A stretch of 64,000 bases of DNA. Origin: Owenia fusiformis. Its lineage: Eukaryota > Annelida > Polychaeta > Sabellida > Oweniidae. Under the pieces are notes generated by a model. It made no database searches, was not told where the DNA came from, and was given only the letters and a program-made list of their open reading frames with translations. Each line of letters opens with the position of its first letter. Position 1 is the stretch's first letter. Below, piece by piece: positions 1 to 64,000 of the stretch. The DNA is taken from assembly GCA_903813345.2 (NCBI GenBank), contig CAIIXF020000006.1, positions 31,474,024 to 31,538,023 of the forward strand. Reading direction: 5' to 3'. The translations under genes were made by a program, and so were the position numbers.

Positions 1-158
1 AATATTGGGCAGTACACATAGACATAGAAATTAGTTACTTTGAAACAAACTCCTCATACTAAACCACCTGAACACAAGGGTATATAGTGTAATAAAATTT
101 AGTGACTAGTATAATGGAATGAAGAACCTGAAGCTTCAATATATTTGCAAGAACCTAC

Positions 159-1322
159 CTTTGAGCCTCCAGCAAGGGATACATGTCTGGTTTTACACAC
201 AAAGATGCCACCATTCTCTGTCATTAGCCGAGAGTGGAGGAAGGCAAAGTGTCTGTATAAATGTTTAATCTCTCCTTGACGACCCTACAATGTTAACAGT
301 AAGAGGTGAAATAATCAGTTAGTTAACTGGCATATTCAAATCTTTTATTCCTATATGTGTAATGTTAAAAATAATTCGATTCATCTGATTCAACATTTTG
401 TCATGTTATCTGACTGATTTGGAAACATTATATACACTACTGATTCATTTATAATCAACAACGTGGTATTTAGAAGACAAACAAGCTGATTTCTCCAAAA
501 CAAGGGAAAAGTAAGAGCTGGACCAAATTAAATATGAAAGGCAGTTGTTTATTATTTGAAGTGTTGATAGATAGCAGAACTGAGACAGATGTGAGCTAAA
601 AATCCATACTGATACGAAATATTTGTAGATTCAGTTGCATTGTAATCAACATGTTTGAAAAGCTCAGCTGGCCTAATTTACAGAAGGAATTGCTTGGCTG
701 CAGATCATCTTGGACAAACAATATGTTACACCATGAAAAATACTGTACATATATAGAGGATATCCTATGATTTATGAGTGATATGATTTTTATCCATGAA
801 TGGATATGATATCTGCACGCGTGAGCGTAGCGAGAGAGTGCGGATATCAACATCCATGAGTGGATTAAAATCATATCACGAGTAAATTATAGGATGTTCT
901 TTTTATTCCATAGTAAAGTCATCATCAGAATCGTCGGGAATTAAGTGATTTAAATCGAATTTTCCAAACGATCCGGCGATATTGACACTAAGCCTCGTTT
1001 TGAGTCTGAAGTAGCAAAAATCCATAATTCATAGCATACGGCGCCGTATGTCATGGCTAAAACACCGTATGCTATGGTTAAGTGAAAATTTGTCAAAAAT
1101 ATCATATTTTACCACTGATTACAAAAATACCGTTTTTATTTTGAAATGTTATCCTATGAATATCATGCTAACTATGGAATAATAACTTCTACATACCGAA
1201 TGTGGCCCATCTACAACTTTGACAATATCCTTCACTTGTATGTTATTACTTTCAGTATCCAAGGCAACTGCACTTCTGTTTTCTTTCTTTTTAGTAACAG
1301 CTTGATGCTTTACATGTATAAC
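159..1322 (-). CDS. SUPT5H: SPT5 KOW4 exons
   Basis: Exon 1197-1322 encodes [18 protein letters not shown] through [10 protein letters not shown]. Exon 159-284 continues with [19 protein letters not shown] and FVCKTRH. Together they form KOW4, which lies near the RNA exit channel in DSIF structures. The donor at 158-153 (GTAGGT) points to further exons off the left edge. Confidence 0.95.
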
Positions 1323-4300
1323 CTTAAAATACAAAAGAACATTTTTTATCATTGGCACGCTAAAATAAACTCACAGTAAACTGACTAAAATAATATGAGG
1401 CTAAAATGCAAACCATAACAATTGAATGCCTTGAATTTCTGCTTTGTTGGTATTTAACTAAACAGACATTTATCCAGAACACATCAGTGATGCTTACAGT
1501 AGGATTGCATACGTTAATTAATCTTGTATTCTTACTTTGTTGTGCATGCTGAGCACTTGGAAATGTTCTTTCTCCAAACGAACAATCACACCAACTGTCT
1601 GTGCACTGAAATAAAATGTTATAAGAATTATTATGATAAATACAGGTCGTTCAATAAGTTCTCATAATTTTGCTCTCATTTTAAGAGTTTTTTATATTTT
1701 TCCATGAAAATTTCACAGACGATGCAGAATGTATCTGTGTAACAACCCTGCAAAAATTAAGTTTTAATTCTAATGGTCGTGAAAATGGCGGTTGTTATAG
1801 TAACATGAAAAATGGGTAGGCGGGGCAGATTATTTGACGTCATAGTGGCATATAATTCAGTTCAACATTGTGGAGAGTAACAAGTGTTTTAATGTCATGT
1901 AGTCCCATTTATCCCATGAAATAGTATGGGGTAAATGTTTCTATTCCTACTTTAAATGCTCAAAATAATGTCCATTGGATGCGACACACTTTCGATGACG
2001 TTCTACCCAATCCTGGAAGATTTTATGGAATCCATCAGGAAATCTAGCTCTGAGAGCATTTTGGACTGCATTCTGCAAATCTTCTGTCGATGCAAATCGA
2101 AAACCTCTCAGCTCATCTTTCATTCGGCCAAACACGCCAAAGTCGCATGGGGCTTCATCAGGTGAATATGGTGCCTGTGGGAGAACTTCCATTCCGAGTT
2201 CTCCTATGGTGTTCAGTACAAGTTCTGCCCGGTGACACGGGGCATTATCCTGATGAAATATTCTTGTCGCCAACTCTAGGAGGGGGCGTTTCTTTGAGAA
2301 GGCCCGTTTGAGATGCCTCTTGAGAACCTGAAATAGTCAGTAGGATAGGATACTAATGCCTTTAACATTTGTACTTAACCATTTTTATAGTTCAAATCTG
2401 ATTTTAAATTTGATTTGATTTAATGTTTTTACTCTTATATTGATTAATTTATTAATAATGAATAAGCTTACCATTGCATAATAGTCCTTGTTTATTCTCT
2501 GACCATCAGGAATTGCATGCGTAAGCAGCACCCCAGAGCTATCCAAAAACACAATGAACATCACCTTGCCGTCATTTTTGGTCAGTTTTGCCAGGGTTGA
2601 AATGGGAGTAGGTGAGTTCTTAGTTCTCCAACCACTTGATGCTCTCTTCCCAAGGGGCTCATAATAGCTGACGTACACCTCGTCGCATGTGATAATTCGT
2701 TGAAGAAAACTATCCCCTTCATCTTGGTATCGTCTTAGAAATTCTTGGGAAACCTCAACTCTGCGGGCTCTCTGGTCACTAGTTAACTCCTTTGGCACCC
2801 ATTTAGCACACATGAGGTTCATTTTAAGCTTCTCTTTCAGAATGAAGTGTGTTCTACCTATACTAATGTTCACATTCTCACTAAGTTCCCGTACAGAGAT
2901 GCGGCGATCATCATCTAGAACTGTCTTAACTCTTTCAACAGCCTTTGGGTTGGTGACTTTTACCGGTCTGCCAGTCCGTTTTTCATCCATCACAGATTTT
3001 CTTCCCTCTGAACCAAACCTTTGATACCATTGGTATATGGTAGGTGTGCTCATTAACTCCTTTCCATAAATATCTTGAACTGCTTTTATTGTTTCTCCTC
3101 TTGATTTCTTGGATAACACACAAAATCTTATCACACTACGGATTTGAATTTGAATTTCATCTTGACTTTTCACAAGACCACAGTCAGCTGCCATCTTGGG
3201 TCTCTCTATTGAAACCTTTTCTGTGATGTCATACCTTTTTATGTGATGTCACAGTAATAACTATACTCAGAAAAGTTGCATCTTTCACACTGATGTCAAA
3301 ACCTGTTTCTATGGTTGCAAATCTTTCAGATAAAACATATGACATTTCAAGATGAAATCTAACTACATCCATGGATTTTACGATCAAATAAAGTTGCCCC
3401 GCCTACCGATTTTTGACGTTACTATAGCAACCGCCATTTCCACAACCATTAGAATTAATACATAATCTTTGCAGAGTTGTTACACAGATACATTCTGCAT
3501 CGTCTGTGAAATTTTCATGGAAAAATATAAAAAACTCTTAAAATGAGAGCAAAATTATGAGAACTTATTGAACGACCTGGTATGTGGGAAACAATGACTT
3601 GTAGGAGCATCAACTTAATACGGTACATTCATTTCTAGATTTTGCAGTAGAATCCTTTTTAAAATGTTTTCAATAGTCTTATTGGCATTTTCTGCATCAC
3701 TTATGTGATATTATGTTTGGGAAGGTAGAGGAAATGTATGTTGTTAACCCCCCTATCACACCAAACTCGTTCTTACCCGTTCTTGCCAGTCCTACGAAAA
3801 CGTCGTAAAACGGGCTCAATCTGGCTGTGGTTGGGAAATATGTCTGAAATAATTAGCTTCTTCGTTCTTAAACAGTCTTCAATACGTCCTTCTCGTTCGC
3901 TGTTCGTTCAGGTCGCACCACGTCGGTGTGCAACGTAGTAGAACGCGTCCCTTAGTCTAGACGGTCAACATGACCTGATTACAGAACGTTATGGTCGCCA
4001 TCGAATTTTGAATCGATTCAAAATTCTAAAATCACATTCCCGTCTGAGAACGATCATAAAGTTCGTAAATAGACCTTAGAAAGTTGCAGCTACGTTCATT
4101 CCGTTCGCACACAGTTTTGAAGAACGCAGTGGCAACTTGTTTGGTGTGATAGCTATATTTTTGCTAACTCGTTCATAAGCAGTGTTAAATACGTTCTCAA
4201 TCAGTTTAAACCCGTTTGCAATTAGTTCTACCTCGTTCTCAACACGTCCTCAGACAATTCAACTCGTTGTTAAAACGTCCCTAGTAGGATTGAAGTACGA

Positions 4301-7300
4301 CGGTTCCATTCGTAGTACGTCCAGCTCGTCGTTAGTACGTTGTCACTCGTTCTAATTGTAGAAGGTGACGACCACGAGAACATTTTGAGCATTGTCTAAG
4401 TTCTAGAGGACCTACCCGTTCGAGTACGTTCGATGAAGTTTGTTAATAGATCCCAAACGGTTCTTAGTAGGTCCAGTCCGTTCGTACACAGTTGAAGCCC
4501 GTTTTTGAGAACGTAGTGAGAACTAGTTTGGTGTGATAGTAGGGTAATTGAAAATGTTGCTAATAATTTTGTTGCATCTTTCATTGATTCATTGTTCAAT
4601 GATTGCATCAATGAAAGAAGGCCGTATTATAATTAACCCTACTCAGATGCACATGCATGAATGGATGGATTGACCAATAATTTTACAGATGAAATTCAAT
4701 TAACAAGTACAGACTTATTTCTGCAAATATTTGTCATCCTATGATGGTGAAGTTTAGTAAATGTATCCTATCTTGTGGTAAATGCTAATGTTTTACAATA
4801 ACATGAACAAATGATTGATAAAAAACAGGTGAACTTACTCTAATTGCACAAGGTCTCCAAACTGGAACTGTCCCAATGTGTCTACACCAGTGGCCATATC
4901 TGCACACAATTGCAAATCTCTTGGAAGAACCTTCAGCTGTAAACATAACATAAGCATAACTTGTGATATCAAAACTTTGTATTATCACATTATATTAAAA
5001 CTTGCTGTTCTTTAGAGAATACAATTTTAGAGTAAAATATCTGAAATGTTAATGTTCATGTTCAAATGTTTTTGGCAATCATTTATAATCAGATTTATAC
5101 TGGCCTTCAAACAGTATCAACAATTGGAGATGTATTAAAGATGGGCATGAAAAAAAGTCGCATGTCTGTGATTTCAAGATTTATCTTAATTTTTATGGAT
5201 TTCTTTCAATTTGACATATCTTTTTTGGCATTGATAGTAAAAGACACTGTTTTTCATGAACGACCCAAGCTAAACACAGCCCAACACTTTGCAAAGCATG
5301 TCTATGACAGTTCATACCTCGTGCATAGTAAGATCTGAGAATAGTACAACCATACTATCTTCCACCCTGACAATGAGGCCTGTGTCTCCCTCATATCTGC
5401 CAGCTATCACCTTCACATGGTCTCCCATCTTGAAGAACTTCTTCAACTCATGTGCTGGGAACTCTAGTGGATCCTGAAACACAACACTGATATCTATGAT
5501 TGAATTCTAGTTATCCCTTACTGTTGTATCTATTTTCTCTAATTCATTCACCTTTCATCTTCCAATGAAACTAAAAGAGACCCAACAGGAAATATCAAAT
5601 ATGTGTAACATAGATAAAAAAAAGTTCTTACTTTGAGATCTTCGTGTTTTGGCATCATGATGATCTTGTTGCCATCGACAGAAATGACTTTACCCTGGAG
5701 GTTGATCAACTCCCCCTCAGCCACCTCAACATTGTCCCCTGGGATGAAGCTATGGGTCACTTCTCCAGAGCCACCAGACCTTGGGATCACTGACAAGGTT
5801 AAGGAGAATATTCCCTTTGTCTTAAATGTCATGTAACATCATGCATGGGAAATTATGTCTCCAAGGGAATAACTGCAGAATCTTAACTTCTAAACTTTTC
5901 AACAAACATGCAGAAACAATTTGACTTTTTATGCATTATTTCAGAACATTTGTCATTTTCATCAATATAACAAAAGGGTTCAAGACTTCTAGTCGCAACA
6001 GCATTAAAAAAATCTGGTGAAATTTATAATAAGGATACGTTCCATCTCCATGTTGTCTGGCTGATCCTCAAATTTTTCTAGCTCTGATAGTGTTGGTTTA
6101 ACCCCCTCAGCCACCTAAAGCAAGAAAACTACACATTAATATCAGTAACTCATTGAAAAATTATTACTAATACTCCTGAACATTTTCTCTAATTTTGTAG
6201 GAGTCAAATATGTAAAATGTAAGATCAAATAAGTAAATCGTTGAAAACTTACAATGGCAGACATGACAAAATTCTTGTAGAGGAAGCCTTTACGTGAGTA
6301 CTTGTTGCCTTCAAAGATGAGGAAGTCACCATCAGATGACACTTCACCCCCAATGGCTCTGATGGAGTCAACGTCAAACAACTTCTGGGCAGGCCTGCGT
6401 TTTCTCTTACGTTTCTCAGCATCCTAAAATAATTCTTGATTATGATGAAGGGTTCAAAGTAAGCATTGCATGCAAATCATTAAGTCAACAAATATACAGC
6501 AAGCAACTTTTTTCTTATTTGTCATAAAAGATCTTTTTAATTGTTGCCCCCATAACATTCATGATATACAAGCTGCTATTTCATAATTCTCTTTTGCCTT
6601 AATGCATAATGCAGTGATGCGTCCTTCTCTATTTGATACACTGTTTTATTGCACAACAGATTTGCACTTACCCCAGTTCCCCTAAGGGCCCCTCTCATCC
6701 GAGTATAGTCAATTCTGGGAATGGTCTTCAGGAACACAATGTTCTGTACAGGATCCACATAGTCGACCTTGAAAATAAAAAATCATCATTTGTGTAAAGA
6801 TTCAAATTAACATTGAATGGTATGTGAAAAATATATCAAATTGAAATTATTTTGAAAAAGTTTGTTTCAGCTCTGCTTTATTCGAGATATGAATTTTCTC
6901 TTGTCATATTTTATACTGTTAAATCGGAGCCTGAAGTGTTGATCTAACCTGTGCAAGATCATCTTTGTATATGCCCCTCTTGAGCCTAACCCAGGCCTTT
7001 GGCTTTAGGTTCACTGTGTCCTTTACCACTCTCATCACATCTGTCATCTCCTTCACTGGAACCATCTGACAAACAACAACATGATTATAGAATAGATGAG
7101 CTAAACAAATTCACAATTTAATTACTTACTAAATAGTGCAGATTTGGATGACACAAAATGATTAATTTTTTGGGAAACTCATATTTCTCAAATCTTTTTA
7201 AATCAATCATCCATTATAAAGTCATATGAGATATGAAGAGAAATAACACTCTCTAGGTATGTTTTATGCAGTAACACATGTTCCAGTAGTACTATAACTA

Positions 7301-10300
7301 CATACCTGTTGGTTCCATTGGCCTATGCGCAAGTTGCCTATACCATTGATGGCCTGCTTGACGTGAGTCTGTTTGAATGCTTCAATGTAGATATACCCTT
7401 TCAGACCCTCCTTGGCCACCACTGACTTGATGGCTAAAGGCTAGGATTATTAAATAGAGAATCATTTAATACAATCCAAACTTAAGCAATAGCTTCAATT
7501 CAAAGTTAATGAGCCAACCAAAGCTCTTTAGTACTAGTTCTTCATAATAAAGTAACTGCAAGAAATAACTTAAAGAGTATTGTAGTTTTATATAAACCAA
7601 CAACACTTTTTGTGTCAAGTACCTTTCATCACACACTTTATTATATCATTGATATTATATTGGATGCATTTATTATTTCTGGCCTAATATTGATGTATTT
7701 TGAATCCCTCGAGACCCGTGATTGCTGAATAGAATGTTTGATTCATTTTTTGTATTAATATAGTCTTTTACTAATTGTTACCTCATCTGTGAACTGGTAG
7801 GCGACCATCTTCCTCATAAGTGCAATAGCAGTGGCTTTTTCTTCCCCCATACGACACTTCACAACCCACAAGTTAGGGTCCCTAAAGGAATACAAAGTGA
7901 TTAAAAACAATGTCTATTTACTCCTGTCTTTCTTGGTGGCAGTTCATACAATCATCCATGGGAAGATGTATTTCCTTCATATTATGATACAGTTATATCC
8001 ATACAATCATACATGGGAAGATATGTTTCCTTCATATTATGATACAGTTATATCCATGATTAACGTGATGGCCATGTTGAAGTTTTTTGTGACTTTTTAT
8101 TTTTATTTTATAAAGATGCCACAAAAATGATCACTTTACCTTCAAATTCAAACTTTGCTTTATTTACTTGACATTAATTCGAATTTCACTTCAGAAGCTT
8201 AATGACATTCATTTATATATATAAGTATATGTAGACTTGTAAATGTGCTCACTTGACTCCTGGCAATAGACCTTGCTGTGTGATTTCATCTGACATATTC
8301 TCCCCCTCCCCATAGCGGTCAGCAGTAGATGTTTCTGCGTACTTCTTCCTGTAGTATTCCTCTATTTCATCCTCCTTTTGACTGAAAATATCACAATTCC
8401 ATGAAGTAGTGTAATTCATGAACATGTCATGGTACTGTAAACATTGTAAATATTTTCTATAAATTCATTGTGATCTTTTTATCAATTGATATGATCCAAT
8501 CTGATGTTTAATTCATCTATACACTTGTGTGCCAGTTATACAGAAATTATGAAATACACTGTACCTCCACATCTGTTCCAGTCGCCGCTTGCCTTCAATA
8601 TCTCGTGCACTAGGGCCTTCATACGTTGATTTCTTGTCAATAAGGTCCTCAGCTCCCTCTTCCCAATCTCCTTCATCATCTTCATCTCCCTCATCATCAA
8701 CCTCTGCAAATTAAAAATGCTTTATTAATGCGTTGATTTCACCCCTTTTCAGATTTCAATTTTGGATTGTAACTTTTTCATAACGTGACACTTAATCCAT
8801 AATGTGAATACTTTCAGGACTCTGAAACAGTGTTCAAGTTACACAAGTTCTCTGCATAAGATGATCTTAAAAATGCTCAATTTTTCTGTATCTTATATAT
8901 AAGCCCTTGGCCTTAATAGCAAACACCCATGCTGAAGACCAATTTGGAAGAAAATTTCAGTCAAAGAAAATTTGTTTGTTTGATATAAAATGAATTTTGA
9001 AATGTCATTTTCTTGTATTGACTCAAAAACCATAGTAGAAATGTAAATCTGCATTTGCTCAAGTTTTAGTATGACTGTTAACCTACCTGCTTCATCTATA
9101 ATGAATCCACTGACTTTGGCCTTTTTCTTCCTATATCTTTTCTCTTCTTCATCTTCCTCTTCCTCATTCCACTAAAACAAAACATAGCAGTCATATCTAT
9201 TGAACATATCATAACAGCAGTCATATCAAATATGTTAATTTAAATCTGATATAGCAGTCATATCACATGTATTAAACATAACAAGAGTCAGTTTACATAT
9301 CTTGAACTTAGCATAACAGTCAAATTACATACCTCAAAGATAACATATCAGTCATATCACATATCATAAACATAACAGTCACATCACATACTTCAAAATT
9401 AACATAGTCATATCACATATAGTAAACATAACATAGCAGTCACATTACATACTTCAAACATAACATAGTCATCTCACATATCTTGAACATAACATAGTTG
9501 TCATATCACATATCTTAGACATAACATAGCAGTCAAATCACACATCTTATACATATCACACATAGTCATATCACATATCTTGAACATAACATAGTTGTCA
9601 TATCACATATCTTAGACATAACATAGCAGTCAAATCACACATCTTATACATATCACACATAGTCATATCACATATCTTGAACATAACATAGTTGTCATAT
9701 CACATATCTTAGACATAACATAGCAGTCAAATCACACATCTTATACATATCACACATAGTCATATCACATATCATGAACATAACATAGTTGTCATATCAC
9801 ATATCTTATACATATCACAGCAGTCATATCACACATCTTAACCATATCATAGCATTTATATCACAAACATATGAATGTCCTCTTAGTTTTATCACATATC
9901 TTTTAATTTAATAAAACATAGCAGTCGTATCACATATCTCAAGCCCTGTATACATTGGCAGGTGAAATGGTTGATGTGAAAGTGAATGTGAAAAAAGCCC
10001 AGGCAAATTGATTGATATGCTTGAAATGACAACAGAAGCTAAAGCAGCAAAACTGTAATTTCATGTTCCAAGAAGTATCGATTGAAATGATTGAAACGAT
10101 TGAAAAGCCTGGGTGAAATACTTGAAACAAGAAACGTTCATGTTTTTTGATTTGGTCATGTGAGTGAAATGCTTGAAATGGCGAAACAGACGCAAGCAGC
10201 GTAACTTTAACTTCATTTTCGAAGGTATATCAATTGAACTGCTTGAAATGTTCGAAATGATGCAAGCATTGAAACAGAGGAAATGATGCAAGCATTGAAA

Positions 10301-13212
10301 CAGGGGAAATGGTGAATGCATTGAAATGATTGAACAGATTGAAACAATTTAAATGGAATTTCCAGTGTATATAGGGGTACAAACATAATATAGCAGTCAA
10401 TCACATATCTTAACATAACATTACATTGTAGTGTAAGAAGGATTAGGTTTTTCTAAGGCTTTTTCAATTCAGGTGGAAAATACAGCTGTTTACGAAAACA
10501 GATCCATTTCGGTAACATGTTCCAGGGTACAATTTTTCTTTTTCCATGATTTCATGAGATGTAGGCAGAGTCCTCACAACCTTTTTGGCACATATGTGGG
10601 TCAACACAATACATTTATGTTAAGAAAATCTAAGCACTTGCGGATGAACAGTTGACAGGACGTCAGAATTATCGATGTAGTTCTTACTTTTGTTATGTTA
10701 ATGGATGTTTCAAAACACACCTGCACTTTTAACCGTTCCATTAACGTAGCAATGGTAAGGAATTATTTTGATCATTCTGGCTGTGACATTTTGTTACCGA
10801 AACGCATCTATTTTCATAACCAGTTTAAATTCTTGACTACCTGGGGTGACAAGATTTCTCGTCACCTCAGAAATGACCTTGAAACCTAGAGTGACGAGAA
10901 AATCTGTCACAAAAATTTTCACTATAATTGCTCTTATTTGAACAATTTTCATTCAATTTACACAAAAAAATTTTTAAAATGTGTAGAAATGATCTCTGCC
11001 ATCTAATTTTATCAAGTTGAGCATCTCAAGTTGAATAGGTATGTAGTAAAATGTCAAAAGGTTGCAAAAATGAAAAATTCTCTGGTTTCAACCGATTTTA
11101 GAGCCTGAGATTCAAAAGTTCTACCATAAATATAACAGTATGAATAAGATACATTTATCTGAATTGATAATTGAATTAGTATTAAATGTGATTACACTAC
11201 TAGCATGGAGGCAGTTAAGCTGTTGCTATATTTATACTGTATGTATAAAAGCAAAATAAGAAAGCTCAAAGAGTAATGGTAAAACATAATTTTCATGTAT
11301 CTATAATTGTTATAGCAGTAGTCTTTCAATATGTAACAATCTAATGACAGTACATGTTGTCATAAACATTATTGCAAGCATACAAGTTGTCACATATCAA
11401 AACATGCCATTAACATGCAAAATGTCACCACCTGCCACTTCTGGTGGTGACATAAAAAAAAACTGCAAAATTTTTAATTTACTTAACATTGGCCACCACC
11501 TGCATTATGAAATATTAGCCTACAACCATGCAATGATGTAATAAGATGAAGCAGGGAGACCAGCCATTCAGTCAACCACATTACCCCAATAAAGCATTCA
11601 AAAGCATGCAAATTATTGACCAATATATCGGGTGTCCCAAAAAAGTGAGACACTTTGATTGCTGAGAAAACACTTTTTGGGACACCCAATATATTATGAA
11701 GGACTTCTTGTATCTGAGATATTATTAGTGATGCATTGCATATACATTTTGACTGAGCATGCATATTTAAGCAAGTGACATGAAAAGCAGGAAATCTATT
11801 AAGGACAATATATGCATGCATAATGTAGAAATAATATTCTTAAATGATGGTATCATATATGCTGTGGTTAAACTTTTAACAGCTTTGTTTATAACAAAAA
11901 TAGAATATTATTTCTACATTTCCAAATACTTGCACACTGGTGCACAGTAGGACACTTAGTCTCTTATTTTACTGATACTCAGGTGTACTTTAATTAGCTG
12001 GACATATTGAGTGGACATAATGAATCTTGTAAAGATACAAGATTCATGCTAATAAACTGATAAGTTGTAGTAACATGGTCCATAAAATTGTGACTCATTC
12101 AATGTCATTTCATAGGCTACTGATAAGTGGCTAGATAGGGGGAACATGGTTTTGAGCCTAAAAAGTTCAAGGGAGGAAATTGGAATTTGGGAAAAATAGA
12201 CTAATGCCACTAACACTGTCCTTTCTTTTGTTATTTCTTCTACGACCAACTTCTTCTTCTGAATCCTGAGTGATAAAGGGTTAAATGTTAGAAACCAAAT
12301 CAACATTAGACAAGTTCAACATTTTTATAATTGACGTGGTTTCTGACATCTAACTGTGACATAAATACAAATCATAGACATTATATGAAATTTTAACAGT
12401 TGATTTAAAACAATCTCTTCTTATCAGGAATTCAACCTGTATATTTCACTTAAAGTTGATAAAACTATTCCAGCACCAATTTGACTGCCTAATTAAAGAC
12501 AGACACCACTGGATTCCACAGAAAAATGATTTACAAATAAAATCAAAAACAAACTCTTCCAAGCATTTACATAAATTCCTGCAGTGTGATTTTAGATAGA
12601 TAATATCCACTGTTAAAGGAACATAAGAAAAGGAAATAGTGCACTTACATCATCTTCATCCTCTGAGGCGCTATGTGCTGGACTGCCTGCATAACTCCCT
12701 GGGCTCCCAGGTCCACTTCCAATGCTACCAGGGCTTCCCGGGGGACTACCTCCCTGCAGAAAAATTAGACATTGCATTGAATGAAGCTATATTTATAGAA
12801 GGAGAGTGAAATTGTTATTACATGTATTTGAACAATAATGTATTGGGTTCAAGCATTAAGTTCCTGATTGAGCTCACAAATGTTTTAAAATGTTTTATTA
12901 CAGATATAACTTACTTTTTTTATTTCAAGGGTTATGTTTTTTTTAACAAAGGTAGTTTAATATAGTGAAGCCAACTCCATAGAGTCCTATCTTGCATTGT
13001 ATTTTCTGACAATGGAAACAGATGTATCTTATAGCCCATGTATTTTCATTATGACATCTAACAGATTAGTTATGAGCAAGGGGCAACATACTCAATTACC
13101 TGACCAATTCTATACATTTAAAACCCTTTGTTCATTTTACTTTACTTACCCCACTTCCACTTGGAGCATCACTATCAGCATCCGAATTGTAGCTACCCTC
13201 ACTATCAGACAT
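159..13212 (-). CDS. SUPT5H: Transcription elongation factor SPT5 (DSIF large subunit), 3' part outside window
   Basis: SPT5 pairs with SPT4 as DSIF, rides on RNA polymerase II and controls pausing and elongation in the nucleus. Eighteen coding exons join in phase with GT-AG borders: 13150-13212, 12649-12753, 12215-12265, 9087-9171, 8565-8703, 8253-8381, 7782-7881, 7306-7440, 6949-7065, 6672-6767, 6253-6423, 6039-6114, 5632-5789, 5318-5473, 4839-4936, 1536-1605, 1197-1322, 159-284 (2001 nt, 667 codons). The start [15 protein letters not shown] matches the acidic SPT5 N-terminus. A Ser/Gly/Pro and Asp/Glu-rich tail (residues 1-130) is followed by NGN (about 194-285), KOW1 (290-330), KOW2 (437-467), KOW3 (490-520) and KOW4 (612-645). 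KOW5, the CTR phosphorylated by P-TEFb and the last KOWs must lie beyond position 1. A TTTGTAG acceptor near 13244 suggests a 5' UTR intron. Exon 3 (17 codons, donor GTTAGT) is the least certain exon; the rest follow family residues closely. Confidence 0.95.
757..901. repeat. Foldback repeat in SPT5 intron
   Basis: Two arms of about 60 bp, 757-818 and 838-899, are imperfect reverse complements around a short centre holding GAGCGTAGCGAG. The same centre word recurs near 34840. It lies in the intron between the KOW4 exons. No terminal target duplication was identified. Confidence 0.6.
1643..3580 (-). mobile_element. Mariner transposon with ~185-bp terminal inverted repeats
   Basis: The ends are near-identical reverse complements starting (C)CAGGTCGTTCAATAAG, running about 1643-1827 and 3395-3580, and flanked by TA on both sides (1641-1642 and 3581-3582). 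This is the Tc1/mariner target duplication. Inside, on the minus strand, is a mariner-type transposase. The close match between arms suggests a recent insertion. It lies in the SPT5 intron 1606-4838, in the same orientation as the gene. Confidence 0.92.
1947..3194 (-). CDS. Mariner (DD34D) transposase with one probable intron
   Basis: This is the enzyme that cuts and pastes the surrounding element. Exon 2472-3194 (241 codons, start [11 protein letters not shown]) holds the helix-turn-helix region, the mariner signature WVPKELT and the first catalytic Asp in ITCDE. Exon 1947-2327 (126 codons plus stop) holds HQDNAPCH with the second Asp and [10 protein letters not shown] with the third. There are 34 residues between the last two, as in mariner. 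The two parts are in one frame if 2328-2471 (144 nt, ATG|GTAAGC to TTTCAG|GTT) is spliced out; read through, it hits a stop. Joined length is about 367 residues against roughly 345 for classic mariners. No other break is visible, so it may be active. Confidence 0.85.
3748..4543. mobile_element. Non-autonomous DNA element with a third internal terminus
   Basis: The left end (CTATCACACCAAACTCGTTC, 3753 on) and right end (AGTTTGGTGTGATAG, 4525-4539) are inverted repeats. The last 50-70 bp also appear internally at about 4100-4152. The body is packed with CGTTC and ACGTCC words and keeps far more CpG than its surroundings. No coding potential was found. The superfamily is undetermined and the target duplication is unclear. 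Confidence 0.6.
5318..5789 (-). CDS. SUPT5H: SPT5 KOW2-KOW3 exons
   Basis: Exon 5632-5789 carries KOW2 ([20 protein letters not shown]) and the MMPKHEDLK linker. Exon 5318-5473 carries KOW3 ([20 protein letters not shown]) and FSDLTMHE. The codon split across 6039 and 5789 (C plus TG, Leu) keeps the frame. Confidence 0.95.
6672..7065 (-). CDS. SUPT5H: SPT5 KOW1 exons
   Basis: Exon 6949-7065 ends the NGN region and opens KOW1 with [19 protein letters not shown]. Exon 6672-6767 continues it as [20 protein letters not shown]. The Arg-Gly-Ile-Tyr-Lys-Asp-Asp core is nearly identical to vertebrate SPT5. Exon 6253-6423, downstream, holds the basic linker and [17 protein letters not shown]. Confidence 0.95.
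7306..7881 (-). CDS. SUPT5H: SPT5 NGN-domain exons
   Basis: Exons 7782-7881 and 7306-7440 encode the NusG N-terminal (NGN) fold, which binds SPT4 and the polymerase clamp. Visible family words include [33 protein letters not shown] and [13 protein letters not shown]. The first exon takes its opening G from the preceding AA-ending exon to make Lys. Both junctions are standard GT-AG. Confidence 0.95.
7945..8055. repeat. 55-bp tandem duplication in SPT5 intron
   Basis: CATACAATCATCCATGGGAA and CATACAATCATACATGGGAA begin 55 bp apart, at 7945 and 8000, and are followed by near-identical sequence. It is a simple two-copy tandem duplication between the NGN exon and the preceding exon. Confidence 0.8.
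9180..9935. repeat. Minisatellite, ~32-bp units with 97-bp higher-order period
   Basis: Units of the type CATAACATAGCAGTCATATC repeat across the block. From 9481 the variants recur every 97 bp (TCTTGAAC or TCATGAAC at 9481, 9578, 9675 and 9772), so triplets of units were amplified together. It lies in the SPT5 intron 9172-12214, directly next to exon 4. Confidence 0.88.
10080..10345. repeat. Degenerate GAAATGATTGAAA-type tandem repeat
   Basis: Loosely repeated words (ATTGAAA, GAAATG, and TGATGCAAGCATTGAAACAG twice) run across this segment. They explain the open frames seen here on the minus strand, which have no protein-like composition. Confidence 0.65.
10836..10915. repeat. Dispersed repeat, copy 1 (hairpin-forming)
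   Basis: CTTGACTACCTGGGGTGACA with AAATGACCTTGAAACC matches 15170-15241. The block contains inverted words (TGACAAGATTTCTCGTCA and TGACGAGAAAATCTGTCA), so it can fold. The family is unknown. Confidence 0.6.
11621..11697. mobile_element. Short palindromic MITE, GGGTGTCCCAAAAA type
   Basis: ATATCGGGTGTCCCAAAAAA and its near reverse complement ending TTTTTGGGACACCCAATAT enclose about 25 bp. The terminal word GGGTGTCCCAAAAA is typical of small Tc1/mariner-related elements. It lies in an SPT5 intron. Confidence 0.6.
11820..11921. repeat. Inverted repeat with 19-bp arms
   Basis: AATGTAGAAATAATATTCT near 11821 is repeated inverted near 11902-11920. The 60-bp middle has no coding signal. It may be a solo foldback or the remains of a MITE. 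Confidence 0.6.
12754..13149 (-). other. SUPT5H: SPT5 intron 1, no recognisable content
   Basis: Phase-0 GT-AG intron of 396 bp. It is A+T-rich with no repeat or open frame of note. Confidence 0.7.
13150..13212 (-). CDS. SUPT5H: SPT5 coding exon 1 with start codon
   Basis: The ATG at 13212-13210 opens [21 protein letters not shown], 21 codons, and a GTAAGT donor follows. The Met-Ser-Asp-Ser-Glu start is shared with vertebrate SPT5, which fixes the start codon. The next two exons add a Gly/Ser/Pro stretch (12649-12753) and an acidic-to-basic stretch (12215-12265). These are low-complexity parts that vary between animals. Confidence 0.9.
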
Positions 13213-14395
13213 GATGTTTACAGTATTACAGAACCATTAATCTACAAATAATAGATATTCATCTCGGATTGCTACGGTCTAATGTTTTCAATCGAACCGG
13301 TAAGCATCTATGAGTTAACAGCACAACAAATACATATACAAAGGACCAACATATGGGCCAATATTAACACGTGAAAGTTTACTAAAAAAAATCACTTAAT
13401 GATCAGATTGGCACATAGTATAGTAAAATATTTTAGGTTTTCTATGATTGATATGCTTCTTAGATATGAGAGATCTATTTAAAAAGGTACAACAATGTCA
13501 ATAGTATGCAAAGTCAATTTTTTTGCTATAAATCAAGCAGTGGAGGTCTACAATACCTGTAATAATAAATACTTATAGGTTACGTTATCATCACAAAATG
13601 TATGTCATTACTGTTTTTTTAAAATGAGTAAAAAAACATTATTCACCTTTCCCCAAAGTCAGCTAATGAATATTATAATAAGCAAACCTGAAATCTCTGA
13701 CAGTCAGAGTAGGGCAGATTTTCGCGGGAAAATCTTAACACATTAGAAGCCAATGTGAATCGTGACGGAAATGGGTTAATTTTTTTGTCAAATTATGTTG
13801 AGTAGTAATAATATTTATGATAAATGTCATGGAATTTAACAATTATACTCACGTCTATATTCCCCCTTGTTTATATTGTTCTGGGGAATCAAATGAATAG
13901 AGAAATAGAGTCCAATGTTTCCTGTACATTTTCAAATTACGCCGACTGTACAAAACCCCAAGTTTAGTTCTTGAATGTCAAAATGTCAACATCCCATGGT
14001 AATCTTAAGTTTGTGTAATATTTTCTCATGGGTTGAAGAAAGGGGTATGGCTTAACCTTGAAGAAAAAGTATTCGGCTCTCTAATCTGGGCCAATGGTGT
14101 GTTACTTTCACTTACGTTCAGCCACCTATTATACCACATGACAATGTTACTTTTATGTCTGCCGAAGAATATGACAGTGGTTACATGAGTGATGACTAAT
14201 TTCATTGAACAATGTTAAGGCCGTTCATGTATGCTTTGAGACAATGTACCAGAGTTGCTTGTTTTACCCACGATCGTCTATTTGAAGAGATTTATCTCTT
14301 GAAAGCCCATGGGCATTCTTTTAAATATCGAACTTTCAGGATATATTTTGATGTAGACCTACAAGAGAGAAACTCTGACAATTCAAGCCCGTAGT
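13213..14395. promoter_or_regulatory. SPT5 5' region with E2F-like palindrome
   Basis: Upstream of the SPT5 ATG on the minus strand, a TTTGTAG acceptor near 13244 hints at a non-coding first exon further up. At about 13718-13735 sits GATTTTCGCGGGAAAATC, a palindrome holding overlapping E2F-type sites (TTTCGCGGGAAA). It is a reasonable promoter element for a housekeeping gene. The transcription start is not visible; this is inference. Confidence 0.35.
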
Positions 14396-14585
14396 CAGGA
14401 TTTACCTGGGGGAGCAGTTTTACCAAGGGGGAGCTTTTTGACAGTTTTGGCAAAATAACATTCGAAAAGTGCTCAGAATGGTGAAAAACTGCATGATTTT
14501 GAAAGAATTTCTGGCTAGGGGGAGGGCAGCCGTTCCTTCTGCTCATCCCACTGCCCCCCCCCCCCCCTTTGGCTACTGGCCTGTA
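14395..14585. repeat. Dispersed repeat with poly-C tract
   Basis: GTAGTCAGGATTTACCTGGG through a run of C and TTTGGCTACTGGCCTG. Related G- or C-rich words with CTGGCTACGCC occur near 35625-35765, so this is probably a retroposon-tail type repeat. No coding sequence is recognisable. Confidence 0.45.
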
Positions 14586-15165
14586 ATTAAGCTTTGAATT
14601 GCAATTTAAATGCAAACTACTACAGTATGATGAATATTAGTTATTTCAATATATAAATTGCAAAACTACATGACCAACCGCAAATTATTTGGGCAATCCG
14701 ATGAGAAAAATGCAAGTGGACTCTGACATTTAAAACTGTTCTTCATATATTTTTTATTAGAAACATTAGAAACATAATGAACCATTTAATTGAATAATCA
14801 TGATAAATGTATATTCCTAATACATACAGTCTTATTGTTTGAATGATTGTCAATCTTTGGTTTGCGTAATTGGATTCACTTTGTTAAAAGACTAGCACTC
14901 GTATCACAATTATTTCTATGGTTTGATTTACCGGATGGTGTATTTAAGACACAGCTTAAGGCAAAATAGTCAGAAAAATATATTTCACTTAGTTTTGTTA
15001 TCATTTTATAATGAGATCTATTTCACTCATTGGGCGATCTAATAGTAATTGAAGTTTTGCGAAATGTGCCCTGCTTTGACGTCATTGATTTTCATCGACC
15101 AATCAGCACAGCGGTCAAATGAGTACACTTTGGACTTTGGGGAAAGGTGAATAAACAAGGCATTA

Positions 15166-15241
15166 ACCTCTTGACTACCCAGAATGACGAGATTTCTTGT
15201 CACCTCAGAAATGACCTTGAAACCCAGAGGGACAAGAAACT
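15166..15241. repeat. Dispersed repeat, copy 2
   Basis: TTGACTACCCAGAATGACGA and AAATGACCTTGAAACCCAGA match the copy at 10836-10915. It abuts the LINE fragment on its right. Confidence 0.55.
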
Positions 15242-15428
15242 AAATCAAGGATGTTATTTTGTCTAGTTGGTTCCTTGACTAGTTGGGTTAGGCCATGATC
15301 ATCAGTTATTGTAATCATCTTCTCATTAAGATCATTAGGATATTGAGAATTAGGCCTTATACTTCCATTCTCCCAATCAATGTCTGGTAAGTTGAAGTCT
15401 CCGAATAGAAAGATGGTTACATCAAGGA
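15236..15428 (-). pseudogene. LINE (non-LTR retrotransposon) endonuclease fragment
   Basis: Read on the minus strand this gives DVTIFLFGDFNLPDIDW, then HGLTQLVKEPTR and NILDLV. The GDFN motif and the following P-D-I-D-W and H-G-L-x-Q-x-V-x-x-P-T-R pattern identify the APE-type endonuclease of a non-LTR retrotransposon, which nicks target DNA. Only about 60 residues survive. The 5' side is cut by the hAT-like element at 15429, and past 16290 I cannot recognise the continuation. It is a dead fragment. Confidence 0.75.
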
Positions 15429-16282
15429 CACCCCCATAAATGTGGGGTTATTTTGAGGATTTTTAATATTTAGGACATTTGTTACTCAAAATAACCCCAC
15501 AAAGTTAAGGCTTTGATTCTTTGGGGGTTTGCTAAACAATAGCATACATATAGAATTTGTACTAATATTATTAGAATTTACTCACCTTTTTATGTTTTTC
15601 GTATCGACAAGACATTAATCTTCAACATGCTACCAAATATAGCCCTCTAAGTGTTGTATTCATTCTTGTAATGACGATTTAATACGGATAGCAGATATTT
15701 CTAGAAAAGTTTTTCAAATTTCATGCGCAGTCGATATTTTTTATCTAAATAACAAACTTCGCGTAAATACGAAATCCAAAAGTAAAAATGGAGGGAAATT
15801 TTGAAAATGATTTTCACCTTCCGGTGTATTAAAAGGACTGTCAACCTCAAGTTTGACCGCTGTAACGTCTACGGCCTTTGTTTTCCTGAACTTAGGCATA
15901 AGCAATAATTTTGTTATTAATTTGACAGGTGATTTCGTTTGGCACTGTTAAGTTTCCCATCTACCACATAATTCCTCCCAAAATGCAACGCGCGAAAATG
16001 GCCAAAATTTGAATAGATTTCGAGAGTCAAATATTACAGCAAATTGTTCCAGTTATAAAGCATTGTTTCTACTGATCGATCGCTCCTTACATTGGAAAAA
16101 GAATCTTCTTCACAGAAGAGAAGAAAAAGGTAAGGAAACTGCCGATATTGTCAGAACTTGAATCTTCAAATCATGTGAAAAAAAACGAAAAGAATCAAAG
16201 CCTTAAATTTGTGGGGTTATTTTGAGAAACAAATGTCCGAAATATCAAAAAAACTCAAAATAACCCCACATGTATGGGGGTA
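15429..16282. mobile_element. hAT-like non-autonomous element, 8-bp target duplication
   Basis: ATCAAGGA occurs directly at 15421-15428 and 16283-16290. Between them are inverted ends (CACCCCCATA / TACCCCCATA) extending about 100 bp and including TGTGGGGTTATTTTGAG and its internal inverted copy. An 8-bp duplication fits hAT. No transposase is present in the 854 bp. It sits inside the LINE fragment, so it is the younger insertion. Confidence 0.85.
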
Positions 16283-16620
16283 ATCAAGGAGGATTGGAAG
16301 CCAGGGTTCCAACTCGATATTCTGTAATCTTCAATCGATGCTGTAGTTTCCAATCCTGCCTCTATATTACTACTGCTGAAAGGAGAATTGCCGATATTCT
16401 TGATTGAATTTACTATTCATAACGCCTATGTGATACCCAGATACATGTATATGGAACAGAATATCGATTGGCGTCCCTGGGAGCCAACTCCTTGTGGTTA
16501 CATCAAATCATTTCATTATTTTAACCATATGAACTTGTTCCTAACATGAGCATAAAAAATTTAACTTAGCCTAGGCCTAGGCTAGGCCCAAGCCTAATTT
16601 GCACTTTCAGCATAAGCTTA

Positions 16621-17447
16621 CTACTTTTTTCATGGCCTGACTTCGTCGCTAACATGCGAAATATAAGAGTTAGCTGACGTTTGGGAGTCTGACTTACCTT
16701 CTAAAGGTTAGAACCCGAATCTTAATGAAACCATATCACCTTTGTTCCGTCAACCATGGAGCATTTGCCACAACATCCAAGAGGTAAATCATGGACCGAG
16801 AAAATGAATGATTTCCTTGTAAGTTCCGGAAGTTTCAATACGAAAAATTACCGAACATATGTGAAAACCGAATATTTGTTCGTTGTTTTCACGATTTACA
16901 GGTTCGTTTGTTCTTCAATGTTTTGGTCTAAATTATAAAGCATCACCAACAGGTCTTACTCTATTAATCAACTAATACAGCAGACGGCTCATATTTCTAC
17001 GTAGCATTTCATTCAGACCAATAGTGGGAGTGTAGATCACGCATTTTCTTTCGTTGCGTACTTCACTTGAAATTGGTAATTTTAAATATTGACTACTTCA
17101 CTTAGCTTGGCGGATGTAGAACATTGCTTAATATTCTTTTAATTTTCACACCAGACATGCTTGGTTGACACGTCAACAAAGTAAAGTTCAAGGGTCAATG
17201 CGTTATTTCGTGATAACTACAACGCCTTCCCGGAAGTCAACATTGATGAAAAATGAAAAAGTCGGAAAAGCATTTACACTAATTTCTATCAAATGCTATG
17301 TTTATGCATCATCATCCACGCAACAACGGTGATATGGTTTCATTAAGATTCGGGTTCTAACCTTTAGAAGGTAAGTCAGACTTCCAAACGTCAGCTAACT
17401 CTTACATTTAGCATGTAAGCGACGAAGTCAGGCCATGAAAAAAGCAG
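16621..17447. mobile_element. TA-flanked MITE family A, copy 1
   Basis: Inverted ends of over 100 bp (CTACTTTTTTCATGGCCTGA and reverse complement) are flanked by TA at 16619-16620 and 17448-17449. A second copy lies at 57783-58846, mostly near-identical. An internal 60-codon open frame beginning [10 protein letters not shown] is shared by both copies but resembles no known protein, and is best seen as conserved by recent transposition. Tc1/mariner-type by its TA duplication. Confidence 0.88.
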
Positions 17448-20400
17448 TAGAGCTAGATCTACAGTTCTGAAATTGGAGGCCATTGAATCTAAAAGCTACA
17501 AGGTACGATGATAGTCATTTGCTCTAATTGAACTTTGAAATATGTAACGTCTAATTCTGATAACCATCAATCATAATTTTGACATATCTCTTTATCTAGC
17601 AAGGTAAAATGCACAAAACTTACCATAAATGTTTAGAATGCTTTTTCCCAAAAGGAAAATGGCGAACAAAGCTAGCTGCATACACATTTGCGAATGAGCT
17701 CCGATTAAATTTCTTTCAAATGGATTCTTTGGAACACATATTTTTAAGTATTTACTGCAATCAAATAATTATTAATTTTTTTTTCATGACTTTAATTTTG
17801 TTTTATCAAATCTCTATCGGAAAAAAGATGAAATTACCTTTGAACCAACTATGACCTCTGACCTCCTTATTAACCCTTTGATTTACACAACATTTAAACG
17901 ATTTCAAACTGATTTTAAAGCATTTACTTGTCTTAATATTAACTAGAAATTCACAGGTAATGAGTAAAAAGACATTTAGCTTTGTTTTGGTTGTTATAAA
18001 ACATGAAACAATGGTTTACTAACGGAGATATTAGGAAATCGATAAAATATGACGTCATTCGTCTCGCCTTCTTCATAGTCATCGCCATTTTTGCCACGAC
18101 TGATGTGGTAGCACATACAGGAGAAATCAGACAATTTTCTAGTGGATAAAGGATAGCATTGTCAAAATATTTCCGTTCATATGAAAGTTAAAGTCGTTAA
18201 GACACTCTAGGTTAATGATTTGATCCTTGGTTCATCCTATTTGCTGTGAATTTCATGTCCCTTGAAAGTGAACCAAATCAACACTTCATCTTTGAAGGTT
18301 GATGAATGGCAATGGGCCTGGAAATCGACAACAAAGAAAGGTATAACTTGGTGTATTACCTTTACACTTGATTTTACATCCAGTAGTCAGAGCATTATAA
18401 TAGAATAAAAACTATCATAACAGGAAAGTATACGCTATATGACGAGGAAAGGTAAAAAACACGGTAGAAACAAAGGAAACCGAACTTGCATAAATTATGC
18501 TAATGAGGCTGATGCCGCCATTTTGCCACGTACATTCAGTGTTGGAAGTGTTCAATCAGCGATTTAGCTCAGTCGTTGTTGCATGATCTATGTGACATAA
18601 TTTACAAGCATGCTCTAGATATATAATGTTTTCCCATTAACTTTTAAATAATACAGATTTTCATGAAGACTCGATCACATTTAGCAAATAGTAATGGACG
18701 AGGCCATAACACGTATTTACTTGGGAAGAAGGGGTGTTTGGGTACACACCATTTGCTTACTGTATATATCATCATATCTCTCGTTTATCAATCATAGCCT
18801 CTATCGACACATAAATCATCAGAATTTACACATTCGATAGTTTCTCTTATTTCTCTCATAAAGTATTCGTGAATCTGCTACTAATGTGCAAGAAACTTTG
18901 TTCAAACACTGACTTTTGTGTAACTGATGTAAGTTAAGGGGTGTTGGGTTACATTATTGTTTACGCATACCCTAGGTATTATTTTAGAGAATGCTTGTTG
19001 AAAATGTATGATTAAAATCGTAATCAAAATTTTAACTGATCGTTCTAATACTTCAAAAGTATTATTATCTTCCACAAAGGCATGTATAAAATAGCTATTT
19101 CCTTCAACCTTCACTAATTGTGAGTTCAGCAGAATCTGAAAACTGGATGTATATTTTTTCATTATATTGTTTGATAGTATCACAACATATAGCCTCTAAT
19201 GCTATACAATTTGACTATGAATCAAGTTCAGTATGCTGATTAACGAACTGGGTCATCTCCCTTGTTTTTACATTCGGTAAGTTAACACCCCTTGCGCGAA
19301 AATTCAACCAATCCATTTTGTAAATGCTGTGATTCATTGTAAACCAACTATATCTAAAATTTTATAGAACACCTAGAATGGAATACAGGTTTGATTATTT
19401 CAAATAAAAATAGCTGACAACCTGAACAAATCATTTGCTAAACTTTTATAAATAAAGTGAATCGACTTATTCAATTTTGAACACAATCATGACATTCTGG
19501 TGTGCCTCTAACCCACCACCCCTTGGTTTTGATTTAACTCGTCCAACGTCCTAACATTGAAATGCTAGATGTTTCTTTTGAATTTAGGTAGTCCGTGTGT
19601 TTAGAAATTTTAATGACTCCGATTTGTGATTTTCAGGTACACATAACTCTCTCCATACTTCACATCTTTCAGTTTTGCTCAAAGAGTAAAACATGTACAT
19701 ATACCTAGAGGGTCAATCAGTTCTACCAGGGACCTACTTTTTCACTGTAGTCTACATAAAAATCATAAAATGTAATGAATATTCTCCTTTTGCATATGTA
19801 ATTATTATGCTCATCAAATTATCTTTTTATAATTGCATACTTTTTGTGTGAAACTGAAAGTTGTATACTGTGTTAGTACTCTAATTAGGAAGCCATTAAA
19901 ATTTTTGAACATACAGAAGTATCTAAAATGGACATATTTTTCATTATTCCTTGTGATTTATCAATTCAGTTGATGGTCAATATAATTGTTTACATTGAAG
20001 AAAAGTAGAACTAATCATTCTGTATGTTCTGAAAAGCTTCCAATTTTGAGTCCCATCTTATTTTTTATTCTAGTACACTTAAACTTAACCATGCATGGTC
20101 TACATCTTCCTGTAATTCACACATAGCTAGGCAAGGTGTGTCCGAATCCAGCCAATCAGAACACAGTATTTCAGACATAGAAGTGTGTGAAATATCAGTA
20201 ACACATGCAAGGTCACTAGTTAAACAGTTGGATGGTGATGAATGCACTTTTCACGTTGGATTTGATGACTGGCCAACTTGACCCTTGCAAAAAAATTGTT
20301 CTTTTAGTGATTTTGTTCCTTTTGGATGATTTTGTAGAAAAAATTGCAATCTGTGAATTTAAGCCCAAGACCCAATGCATTGTAGCTGCTTCATACTCAG

Positions 20401-21083
20401 GCATTGTTTCCTAAACTTTGCATTCACGCTACATGGTCATGCAAAGGTTTGGAAACAACACCTTCATGGTATGATTCAGCAAACAATGCACTGAGTCCAG
20501 GGCTTAAATCCTTAAATGAATGTCCCTTGATCATTAGTTGAGGGTTTATGATTTCTGCAATCAGTGAAAATAAAAAATGCAGGTCATTAAATTTATTCTT
20601 TTCATTATATAAGATATTTAAGATCAACTGATGATCTTGGTATATAAGGATTTGAATAATTCCTCAAAAAGGTGTTATTTCAACCTTTGCATGAGATGCA
20701 CAGCATTGAGTGTGAAGGAAATAACACCCGAGTGGAATGAATCAGCCACATAACATCACGTCTTAGGCTTAAGTTATTTTTGCATTGCAAAATATTTTCT
20801 ACGAATCACCTTAAAAATCACAAAAAAAACATATTTTCAGTGAAATTTTCGCAAGGGTCAAGTATCAAAATGAATCTGAAGAGTTGTCACCTTGACAACC
20901 ATTCAATGAATGAACTTTGGTGAGTCATTGCCATTGGTTATATAATGCAGTGCAGTTATATGAAATACTGTGTTTGGAGTGGTGGCTCTTATCGTACAGA
21001 CCTTTCTTAGCTATGTGTGAAGGTCTACTATGTTCATGGATGCAATTTTCATTTATTCTATTCTTAAACAATTCTCTTTTTAG
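17448..21083. other. Region upstream of the ZC3H4-like gene
   Basis: No conserved coding exon is recognised. GCCGCCATTTTGCC at about 18508 resembles a YY1-type promoter site, and a similar CATCGCCATTTTTGCC lies near 18087. One or more non-coding first exons of the ZC3H4-like gene are expected here because its start-codon exon is preceded by an acceptor. The start site itself cannot be placed. Confidence 0.3.
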
Positions 21084-24000
21084 ATAAACTTCTACTGCTG
21101 TTGAAATATTAAATATGGAGGAAAACATAGCCAACTCTGAAGTCCCTATTAGTATGGGAACTGAGAAAGTTAACACTACCAGTGAACATGATGTTGATAT
21201 GCATGCTGACTATGCAGAACCCATGGACAGTAATCAACAGCAAACACCTGAACACTTTCACTCTGGAAATGAAACTGTGGATGATGATGACGAATCTGAA
21301 AGTACCACTACAGCTGTATATGAAAATGACATTCAAGCTCATACCACTGATATAGAAAATAAAGAGTTTATCTCAGAAACAACGGAGAATGATCAAAGGT
21401 CTGTATTGGTTTAAATGGCAAGGCTACAGTTCATAGTGACATATCTTATGTTAAAAAGTACTTTTAATTTGAAAGCAAACTTCATGTCAAACAAAATAAT
21501 GAATTTATTGTAACACTTGTAACATAACCTGTTTAGCATGTTTAAAGGTTAAAGATAATTTTATTTTATTTCAAAGTCTGTTTTTCATACTTCATTGCAC
21601 CACGTCCACTTTAAGTATTTTCATATGTTTGCAATGTTTACATAGAACTGTTTGAAACTAAAGTAAATCTTAAAATTCTGATTCAGAGAGAATTTCAAGA
21701 TTTTCATCCAATGTGTTAATATTGAAACAAAAACTGAAACTTGGAGCTAACCTAAAACACTTTGGTGACTTGTCATCAGAATTATCTTCCAGCCTAGATC
21801 TATATAGGATGATGCATTTATTTTGTTATATTTTCAGAGATGTTGTTGAAACTGATGGAAACCTAGACATAGAACCATCAGCTGATGAGGCTGATATTGA
21901 ACAATTGACTGATGAAACTAAATATCTTGAACAATCAGCCAATGAAAGCCAACATGAACAATCAGTCGATGAAACAAATATTCAAACTGATGATAACTTG
22001 GAAGAGGAACAACATGATGTAGATCATGAAAATGTAGAGCATGAACTTAGTGAATCTGAAGTTACTCAATGTGACCAATATAATATAAAAGAGGATACAA
22101 ACAATGAGGAAGCATATGAAAATATGAACACTGTTAAAATGGAAAATGAAACTGAGATACATGATGATACTACCAAGGTAAAAGAAGAATGTTCTACTGA
22201 ACCAAGTTTAGTTGAAATTCAAAAGGAAATTGAACAACATAATGAACAAGTTGATATAAAAGAAGACATTAAAGTTGAAGTAAAAAAGGAAGTTGACAAT
22301 GAAGTTGAGCAAGTTGAAGAGGAAATGGAAGATGGAGAGTTGGAGGATGGTGAATTGGATGATGATGGGGTTGAGGAGGAAGTCCCTCCTCCCCTCCCAC
22401 AAGATGACCCTCCACCTATGCCCCCTGCTCCTGAACAAGGTGTCTATTATATTAATCTGTGTTGTTATCAGTTGTGTTCTATATTGTACCCATTAATCCT
22501 AAACCTTTAAACTTAATCCAAGCTAAATTCTCAGATACTAGGTAGTCTTCCACAGTCCAACTACCCAAGTTCAGTGTTTTATGTCCTTCTGCCAACACAT
22601 TTCTATCTATATATTAATATTTTGGGTAAATTTGATCCTTTCACCACCCTGCGCCTTGTCCAAGACCAATCAAAAAATGTGGCTTTGTGGAATGATTGTA
22701 TCACAATAATATGACTCTTGCCCTTCAATGACCCAAAAGGGCTTATTGATATAATACAACCTTTTTGCTGACTTGATTCTCTGGTAAATCACTTATTAAT
22801 CAGTCCGACCTTTAAGTAGGCCCCCATGTGTCAGAAACACATGTCACCAAATTTGATATTATCCATATTCTTGGATGGTGAATTTCTATTCGTGTATAAT
22901 CCTTTTAAATGCATGAGTATTGTGTTTAAAATTCAAAAACATGTTTCATAACCTTTGTAGTGAACATGTCATGATCTGTGATAAAAATATCATTTCACTA
23001 TGCAAATCTTATCTATTTATATGCCAAGTTGAAACTGGTATACCCTGTAATCTACCCTCCCACCATATGGCTGGTTTATACTTGTAGTATATCTCCAGTC
23101 ATTCAGTCCAAACATACATGTGATGTTGTGCACATGTTGTCCTGAACCCATTTAAATACTACAGAGTATTGCAAAACAATCCCTGAGATGTACAGGGACC
23201 CTGTACTCTAAAAACTATAAAGTTGCCACTGTATGTTTTGTTGGGGCCATGTGATGCCACAATAAATAGCCATGTCAAATGTGTCCCATTGTCTCCTAAA
23301 GGAGAAGCCTCACAGCCAAGTGAACAATCCAATTGAACCCTATTGCAAACAGTGATAGCTCAGGTATCACACATATTAGATCAAATATAAGTTAGCCCAA
23401 TGTCACCCTGGTATTCCCTTAAACTTCCTAATGCCTGTGTCAATTGGTACGCTACTTTTCATGCCAATGGTGCTATATTACCCTTAATCAACAAATCCTA
23501 TTGTATGTAGTGTGACATGACATTCCTAGTCCCACAATGCATGTAAAGAAATGTATCCATGATAATCAGTACTATGTACTGTTGTACCCTATAATTGTCC
23601 CTATATACCATGTATACCAGGTACATGTTGTGACACATGTTGTATTACCCTGAGGGGAGTTGTTAAATATCAATCCAATCCAAGAACCCCTCAAAAGTTA
23701 TATACTTTTGAAATTTTGCACTTTTGTGCAATATATATATTATATACACATTTCTCTCAAGTCTAATTGTCCCAATGAATGAAAAGACATAAAATTCAAA
23801 ATGGTTGCCCAAATGAATCACTTAAAGATCCATACAAAATATGCATTTGTTTTATTCCAATGAAATGTGTAAAGAGTAGATCACAGATAATTTATTTCTT
23901 TGGTTTTGCTACTCCATCTCCATGTATGACAATGAATACAAATGACAGCAGCCTCTGGAAATGAGAACCCCAAATGTGCCTCTTTATTTCCCCTTTAACT

Positions 24001-27000
24001 TGATTGATATGTTTGAGTTTCATTTCAGATGCCCCTATGCCAAGTGGAGGGGACAGTGCAGCAGGGTCTGACAATGATGATGAGAAACAATCAAGGAGAC
24101 GCAAGAGGAGGAAGAAGAAAAAGAACAAAGAGAAAGATGACAAGGAACATAAGGTAAGTTAGATGTTAGTCATTACACAATTGCCAACGAAATTTTAATT
24201 TTTTATTTATTATTAGGATGGGGTTCAGTTATCAACTGTCTTGGAAAAACGAAGTTATTTTTGTTATGATTTGACATACCTTTGTCTAAGATAAATTTTT
24301 AAATGTTGATTTGTCTTTCACAAAAATATTATCAACACTATTTACAGCGAAACCATCATTTAATCCCTCCACTTAACAAAACTAACTTTCTTATTTTATG
24401 TTTGTTATTAATGTTGTTCATCAACTTGACATTTTGACCATAATTGACCAATATTTTAGTAATTCTGCATAGAGAATCAGAAATTATGTTGTCATCATAA
24501 TTGCAGAAAAGCAGCAGGCATAGCAAGAAGCGGCCCAGATATGTTGATCACGATCACATAGACAATGACTTTGCTGCTCTTGATGCCCAGCAACCTTGGG
24601 GCAACAAACGTTCCAAGAGATCTTCACCACCAGGTCCCTATGACAGCCCTGATGCCTCCCCAGAGAGAGATGCCACAACTTCAAAGTCCTATGGGTAAGC
24701 TAGATGTAGTCATGGTACAAAGGGAGTTCTTGTAATGATGTCAACTTGTGTGTATCAGGAAGGTGGCTTTATCTTTAAGTTGTTCAATAACTGTCTTAGT
24801 TGTATTACATGTACTTTTATTGATAATGAAAACTGTATCTTAGTCATTGAGAAATAGGTGCTATGTACAGAGCCCATAGGGTATTAAAATAAAATAGACA
24901 CAAACATTTTATTTTCAGTGGAGGAGGTCTTTATGGTTCTGGATACAAGAGTCCACCAGGACCATATGATAGTCCATATCAGAGTCCACCTGGTCCTTAT
25001 GACAGTCCATCTGACACTGAAGCAAATGGGTAAGTAATATCAGACTGCCAGTGACATAGGCTACAAGTCTTTGCCAAAATTTACTATTACATGAATATAT
25101 TATAAATACTATAATTCAGTGGTGAGTGTTGCTTGTAGGTATGATGATTCTCGGGGTAAGCGTAGTATGTTAAGCATGGTGAATGACAACTACTTTGATC
25201 CCAGCGTAGCTGCATCTGAGAAACAAGCACCAAGTGGAATGTATGAGAAAAAACAGCGTGGAGGCAAGAAGCAACCCTCACAGAAGAAAATTGAGAAACG
25301 ACGGCAATATTTAGAGAGGCAGAACCAAAGGAGAGGGGGAGATGGTGGCAATACTGGCAAAATTGGCATATGTAAATTTTACCTTGAAGGAAATTGCCAA
25401 AAGGTTAGAGCTTTTAAATGAGAAGTTGTAAGGACATGAGTGGTTCTTAGAGCATGTTGAGCATTCAATTTTTCAAAATCTTTCTTGATACTACTAGAAT
25501 CCTTTTTTTCCATATATAGCCACATTTGTAATTTTTGATTTTCTGCCTTTAAATAATTGCACCATTTAATAAGAAATTGTGGATCTTTTGAGATGTAGAA
25601 TCGGAAAGTACACATTGTTAGATTACAATGGATTGCAATACACATTGTTAGATTACAATGGATTGCAGTACTCATTGTTAGATTATAATGCATTGCAGTA
25701 CACATTGTTAGATAACAAAGGATTGCAATACACATTGTTAGATTACAATGGATTGCAGTACTCATTGTTAGATTACAATGGATTGGAGTACACATTGTTA
25801 GATTACAATGAATTGCAGTACACATTGTTAGATTACAATGGATTGCAGTACACATTGTTAGATTACAATGGATTGCAGTACACATTGTTAGATAACAATG
25901 GATTGCAGTACACATTGTTAGATTACAATGGATTGCAAATGTTTTTTTCTCCAATGTGACCGATTCTAATGAAACAACAGATCCATGCTTTGTTTTAAGC
26001 ATACTTTTTGTAAACCTAACAAAGCATGCATAATTATTATTACCTATAATAGTAGTATTATTCAGGCATTGTTTATTGCATTTTAGCTCACATTATGAGC
26101 TATTTTAACTCCCCTTTCAGTATATTGTGAATAGTGTCCGTGACATTTTACAGTGTGACTGGAATGCATCGTTTTGTGTATTGAAACAATAGCGAATAGC
26201 AGCTAAGATTGCTCTCCATGTCAGTGTGGGCTAAGTACCCGTGGCACTATTTATTTCATTGTTCCATCAACTGAATCCATTTTAGATAGGCGCAAGAGTA
26301 CTGAAAATTGTAGATATGATTACTAAAATATGTTTCCCTTTTTTTCACGCTTACTCTACACAGGGCAACCACTGCAACATGAATCATGTACAACAGGTAT
26401 ATTTGATTTTATGTCCACTCTTTGTAACATACTACACCTAGGACTCTCAGCTGTGTAGTGCTTATGATGTTCTAGCTCTATCATGTTACAAAGAGTGTTA
26501 GTGGGAGATTTAACAATAATCCTTTGTAAAAAAGTTTGCTGGTTTTAGTTTGTTGTTTTTGCATGAACCAATGCTAACATGGGTGTAGTCAGGCAAGAGG
26601 TATGTGAGGCAGCCTCACCAAAATTTAACAGAAATTCTCATTTGTTCAGACATTTTTTCGCCCAAAAATTTGAAAATGAAGTCATAAGATCTTCACATTT
26701 TCTTTGCCTCATTTTTATCCTGACTTACACCCCTGGTTGTATTTAATTTGTGTTATTGAAGATGCTAACATATTCAATGCATTTTTTCAAATTTGCAAAA
26801 GGTGTTAACACATCGTTAAGACTGCCAACTTTTTGGTGACACTAATTTCAAGTCAATCCGAAGATTACTTTGTTAAGTTTCTGATTTTTGCCGATATCTG
26901 TAACCAACTAACCATGGCAACAAGCAAATGATTTCTAATATTTGTTGCAGAGTATGAGAAGTCTTGGTCTCAAAGATTGACTTGAAGTTCAACGAGTGAC

Positions 27001-30000
27001 CACCTTTTGTATCATTAAATGCTATGTTTAGTTTTATCAACTTGGCCAGATTTTCATAGATATTCCTAATTTTTTGAGTTCATAAATCTATTTGTAGTAT
27101 AATGATAATTCAGGATATCCATGGCTACATACAACAATGAATTTAATAGTTAAAGTAATAACCCCCAGTCTGCTACAATCCATAAATAGTGCTTCATATT
27201 TCCCCATAAGCCATAAGCACATTGTAGATGTTAAAGATATAACTATTATTTCCTTGTTCTGCTCTTCCTTCTTCAATAATCATATTTAATTATTCTAGGG
27301 GGATGAGTGCCAGTTTGACCACAATGGTGAGCTGATCAAGAGACCAGAATTGTGCAAGTTCTACATCACCAGTATTTGTCAGAAGGGGGAGAATTGTGTC
27401 TACATGCATGATATCCTTTTTAAAACACATGACAAGAGGTCTTGTTGTGTCAAGCTGAGAGCATTTTCAAAGTTAACAAGCATCTTAGAGAGTTTTTCGT
27501 GACTTAAAACAAAATACAATTGGTTTATATTTTCAATTTGTGTTTCTCTTTTGAATTTGAAGGAATTAGATAAAATTTGATTTACAAATACAAATTACAA
27601 ATAATAAGTGACTCATATTTTTCTTAACTCACTGGTACGTGATTATCCATGCAAGTACTTCTTCTTGGAAGACAAGCGCTGTTTTGCTGGGGATGACTGT
27701 AAATTCTCCCATGAGCCACTAAATGACGTCACTGGACCAATTATAGAAAAGATTCGCCAGGAAATTGATGAGGAAAGAAAGGCGAAAAAGAAAAATAGTT
27801 TGCTAGGTAAAAGTATGTTCAATTTCATTAACACTACTGACATTTTTGGAAGTGGGAGTATATATTGATAGATGATTACTAATAACTACTACTAGAACAC
27901 ATTTTATAGCATTCAAATACAAATGCACTGATATCAGATTAAAAGAGTGACATTGGTAATTTTGATATCTGCAACTAGTTGATTTCCTACTCATATGCAT
28001 GGTGATATCGATTTATTATGTCACCACCGTCCACCAAGAAGTAATTTTGACTGGCTCACATTTTGCCATTTGTGACAGATATTACCTTTTTGTAACAATT
28101 TGCAGTAACATGACATTTTCAAATTAATCCATTGATCAGTTTGTTTGGAATGCTGACACATACTGTAAAGTAGACAAGATTTGAGACAAAGTATAGAAAA
28201 TCTTAAAATCCAAAATGGCTGCCTTAATATTCATCCAACATGGCCAAACCAAGCTGTTCTTCGTTTCCATGCACCCCTTAAAAACACTCTTAACATTTTG
28301 AAATCAGTCCATTTGCTTGGAAAACCCAAAAATTTTGAAGGCCACCTTTGTGTGATCACAAAAGAACACTAAGTGTATAATTATGACAAAATATCTCAAA
28401 GTGTCACCTTAGATAGTGTTTTAAAAAGTTTTGTGTTGTTTCAGGATCTCCTCCGAGACTATCAGAGGAACTTCAAGCTAAACTTGAGGCACAGAAGAAG
28501 ATTCCTTCTCTGTTTGATATCCAAACATTTGCTCCTGGTACCAGTCCCCACAAACCCATGACAGCTATGAACAACCAATCGGGTGCAGGAGACAGTGGCA
28601 ATATGGGTGGCAATATGGGTGGCAGTGGTGGCAATATGGGTGGCAATAATATGGCACAAATGGGAAATAGAATGCTCAGGTAGGATACGTTGAAAATACA
28701 TTAAATTAGGGGACAAATATATGGAAAAAAGGTCATCGGCTAATTGCCATATTAATATACAGAGTGACCCAAAAACGACAATCAATTTGATGTTTTGTGT
28801 ACTTTCTCCAAATCATTAAAAATGTAGCTTCATAAAAATGTATGATCCATCATTGCCAATATTTGAGTTATTTTTTATAGACATCACACAATGCTATATC
28901 TAGTATTTTGTATAATTGATACAAAAAAGTTCTCAAATAATGTAGGCAATTAATTAGCTTCAAAGATTCTCAATGTCAAGAAAGTCACCTTTGTTAATCA
29001 TTTATTTCACCTAAATCTTAAGGTTCATTTGTTATTTTTTTTTTTAATTTTAGGCCAAATTTCTATGCTGATATGAGTTCACCAGCCCGACCAGGAGGTC
29101 CTATGGGGCCCCCAGGAATGGGAATGTCCCCAATGCGTCCTAATGTTCCCAATCCCCTGGGTATGATGATGAATAGTCCCTTGGGTGCTGCATTGACCAT
29201 GGCAGCAGCTGCCCAGGCCCAGGGCTTCTATAACAACTTCTACAACCAGGGGGGCCAGCAGCAAAGTGGCCAACAGATGGCACCATCTGAACAAACAAAT
29301 GAGGAGGCTGGTGGAGGTACCCCTGGTATGAAGCTAATTATTGTACTTCCAAGCTTTGCGTTTAAAAGTGTTAACAGTTTTTCTCACAAATCTTTGTTCA
29401 TCCTTTCATGGCAAAATCCACATTGAAGATACCCTTTAGAATTCTGGGATCTGTAGATATATTGAAAATGTGCTTCAGAAAATCCTATAAAAAGATCCAA
29501 AGTCAATCAGATACCATTGTAATCGGATTTTTAACTATCTTTGCCCAGAGGAAAATTGAAGACATTTATCGGTGTTGTTTTAGAAAACACTGAGGACAAA
29601 GCAGACTTTGATATCCCAACAAACCTCCCTCAGACTCAGAAGGACCTCCTTATGCGTATCCAGAATCAACAGAAGTCACCCAATCAGGAGAAGCAAGAAA
29701 ACAATGAAAGCAAAGGTATTGGGAAACAGATTGATTTTTGTAGTCAGGAATGACAGTATTTTAACCTATGTTTGAGAACAATTTCTTTGTCAGCTATTAA
29801 TACTTAGCTTTAAATGTAATTTCAGATGAGAATGATGATAACTGGTATTCAAGTGATGAGGACGCAGCATCGAAACCAAAACTTGCAGATGTCTTAAAAA
29901 ATTTAGCACATAATGCACCAACGAAGGAATCTAAAGAGGCTCCCATGTCCCAGATGTCCAACCAAGCCAACTCAACCCAGGGTGCTAATCAATCTCACCT

Positions 30001-31860
30001 TCCAACTTTTGACATTGGGAAGATGCTTTCAATAATACGACATGGACCTGAGTAAGTCATTTAAGTCTAAAGTGTACATATTTGGACATAAATTCATTTA
30101 AAAACTTATCACTTTGCACTTCCATATGAATTTGACACCTTTTATCGGCCAAAGTAAAGAATCCGTCAATAGTGAAGAAAACCCTGACACCTATTGGTAG
30201 TTTCAAGACCCATTCAGCAATAGTGGTAACACTTGAAAAATTGTAATTAATAAAATCTTATGAATGAAAACTGAAACTTCAAAACTTTGATTTCAGACAA
30301 GATTCAACTAACAGCAACAAGCCAAAGGACCCACGAATGGCTCCACCTATATCTGATCCCAGGACTAAGCCAGCTGAGATTACTAGTCCCCGCCCAGAAC
30401 CAGTTGAAATACCAATAAAGGAAGCACCCGCTGAGCGCTACCATGGCTCTTATAAACTCATAGCTATTTCCCTAAGTTTGCGAAATAAGCCCCATTTTAC
30501 AGTCAATCCAGAAGATCCAAAATATCGAAAGGACCCTAGAATAGAAAAATATGCCAATGAATACAGACCTGAAGCTGAAAAACCAGTGAGAAGATCTAGT
30601 GCTGAGGTTAAACAGAACATAGTACCTGATCCCAGATTATCAAAGTCACAAGGTCAAATTAACTTTAACCCTCCTATCTCAATGCCTAATTTAAGTCAAC
30701 CTCCCCCAGGATATCCCATAATGCCCCCTTTTAACCCTTTGCTTGCCAACCGACCTCCAATGGGAATGGGTCCAGGAGCCCAAGGATTCATGGGAGGAAA
30801 TCAAGGATTTGGAATGTCCCAAGGAATGCAGAACATGACCAGACCACAAAGACCGCAGGACCCCAGGTCTATGCCTAATCCTAATGACCCCAGAAACCAG
30901 AACAAAAGAGTAGATCCAAGGATTCAAAATAAACCTAATGATCCACGATCCCAAAACAAACCCAATGATCCAAGGACTAGATCTGACCCAAGACTACAGA
31001 ACAATAATGACTCCCCATCTCAAGGTCAGAATACAGATCCAAGATTTCAGAACAAATCTCAAGACCCCAGACTGCAGCAAAATACAGATCCCAGGCTGAG
31101 AAATGTTGGTGCAACTGATCCTAGATCGGGCAATCAGAGTCCTAATGCCCCAAACTCAAGTCCGCGAGACTTGCCACCTTTGTTAGAAGCCAATCCCCCT
31201 ACAGTTCATCGAACCACTGCTCCCCCTCCCTCTTCCAGACCTTCCCTCAAGCCATTTATTGACCGGCAACAAAGCCTACAAGAAGGATCATCTGGGGATG
31301 ATTCGGAAGCACAAGTTGATCCAAAACTACTATGGGGAGCTCAGAAAGACAAAAAGGACTCTGATGATGGGAGCATTTCTCCCAAGACAGATCCATCAAC
31401 TAGTAGGGACTATAGATCAGGAGCTAAGTTCAAAATCAAGAAAAAATCCTCAACAGGGAATAATGAAAATGATGCCTCTCAGCAGAGGAAGGGTTACATA
31501 GGAGTGAGGAAAGGGAGCATGGATTATGCTTCCCCCCTAGGTGCTGAATCAAAACAAGATGGACAATCTAGTTATTCAACTTACAATCGACCACCAAATA
31601 ATACAGCTTATAACAAGAAACCTCTCAAATCTGAAAAAGCAAAAACTGTGAAAGACAATTCAGCTATGGACACTGATGTGAGTGTAACAGTTGCCAATAT
31701 GCCAGCACCCCCTACATTAACATCATCTAACTATGACGAGACTCAAGCTCGCGTCTCCCCCCTTAATGGCTTACAAAATATGGACACAAATTCTGACCCC
31801 AATGTTAATGTAAAGGACTTATTTAAAACAATTGATCCCACAGCATCACCATTTTGCTAA
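21084..31860 (+). CDS. ZC3H4: ZC3H4/ZC3H6-like CCCH zinc-finger protein (Su(s) family)
   Basis: In animals ZC3H4 works with WDR82 to end wasteful transcription by RNA polymerase II; Drosophila Su(s) is its relative. The ATG is at 21115. Coding exons: 21115-21398, 21838-22439, 24029-24153, 24507-24694, 24919-25029, 25139-25403, 26364-26396, 27299-27410, 27639-27806, 28445-28679, 29054-29325, 29584-29715, 29826-30051, 30297-31860; all phases match, 1438 residues with the 33-nt exon. Order: acidic N-terminus (1-290) ending EMEDGELEDGELDDD; basic KRRKKKK; PPGPYDSP repeats; three CCCH fingers (about 515-598); IPSLFDI; Met/Gly-rich stretch; WYSSDED; then many DPR motifs. ZC3H4 versus ZC3H6 cannot be separated here; the gene is probably the single ancestral form. 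The exon before the ATG starts at 21084 after TTTTTAG, so a 5' UTR intron exists. Confidence 0.9.
22440..24028 (+). other. ZC3H4: ZC3H4-like intron, no recognisable content
   Basis: A 1.6-kb GT-AG phase-1 intron. It is A+T-rich unique-looking sequence; I see no repeat, RNA gene or open frame of interest. Confidence 0.6.
25139..25403 (+). CDS. ZC3H4: ZC3H4-like exon with first half of zinc finger 1
   Basis: The exon ends in phase 0 with ICKFYLEGNCQK, the first two cysteines of finger 1 (C-x7-C). The third Cys and the His must come from the next exon used: either the 33-nt exon (GNHCNMNH) or 27299-27410 (GDECQFDH). The TAG acceptor at 25138 was chosen because the earlier CAG at 25119 would lead to a stop. 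Confidence 0.9.
25599..25941. repeat. 30-bp minisatellite in ZC3H4-like intron
   Basis: About eleven units of TACACATTGTTAGATTACAA plus TGGATTGCAG, differing by single bases. As 30 is a multiple of three, it leaves open frames on both strands (YTLLDYNGLQ repeated), but it lies within intron 25404-26363 and is not coding. Confidence 0.92.
26364..26396 (+). CDS. ZC3H4: 33-nt cassette exon: alternative second half of zinc finger 1
   Basis: Acceptor CTCTACACAG after a strong pyrimidine tract, donor CAG|GTATAT, phase 0 on both sides, encoding GNHCNMNHVQQ. It supplies C-x3-H to finger 1 in the same position as GDECQFDH of exon 27299-27410. With it skipped, the protein has the usual family arrangement; with it in, an extra C-x3-H follows. 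Its intact frame and splice sites argue for use, but no transcript can be seen from here. Confidence 0.65.
26397..27298 (+). other. ZC3H4: ZC3H4-like intron after the cassette exon
   Basis: Contains an inverted pair CTCTTTGTAACAT (about 26417) and ATGTTACAAAGAG (about 26483), able to form a stem about 20 nt past the cassette exon. It also has a repeat-like GTGTAGTCAGGCAAGAGG segment near 26583. Nothing coding. Confidence 0.5.
27299..27806 (+). CDS. ZC3H4: ZC3H4-like zinc fingers 1 (end), 2 and 3
   Basis: Exon 27299-27410 gives GDECQFDH (end of finger 1) and LCKFYITSICQKGENCVYMH (finger 2, C-x7-C-x5-C-x3-H). Exon 27639-27806 gives YPCKYFFLEDKRCFAGDDCK then FSH (finger 3, with nine residues between the first two Cys, one more than I recall for vertebrate ZC3H4). 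The adjoining ELCKFY, GENC, YPCK and CKFSHEPL words are family hallmarks. The fingers bind RNA. Confidence 0.93.
27411..27638 (+). other. ZC3H4: U12-type AT-AC intron between zinc fingers 2 and 3
   Basis: The exon stops at ATGCATG|ATATCCTTTT, the exact minor-spliceosome donor, and resumes after TTTTCTTAACTCACTGGTAC|GTGAT. TTCTTAAC is a textbook U12 branch site, with the branch A about 11-12 nt from the AC end. No GT-AG pair joins fingers 2 and 3 in frame here. Splicing at AT-AC gives His-Gly-Asp-Tyr-Pro-Cys. Confidence 0.9.
27807..28444 (+). other. ZC3H4: ZC3H4-like intron, no recognisable content
   Basis: A 638-bp phase-1 GT-AG intron between the finger 3 exon and the IPSLFDI exon. No repeat or coding signal noted. 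Confidence 0.6.
30297..31860 (+). CDS. ZC3H4: ZC3H4-like terminal exon with DPR repeats
   Basis: One large exon of 521 codons plus TAA. It opens with EQDSTNSNKPKDPR and runs through about fifteen D-P-R tripeptides (for example NDPRNQNKRVDPRIQNKPND), a Gln/Asn/Pro-rich linker, KFKIKKKSSTG, and ends DLFKTIDPTASPFC. Repeated DPR motifs after the fingers characterise ZC3H4/ZC3H6 and Su(s). Confidence 0.92.
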
Positions 31861-33427
31861 CAATATAATCACTATACAGTGTATTCTAATATAAATAATA
31901 ATTAGTAGTATTTGGCAGAATAGTTCATAACAAGTATAACAGTTTTTCTTCCCCAGTTAGTCCAATCTCTTATATAACAGCCAAACCATACATTTGTAAT
32001 CATATTGATGTTGAACCATGCATAATACCTTGATATAAAATACATTGTTGCGATAGAAATGGTGGCAGCAATTAGATTAAAGGATGTGCGTATATATTGT
32101 GAGTCGTCTCATTGTTTTAGCTGTGTCTTCCAGAGTAAAGGTTGATCTTTGCATCAAGTCTTTCTTGACCTCAAAGCTAGGGAGCGCTAATTGTTTGTTT
32201 AAAACTGGTCTGCCATAATGTGGGCATAGCACCTCTAACACCTAGTATGCATGTGTGAATCACTGAATTTGAAATGTATTTCCAGTCAGAAGTTTTTAAA
32301 TGAATAGAAATTAATGACTGCAGAAGGCAAAGGTGTTAAGGCCATTGGCATTTTACAGAAAGGCTTGATGCAAGACTTATCGAATTGCTGTATGACCCTC
32401 AATTTATTAATTGCAGTATTTCTTATTATATGGAAAAGAACTTGTTTCTTCCATCCTATTGAAATCCTTTGTAGAGTGCAATGGAGGAATTCTCCCATGA
32501 ATCACCTTGTATAAGATATGGGGCTTATAAGAAAAAAGCTCCCCAGAATCTTCAAATATATGTATTGTAATGCAAGAATGTGTGTGTAATTTTCTTCAGA
32601 ATAATTAAGTGAACATTAATGATTGCTGTAGAAGTAAATTGAAGCATTCGAAATGTTCACTTTGAATGTAATTATTAATAGATATACCAAACCCGTTGTA
32701 CCATTGTCCACATATATTACAAATCCTGCTACAGAGATGAAATGAGATTGATATTAGATATCAGAGGCACCAACTTCACTTTTCAGTATTACATGTCTAT
32801 TATAGTAGGATATCTGCTTTTCAAATTAGTTCATAGAGAAACATTTATATAGCTTGAAAACAGGAAGGGATTCCCATGATTGTTGTGTGGATTGAGAATT
32901 GCACATGTAAAAAATAAATACTTTGTTGATTTTGTAATGAATATGTGACTTGTCAGTCAGGTATTTAATAAATTACTGAAGATTTGTTGATTATATAAAT
33001 GTAAAGTATGACTTTGTTATGTTATCACAATCAAAGCACCAGGTGGGGACTAGAGCTTAAGGATTTTTTAACAACAAATTGGCATATCATAGGAAAAAAC
33101 ACCAATGGCAACATGTATGAAATCAAAGTAGAAATAACTGACATATGAAGGATTGAAAAGAAACTCATATTTTTGAAATACATGTATATCTTAGCTTTTT
33201 AATTTTTTTCAAATTTTCACGCCAGTTTAATTTGAAAGAGGAAAAACAAGATAACTGCCATTTGATGTAAGAAATATAAAAAAAAAGTTGCTCCACTTTT
33301 AATTAACATATTGAGTACTTTTGCAGTTCAGATTTTCTGATTGATTGTCTGTTCATCATCAGGGTCATGTATAAAGAATATAAGTAAACTCTTTTCATAA
33401 TGACATGTGCTATTCAGACAAATCTAG
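31861..33427 (+). other. ZC3H4: ZC3H4-like 3' UTR and flank, poly(A) signals
   Basis: A+T-rich sequence without coding signal. AATAAA occurs at 32913-32918 and 32967-32972, which would give a 3' UTR of about 1.1 kb. The Mutator-like element starts just beyond. Confidence 0.55.
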
Positions 33428-33759
33428 TAAATGCTGGCTTATGGGCCATGTAAACCAGCACAGAATATGCAAATTAGATAGATACATATATGTATATGTA
33501 TACATACATATATCTATATATTTATGCATATATACATATATCTACATATTTATGCAAATGTATATTATATGCCAGCACAGAATATGCAAATTAGATAGAT
33601 ACATACATTATTATATGTATTCATATATGTATGATATATATACAAGCATGGAATATGTTAATTGAATAACAATAATTCATGAATATCTTACATTGAGAAA
33701 TTTATGAGATATATGTGTATTCTATACATGTTATATATGTATGTATTTGTATATATCTT

Positions 33760-34125
33760 CTAAACTGGTCCCCAGTCCCCAGTTCCTAGTTTGAGATATC
33801 TATATGCTATATATAATATGTATGTATTTGTATGTATCTTTTAAGCAGGTCCCCAGTCCCCAGTTCCCAGTTTGAGATATCTATATGCTATATACATGTA
33901 TAATATGTATGTATTTGTATGTATCTTTTAAGAAGGTCCCCAGTCCCCAGTTCCCAGTTTGAGATATCTATGTTTGTGTATATATATATATTTGTATGTA
34001 TCTTATAAGTTGGTCCCCAGTCCCCAGTTCCCATTTTGAGATATCTATGAATGTTATATGTATGTATGTATGTATCTTCTAAGCTGGTCCCCAGTCCCCA
34101 GTTCCCAGTTTGAGATATCTATATG
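33760..34125. repeat. Tandem units in left arm of Mutator-like element
   Basis: GGTCCCCAGTCCCCAGTTCC recurs at about 33767, 33848, 33935, 34012 and 34085, separated by ATGTATGTATTTGTATGTAT-type spacers and GAGATATCTATATG. The same units, inverted, fill 37509-37810 and 38217-38280. Confidence 0.85.
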
Positions 34126-34140
34126 TAGGTATATGTAATT

Positions 34141-37100
34141 AACATTGACAGAATATGAAATGAATTTAACATCGTAACGAAAAAGTACAATTCTAAATCT
34201 AATATTTATATGTATTTAACAATTGTTCTTAAATATCAAGGTAAAATAACCAAAATGTTATCTGAGTAGTATTACTCCAGTGTATTGCATGTATAAGGTA
34301 TCTAATATTTATGAGCATTTTAAAACCTGTTTTTTTATCAATCAATTTGTACAGATTTTTATTCTTCTGTTCGGGTATGAGCTGCTTGTACATAATGAAG
34401 GTGTTATATTTTTTGTCTATCTGATCTAATACATTGCATATTTTAGATAGGTAAATAAATATAAAAAAACATAGAAAAAGATTGATTCCCTATCAATGAA
34501 GACATTTGAGCTGCTTCTCCAGGGCACAAGTGTTCATGTTCCCATAGCAGCCACAACTAGCCTAAAATGTTACACTGACCACCCAAAAATTATTCAGAGA
34601 AGGAATAATACTCATTACAAGGATTCAGGAAATTCCATAAATAAAGATTAAGAATCAATAAATGAGAATGTGGATAATCCTATGAACATAAACTAAATCA
34701 AAAATATCATATCACTTAGTCACATGTCATGTCACCCCCCCCCCCCCACTTGAAACCAAAGGCCCCCCAGTTGGCATCCTGCACTTCAACTTCTGATTTA
34801 AAAAATGAGTTAAGTAAGCACCTACACAGAGATATTGTGAGCGTAGCGAGCACTGATTTTTTCAGACTTGAAAACTTGCACCCAGGTGGAATTTTTTTTG
34901 GGGGGAGAACACTGACTTAATATATAGAATGTGTGAGTTCTTGTAGAAATGAATGAAACACATTAAATCTCAGAAACCTGCTTGGCCATTAATAACATCT
35001 CAGTGACACAAGAGATTAGGACTAATGTTATGCTTTGAATTGAAATTTTATATGTGTGTTCATACTGGCCACATGAGCACACCAGAGGTAGGTATCAGTT
35101 ACACGAACTTGAGAACAACATTTAACATTAAACTTGTATATTTAAAGGCCAGTTTTAAAGTTGCTAGCAACTCGCATTAAAATATCAGGTTACATCCACA
35201 CTTTAACAGGTACAGAAAGTCAGAATTAGTGAGTTTAATTAACAGCATTGCTTAATACTTGATTTTGATTGAGGACTTTTAAATTTGAAAAATGTTATTT
35301 CTGTTTTTAAATGTTATCCTATATGTGGAAATAAAAGACATTAGCGCAACCAGGAGGGGGGTGAAATATGTAGAATGTACCTTATACAGTGTACCTTATA
35401 CAGTGTAGATTTTTTAAAAATACCTCGGGTGAACCCCCGTACCTCCGCTTTTTGGGCTCACTTCACTAGCAGTGATACAAATGCAAAAAGTCACTTGATA
35501 ACATTGTAACATAAATCGTGGCAGTCCATGCTCCAATCAATCGTATTTGATTGCCTTCTTGCCTTCAGTAGCAAGACATCATTCTAATGTTTTTTTTTAT
35601 TGCAAATATATGCAGGGGCTAAGCCAGCTTTCAGTCGGGGGGGGGGGAAATCGCCAAATTTTTGCTATTTCTCTCAATACTAAGCTAGAAGCTTCAAATA
35701 AAATGCATTTTAAAGCTCTTATTTTTATTGGTCATCGTCCCTCCCTCCTGGCTACGCCTATGATAGGTACATGTATATAAGTCAAAAATGGTAAGCGGAA
35801 ATGGTCATAGTCTCTAAAAATATAAGTGATTCCAATATTGTATTTTTATACTTCATATTTCATTATAGAAATTTTAACTTTACTCCAGACTTGACAGTAC
35901 TTTAACTTTAAAGAACTCTTTAAAATTGTCTTTGAATTATATATTTACATTGAATCAGCCAGTATCTTCTAGAGGAAAACAGTTAATTCAGTCAAGACTC
36001 CAGTAATGAGACAAACCCATAACCTACATCTAATCCTAAATAATCTGTCAACCTGCTGTCAACCCAAACACTGACAAGAAACACAGATGCTTTCCAGATT
36101 GGAAAAGAATTATACAGTTATATGTAGCACTATAAAGCTGATAAGCTGTTACTTAACCAAACATATATGTCTACTTAAGATGGATCATTTTATGTCTTAT
36201 CTTGATACTGATTTTAAATAGAGTCAATTTCAGAAACTTTCAGTCTAATGTATTACAATGTATTATGAATTCTCTACCTTTTCAATATATTGAAGCAAAA
36301 TTAGATAGTTATAAAAAAGCAAGAATCAAAGGTCATCAGTACTTTTTAAAAGTAATGAGCTGCAAATAACTGGAGTTCCAGAAACATATCTATCTCCAAG
36401 TTTGCTTATTTGGAATCCAACTTCAATTAAGGAACTCCATTGTAAAGAGTGTAATATCGCTCCAACTTTGGAAATTCAGAAAGTAAAAGTATTAGAAATA
36501 TCTTATAGAACTGTTTTTGTTAACATTTTTTGTCTTTTAGTGCAGTTGTTTTTGCTCCTTTCTACCAATTCTTGAGAAGGAAATAAATGTCTTTCTGAAC
36601 CTTGTTTGAATACAAAGAATTTTTTGGTTGATTTTAAAAAAGTATTCAAAAAAGTAAAACAAAACCCCCCAAAAATAGATAGAAATCAAGATAAACCTTT
36701 TATTTCATTAACAAGATACTTTTTGAAAATCAACCAAAATTTCCTTTGTACAATTGCAATATTGAGAGACCTAAACATGTTGTATTTATGTCGTTTTGTT
36801 CCAATGAGGTTCAGAAAGATGTTTAATTTCATTCTTAGCATATGATACCAGGAACAAAAGAAGTGTTTGATGTGTTTTCTAAAACAATATAGAGAAATGT
36901 ATATAAATTTTTTTCAAATTATATTGTTACCATTCAAAAGATGACCATTAAATTGACGATGTGTAATATCTTTAGAATTTTTTGATGACCGATTTTAGAG
37001 AAACGTGTGTTCAAAAAGTTCACCATATAATTGATACCAATCCTCTACAGGTTCTCCTAAATATCCAGGACGTCAACCCTACAGTCTATATGGAAAGGTT

Positions 37101-37508
37101 AAACTTTTTGTGACTATGATAACAAAAAGGTCAATCTTTATAATTTTCACATATTTTGTTTTCCATGTATATCAGATAGACATTGAAGTTCTGCCTAAAT
37201 AAAATCTGGCTGTTCTTGAATTTAAAGTGTTATGTAAACACGATAACTTAATGGCTATTAGATGACTCTTCCACCTACACCAGTCCAGTCTATACCATTA
37301 AACATGCAATAAGAGAAGTTGATATAAAAGGTCAATATGATTATGTTTTAATTTTCTCTGTACACAACTTATATTTCCATGTTTTAAATCACATCTAAAT
37401 GAGGTTTTATGTAGGATTCATCCTCAGTGCTATCAACTCATGAAAGAGAATGGATCAAGATGAATCTTAAATGATTAAAATTTACTTTAAAATAGTTTAC
37501 ATACTTTA
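34141..37508. other. Interior of Mutator-like element
   Basis: Non-coding A+T-rich DNA. It includes a C-rich tract (34735-34747) with GAGCGTAGCGAG nearby, and a G-rich repeat (35636-35648) leading to CTGGCTACGCCTATGA, similar to 14395-14585. The open frames at 34729, 35547 and 36606 are short and have no protein-like features. Confidence 0.5.
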
Positions 37509-37827
37509 ACATGGATATTTCAAAATGGGAACTGGGGACTGGGGACCAACTTAGAAGATACATACAAATACATATATACACAAACATAGATATCTCAAAC
37601 TGGGAACTGGGGACTGGGGACCTTCTTAAAAGATACATACAGATACATACATATATATCACATATAGATACCTCAAACTGGGAACTGGGGACTGGGGACC
37701 AGCTTAGAAGATACATACAAATACATACATACATATTATATATAGCATATAGATATCTCAAACTGGGAACTGGGGACTTTCTTAAAAGATACATACAAAT
37801 ACATACATATTATATATAACAATATAG

Positions 37828-38216
37828 AGTCCATTTCACTGCTTCATTTCGTCAGTAGAACGGCAAAAATAAGAAATTGGGAGACCATTGTGCAATAATA
37901 TATGGAAAAGTATATTCATAATGTACATGAATGACATTTGTATATTTCAGATTTTTTAGTTTTTTGTGCAATAAGCCTGTGCCGTCCTGTAATTTGAAGA
38001 ATTTCAGCCATGTTAATCTTATTGAAAATAACATGGCAGAGAAACATCCAAATATAAGAGGCCACACACTTTATAAGCCAAACTAGAAGCAATCCAAGAT
38101 ATACAAATGTCATTCATGTACATTATGAATAAACTTTTCCATATATTATTGCACAATGGTCTCCCAATTTCTTATTTTTGCCGTTTTACTGACGAAATGA
38201 AGCAGTGAAATGGACT
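37828..38216. mobile_element. MITE with ~130-bp inverted repeats inside the Mutator-like right arm
   Basis: AGTCCATTTCACTGCTTCAT at 37828 and its reverse complement ending AAATGGACT at 38216 define arms of about 130 bp. It splits the tandem units of the host arm, and TAG on each side may be the target duplication. The central segment (ACATGGCAGAG ... ATAAGAGGCCAC) is shared with 48740-48830 plus 49786-49850. Confidence 0.75.
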
Positions 38217-38571
38217 TTAGGTATCTCAAACTGGGAACTGGGGACTGGGGACCAGCTTAGAAGATATATACAAATACATACATATATAACATAACATACA
38301 ATACACATATATCTCATAAATTAAAGCATATTCATAGATATCTGAATGTAGGATATTCATGAATTATTGTTATTTAATCACATATTCTATGCCAACTAAT
38401 AAATTAATTGTTATGTATCTAGTTCTATACATGTATCTAGTCTATCTAATTAACATATTCCATGATTGTATATATATATCATACATATATATAAATACAT
38501 ATAATAATGTATGTATCTATCTAATTTGCATATTCTGTGCAGGTTTACATGGCCCATAAGCCTAAATGCTG

Positions 38572-41314
38572 CAACCTATGGGCCCAAGAGCAGAAATGGG
38601 ATTGAAAATAAAGCATTGTTAATTTTCCCAAAAATTCTTGCGTTTTGACTTCTTACCCCTAAGTTGGTTCATAAAAAGTATTGGGATTTATTCCTGCATT
38701 ACAGCACTTTCTAAACTGTTTTAAAGGGAATTAGTGTGTTGCAACTGATTTTCCACCTACAGTATATTGATGATGGACAAGCTCACCATGTGCATGAGCT
38801 AACTAGATCAAACTCATACTGAACATAAGGCTCATATTTTAATGGTACACAATTGGTGTGTTTTTATTATATTTATTGCACATGTCGGGTACACTGATAT
38901 AACTGTCAGGTGGTTCAACATGCAACACCACCACAATGTATTAGGTCATCTACGCTCTGTGAACCTAGGGAGTTAAACATACTATTTAAATGCAGGTAAA
39001 AACCCAGTGTCTTAACTATATTTTAGTGTATTTATTTATGTTTAGCATTCCCTTGGACACATTCACAATCTCATACAGTATTAAATGCTCTTTGGTGCAA
39101 GAACTTTATATGGCAATCAAAAGAACTGTGTACGGTTTCTCCTTTTGGGGACAATGGTATATAATGTTGGCATAATGCAACTATAGTGTCAGGTGTGATA
39201 CAGCATTGCCTCAGTAAACAACTAATGAATGAAAGTATATGTGAAAAGAACAAGTTTGGAATTTTAAAAAGCTTATTCATTATGTTTCTATTTTGAAATA
39301 CCTACTCAAAAATCTCCTTTGACCTTGGTCTTTTGAAATTGAATTAAGTTAATGTTCACACATCAGATGGTCAAAGAATAAGCTGTTTAGGAAAAATAAC
39401 ATTATTGAAATGTGCCATGATGAGCATAAGTGACACATAAAGTATTACAATAATACAACACAATATCAATATACATTAAAATATAAATAGATAGATTCCA
39501 ATGTAATCATATGTTGGATAGAGAGTGCTAATATAATATAGGTACCTGTAATCCTGTTACACAGCTGGGTTAAATGGATTCCCCATAAAGTATTTACGAA
39601 AGCATTTTGAGAAAAAGCTCTCGAACAAAGAATTATGTGGCTATGTAACTCCTCAAAGATCCTTCCTTATGAAACTTTTTTTGTCAAAATGTGTAATCAT
39701 TGTTTTCCACTTGCAACCTTGAAGTGTATGGTGTTGCCTAGGAAAATATACCATATAAGGAGATATCTAAAAAGTGAAAAACAATGAATATGAAATATTT
39801 AAAAAGCTTAGAAAATATGTGACCAAACCTATATGTTTCGAATAAGATCAAAGAAACTTCAACCTGGCTAATCCAATAATGAAACACATTTCCATCTCAC
39901 ACAGGGAAATGATTTATAACCCATGTGTACTTGTGTACTTGTACAACATGCTCATGGAAATGGTTGCTCTACTGCTTCAGAATGCAAAAACATTTAGAAC
40001 GATCAATCACAGATGCCAGAATCATGGCTACATTAAATAAGCTTGCAAATAATTATTAATACATATACAGACAAGTGTACTATAACAATATTATTACAGG
40101 GGACACGGATATTCTTTTTTCCACAAAAACTCTGTATTATATACATGGACAAAAAGTGATACTTGTACATATTTATTAGTAATATAATTAAAGACACTTG
40201 GATTTCAGCATTATGCTATATCAGAAGCTTGCATTTTAAGTTGCATTTGTTAACAGCTGGTAAACTATTTTAACTTAATCCAGAAATCAGAATTGAATTC
40301 TATTGAGATCAAAATTGAATTCCGAAAATTGCATCCAATTCAAATGGAGACATGTGTTCAACTAAATATTGTAAATGGTTTCTTTTAAGAATGTCTCTAA
40401 GTGTATTTTTGTGTGTGGACTTCAAATAGGTCAGCCATTGCATTGCCAGTAGCTTGATGGGCCATTTGGAAGATTGCAATTCTAGGTTATTCTAGGTTCA
40501 TTTGCAATTCTAGGTTATATTGTTTTACATGGTCTTAACTTATGAATTATAAAAAAGCACCAGCTTTAACAAGAACAAGAATGACTTACAAATACAATCG
40601 AATTAAAAATAAGTTATGAATAAAAACATTTTTACAACACAGATGTGAGGGATTTGTTTTCTGAAGAACTACTGTACAATCTTTGATTACATTTATGCTT
40701 ATTACAATGATTCAAGTCACTACCTTGAGACCTTAACTTCCATCATGTCATTAATATTAATTTTAATAATATATCTAATATTTACATACATACAGTCATG
40801 CAGTCAGTACTATGGTCTATTGAAGTGGTCGACATTTTGCCTGGTCAGAAGTCACATATTCAGTAAAACCTATATATCCAAACATCTTTCTAATGTGAAA
40901 ACCTCTCAATGTGAACACCATTTCCTAGTCCCATTTTTGGTATCTCCCAATGACTCATATACTAAAACTTTCAGTGTGAACACCTGCTAATCCGAAAAAT
41001 TTCTGCTGGTCCCATTGATGCTTGGATTAGACCGGTTTTACAATTCACTTATTACATGCATACACTTTATACATGCCAATTTGACAAATATTTGATAATT
41101 AAGTATAAGTATCCCCAAAGCCAAATGTTAGCCTAGTAAGAACTGTAAATTTACATGCAGTTGAAGTGTAATATATTGCATGTATTGGCCAGGTAGAATG
41201 TCTACCACAATATTACTTAGCTATAAAATGAACACATTCTATTGAGTCAAGCCAACATGAGTTTATGCTTGAATCAACATACATGTGGAAAACTTCCATT
41301 ACAATTTATTTTCA
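38572..41314. other. DNAJC5 3' flank and probable 3' UTR
   Basis: No gene recognised. On the minus strand AATAAA occurs at 40177-40172 and could end DNAJC5 transcripts about 1.1 kb past the stop, but several other A+T-rich sites are possible. The rest is unique-looking A+T-rich sequence. Confidence 0.4.
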
Positions 41315-41503
41315 TTAAGGTTGGGTGGTAAGAGGGTCTCCAGTTCCTGCCCCATAGTTCGGCTGTCCTTTTGTGTCTATGTTTTGTCTCTCAGCTGTAG
41401 GATCAGAGGGAGGGGGCATTGGAATGGTAGTACTCTTTGGCTGACTAGTAACTGGACTCCCAGGACCATCTCCCTCTGATGTTTCAGGACTGCTAAATTC
41501 CTC
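41315..41503 (-). CDS. DNAJC5: DNAJC5 alternative last exon B
   Basis: The acceptor TTTTCCAG leads to [34 protein letters not shown] and a TAA after TTQP (62 residues). Phase 0, so it can be joined directly to 48013 in place of exon A. Exon A has no clear internal donor in frame to join to B. Confidence 0.7.
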   Translation of the reverse strand, partial: EEFSSPETSEGDGPGSPVTSQPKSTTIPMPPPSDPTAERQNIDTKGQPNYGAGTGDPLTTQP

Positions 41504-44500
41504 CTGGAAAATCCAAAATATTCATGTATTTTCTCAGTCAGTTAGTTTTAGTAGCAGAGAGAGTGGTCATTGGAATTGCTGTAGATGTTGGTTGATTTCT
41601 AACAGGAGGAGAGTCTGCCTCTTCATCCTCCGAGTTTTCTGGGCTTCCATCCTGCAAATCAAATTAAACCAACACCTGTTATCATTTTTATTCATACATA
41701 CTTTCAGCAACATTCGTGCAAATTTAGCTCTTAAATAAGTCATTGTTATATTGACAACTTGCAAATGTCTTCATGTTATGCTATTTTCTGGTTTAAAACT
41801 AGAAAAACAGCAACTCCACGGAGTAGCAAATCCCACCGAACGGCAGTTGAGTTACCAAAGATTACGAAAATGAAAATGAAAAATGGCAGCCATTCTGAAG
41901 ATCAGCCGCCATCTTAACATTTTTTTCTCGAACAGAGCTACTGTGTTTCTAGGCATCAGCATATAAAATTTGAACCAAATCTGTTCACTGGTATTTGACT
42001 TATCAAAGATTACGTTTTTTCTTATGAAAAATGGCTACCATTTTGAAATTCAGCCGCCATCTTGAAAATATTTTCACGAACAGATCCACCGTGTCCCTAG
42101 GAATCATCATATAAAAAATGAGCCAAATCTGTTCACTGGTATTTGAGTTATCAAAGATTACGTTTTTTACGAAAAATGGCGTCCATTTTGAAATTCAGCC
42201 GCCATCTTGAAAATTCTTTCTCGAACAGATCTCCTTTGTCCCTAGGCATCATCATATAAAATTTGAGCCAAATCCGTTCACTGGTATTTGAGTTATCAAA
42301 GATTACCTTTTTTCACAAAAATGGCCGCCATATTGAATTTCAAGCCGCCAACTTGAAAATTCTTTCTTGAACAGATCTATTGTGTCCCTCGGCATTATCA
42401 TATAAAATTTGAGCCAAATCCGTTCACTGGTATTTGAGTTATCAAAGATTACCTTTTTTACGAAAAATGGCTGCCATTTTGAATATCAAGCTGCCATCTT
42501 GAAAATTCTTTATTGAACAGATCTATTGTGTCCCTAGGCATTATCATATAAAATTTGAGCCAAATCTGTTCACTGGTATTTGAGTTATCAAAGATTAAGT
42601 TTTTTTACGAAAAATGGCCGCCATTTTGAAATCTAGAATCTAAAATTTTTACTCGAACATATCTACTGTGTCTCTAGGCATCAGCATATAAAATTTGAAC
42701 CAAATCCGCAAACTAGTATTTGAGTTATTAAAGATATTGAGTTATTAAAGATTACATTTTTTACGAAAAATGTTGGCCATTTTGAATTCAGTGGCCATAT
42801 TGAAAATTCCTTCTCGAGTAGAGGTCCTACACCCATAAGGCATAAGCCTATAAAATTTGAATCAAATCCGTGAAACGGTATTTGAGTTATCGCCCGGACA
42901 AACAGACGGATGGACGGACGAACGGACGGATGGACGGCTTTCCTATATCCCTCTCGAACTTCGTTCGGTGGGATAATTAAGCATGAAGAAATGAGTGGAT
43001 TACTTAAATTATTTTCTGAAAGCCTCCTTCTTGCATCTAGTTTTAGTCAAATTGATATGAGCTGAGGGCAATTTTGTTATTAAGAAATTTGGAATCATGC
43101 CTTTTTGAACATTTTGTTTGGAGATGGCACCAAGGTCTTATATTATTTACTAAAAGCAGACAAGGTTACAAGTACTTTCAAACTTTTTGTAGATTTAGTG
43201 TTTCAGAATCAACTTTGAGAATTTATAAACAAATGAGCATAAACATTTTTATCCCATACTTGGACGTGTTACAGGTACATAAAGCTGGTTTGTAAAAACT
43301 TATATTTTCATCAGTGGGCAGATATAGCTTTACGTCCCGCTCCGAGCGGGCAGATATAGTATATCTACCCGCTACGTCATGATCGCCGCTCGCATATTTG
43401 TTCATAATTTGTAACGTTCGCGTAATGACTGTAAACGACAATGGAGATAACACAGACAATTGGGATCTGTTTGATGGTTTAAAAAATGGAAGGAGCATCC
43501 ACTTAAAAAATGCAAGAACATAAATGTGGGAACATTTAAGAGAACAGAAAAATCCGCCCACGGCCAAGAAAACAAAACTGGACATGAATATTCTAGAATA
43601 TTTCCACGATTGAACAATGTGAACCAGATGACCAAGATTGGTATGGGATAAACATATTATCCTATAGTCGGTTCAGGATATTGGGATTATCCCGAGGCAA
43701 ATATGATATATTTGCCCGAGGGCCGCAGGGATATAGGATATAGGATATCCCGATAAAATTTGAACCAAATCCGCAAACTAGTATTTGAGTTATTAAAGAT
43801 TACATTTTTTACGAAAAATGTTGGCCATTTTGAATTCAGTGGCCATATTGAAAATTCCTTCTCGAGCAGAGGTCCTACACCCAGAAGGCATAAGCCTATA
43901 AAGTTTGAATCAAATCCGTGAAACGGTATTTGAGTTATCGCCCGGACAAACAGACGGATGGATGGACGGACGAACGGACGGACGGACGGACTGCTTTCCT
44001 ATATCCCTCTCGAACTTCGTTCGGTGGGATAATTAAGCATGAAGAAATGAGTGGATTACTTAAATTATTTTCTGAAAGCCTCCTTCTTGCATCTAGTTTT
44101 AGTCAAATTGATATGAGCTGAGGGCAATTTTGTTATTAAGAAATTTGGAATCATGCCTTTTTGAACATTTTGTTTGGAGATGGCACCAAGGTCTTATATT
44201 ATTTACTAAAAGCAGACAAGGTTACAAGTACTTTCAAACTTTTTGTAGATTTAGTGTTTCAGAATCAACTTTGAGAATTTATAAACAAATGAGCATACAC
44301 ATTTTTATCCCATACTTGGACGTGTTACAGGTACATAAAGCCGGTTTGTAAAAACTTATATTTTCATCAGCGGGCAGATAAAGCTTTACGTCCCGCTCCG
44401 AGCGGGCAGATATAGTATATCTGCCCGCTACGTCATGATCGGCGCTCGCATATTTGTTCATAATTTGTAACGTTCGCGTAATGACTGTAAACGACAATGG

Positions 44501-47500
44501 AGATAACACAGACAATCGGGATCTGTTTGATGGTTTAAAAAATGGAAGGAGCATCCACTTAAAAAATTCGAGAACATAAATGTGGGAATATTTAAGAGAA
44601 CGGAAAAATCCGCCCACGGCCAAGAAAACAAAACTGGACATGAATATTCTAGAATATTTCCACGATTGAACAATGTGAACCAGATGACCAAGATTGGTAT
44701 GGGATAAACATGTTGGCCAATATAATATATTTTCCCTCGGGACCTGCGGCCCTCGGGCAAATATATCATATTAGCCTCGGGATAATCCCAATATCCTGAA
44801 CCTCATATAGGATAATCTCTATGTATTTCATACCTACTGAGGTTCTAGGTACATAACGAGTGGGAATATGTAGTGTGTATCCATCCCGGGTCCCGCTCCT
44901 GTGAATTTTTTTTCACAATTTTATTTTCAATTTTTTTTTTTCAAAATTGTTTTTAAAATTTAGTCAAATATTTTTTTTTCAATTTTTTTTCAAAATTATT
45001 TTTCACATTTTCTTTCAATTTTTTCAAAATTTCTTTTTTTCAAATTTTTTGAAAATCTCGCAAACTTTAAGACCAAACAAATGCCTAGTAAGTAAGTAAG
45101 TATGTTTTGGAATTTTGGATCTTTATAAGGTATGATGTACCTAGAACTTCAGTAGGTATGAAATACATCTGTTATGTACGGTCGTTTTGGATACAGGGTT
45201 TATCCCGCGGGAAATATGTATATATTTCCCTATCCAAAACCTCCCAGTACATAACCCTTTAAACTTTTTTGCATGTCAGATTAAGTCAGTTATTATGTCA
45301 TAATAACATTGATTAGCCCATACATCTACATGTATTTTAGACATGTGTTTATTGATAATGCTTTATTTCCCTAAGTGGGACGTTGCATAACATTTATTCC
45401 ACTGGGAAAGATACAAGTTTGTTTTGTTATCAAATTTTTCCATTATTAAGACTAATGTATAACATAGCTCTGGTACCATTATATTACAGAGAGCTCCAAC
45501 AAATCCATTTGCCACCTAATTGATGTATAACATAGCTCTGGTACCAAAATATAACAGAGAGCTCCAATAAACCCATTTGCCACCTAATTGATGTATAACA
45601 TAGATCTGGTACCATTATACAGTGCGTATCAAAAAAACCACAACAGATTGTTATCTTGGAAAAGCACAAAACCAGTGATAACAGCATTGATTTCATTCAA
45701 TGCACTATAAAGCCATGTGTCTCCTCTTTATAATGATATATCATTCATTGATATTTGATCATGGTTGGGCGAGTAATCATTCCATTTGCAAAGTGGGCCA
45801 AAATCAGTTTCGGGCCAAGTTATAAACATTGCAAAAGTCAGTGTACGGAGCCCGATGCAATATTGGACGACTGCTGACTGCATCCTTTTAATTCAATGTA
45901 CCAAAAAGCCAAATTACTCCTCTTTGCAATGGAATATCATTCATTCACAGGGAGTCATCTATGGCCGAATAATCATTAATTTTGCAAAGTGGGGCAAAAA
46001 TCAGCTCGGACCCAAGTTTAAAACATTGCAAAAGTCAGTACAAGGGGCATAGGGGCTATTAGAAGAAGGTGTGACAGGTATGGCATAGACAGAAAAGTGT
46101 TCATACTCATACTCTTGCAAGAATACATCCTAATATCCCTTCAAATTGCCACCACTTCCTTGCACATATAGATGCGCTCATCTGTCCACGTCATGCATGG
46201 TTCAGCCCTGAATCATGTGTGGGTTAAAGCAAAGAAAAGCAGCCCATGGGCAAATCTTTCTCGAGGTTTTGCAATATCTGGTGGAGGAATTGTAAGCACA
46301 GATGCTCCTGAGATAGCTCCAAAAGAAAAAGTCACAACAATTCAAGTCAGGGGAACTTCCATTGGCACTTAGCCCTTGCACTGATTTTTTCAATATCTAA
46401 AACTTGGTGCAGAGCCGATTTTGACCCACTGTGCAAATGGAAGGATGTCTCACCCAACCATTACCAAATGTGAATGAATGACATATCATTGCAAAGAGGA
46501 GAGACATGGCTTTTTGGTACATTAAATGAAATTGATGTAGTCATCACTAGTTTTGTGATTTTACGAGATAACTACTTGTTGCATTTTTTTGATACGCCCT
46601 GTATTACAGAGAGCTCCAACAAACCCATTTGCCACCTAATTGATGTATAACATAGCCCTGGTACCATAATATTACAGAGAGCCCCAACAAATCCATTTGT
46701 CACCTAATTGATGTATTACATAGATCTGGTACTATTATATTACAGAGAGCTCCAACAACCCATTTGCCACCTAATTGATGTATTACATAGATCTGGTACT
46801 ATTATATTACAGAGAGCTCCAACAAACCCATTTGCCACCTAATTGATGTATTACATAGATCTGGTACTATTATATTACAGAGAGCTCCAACAAACCCATT
46901 TGCCACCTAATTGATGTATAACATAGCCCTGGTACCATGATATTACAGAGAGCCCCAACAAATCCATTTGTCACCTAATTGATGTATTACATAGATCTGG
47001 TACTATTATATTACAGAGAGCTCCAACAAACCCATTTGCCACCTAATTGATGTATTACATAGATCTGGTACTATTATATTACAGAGAGCTCCAACAAACC
47101 CATTTGCCACCTAATTGATGTATTACATAGATCTGGTACTATTATATTACAGAGAGCTCCAACAAACCCATTTGCCACCTAATTGATGTATTACATAGAT
47201 CTGGTACTATTATATTACAGAGAGCTCCAACAAACCCATTTGCCACCTAATTGATGTATAACATAGCCCTGGTACCATGATATTACAGAGAGCCCCAACA
47301 AATCCATTTGTCACCTAATTGATGTATTACATAGATCTGGTACTATTATATTACAGAGAGCTCCAACAAACCCATTTGCCACCTAATTGATGTATTACAT
47401 AGATCTGGTACTATTATATTACAGAGAGCTCCAACAAACCCATTTGCCACCTAATTGATGTATTACATAGATCTGGTACTATTATATTACAGAGAGCTCC

Positions 47501-50500
47501 AACAAACCCATTTGCCACCTAATTGATGTATTACATAGATCTGGTACTATTATATTACAGAGAGCTCCAACAAATCCATTTGTCACCTAATTGATGTATT
47601 ACATAGATCTGGTACTATTATATTACAGAGAGCTCCAACAAACCCATTTGCCACCTAATTGATGTATTACATAGATCTGGTACTATTATATTACAGAGAG
47701 CTCCAACAAACCCATTTGCCACCTAATTGATGTATAACATAGCCCTGGTACCATGATATTACAGAGAGCCCCAACAAATCCATTTGTCACCTAATTGATG
47801 TATTACATAGATCTGGTACTATTATATTACAGAGAGCTCCAACAAACCCATTTGCCACCTAATTGATGTATTACATAGATCTGGTACTATTATATTACAG
47901 AGAGCTCCAACAAACCCATTTGCCACCTAATTGATGTATTACATAGATCTGGTACTATTATATTACAGAGAGCTCCAACAAACCCATTTGCCACCTAATT
48001 GATGTAACTTACATGTAGATTGGCATATGCTCCATCCTCATCAGGAGGGCGTGGCTTGCACTTGCCACAACAGAAGTTGCAGCAACAACAGAGACAGCAA
48101 CAACAGTAGCAACCAGTTATAATGCCACAGAATATGAACAAGCCCTGCAAAACAAGAAATAACACTACACCAATACATGTATATTATTACACAAGTGCAA
48201 GCAAGTGGACCTCTGTATGTATGTGAAGTAGGAAGACACCTCAAAAGACAATTATTTCAAGTAGAGATAATGAATATGAAAAATACAGAAAATGAATGTG
48301 ACTTTTACGCATAGACAAGATGATTAGATTTAGTAATATATCTTTACTGAGTAAGATCTGCTTCCCTCTTCCCTTTCACTTAATTTTGCCATCAGTGTTT
48401 AAGAAAGCATCTGGTCAATTTACCTTAAACAATAGCCACAACACAATGAGCCCCTATACATGTGGCTATACCCACTGTACTTTCTGACAGCTTACCTTAC
48501 ACCAGCCGCTAGTTAGGACAAAGTAAGTATTGACATTCTCCTCTCCAAATTGCTCAGCAACATAGAGTCCCAGAGAACCATATCTGTCATATATACCTCT
48601 CTTAGTTGTATCACTCAAGACAGCATGTGCATGGTTGATCTCTTGGAACTGAAATAGATTCAAATATGTAATACTTCAATGAAAAGAAACAGTGGGTGCT
48701 CAGCTCACATTTGAAATTAAATCATCTGAATTTATGTATAATGTGCAGCAAAGCTGTGGCCTTTTGTAATTTAGTGAGTTTCAGACATGTTAATTTTTGG
48801 AAAATAACATGGCAGAGCAGAATCAAAATACTAGAAAAACAGCAACTCCACGGAGTAGCAAATCCCACCGAACAAAACATGTTTTGATAAATGCCGCCCA
48901 TATAAAATTTGACCCAAATCCATCCACTGGTATTTGAATTATCAAAGATTGTGTTTTTATGAAAAATGGTTGCCATTTTGAAATTCAACTGTCATCTTTA
49001 GATTTCTTCTTTTCATCTTGAAAATGTCTTTTTGAGCAGAACCTCTTTGTCTCTAGGCATCAGCATATAGAATTTGAACCAAATCGATCAACTGGTATTT
49101 GAGTTATCAAAGGTAACGTTCTTTTATGAAAAATGTCGGCCATTTTGAAATTTAGCTGCCATCTTGAAAATCCCTTCTCGAACAGAGCTCCTATGTCCCT
49201 AGGCATCAGCATGTAAAATTTGAAACAAATCCATTCAATGGTATTTCAGTTAACGTTTTTTTACGAAAAATGGCCACCATTTTGAAATATGGTGGCCATC
49301 TTGAAAATGTCTTCTTGAGCAAGGCTCTTTTGTATCCAGGCAGCAGCATATAAAATTTGATCCAAATCCATTCAATGGTATTTGAGTTATCAAAGATAAC
49401 GTTTTTTTTAACGAAAAATGGCCGCCATTTTATGGTGGCCATCTTGAAAATGTCTTCTTCAGCAAGGCTCCCTTGTACCCAGGCAACAGCATATATAATT
49501 TGAACCAAATCCATCCAGTAGTATTTGAGTTATGAAAGATTATATTTTTTCCGAAAAATGGCCGCCATTTTGAATTTAGTGGCCATATCGAAAATTCCTT
49601 CTCGAGCAGAGGTCCTACACATATAAGGCATAAGCCTATAAAATTTGAATGAAATCCGTCAACTGGTATTTGAGTTATTGCCCGGACACACGAACGGACG
49701 GACGGACGGACGGACGGACGAACGGACGGACGGACGAACGGACGGACGGCTTTTCTATATCCCCCTCGAACTTCGTTCGGTGGGATAATAAGAGGCCACA
49801 GATATGATAGCTGAACTACAAAACAAACTAAAATATACAAAAGTACATGGATAAATGTTTCTATTTCTACATATATACTGTTTCATATACTGTCCTTTGA
49901 TTGCTTATTTTTTAAATTCAAAGTACTTGCAAACATTTAAAATTTTACTTTAGCTGGGCAGATCAATGCCAACAAATTACATGCAAGTCTTAAACCAAAG
50001 TTAAAATAGGAATCTTCAAGGTATAAGTGTTTCAATGTAACAAGAAAACTACAGTTTATTTTTATACATGATTCAGAATCCTTTTATTTTTTAACAACTG
50101 GTAGTTATGCATGGTTGTCAGGATGGTTCAGAGAATATGAAATCAGAATATTACTTTTCAAAGAATTTAAAATGAATAACTTACTTTTTCTTTTGCTTCC
50201 TGGTCTGGATTTTTGTCTGGATGATATTTTAATGCTAGCTGAAATTAGAATAAAACATAAAATAACTGTGCTTGCTTTTTTTATTAAATGAATTTAAAAT
50301 ACAAAAATAAATTGATGTAAGATTACTGTACATGTAATATACATTGTGTAGATCAGCTAATTATACTCCAACTCCTTAGAGATCTCAATTGAATAATGAA
50401 TGCATAAATTCAATCAAGGAAGCCAGCCGATTTCAATGATGGGAATTAGTGCATAAATATAAGCCATTACTGATCACATAGTCAGACACAATTGTTTGAT

Positions 50501-53500
50501 TTACTTTAAGATAATATACACGTAAATGGTAGATTGAAGGGAGAGGGGTCTGACAAAGAGTGGTAGAAATTTGAGCACCAAACAAGATATTTCCCTCCAT
50601 ATATATTATACAGTGCGTATCAAAAAAACGCAACAGATTGTCATCTCGGAAAAGCACAAAACCAGTGATAACAGCATTGATTTCATTCAATGTACCATAA
50701 AGCCACGTGTCTCCTCTTTCTAATGGTATATCATTCGTTGATATTGGGTCATGGTTTTGCGAGTAATCATTCCTTAAGCAAAGTGGGCCAAAATTACCTT
50801 GGGACCAAGTAATAAACATTGCGAAAGTCAATGCATGGGGCCCAATGCAATATTGGAAGAAAACATAAAACCAATGATGACTCCCCCCTAAAACTAAATA
50901 CCATGAAAGTTGATCGCTGACTTCCGGTTTGAGAAATTGAAAAATTATTGCTAAAACACGATCTAGTTTTTGTTAATTCCTATTGTTAATTTGCGGCTTT
51001 TAGCAACTATTGATAGAACAGAATCCATTGGAATGATCCTGACGAAGAAAGCATCAGGTAAAATCTTCATTTTTAAACCATTCCAAGTCAAAACTGCCAA
51101 AAATTTGAAATGTTGAAATTTGTCGGATAGCAAACTGAAATGGGTTTGAACCCCCTCCCCCCTAACTACATTTATTTAGTTTTCTATCCTACATCAAACT
51201 TTTGATGCCTCCCCTATATTGCCACCACTTCTTAGCACACAAAGATACCCTCATCTCTCCATGCCATTCGTGGCTCAGCTCTAAGTCATCTGTGGATGAA
51301 GGCGGAGAAAAGCAGCCCATTGGCAATTCTTTCTCGAAGTTTTGTAATATCTGGTGAAGGAATGGTGAGCACAGATGCTCCTGAGATAGCTCCAAAAGAA
51401 AAAGTCACAACAATTCAAGTCAGGAGAACTTCCATTGGTACTTAGCTCTTGCACTGATTTTTGCAATTTCTGAAACTTGGTCCAGAGCCGATTTTGACCC
51501 ACTGTGTAAATGAAAGGATTTCTCACCCAACCATGACAACATGTGAATGAATGACATATGATTGCAAAGACGAGGGGCATGGCTTTATGGTACGTTGAAT
51601 GAAATTGATGTAGTCATCACTAGTTTTACATATTGATTGAAAATGTGCTTGAATAACTTTGATTGACAGTTCCATGTTACTTACTTTTCTGTATGTTTTT
51701 TTAACTTCTGTTTGATCGGCTGATTTGTCTATTCCTAATACTGCATAGAGTGATTGGCCTGATGCCCTGTAATGAAACCAATATTAAGATTACATTAGTA
51801 CTGAATATTGTTGTGCAAACATGAATTATAGATTCTATATTCCATGTCTATACTGTATGGTTTCAGAACAATTAGCCTGGGTATTACAGTTGTGTCTATT
51901 TCATTGCAACTTTCTCAGATAGAGATACAAGTATAAATAAATTAGTAAATTCATTTAAATATTACTGAGTTATCAGTTATGGTATTGGCCTGTCAACCCT
52001 CACACATTCGTGTGATTTGTCATGCATTTGCTGGAAAAATTGAAATCAATTTTTTATGTATCATAAAATGTTAGCAAATCATGCATTATGTTGATATTAA
52101 AAAAAGGCTTTTTATAAAACGCCGATACAGTAAAGAAACGAATGTAAAAAAAAGCGAACGCATTCCGTCCAGACTTTTCACGTGAATTCCGTATATGTCA
52201 CGCATTAGGTTCGAAAATTGTGTATATGTCACGCATTTGATTCGATATTTTTCACACTGTACTTCTACTTAATTTGGCGACTACTTAATTTAGAAAACTT
52301 GCAATATTGAAATGTATACTAGTATACCATAATTAAGGATTGGTATCCATATGCATATGGCGAACTGAATTGAACACATGTTTCTCTTAATAAGTATAAA
52401 CCAGTCATCAAAAAATTCTGAAAATTTTACACAACTTTACACAATCAATCTAATGATCATCTTTTGAATGGTAACAGTTTAATTTGAAAAAAAAATATAT
52501 TCTCTTTAATTGTTTTAGAAAACACATCAGACACATCTTTTGTTCTTGATATCATATGTTCGGAATGAAACGAAACATCTATCCGAACCTCATTGGAACA
52601 AAACGACATATACACAACGTGTTTAGGTTTCTCAATATTGTAATATCCCAGATGCAAGTAGAAATAATCTTGATTAATGTCATTAAAAATTCACAATTCA
52701 GTCAAATTGATGTCATATTTGGAATCTACATGTAATATTACATTTAGAAATGTGGTTTTGAAAAGAGTTTATCAACTTTGAAAATTTAATTTTGTTTGAA
52801 AATGTGACTTCTAGGTCGGGGAGATTCCCTATAGACCCCATGTTGTAAAACCACAAAAAGTGAAATATCTTTTCTTGTGTTAGGTAGATAATATTTTCTT
52901 TTACTGGACATATTTTAATTTGTATAACTATCAGATACATAAAGGTAATATGAAAAGTGAACCACTAAAACTGATGCATATTCAAGTTTAAGGGAATTTT
53001 GTAATACCCTGCCATGTTAATTCCCCCGAATCAGCCACCTGGTGGCGAAACTGGTAACTTCTTACTCGCATCTGAGTAATTGTACAAAGGAAAGTTTGGT
53101 TGATTTAAAAAAGTATTTTGTTAATGAAATACAAGAACATAAATGTGTACAACATGTCCCCACCAATAGGTGATCCTATAAACTGCAAATCTTGAATATA
53201 ACACTTAAATCAGTTGAAAAGACATGATTTTAAGAGAAAAATCCAATGTGGCCACCTTAAAATTTAGCAGGACTGCCCAAAGACTAAGTAGTTTTAGATT
53301 TTCATACAAAGAATCATTCGTGGAAATTTGAAATCAATCTTTCAACTGGTTTGCCAGGAAACATGTAGAAAAGACTTTACAGAGAGGATTTCAGGATGGA
53401 AAATCCATGGCCACCTTAAAATTTACCGAGAATGTAGAAAACTAATCAGTTCCAAGATTTTCACACTAAGAATCATCCTTGAAAATTTTAAATTGATCCC

Positions 53501-56500
53501 TCAAACGGTTAACCTGAAAACGTTTAGGATTTTAGGACGGAAAATCCAAAGTGGCTACCTTAACACTTACCGTATTCTCTGTAATTACCACCCACTCTCT
53601 AATAAGCACCCAACCCGCTTCACAAAGTTCAAGAAACATCGAGGAATCATAATAATCCATAATGAATGAAGGAATTGTTCTTTATCGGCATTCAGAAATT
53701 TCAAAAGCTACTGCGCAGGTCAAGGTCGTGAACTTTCTGGTTTCTTTTTAATGTTTCTCGACTTTTACACGACTTTTGCACGAATAATGATGATCTCTCA
53801 TCAAATTAGAAATAATGTATAACTTTAGATCGATATCCAGCAGTCTCTAGTGGAAATATTGAAGGTAATCGGCGATAATGACAAAGTGGGCGTGCCGGAA
53901 ATAAATTAGACATAGACGGGTCTTCAACCACTGTCAATATTGTCTAAGCGATCTTTACCGTATTCTCTCCAATAACAGCACTTGTCATATTATTATAAAA
54001 ATATGTTGAAGAAAATGCATTCTTGTCAAGAAAAATTGCCATACATGAAATTTCTCGGGATTTCTGATTTCTTTCATACATGGGCGCTTATTAGAATGGT
54101 CTAAATAATGTATTTTCAATTTTCTAAACGCCCTGGGCGCTAATTACAGAGAATACGGTACCCAGAATGCCTAAAGTAAAATCTAGAAGTAACTAATTAC
54201 TTCTAGATTTTCATATTCACGCGGTCCTAACTTCGACCGTTAATTTGAATTTTTGACCTACCGGATGTTTGAAAATCAAGGATTACGAGTCTCATACTGC
54301 ACCGTTTTTTCTTCAAACTTGTTCCATTCAAAGCATAACACAAATCCCTTTCCGATGGTACATTATTCTCTTCAACAGAGTCCCTACTTCCAGCGGTATT
54401 TTGGTCCCCAGTTGTAAGAAGGCCTTCTAACAGCTGGGGACCAAAACGCTGCTAGAACAAGGGACTCTTTACAATAAAGTAATGCACCGACAGAAAGGCA
54501 ATTTTGTTCTGCTTTTAATGGTATAAGTTTGAAGAAAAACGGTGCAGTATGAGACTCGCAATCCTTGATTTTCAAGCACCTGGTAGGTCAAAAATTCAAA
54601 TTAACGGTCGAAGTTAGGACCGCGTGATATTATAAATCATTCCTTAAAATTTGAAACCGATCCGTCAAACTGTTATCCTGAAAATGGGTAGACAAGCCTT
54701 CACAGGCACGATTTTAGAACAGAAAAGCCAGAATGGGCAACTTAAAATTTACGCAATATGATGAAAAGTTAACCTGAATATGCATAGACAAGAATTTACC
54801 GACTAAATTTTTGAACGGAAAATCAAAAATGGCTGCCTTAACATTTACCCAGAATGCCGAAAAACTAATCAGTTCTAGATTTTCATACTTACAATCATCC
54901 CTGAAAATTTGAAATTGATCTACCAAACGGTTCGCCTTAAAAAGACATATTGATGCAACAGAATTAAAATCAGATCTGAATTTTCATACTAAAAATCATC
55001 CCTGAAAATTTAAAATTGATCAGTCAAATGTTTATCCTGAAAATGAGTAGACACAATTTTAGGACGGAAAATCCAAAATGGCTACCCGAAATTTTACCCA
55101 GAGAATGCCAAAAAATTAGACAGATCTAGATTTTCATACTAAGAACCACCACTAAAAAATTTGAAAATGATCCGTCAAACAGTTAACTAGATAACGCGTA
55201 GACAAGACTTTACAGACAAGAATTTAGGACGGAAAATTCAAAATGGTTGCCTTGACATTTACCCAGAATTCCAAAAAACTAATCAGTTCTAGATTTTCAT
55301 ACTAACAATCATCCCTGAAAATTTGAAATATACCAATACGCGATAACGTTTAATTTCGTTCAGTTTAGCAACCTCTCGTTTGAAGAGCTCTCATGTATGG
55401 TACAACTTCATCTACATCCGGGTTCTTTCCCATTGGATTACACAGGGGTGCTATTTTCAATGCCGCACTGCGGCTCTATTCAACATTTATGTAGTGTTTC
55501 ATTTGCACAAACGATAGGTATGTATGTAATTAAGATATATGACAAAGTAATTTGAGCTATAATCCCCAAATCCGAAGTAATGTGTAGTTAAAAATGCCGT
55601 CCAATTCCAGTGACGTCACTGATATCCCAGAAATTGCTCAGACGCCATCGAATATCGAAAAATATAAATAATGTTACTTTGAATCTCCGATTATCTTTCT
55701 GATTATTGAAAAGATTGGATTATATAACTATGCTTGAGGGCTGATGGAAGATCAGAAGCTGAGAAACGTTCAGAGTAATCGACTCGTTCGGCGGGCCAAT
55801 GAAAATTTGTCCCTTCCAAAGCGATGCATCATGGGAGATATTTATGTAAATTACCACCTGAACTCTTATCGCGAATAGGAGTATTGATCTACCAAACGGT
55901 TTGCCTGAAAACGAGTAGACAAGACTTTTAAATTAAGTGGAAAACAATATATTATTTTTCCATGGGGAAAATTCATGAGATCCATTGATTTCAGCTAATT
56001 TTGGTCACCCATAATGGATATCTTTAAAACCTTTCAAAACACAACATATTGATGCAACAAAAACTAAATGAATAGTGCCTTGGGTACTGGGCTCACATGG
56101 TGTCAAAATGGCAGAAAATTAAAAAAATCAATATAATTTTTTCATACAACTACTCTTTACAGTGACATTAGGCTTTATACAATGCAGGACACCTGGAATT
56201 ATTTGTAAAGCTAGGAAATGGGCCAAAAGTGAATTTCGCAAGACAAAAATGGCAACCATTTTGAAAATAGGCAAGCTTTTGAATCAAGAGTCATTGGTGA
56301 GTTTTCTGTATTGATGTAATGATGTTGAACAAAAATAAGTTAAAACCGGAATCCTATTGACAGAGGTTTTCAGGCAAATAGTCCAAAAGTGGATTTCGCG
56401 AGACAGATGGACAAAATGGCTGAAAATAAAAAACGGATATAGTAGACCATGGGCTATTGAATGCCCATGAGTAGACCAATGATCTATCATTGGGGCATAA

Positions 56501-59078
56501 GGGCTAGCCAACACAGCTGAAGTGTATGAGCAACTTGTTATCAAGGGTCCATCATCAATTGAATTTGAATTGATATTTTTTACACTGACAGCACAGGGGC
56601 TTGTCTGGAGGGTCGGGCAAGCCCTCCGATGAGTCTACTGCTTATTAATAGTAAAAAGGGTGGTCGGTTTTGATGCTACCTGAAATTTGTAGAAAATGAT
56701 TGTTTATAAGTTGTTAGATATATCAAGTAAAAATATATGGAATCCTTTCAATAATCGACATGCTGATTCAAACAACACTACAGAGTAAACTTACCTAAAA
56801 TGGTAGCAATCCATCCACTAGTTGCTGAGATGTGTGAAGAACATGTAAGGAAGTGATTAAATTTAATTTAAAATGCAAAACACGACAATTTTCACCCTCA
56901 TATTGTTAGCTCCAGAGTCGATTTCTTCCTCAAGACACGTCCACTGTTAAAAATCGGTAGTTCCTAGAGTTCTTTGTTTCCTTAGGTTCATTTCCGTATA
57001 TTATTTTTAACGAAGGACAGCCTATAACGACTGCTATACGCAAAATAGATGCATGAAATTATGTTTCGAAACTGAAAATGTGTTCCATGCGCAGTTGCGT
57101 TCAATCCAGCAATTTGATTAATTCATATTATATGAACGCATGCGCAATGACCACATATTTTTCTAGATAGATGTCACTTGCGTTCATTATTTCACACCAG
57201 TCCCTTCCCATGATGCACCTAATATTGCGGGAATATTTTCCTTTAGTGATAAAACAAATAACTCTCATCTTCGAAATATGTTTTCCGTTCCTTGGCAATA
57301 ATCTTTCATTTGGTACCGATCCAACCGCCGAAAAGTAATTTGAATCGTTCTGAATCGTGGGAATAAAGTACTTTCTTTTTTGCACATGCGCATAGAACAC
57401 GGGATATTCGGCCATTTTTCAACTTTCAGTTTCGAAACATAATTTCATGCATCTATTTTGCGTATAGCAGTCGTTATAGGCTGTCCTTCGTTTAAAATAA
57501 TATACGGGAATGAACCTAAGGAAACAAAGAACTCTAGGAACTACCATTTTTTAACAGTGGACGTGTCTTTGGGAAGAAATCGACTCTGGAGCTAACAATT
57601 TGAGGGTGAAAATTGTCGTGTTTTGCATTTTAAATTAAATTTAATCACTTCCTTACATGTTCTTCACACATCTCAGCAACTAGTGGATGGATTGCTACCA
57701 TTTTAGGTAATTTTATTCTGTAGTGTTGTTTGAATCAGCATGTCGATTATTGAAAGGATTCCATATATTTTTACTTGATATACTACTTTTTGCAAGGCCT
57801 GACTTCGTCGCTAACATGCTAAATATAAGAGTTAGCTGACGTTTGGGAGTCTGACTTACCTTCTAAAGGTTAGAACCCGAATCTTAATGAAACCATATCA
57901 CCTTTGTTCCGTCAACCATGGAGCATTTGCCACAACATCCAAGAGGTAAATCATGGACCGAGAAAATGAATGATTTCCTTGTAAGTTCCGGAAGTTTCAA
58001 TACGAAAAATTACCGAACATATATGAAAACCGAATATTTGTTCGTTGTTTTCACGATTTACAGGTTCGTATGTTCTTCAATGTTTTGGTCTAAATTATTA
58101 AGCATCACCAACAGGTCTTACTCTATTAATCGACTAATACAGCAGACGGCTCATATTTCTACGTAGCATTTCGTTCAGACAAATAGTGGGACTGTAGATC
58201 ACGCAGTTTCGTTCGTTGCGTACTTCACTCGAAACTGGTAATTTTATATTGGCTACTTCACTTAGCTTGGCGGATGTAGAACATTGCTTAATATTCTTTT
58301 AATTTTCACACCAGACATGCTTGGTTGACACGTCAACAAAGTAAAGTTCAAGGGTCAATGCGTTATTTCGTGATAACTACAACGCCTTCCCGAAAGTCAA
58401 CATTGATGAAAAATGAAAAAGTCAGAAAAGCATTTACACTAATTTCTATCAAATGCTATGTTTGTGCATCATCATCGACGCAACAAAGGTGATATGGTTT
58501 CATTAAGATTCGGGTTCTAACCTTTAGAAGGTAAGTCAGACTCCCAAACGTCAGCTACAGTTGGGGACAAAAATAAATGACAGGTCGATTTTCGATCACC
58601 ATTTCCTAATTATGGTGGTCTGAAAGCCCATAATTTCCAATATTGTCTAGATATATATCCCTTAAAATTTGTATATTTTACATTTTGTATAATCTCATCC
58701 ACTGATGTATGGCCTCTTGTAAATTCTCTTATTTTTAACATGGGAAATCCTCACTTCAGCAAATCCACCTGTCATTTATTTATGTCCCCAACTGTAACTC
58801 TTATATTTAGCATGTTAGCGACGAAGTCAGGCCTTGCAAAAAGTAGTATCTAACAACTTATAAACAATCATTTTCTACAAATTTCAGGTAGCATCAAAAC
58901 CGACCACCCTTTTTACTATTAATAAGCAGTAGACTCATCGGAGGGCTTGCCCGACGCCTCGAGACAAGCCCCTGTGACTGACAGACACTGAGACAGACTG
59001 ACTTCAGAATTCAGGCACAAAACTAGAGATCATAGAATATAAGCTGATTTATTATGAATGTGATTTTACTTACGACAT
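41315..59078 (-). CDS. DNAJC5: Cysteine string protein (DnaJ homolog subfamily C member 5)
   Basis: CSP is a palmitoylated J-protein of synaptic vesicles that helps Hsc70 keep SNARE proteins folded. Exons: 59074-59078, 51685-51766, 50185-50238, 48496-48648, 48013-48144, then either 41538-41651 or 41315-41503. All phases join. The start exon supplies ATG TC, giving [15 protein letters not shown]. The J domain spans residues about 6-75, with HPD in [11 protein letters not shown]. The linker [18 protein letters not shown] is a CSP hallmark. The cysteine string [20 protein letters not shown] follows. Length is 179 or 204 residues; human is 198. Introns total over 16 kb and hold Helitrons, satellites and the nested hAT/MITE insertion. 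The first five coding bases are the least certain part. Confidence 0.92.
41538..41651 (-). CDS. DNAJC5: DNAJC5 alternative last exon A
   Basis: The acceptor TTTGCAG leads to [30 protein letters not shown] and a TGA after Lys-Thr-Asn (37 residues). It resembles exon B downstream in S-P-E-x-S-E, S-P-x-V, Q-P-x-S-T-x-I-P-M, as if one was copied from the other. Using A ends the protein before B. Confidence 0.75.
   Translation of the reverse strand, partial: DGSPENSEDEEADSPPVRNQPTSTAIPMTTLSATKTN
41799..42973 (-). mobile_element. Helitron-like non-autonomous element, copy 1
   Basis: On the minus strand it starts A|TCCCACCGAACGAAG and ends with the near-palindrome GCTACTCCGTGGAGTTGC, about 12 nt, then CTAG|T. 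TC start, hairpin plus CTRR end and insertion between A and T are the Helitron marks; there are no terminal inverted repeats or target duplication. Inside are about seven units of roughly 145 bp (ATGGCCGCCATTTTGAAA type) and a GGAC/GGAT microsatellite near the start. Confidence 0.75.
42689..44800. repeat. ~1.06-kb tandem duplication including Helitron 5' part
   Basis: 42689-43740 and 43752-44790 are near-identical (offset about 1056-1064 bp). They cover the last Helitron unit, the GGAC tract, and flank from GCATGAAGAAATGAGTGG on. Each has GCGGGCAGATATA palindromes. The far ends differ: the GGTTCAGGATATTGGGATTA segment is on the plus strand in copy 1 (43669) and inverted in copy 2 (about 44750-44805). 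Confidence 0.82.
44819..45167. mobile_element. Inverted-repeat element with T-rich core
   Basis: ATGTATTTCATACCTACTGA near 44819 recurs inverted near 45148-45167, with arms of about 34 bp. The core 44890-45060 is T-rich low complexity (TTTTTTTCAAAATT types). A further palindrome built on GTTATGTACGGTCGTTTTGG lies at 45172-45256. Confidence 0.6.
45440..48012. repeat. 68-bp satellite in DNAJC5 intron
   Basis: Units of 68 bp (TTACAGAGAGCTCCAACAAA, CCCATTTGCCACCTAATTGA, TGTATTACATAGATCTGGTA, CTATTATA) repeat about 23 times, split by an insertion at 45620-46601. A variant unit with AGCCCTGGTACCATGATA starts at 46925, 47265 and 47741 (5 and 7 units apart), showing multi-unit amplification. The last unit stops at the splice donor of the cysteine-string exon. 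Confidence 0.92.
45620..46601 (-). mobile_element. Tc1/mariner-type element relic inserted in the satellite, copy 1
   Basis: The ends CAGTGCGTATCAAAAAAA and reverse complement of CAGGGCGTATCAAAAAAA, with TA on each side (45618-45619, 46602-46603), interrupt a satellite unit. Minus-strand remnants near 46202-46380 read [17 protein letters not shown], like the third catalytic region of Tc1/mariner transposases. It is too short and broken to work. Confidence 0.8.
48013..48144 (-). CDS. DNAJC5: DNAJC5 cysteine-string exon
   Basis: Encodes [30 protein letters not shown] and [14 protein letters not shown]. Thirteen cysteines in 25 residues form the palmitoylated membrane anchor. Its donor (GTAAGT) is followed within about 10 bp by the 68-bp satellite. 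Confidence 0.95.
48496..48648 (-). CDS. DNAJC5: DNAJC5 J-domain end and linker exon
   Basis: Encodes [40 protein letters not shown] and [11 protein letters not shown]. It completes helices III-IV and the conserved CSP linker, with phase 0 at both ends. Confidence 0.95.
48740..49850. repeat. Old MITE relative split by a Helitron-like element
   Basis: 48740-48830 and 49786-49850 together match the middle of the element at 37828-38216 (TAACATGGCAGAG on the left, ATAAGAGGCCACA on the right). The Helitron-like copy 2 sits between them. The intact relative therefore shows the empty site. Confidence 0.65.
48831..49785 (-). mobile_element. Helitron-like non-autonomous element, copy 2
   Basis: Same ends as copy 1: A|TCCCACCGAACGAAG at 49785 and CTAG|T at 48831, with the ACTCC/GGAGT hairpin at 48845-48856. 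It carries about five 145-bp units and a GGAC tract (49683-49748). The unit count differs from copy 1. It lies in the DNAJC5 intron between exons 4 and 3. Confidence 0.75.
50185..51766 (-). CDS. DNAJC5: DNAJC5 J-domain exons 2-3
   Basis: Exon 51685-51766 encodes [20 protein letters not shown] then YRK (helix I and start of helix II). Exon 50185-50238 encodes [18 protein letters not shown] with the HPD loop that triggers Hsc70 ATPase. Both end at phase 0 with GTAAGT donors. Confidence 0.95.
50612..51627 (-). mobile_element. Tc1/mariner-type element relic, copy 2
   Basis: Starts after TA at 50610-50611 with CAGTGCGTATCAAAAAAA and follows copy 1 (45620-46601) almost throughout, including [17 protein letters not shown] on the minus strand (about 51281-51430). 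Similarity ends near CATCACTAGTTTTA, so the right terminus is missing. It is a dead copy in the DNAJC5 intron between exons 3 and 2. Confidence 0.72.
51767..53280 (-). other. DNAJC5: DNAJC5 intron 1, exon-2-proximal part
   Basis: A+T-rich unique-looking DNA with no open frame of interest. A close pair TTCCGTATATGTCACGCATT / TGTGTATATGTCACGCATTT near 52187-52240 is a small local duplication. Confidence 0.5.
53570..54158. mobile_element. TA-flanked MITE (CCGTATTCTCTGTAATTA ends)
   Basis: The end CCGTATTCTCTGTAATTA is inverted at 54141-54158, with TA at 53568-53569 and 54159-54160. Removing the element and one TA restores a normal satellite unit (TTACCCAGAATGCC). A third, weaker end-like word lies near 53958. 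Non-coding. Confidence 0.82.
54218..54626. mobile_element. Full-length foldback element, ~200-bp arms, 5-bp target duplication
   Basis: Nearly the whole 409 bp is one imperfect palindrome centred near 54420 (TTTTGGTCCCCAGTTGTAAG against CTTCTAACAGCTGGGGACCA). It begins CACGCGGTCC and ends GGACCGCGTG. ATATT lies at 54213-54217 and 54627-54631. The superfamily is unresolved; a CAC start with 5-bp duplications recalls Transib, but this is only a hint. Confidence 0.75.
55331..55885. mobile_element. Probable insertion in the ~160-bp satellite
   Basis: The satellite breaks at TTTGAAATATACCAATACG and resumes at TATTGATCTACCAAACGG. The two edges carry loosely inverted words (ACGCGATAACG and CTTATCGCGAATAG). 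The inside is less A+T-rich than its surroundings and non-coding. Ends and target duplication are not certain. Confidence 0.4.
55886..56583 (-). other. DNAJC5: DNAJC5 intron 1, satellite remnant and flank
   Basis: Begins with a last satellite piece (CTACCAAACGGTTTGCCTGA) and continues as A+T-rich DNA with loose repeats of AAAATGGC and GATTTCGC(A/G)AGACA. No coding signal. Confidence 0.45.
57783..58846. mobile_element. TA-flanked MITE family A, copy 2, nested
   Basis: The ends are CTACTTTTTGCAAGGCCTGA and reverse complement, with TA at 57781-57782 and 58847-58848. The opposite arm of the host foldback (GATATATCTA near 56726-56735) shows the uninterrupted site with one TA. Apart from an internal insertion it matches copy 1 at 16621-17447 closely. 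Confidence 0.92.
58558..58794. mobile_element. 237-bp TA-flanked MITE nested in family A copy 2
   Basis: The ends CAGTTGGGGACAAAAATAAA and reverse complement of CAGTTGGGGACATAAATAAA are flanked by TA (58556-58557, 58795-58796). Copy 1 of the host reads TCAGCTAACTCTTA without interruption, which is the empty site. Confidence 0.9.
59074..59078 (-). CDS. DNAJC5: DNAJC5 start exon (five coding bases)
   Basis: GCGA-ATG-TC|GTAAGT: the ATG and two more bases precede a strong donor. The next exon starts G GCA TCA GGC, so the split codon is TCG and the protein begins Met-Ser-Ala-Ser-Gly-Gln-Ser-Leu-Tyr. I found no other upstream ATG exon with a phase-2 donor, but the choice is inference. Insect CSPs I know also begin Met-Ser-Ala. 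Confidence 0.55.
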
Positions 59079-59315
59079 TCGCCGGTGTGAGTTAGGATCC
59101 ATACTGATAAATTAAGATCCCTTCTGCAACAATTTCTCCAAGGAAACCAGTCTAGAAAAACCTGTTTCTTACGGTTCTTGTTTCATTGATTTTCCTCCAT
59201 CTTTAATTGATCATGTGACATAATACGTCACGGGATTCCCCTGAAGATTCCATAGCTTCGTTCAGAGCATTCAATTACTGAGGAATTTAAAACTTCCCGG
59301 GCCCGGGCCACTTTC

Positions 59316-59885
59316 TGGTGTTTCTCTAACCAAACCCGTCTGGCCCGGACCCGGGGGCCCAGGTATCTACTCCTAAGGCCATAAGAAGTAGATTCTTTAT
59401 TTTGCGTCCCCTTGCTTGCACGATTTTGAGTAAATCAGAAAAAACACACATCCAAATAGCAATCACAAGGGTCTGAAAGTGCCATCGCATTTCGTCAGTT
59501 CAATCAGAATCAGACGAAATCATGGGCAGATAATTTGATGTGCGTCAAAATTGACAGTGTTATTGATTACTTTGGCATACATTGTGTATTTTATTATTTT
59601 TACCCTTGAATAATAGCTATGTTTATAAAAATTAGATATGTGTTTGTAATTACTGCAAATTGGTATGTCATCCCTTTTTATGCCCATAAAATGTATACAT
59701 TTCTCAGCAAACAAGTTGTGTTTTTTCTTGAGTTTGTGTTTGTTTTCCTTGTACCCTTGCATGAATTGAATTTTGCCAGGACGCAAAACAAAGAAAACTT
59801 CTTATGGCCTAACGTTGTAGATCTACGACTACTTCGGGAGTAGATAACTGGGCGGCCAGACGGGTTTGGTTAGTGTTTCTCCTGG
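59316..59885. mobile_element. Inverted-repeat element upstream of DNAJC5
   Basis: GTGTTTCTCTAACCAAACCC and GTCTGGCC at the left, plus CTAAGGCCATAAGAAG and TTTTGCGTCC further in, recur inverted at 59765-59885. The arms are about 90 bp with an indel. The left edge holds a CCCGGGCCCGGG run. No transposase. Target duplication not determined. Confidence 0.6.
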
Positions 59886-62750
59886 TGTTCAAAAAATAAA
59901 ATTTATATTTCAAAATGTCATAAAGCACTGTGTAAACACAGGCTGCGCTGGTATCGAAAAATTTGTCCGCTGTGACGGAGCGTGCTATTTTCCATAGAAG
60001 CACTAGGAAATCCACACAATTTATTTTTATACTCATATGTTTTGCTATGGCTATATCAAAGAAAATGACTGACTCCATGCAATGAATATATCATTTGCGG
60101 TTAACTAAACTTCTGTTTGAAGTCCAACAATGCTAATAGTAAAAGCAATTGAAAACGGCGTCGGAGTATCATACTCCAAAATGTACCATTTCTTTTGATT
60201 TCTTTTTAATGGTACAATATCACACTTGGTATACGCAGCTAACGAAAATTGACCGGTACGGGTCAAAAGCTGGACCGGTACGGGTTAACGGTTTTATTTG
60301 AATTTAAAATAGCCATAACTTGCTCAATATTGACTTCCTCGTGTCTAATTTGAAATATATGATGCCTCTCGATGCTTTTAAGTACCCCAATTTTTCACAG
60401 ATTTTTAAACGGACCAAAACTCTCTAAATACGCATTTATGCTCTTTTCTCTCGAGAACGACTGTCTCATTTTCACGATAACTTTTATTTAGTACTTCTAA
60501 CATATAAGATCTATTTTTCCCCATCAAGGTATGATGTAAATGACATGCTATTTACATCTTGTGAGTTTCAATGACGCGCGTTTGATTTTATAAAAAATGC
60601 CAAACTTTGTGACAAAGAATTTCATCCTGCTTGCAGCGAGAAGACGGACCGGTTCGGGGCAATCTGCTTGCAGCGAGAAGACGGACCGGTTCGGGGCAAT
60701 AGAGTTATGGCTATCTGATGCAGTAAAACATGTGTCCAGTGAACACATATGGAGCCCAAAATTGTTCCTAGTTGGTAGATGTTCACTCCATAGAGGCAAT
60801 TTCATACAAGTCAGAAGAATATTTGATAAGAAGAGGTGTTCTCTAGAGATATTCATTGATACAGGTTTTACAGTGCAGAACGTTTACCAAGACCTTTTTT
60901 ACAATTTTAGTCTATGCAAAACGATGAATTTCATGAATTTCAAATAATCACAAATCAAATCTGTATTGTGATCATCTTATATTCAGTAATATCGTGGTAA
61001 ACGGTTATACATCAGTCGGAATGCGCCTGATGTCTGTGCGCTATTTCGAATAAATTCATCAGTATTAGCCCTATTTACACTACACGTGACATTCCAAGAC
61101 GTCTTGGCGAAAACGTTAAGAGTTGTCGTTTTTATATCTCAGATTTACATTACCTCAGATCTCCATGAGGCTACTTGTCATGATTAAGTGATTTTTGACG
61201 TTCTCTCTTCTAAGGGTACTTTTAAAAGATATAGGCTTAATTTGAATCTTAAATAATTAACGTAGTTCACCCCCAGTTCACCATATTGTACCATTAAAAA
61301 GAAATAAAAGAAATTGTACATTTTAGAGTATGATATAGCCTTGCCCAAGTCGGTCTCTTTTACTATCTTGATTTCTATTATGACCGCCTTGTACCAAAGA
61401 GAAAGCCACGTGCTTTACCGACTCAATGTTTATGTCGGTAAAATTTGACCAATCAACGACGGCCCTGCAGCGTTAGCTCATTATTATGCACGGTCAAAAA
61501 CAAGTACACTTTTTACTTTTCGCCGGGACTTTTCACATCATGAAAATACAAATATTTTATCACGTTGAAACGATCGCTGAATTCAAATGAACATGTAGAC
61601 TGCGATTCAATCACTGATCGACTACATGACCCGCTACATTGGACTCGGTCTTGCATTTTCATCGCGAAATTAGTTTTAAATCTATTGCATGATTTAATCA
61701 AGGGCGTTACAATACCCGGGAATTTATCGGTTCGTCCAGTACTTGTTTGTGATAGCGCCCTCTGTAGGTCACTGTGCTTATAGCCTACAGTAATACGGGG
61801 TAGGATATCGAGAATTCGGTCAGTTTCTATCCGTCGATTTCGCTATGAATTGAAGCAAGTGTGACCACTTTATCCATTTAAACAATTTGATAATTGATTA
61901 AATCTTTAAACAAAATCGATAAACACGTTATACACTTCCTATCTCCTTAGAAATTAGCATGTATTTATGGATTGTGTTTTCGAACAAGGCTCGACCCACA
62001 CCAATAGGGAAATCCTTATGCTAATTAGTATGACGTCATATTTTCCTGGGGAATCCTAGATTTCAAAGCCTCAGTCTGTGATTGTGTCAAATGTAAACGC
62101 TCTTGGGACGCTCTTTTGCAGACAGAAAATTGACAGATTAGCTTTTAACTTTCAGCTTTGATGTTTAAATATTCTGTATTTCTACCGGACTTCTTGCTGA
62201 ATATCATATAATGTTATAACTTGATTTGGATCATTGCCTGATTGATCATTCTGAAATTTTGATTGTGATTCATGATTGATTGGCAAGAAAAATAATTCCT
62301 ATTGTTTTCCAGCGAAGTCAAAATGTTACAGCATGAGTTATAATGTCGAGTTTGCATCATGTTAAATTCTGCTAGTGATTAGAAGTCCATGCACAAGCAT
62401 ACACATAAGAGACAAACACACCCAGGCTCCAGGCCGTGGATGGAAATATAAAACTATTTAGGCACAAACTGGTATTAATAGACCGATATGTAGTGTCTGC
62501 CATGTATTGAAGGTAAACCAATCTGTATTATTAATGTTTCTTCTATCAATACATGGGTTGTGCAATAGAAAAGCAATGGCACAATCAAAAATGTGCATAT
62601 CAATCGTGAATATCTCTCGGTTCAAAGCTTATTTCCAACAGAATCGTGTCAAAATGAACAGTTATACATTATAAGATCGCAAACTCTTGCCAATTATCAG
62701 CCGAATGGCTCATTTTCAACGAAATGTCCTTAAGACAACAGCCCTGGGTC
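59886..62750. other. Upstream DNAJC5 flank, no gene recognised
   Basis: No conserved coding sequence. A 37-bp tandem duplication (CTGCTTGCAGCGAGAAGACG units) lies at 60628-60703. A GACCGGTACGGGT pair lies near 60251-60288. A CCACGTGC E-box-like word with a TTTACCGAC/GTCGGTAAA stem is near 61408-61441. Regulatory use is unknown. Confidence 0.4.
60628..60703. repeat. 37-bp tandem duplication
   Basis: CTGCTTGCAGCGAGAAGACG followed by GACCGGTTCGGGGCAAT occurs twice in direct succession with no differences that I can see, so it is a very recent duplication. Confidence 0.9.
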
Positions 62751-62759
62751 GCGCCTGAG

Positions 62760-63297
62760 CCCGGGGGGTTCACTGTATATAAAACTCAACGGGGGTCCTA
62801 GGCTGAAGCCTCAAATATCAATATGTTCCCATACCAATCTGTCAAATTTCAATATGTTCCCATACCAACCAAAATGACGCCCAAAGGCCATACCAAATGT
62901 CCAAATATAGAACCAATGCCATACCAAATGTCCAAATATAGGACCAATGCCATACCAAATGTCAAAATGTAGGACCAATGCCATACCAAATGTCCAAATA
63001 TGGGACCAATGCCATACCTTAATTCAAAGTATATGAAATATAGGATCAATGTCATACAAATTTGGAACTACTGGACCAACGCCATACCACGAATGTTAGG
63101 TAACGTATCTACAACGACCATTCTCATACCAGAAGAGCAAAAGTCCGACCATTGCCATACCTCAGAAGTCAGAAATTTCCGGGCATTCCCATACCAAATC
63201 CTAAAATATGGTTCCATTGCCATACCAAACGTTGAAAAAGGTACCCCACATGCGCCGAGGATCCCCGTCAAGGTTTATATATAGTGAACCCCCCGGG
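62760..63297. mobile_element. MITE carrying a minisatellite, 8-bp target duplication
   Basis: CGCCTGAG lies at 62752-62759 and 63298-63305. The ends CCCGGGGGGTTCACTGTATA and reverse complement of CCCGGGGGGTTCACTATATA are inverted. The interior is tandem units of about 31-35 bp built on CCATACCAAATGTCCAAATA and GGACCAATG. Non-coding; the open frames across it are repeat artefacts. The 8-bp duplication suggests hAT. Confidence 0.85.
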
Positions 63298-63305
63298 CGC
63301 CTGAG

Positions 63306-64000
63306 ACCAAAAACTACTTCAAATAGCCCTCCCCTAATTATATTGGATAATCACATCAAATCAAGAAATCTCCTATGGCAGCGTATACCGCTACACTAGC
63401 CGTATAGAATTTCCATATCATCAGTGATTAAGCCAGTTTGTTTGCCATCTGATACCTCTGCAGTAGGAGTCTTGGAAGAGTGTAGCTACTTAACATTGAT
63501 AAGGCATAAACATGAATACTTAACTGTTAAAATGTCTAATGGATAAACATAGAAACGTCTTGTGTTAATTGAATGTAAAGCTGTGTATAATGCTACATTT
63601 TCTAGTCACTAGTACCCCACACAAGTTTTCGATAATAACTTTAACCCTTGATTTGAACACTCGAGATCTACTATTTGTTATTGAATTTAGCACACATGAA
63701 CTCGAGGCAATTTCCACATTGGAAATTTTCATTTTTATTTTACTTCAATAACAATAAAAAAAGCAACTGAAATGTAATTAATCCTTTTTAACAAATTTGA
63801 TGTCATAAAATCAAAATTAAGAATTGTTTAAGTAAGTCTTTATGGTCTTTTTGAATAGTCTATTGGTAGTCTGTATATAGACAGCTATAAGCTTTGTCTA
63901 TCAACAAAGCTTTATTTATGAAATATACTTGCCTTTGATATCTAGTTGTCCCGGTCATAAATGTACTACAATTTTAACATCATATTCATTGAAACAATGT
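63306..64000. other. Right-edge flank, no gene recognised
   Basis: A+T-rich sequence without coding signal or clear repeat. A short inverted pair (AAGCTTTGTCTATCAACAAAGCTT) occurs near 63890-63913. Confidence 0.5.

Follow-up and report, generated by a model that had tools for sequence, protein, structure and literature searches.

A ZC3H4-like gene lies on the forward strand of the window, the whole 64,000-nt stretch of Owenia fusiformis DNA that was analysed. The part of the gene encoding its CCCH zinc fingers is arranged as follows:

25139..25403, + strand: exon A of the ZC3H4-like gene, ending in phase 0; its last residues, CKFYLEGNCQK, are the first half of finger 1
25404..27298, + strand: intron of 1895 nt in phase 0, which interrupts finger 1 if the candidate exon described below is left out
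27299..27410, + strand: exon B, in which finger 1 is completed in the ordinary way (GDECQFDH) and finger 2 follows
27411..27638, + strand: AT-AC intron of the U12 type, separating fingers 2 and 3
27639..27805, + strand: start of the next exon, which carries finger 3 (right end placed by eye)

Read directly, the 3' end of exon A is ...GGA AAT TGC CAA AAG|gttaga, and exon B opens as ttctag|GGG GAT GAG TGC and corresponds to GDECQFDHNGELIKRPELCKFYITSICQKGENCVYMH plus one base. The phase-0 intron at 25404-27298 cuts finger 1 after its second Cys, as the first-pass annotation had claimed. Exon A, exon B and the exon at 27639, when joined (the skip form), encode three CCCH fingers. The skip form matched human ZC3H4 (KIAA1064, PDB 2cqe) with an E value of 8.7e-23 over query residues 22-90, which are fingers 2 and 3, and the CCCH fingers, the linker and the MHGD(F/Y)PCK order agreed with 2cqe across these two fingers. 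In Pfam, the skip form matched PF22623, the KIAA1064-like finger, with 49.4 bits (cut-off 27), and PF00642 in three stretches. Because of the matches to 2cqe and PF22623, the skip form, as predicted from the DNA, is an ordinary three-finger protein of the ZC3H4 type; skipping the candidate exon does restore the order of fingers usual in the family. Human ZC3H4 is reported to restrict non-coding transcription (PMC8137146).

The genome searched comprised 498 Mb in 525 contigs. The protein search gave 10 matches, and both strong ones were the ZC3H4-like gene itself; the next match had an E value of 0.0056 and looked CPSF4-like by eye. The DNA of exon B had one match, and no second gene copy or retrocopy showing the splice form was found in the genome.

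Within the intron that splits finger 1 there is a short open segment bounded by splice sites. Its features are given below, with splice-site scores that, here and throughout, rest on approximate weights:

26321..26363, + strand: branch-like TACTAA (at 26321), pyrimidine tract and CACAG acceptor of the candidate exon; acceptor score 5.3
26364..26396, + strand: candidate cassette exon GNHCNMNHVQQ, 33 nt, phase 0 on both sides, an alternative second half of finger 1
26397..26402, + strand: donor GTATAT of the candidate exon, without G at +5; score 2.2

The candidate exon reads acacag|GGC AAC CAC TGC AAC ATG AAT CAT GTA CAA CAG|gtatat. It has usable 3' and 5' splice sites, and the frame stays intact whether it is included or skipped. 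The TACTAA at 26321 is the only one on the + strand of the intron 25404-27298. At 5.3, the acceptor outscores those of exon B (1.8) and exon A (1.1) and ranks in the top 0.56% among 3363 + strand AG sites in the window. The donor, at 2.2, falls in the top 3.7% of 3183 GT sites, and that of exon A scores 2.7. Of the strong tract, good splice sites and phase 0 on both sides that had been noted earlier, the tract, the phase and the acceptor stand, whereas the donor is passable and has no G at +5. This pairing of a strong acceptor and a middling donor would be fitting for an alternatively used exon, though it is no proof of one.

When both strands of the window were scanned for open segments of 9-120 nt in phase 0, two passed limits of 5.3 for the acceptor and 2.2 for the donor, and the candidate exon is one of them. 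Under relaxed limits (1.0 and 2.2, respectively), 20 segments passed in the window, 5 on the plus and 15 on the minus strand; on visual inspection several of these resemble real exons, and the identity of one, SPT5, was confirmed. Neural microexons of the SRRM4 type have a UGC motif upstream, near the acceptor, and are up to 27 nt long. These features were not found here: the 100 nt preceding the candidate acceptor lack TGC, and the exon has 33 nt. A location inside a repeat was not supported, as a 171-nt stretch around the candidate exon had one match in the genome in a search that skips very common words.

Joined to exon A, the candidate exon gives C-x7-C-x5-C-x3-H, which is identical in spacing to the finger made from exon A and exon B. 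CCCH fingers range over C-x4-15-C-x4-6-C-x3-H, and finger 1 of the included form lies within this range. It was confirmed by reading that the candidate exon and exon B each offer a Cys and a His in the C-x5-C-x3-H register. Reading and Pfam also agreed with the proposal that a second C-x3-H is gained when the candidate exon is kept: in the included form, the PF18345 alignment of finger 1 falls on the new half (residues 12-30). A conserved domain would then carry one C-x3-H too many. The PF22623 score drops from 49.4 in the skip form to 36.1 in the included form. With finger 1 in isolation, the new and the ordinary finger scored 24.7 and 36.2 for PF18345 and 23.3 and 31.4 for PF00642, respectively, scores to which the shared first half contributes. 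The ordinary finger passed three of the curated Pfam cut-offs and the new finger passed one, that of PF00642 (23.3 over 20.5), while it stayed under those of PF18345 (24.7 under 29), PF14608 (18.5 under 25.8) and PF18044 (19 under 24.6). The aromatic residue of C-x-F-x-H stacks on RNA bases. It is absent from the candidate half, where Met takes its position in CNMNH; all but one of the 10 other half fingers used for comparison carry Phe or Tyr there. Between the finger 1 His and the opening Cys of finger 2 lie 10 residues when the candidate exon is skipped and 21 when it is included.

The 33-nt segment is probably a genuine in-frame cassette exon of the ZC3H4-like gene, present in part of the transcripts and detuning RNA binding. 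Skipping would yield the ordinary three-finger protein. On inclusion, finger 1 would be closed by the candidate exon's own Cys and His (C-x7-C-x5-C-x3-H), and GDECQFDH would be displaced into the linker because of this closure, lengthening it from 10 to 21 residues and retaining a spare Cys and His. The RNA grip of the included form may be weaker or aimed differently, because Met replaces the usual aromatic residue and the spacing between the fingers is changed. The lost aromatic together with the longer linker suggests a weakening of RNA binding as much as a re-targeting. We infer two steps of this scheme, namely the splicing-in of the candidate exon and the regulation of its use. A more elaborate version is put forward only tentatively: the segment may be a splice-controlled duplicate half finger, whose alternative C-x3-H would compete with the ordinary half for one zinc site, yielding a form with detuned grip and longer spacing whose production would be switched by tissue or life stage. 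Any regulatory meaning of the candidate exon in this gene is conjecture. Bulk RNA-seq covering the development of Owenia fusiformis is reported (PMC9977687). If the cassette exon is real, the splice switch within finger 1 would serve as a ready-made natural test of the role of that finger in a ZC3H4-type protein, and alternative splicing would here act on half a metal-binding module and not on a whole domain or a linker.

An unlikely alternative, but one with several points on its side, is that an intronic stretch resembles a half finger by chance and is either unspliced or spliced only as rare noise. The rarity tests bearing on it were all devised after the feature had been seen, with a motif modelled on the candidate exon where many other patterns could have been picked, and their figures are to be read in that light. 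In the window, half-finger segments were defined as an AG, 2-4 codons, Cys, 3 codons and His, with the frame open as far as an in-frame GT at most 90 nt away. Eighteen such rows were found on both strands, three of which are the candidate exon with different donors. Both splice scores were at least 0 in two of the segments, the candidate exon and DNMCTTSH on the minus strand, and the latter speaks for chance. An order-2 simulation of 20 Mb, with the window as training sequence, produced 1057 half-finger segments, and 3 had an acceptor of at least 1.0 and a donor of at least 2.2, which corresponds to 2.8e-4 per 1895 nt, or roughly 3e-4 per intron, and argues against chance. Exact three-codon spacing was present in one of these 3, and none with that spacing had a GG start or an acceptor of 5.3.

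A stricter DNA pattern (YAG, Gly, Asn or Asp, x, Cys, x3, His) occurred 64 times on both strands of the 498 Mb genome. The same pattern read backward occurred 49 times, so most of the 64 places are probably due to chance. Two of the 64 are the candidate exon and exon B, which are 935 bases apart. The remaining 62 amount to some 1.2e-4 per intron for a single strand, with no splice requirement yet applied, a second figure that weighs against chance. A stop codon lay within the half finger in 12 of the 64 rows. The acceptor scored at least 1.0 in 31 rows and at least 5.3 in 3, and the donor at least 2.2 in 3. Both relaxed limits were met by two rows, the candidate exon and L035, thus by 1 of the 62 others; L035 is another chance-like place, and its fair splice scores count in favour of chance, as do the lack of G at +5 in the candidate donor and the Met at the aromatic position. 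Exon B is certain to be an exon, yet the splice filter rejects it on account of its AT donor, so real exons are missed as well. What chance explains poorly is the position of the candidate exon, correctly phased and within the only intron to interrupt finger 1. By eye, two other places with the strict pattern, L032 and L060, look like CCCH halves.

The relation of the candidate exon to exon B bears on its origin. Over the eight codons aligned with GDECQFDH, codon positions 1, 2 and 3 agree in 3/8, 8/8 and 1/8, respectively, that is, in 12 of 24 bases overall, and over the last three codons the agreement is 0, 1 and 1 of 3. With the Cys and His fixed and the other residues random, a similarity as high as that observed was reached in 0.5% of trials. 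In register, the flanks agree at 21 of 60 positions upstream and 12 of 60 downstream, and a trace of duplication is not clear in them. The similarity would look like that of old coding relatives, or like convergence on a CCCH half; on these comparisons a recent copy as the origin of the candidate exon is excluded. The resemblance to the exon B half at the protein level, together with the weakened finger, is what could be expected of a relic, a half-finger exon once used or duplicated and now unused. We consider this improbable, as the third codon positions have drifted (1/8) with the second intact (8/8) and the frame, the Cys, the His and both splice sites kept, and some of these features should be gone if the sequence had decayed neutrally for so long.

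That the candidate exon is constitutive, present in every transcript with finger 1 always built from the new half, is slightly less probable still: its acceptor (5.3) does exceed that of exon B (1.8), but the finger order and linker standard in the family are those of the skip form, and the included form is the worse one in Pfam.

The first-pass annotation had further suggested that one half might be swapped for the other. This would need an acceptor inside exon B:

27330..27331, + strand: in-frame AG inside exon B, the acceptor needed for a 33-nt swap (new start 27332); score -8.3

The AG comes after exactly 33 nt of exon B (GDECQFDHNGE), the length of the candidate exon, so that GNHCNMNHVQQ could replace it with length and frame unchanged. 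Exon B can hardly be omitted as a whole because it also carries finger 2 up to its His. A true swap, with the candidate exon joined to 27332 in place of the first 33 nt of exon B, is scarcely credible, since the AG it needs scores -8.3, a level that 88% of the 3363 + strand AG sites reach or exceed. Given the content of exon B and this acceptor, the two do not form a mutually exclusive pair in which one stretch replaces the other, and the claim of a swap was not supported.

The in-frame cassette exon favoured here has partial counterparts in known systems. In WT1, the +/-KTS splice variants differ by a very short in-frame change at the zinc fingers, which alters binding. The candidate exon would likewise be a tiny in-frame change at zinc fingers; the WT1 fingers, however, are of the C2H2 type and their linker is changed by three residues, whereas here the metal-binding half is offered again. 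In human ZC3H4 (KIAA1064), which the gene resembles across fingers 2-3, the difference lies in the second C-x3-H half that the candidate exon gives to finger 1. In MBNL, the linker encoded by exon 3 is reported to set the spacing of pairs of RNA-binding zinc fingers, with a lower affinity when the exon is lost (PMC13044900); as described there, exon 3 lies between finger pairs, whereas the candidate exon lies within one finger. Tandem duplicated exon substitutions are described as homologous stretches in neighbouring exons with key residues kept and mostly conservative changes (PMC9741552). Those exons, as far as that account goes, are mutually exclusive, whereas exon B holds more than the half finger and has no good inner acceptor.

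No such exon was found by title or abstract opening in the literature on ZC3H4 splice isoforms, nor among the matches listed for CCCH mutually exclusive exons, zinc-finger microexons, WT1 KTS, tandem exon duplication and TTP finger spacing. Pairing ZC3H4 with microexon returned only circular RNAs in lung fibrosis, and a search for ZC3H4 with a U12-type intron returned nothing. A pattern search of a prokaryotic contig collection matched 4 stretches, none of them a relative. A match of 15 residues in a viral contig (L007) was taken as chance; it overlaps a 1009-aa ORF in another frame.

The stem that had been noted just after the candidate donor does exist:

26416..26497, + strand: hairpin past the candidate donor, with arms at 26416-26444 and 26469-26497 (29 nt, 83% complementary)

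The hairpin starts 19 nt after the first intron base downstream of the candidate exon and does not cover the donor. Its fold had a z value of -3.3, and 2 of 200 shuffled sequences were equally stable. In the Rfam search near the candidate exon the hairpin reached no family, and two RAGATH-15 matches, at 16.1 and 15.1 far below the gathering score of 199.5, lie in a minisatellite and were rejected. A mobile element as the source of the hairpin was not supported, with one genome match at E <=0.001 for a 106-nt stretch in a search that skips very common words. A 15-nt arm of the hairpin occurs 4 times in the genome, two of these occurrences being in the hairpin itself.

The ZC3H4-like gene on the forward strand carries an intron of the U12 type, which separates the exon encoding finger 2 from the exon encoding finger 3:

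27411-27638, +, AT-AC intron, U12 type, with donor ATATCCTTTTT, branch TTCTTAAC at 27621 and a terminal AC

On the + strand of the window, ATATCCTTT was found only once, and the same was true of the branch motif TTCTTAAC. When 27411-27638 was removed and the flanking exons were joined, the match of human ZC3H4 to the resulting protein spanned the AT-AC intron junction. Further upstream in this gene, the intron that holds the candidate 33-nt exon (26364-26396) also contains a minisatellite:

25547-25997, +, minisatellite with a period of 30 nt, in 11 overlapping copies in register

On the minus strand, an SPT5 gene was identified, with further minus-strand pieces extending as far as about 12750:

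1536-1598, -, piece of the SPT5 gene (KOWx_SPT5 match, E 8.5e-09)

Two segments on the same strand, 6672-6767 and 6949-7065, were SPT5-like by eye, and the Pfam search returned no match for them. Other features were also present on this strand:

15208-15447, -, retrotransposon endonuclease-like fragment (Exo_endo_phos_2, 25.9 bits, under the cut-off of 27.4)
42681-44802, -, open stretch in two similar copies (ORFs 43223-43672 and 44279-44770)
50185-50238, -, exon-like piece of 18 residues, resembling a DnaJ domain by visual inspection

ORFs 43223-43672 and 44279-44770 had most of their translation in common, and the Pfam search gave no match for the latter.

In the assembly holding the window (G000), contigs C1-C12 are each 32 to 62 Mb long and together account for about 477 Mb of 498 Mb. 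The genome of the annelid Owenia fusiformis is given as 12 scaffolds and 505.8 Mb in a published report (PMC9977687).
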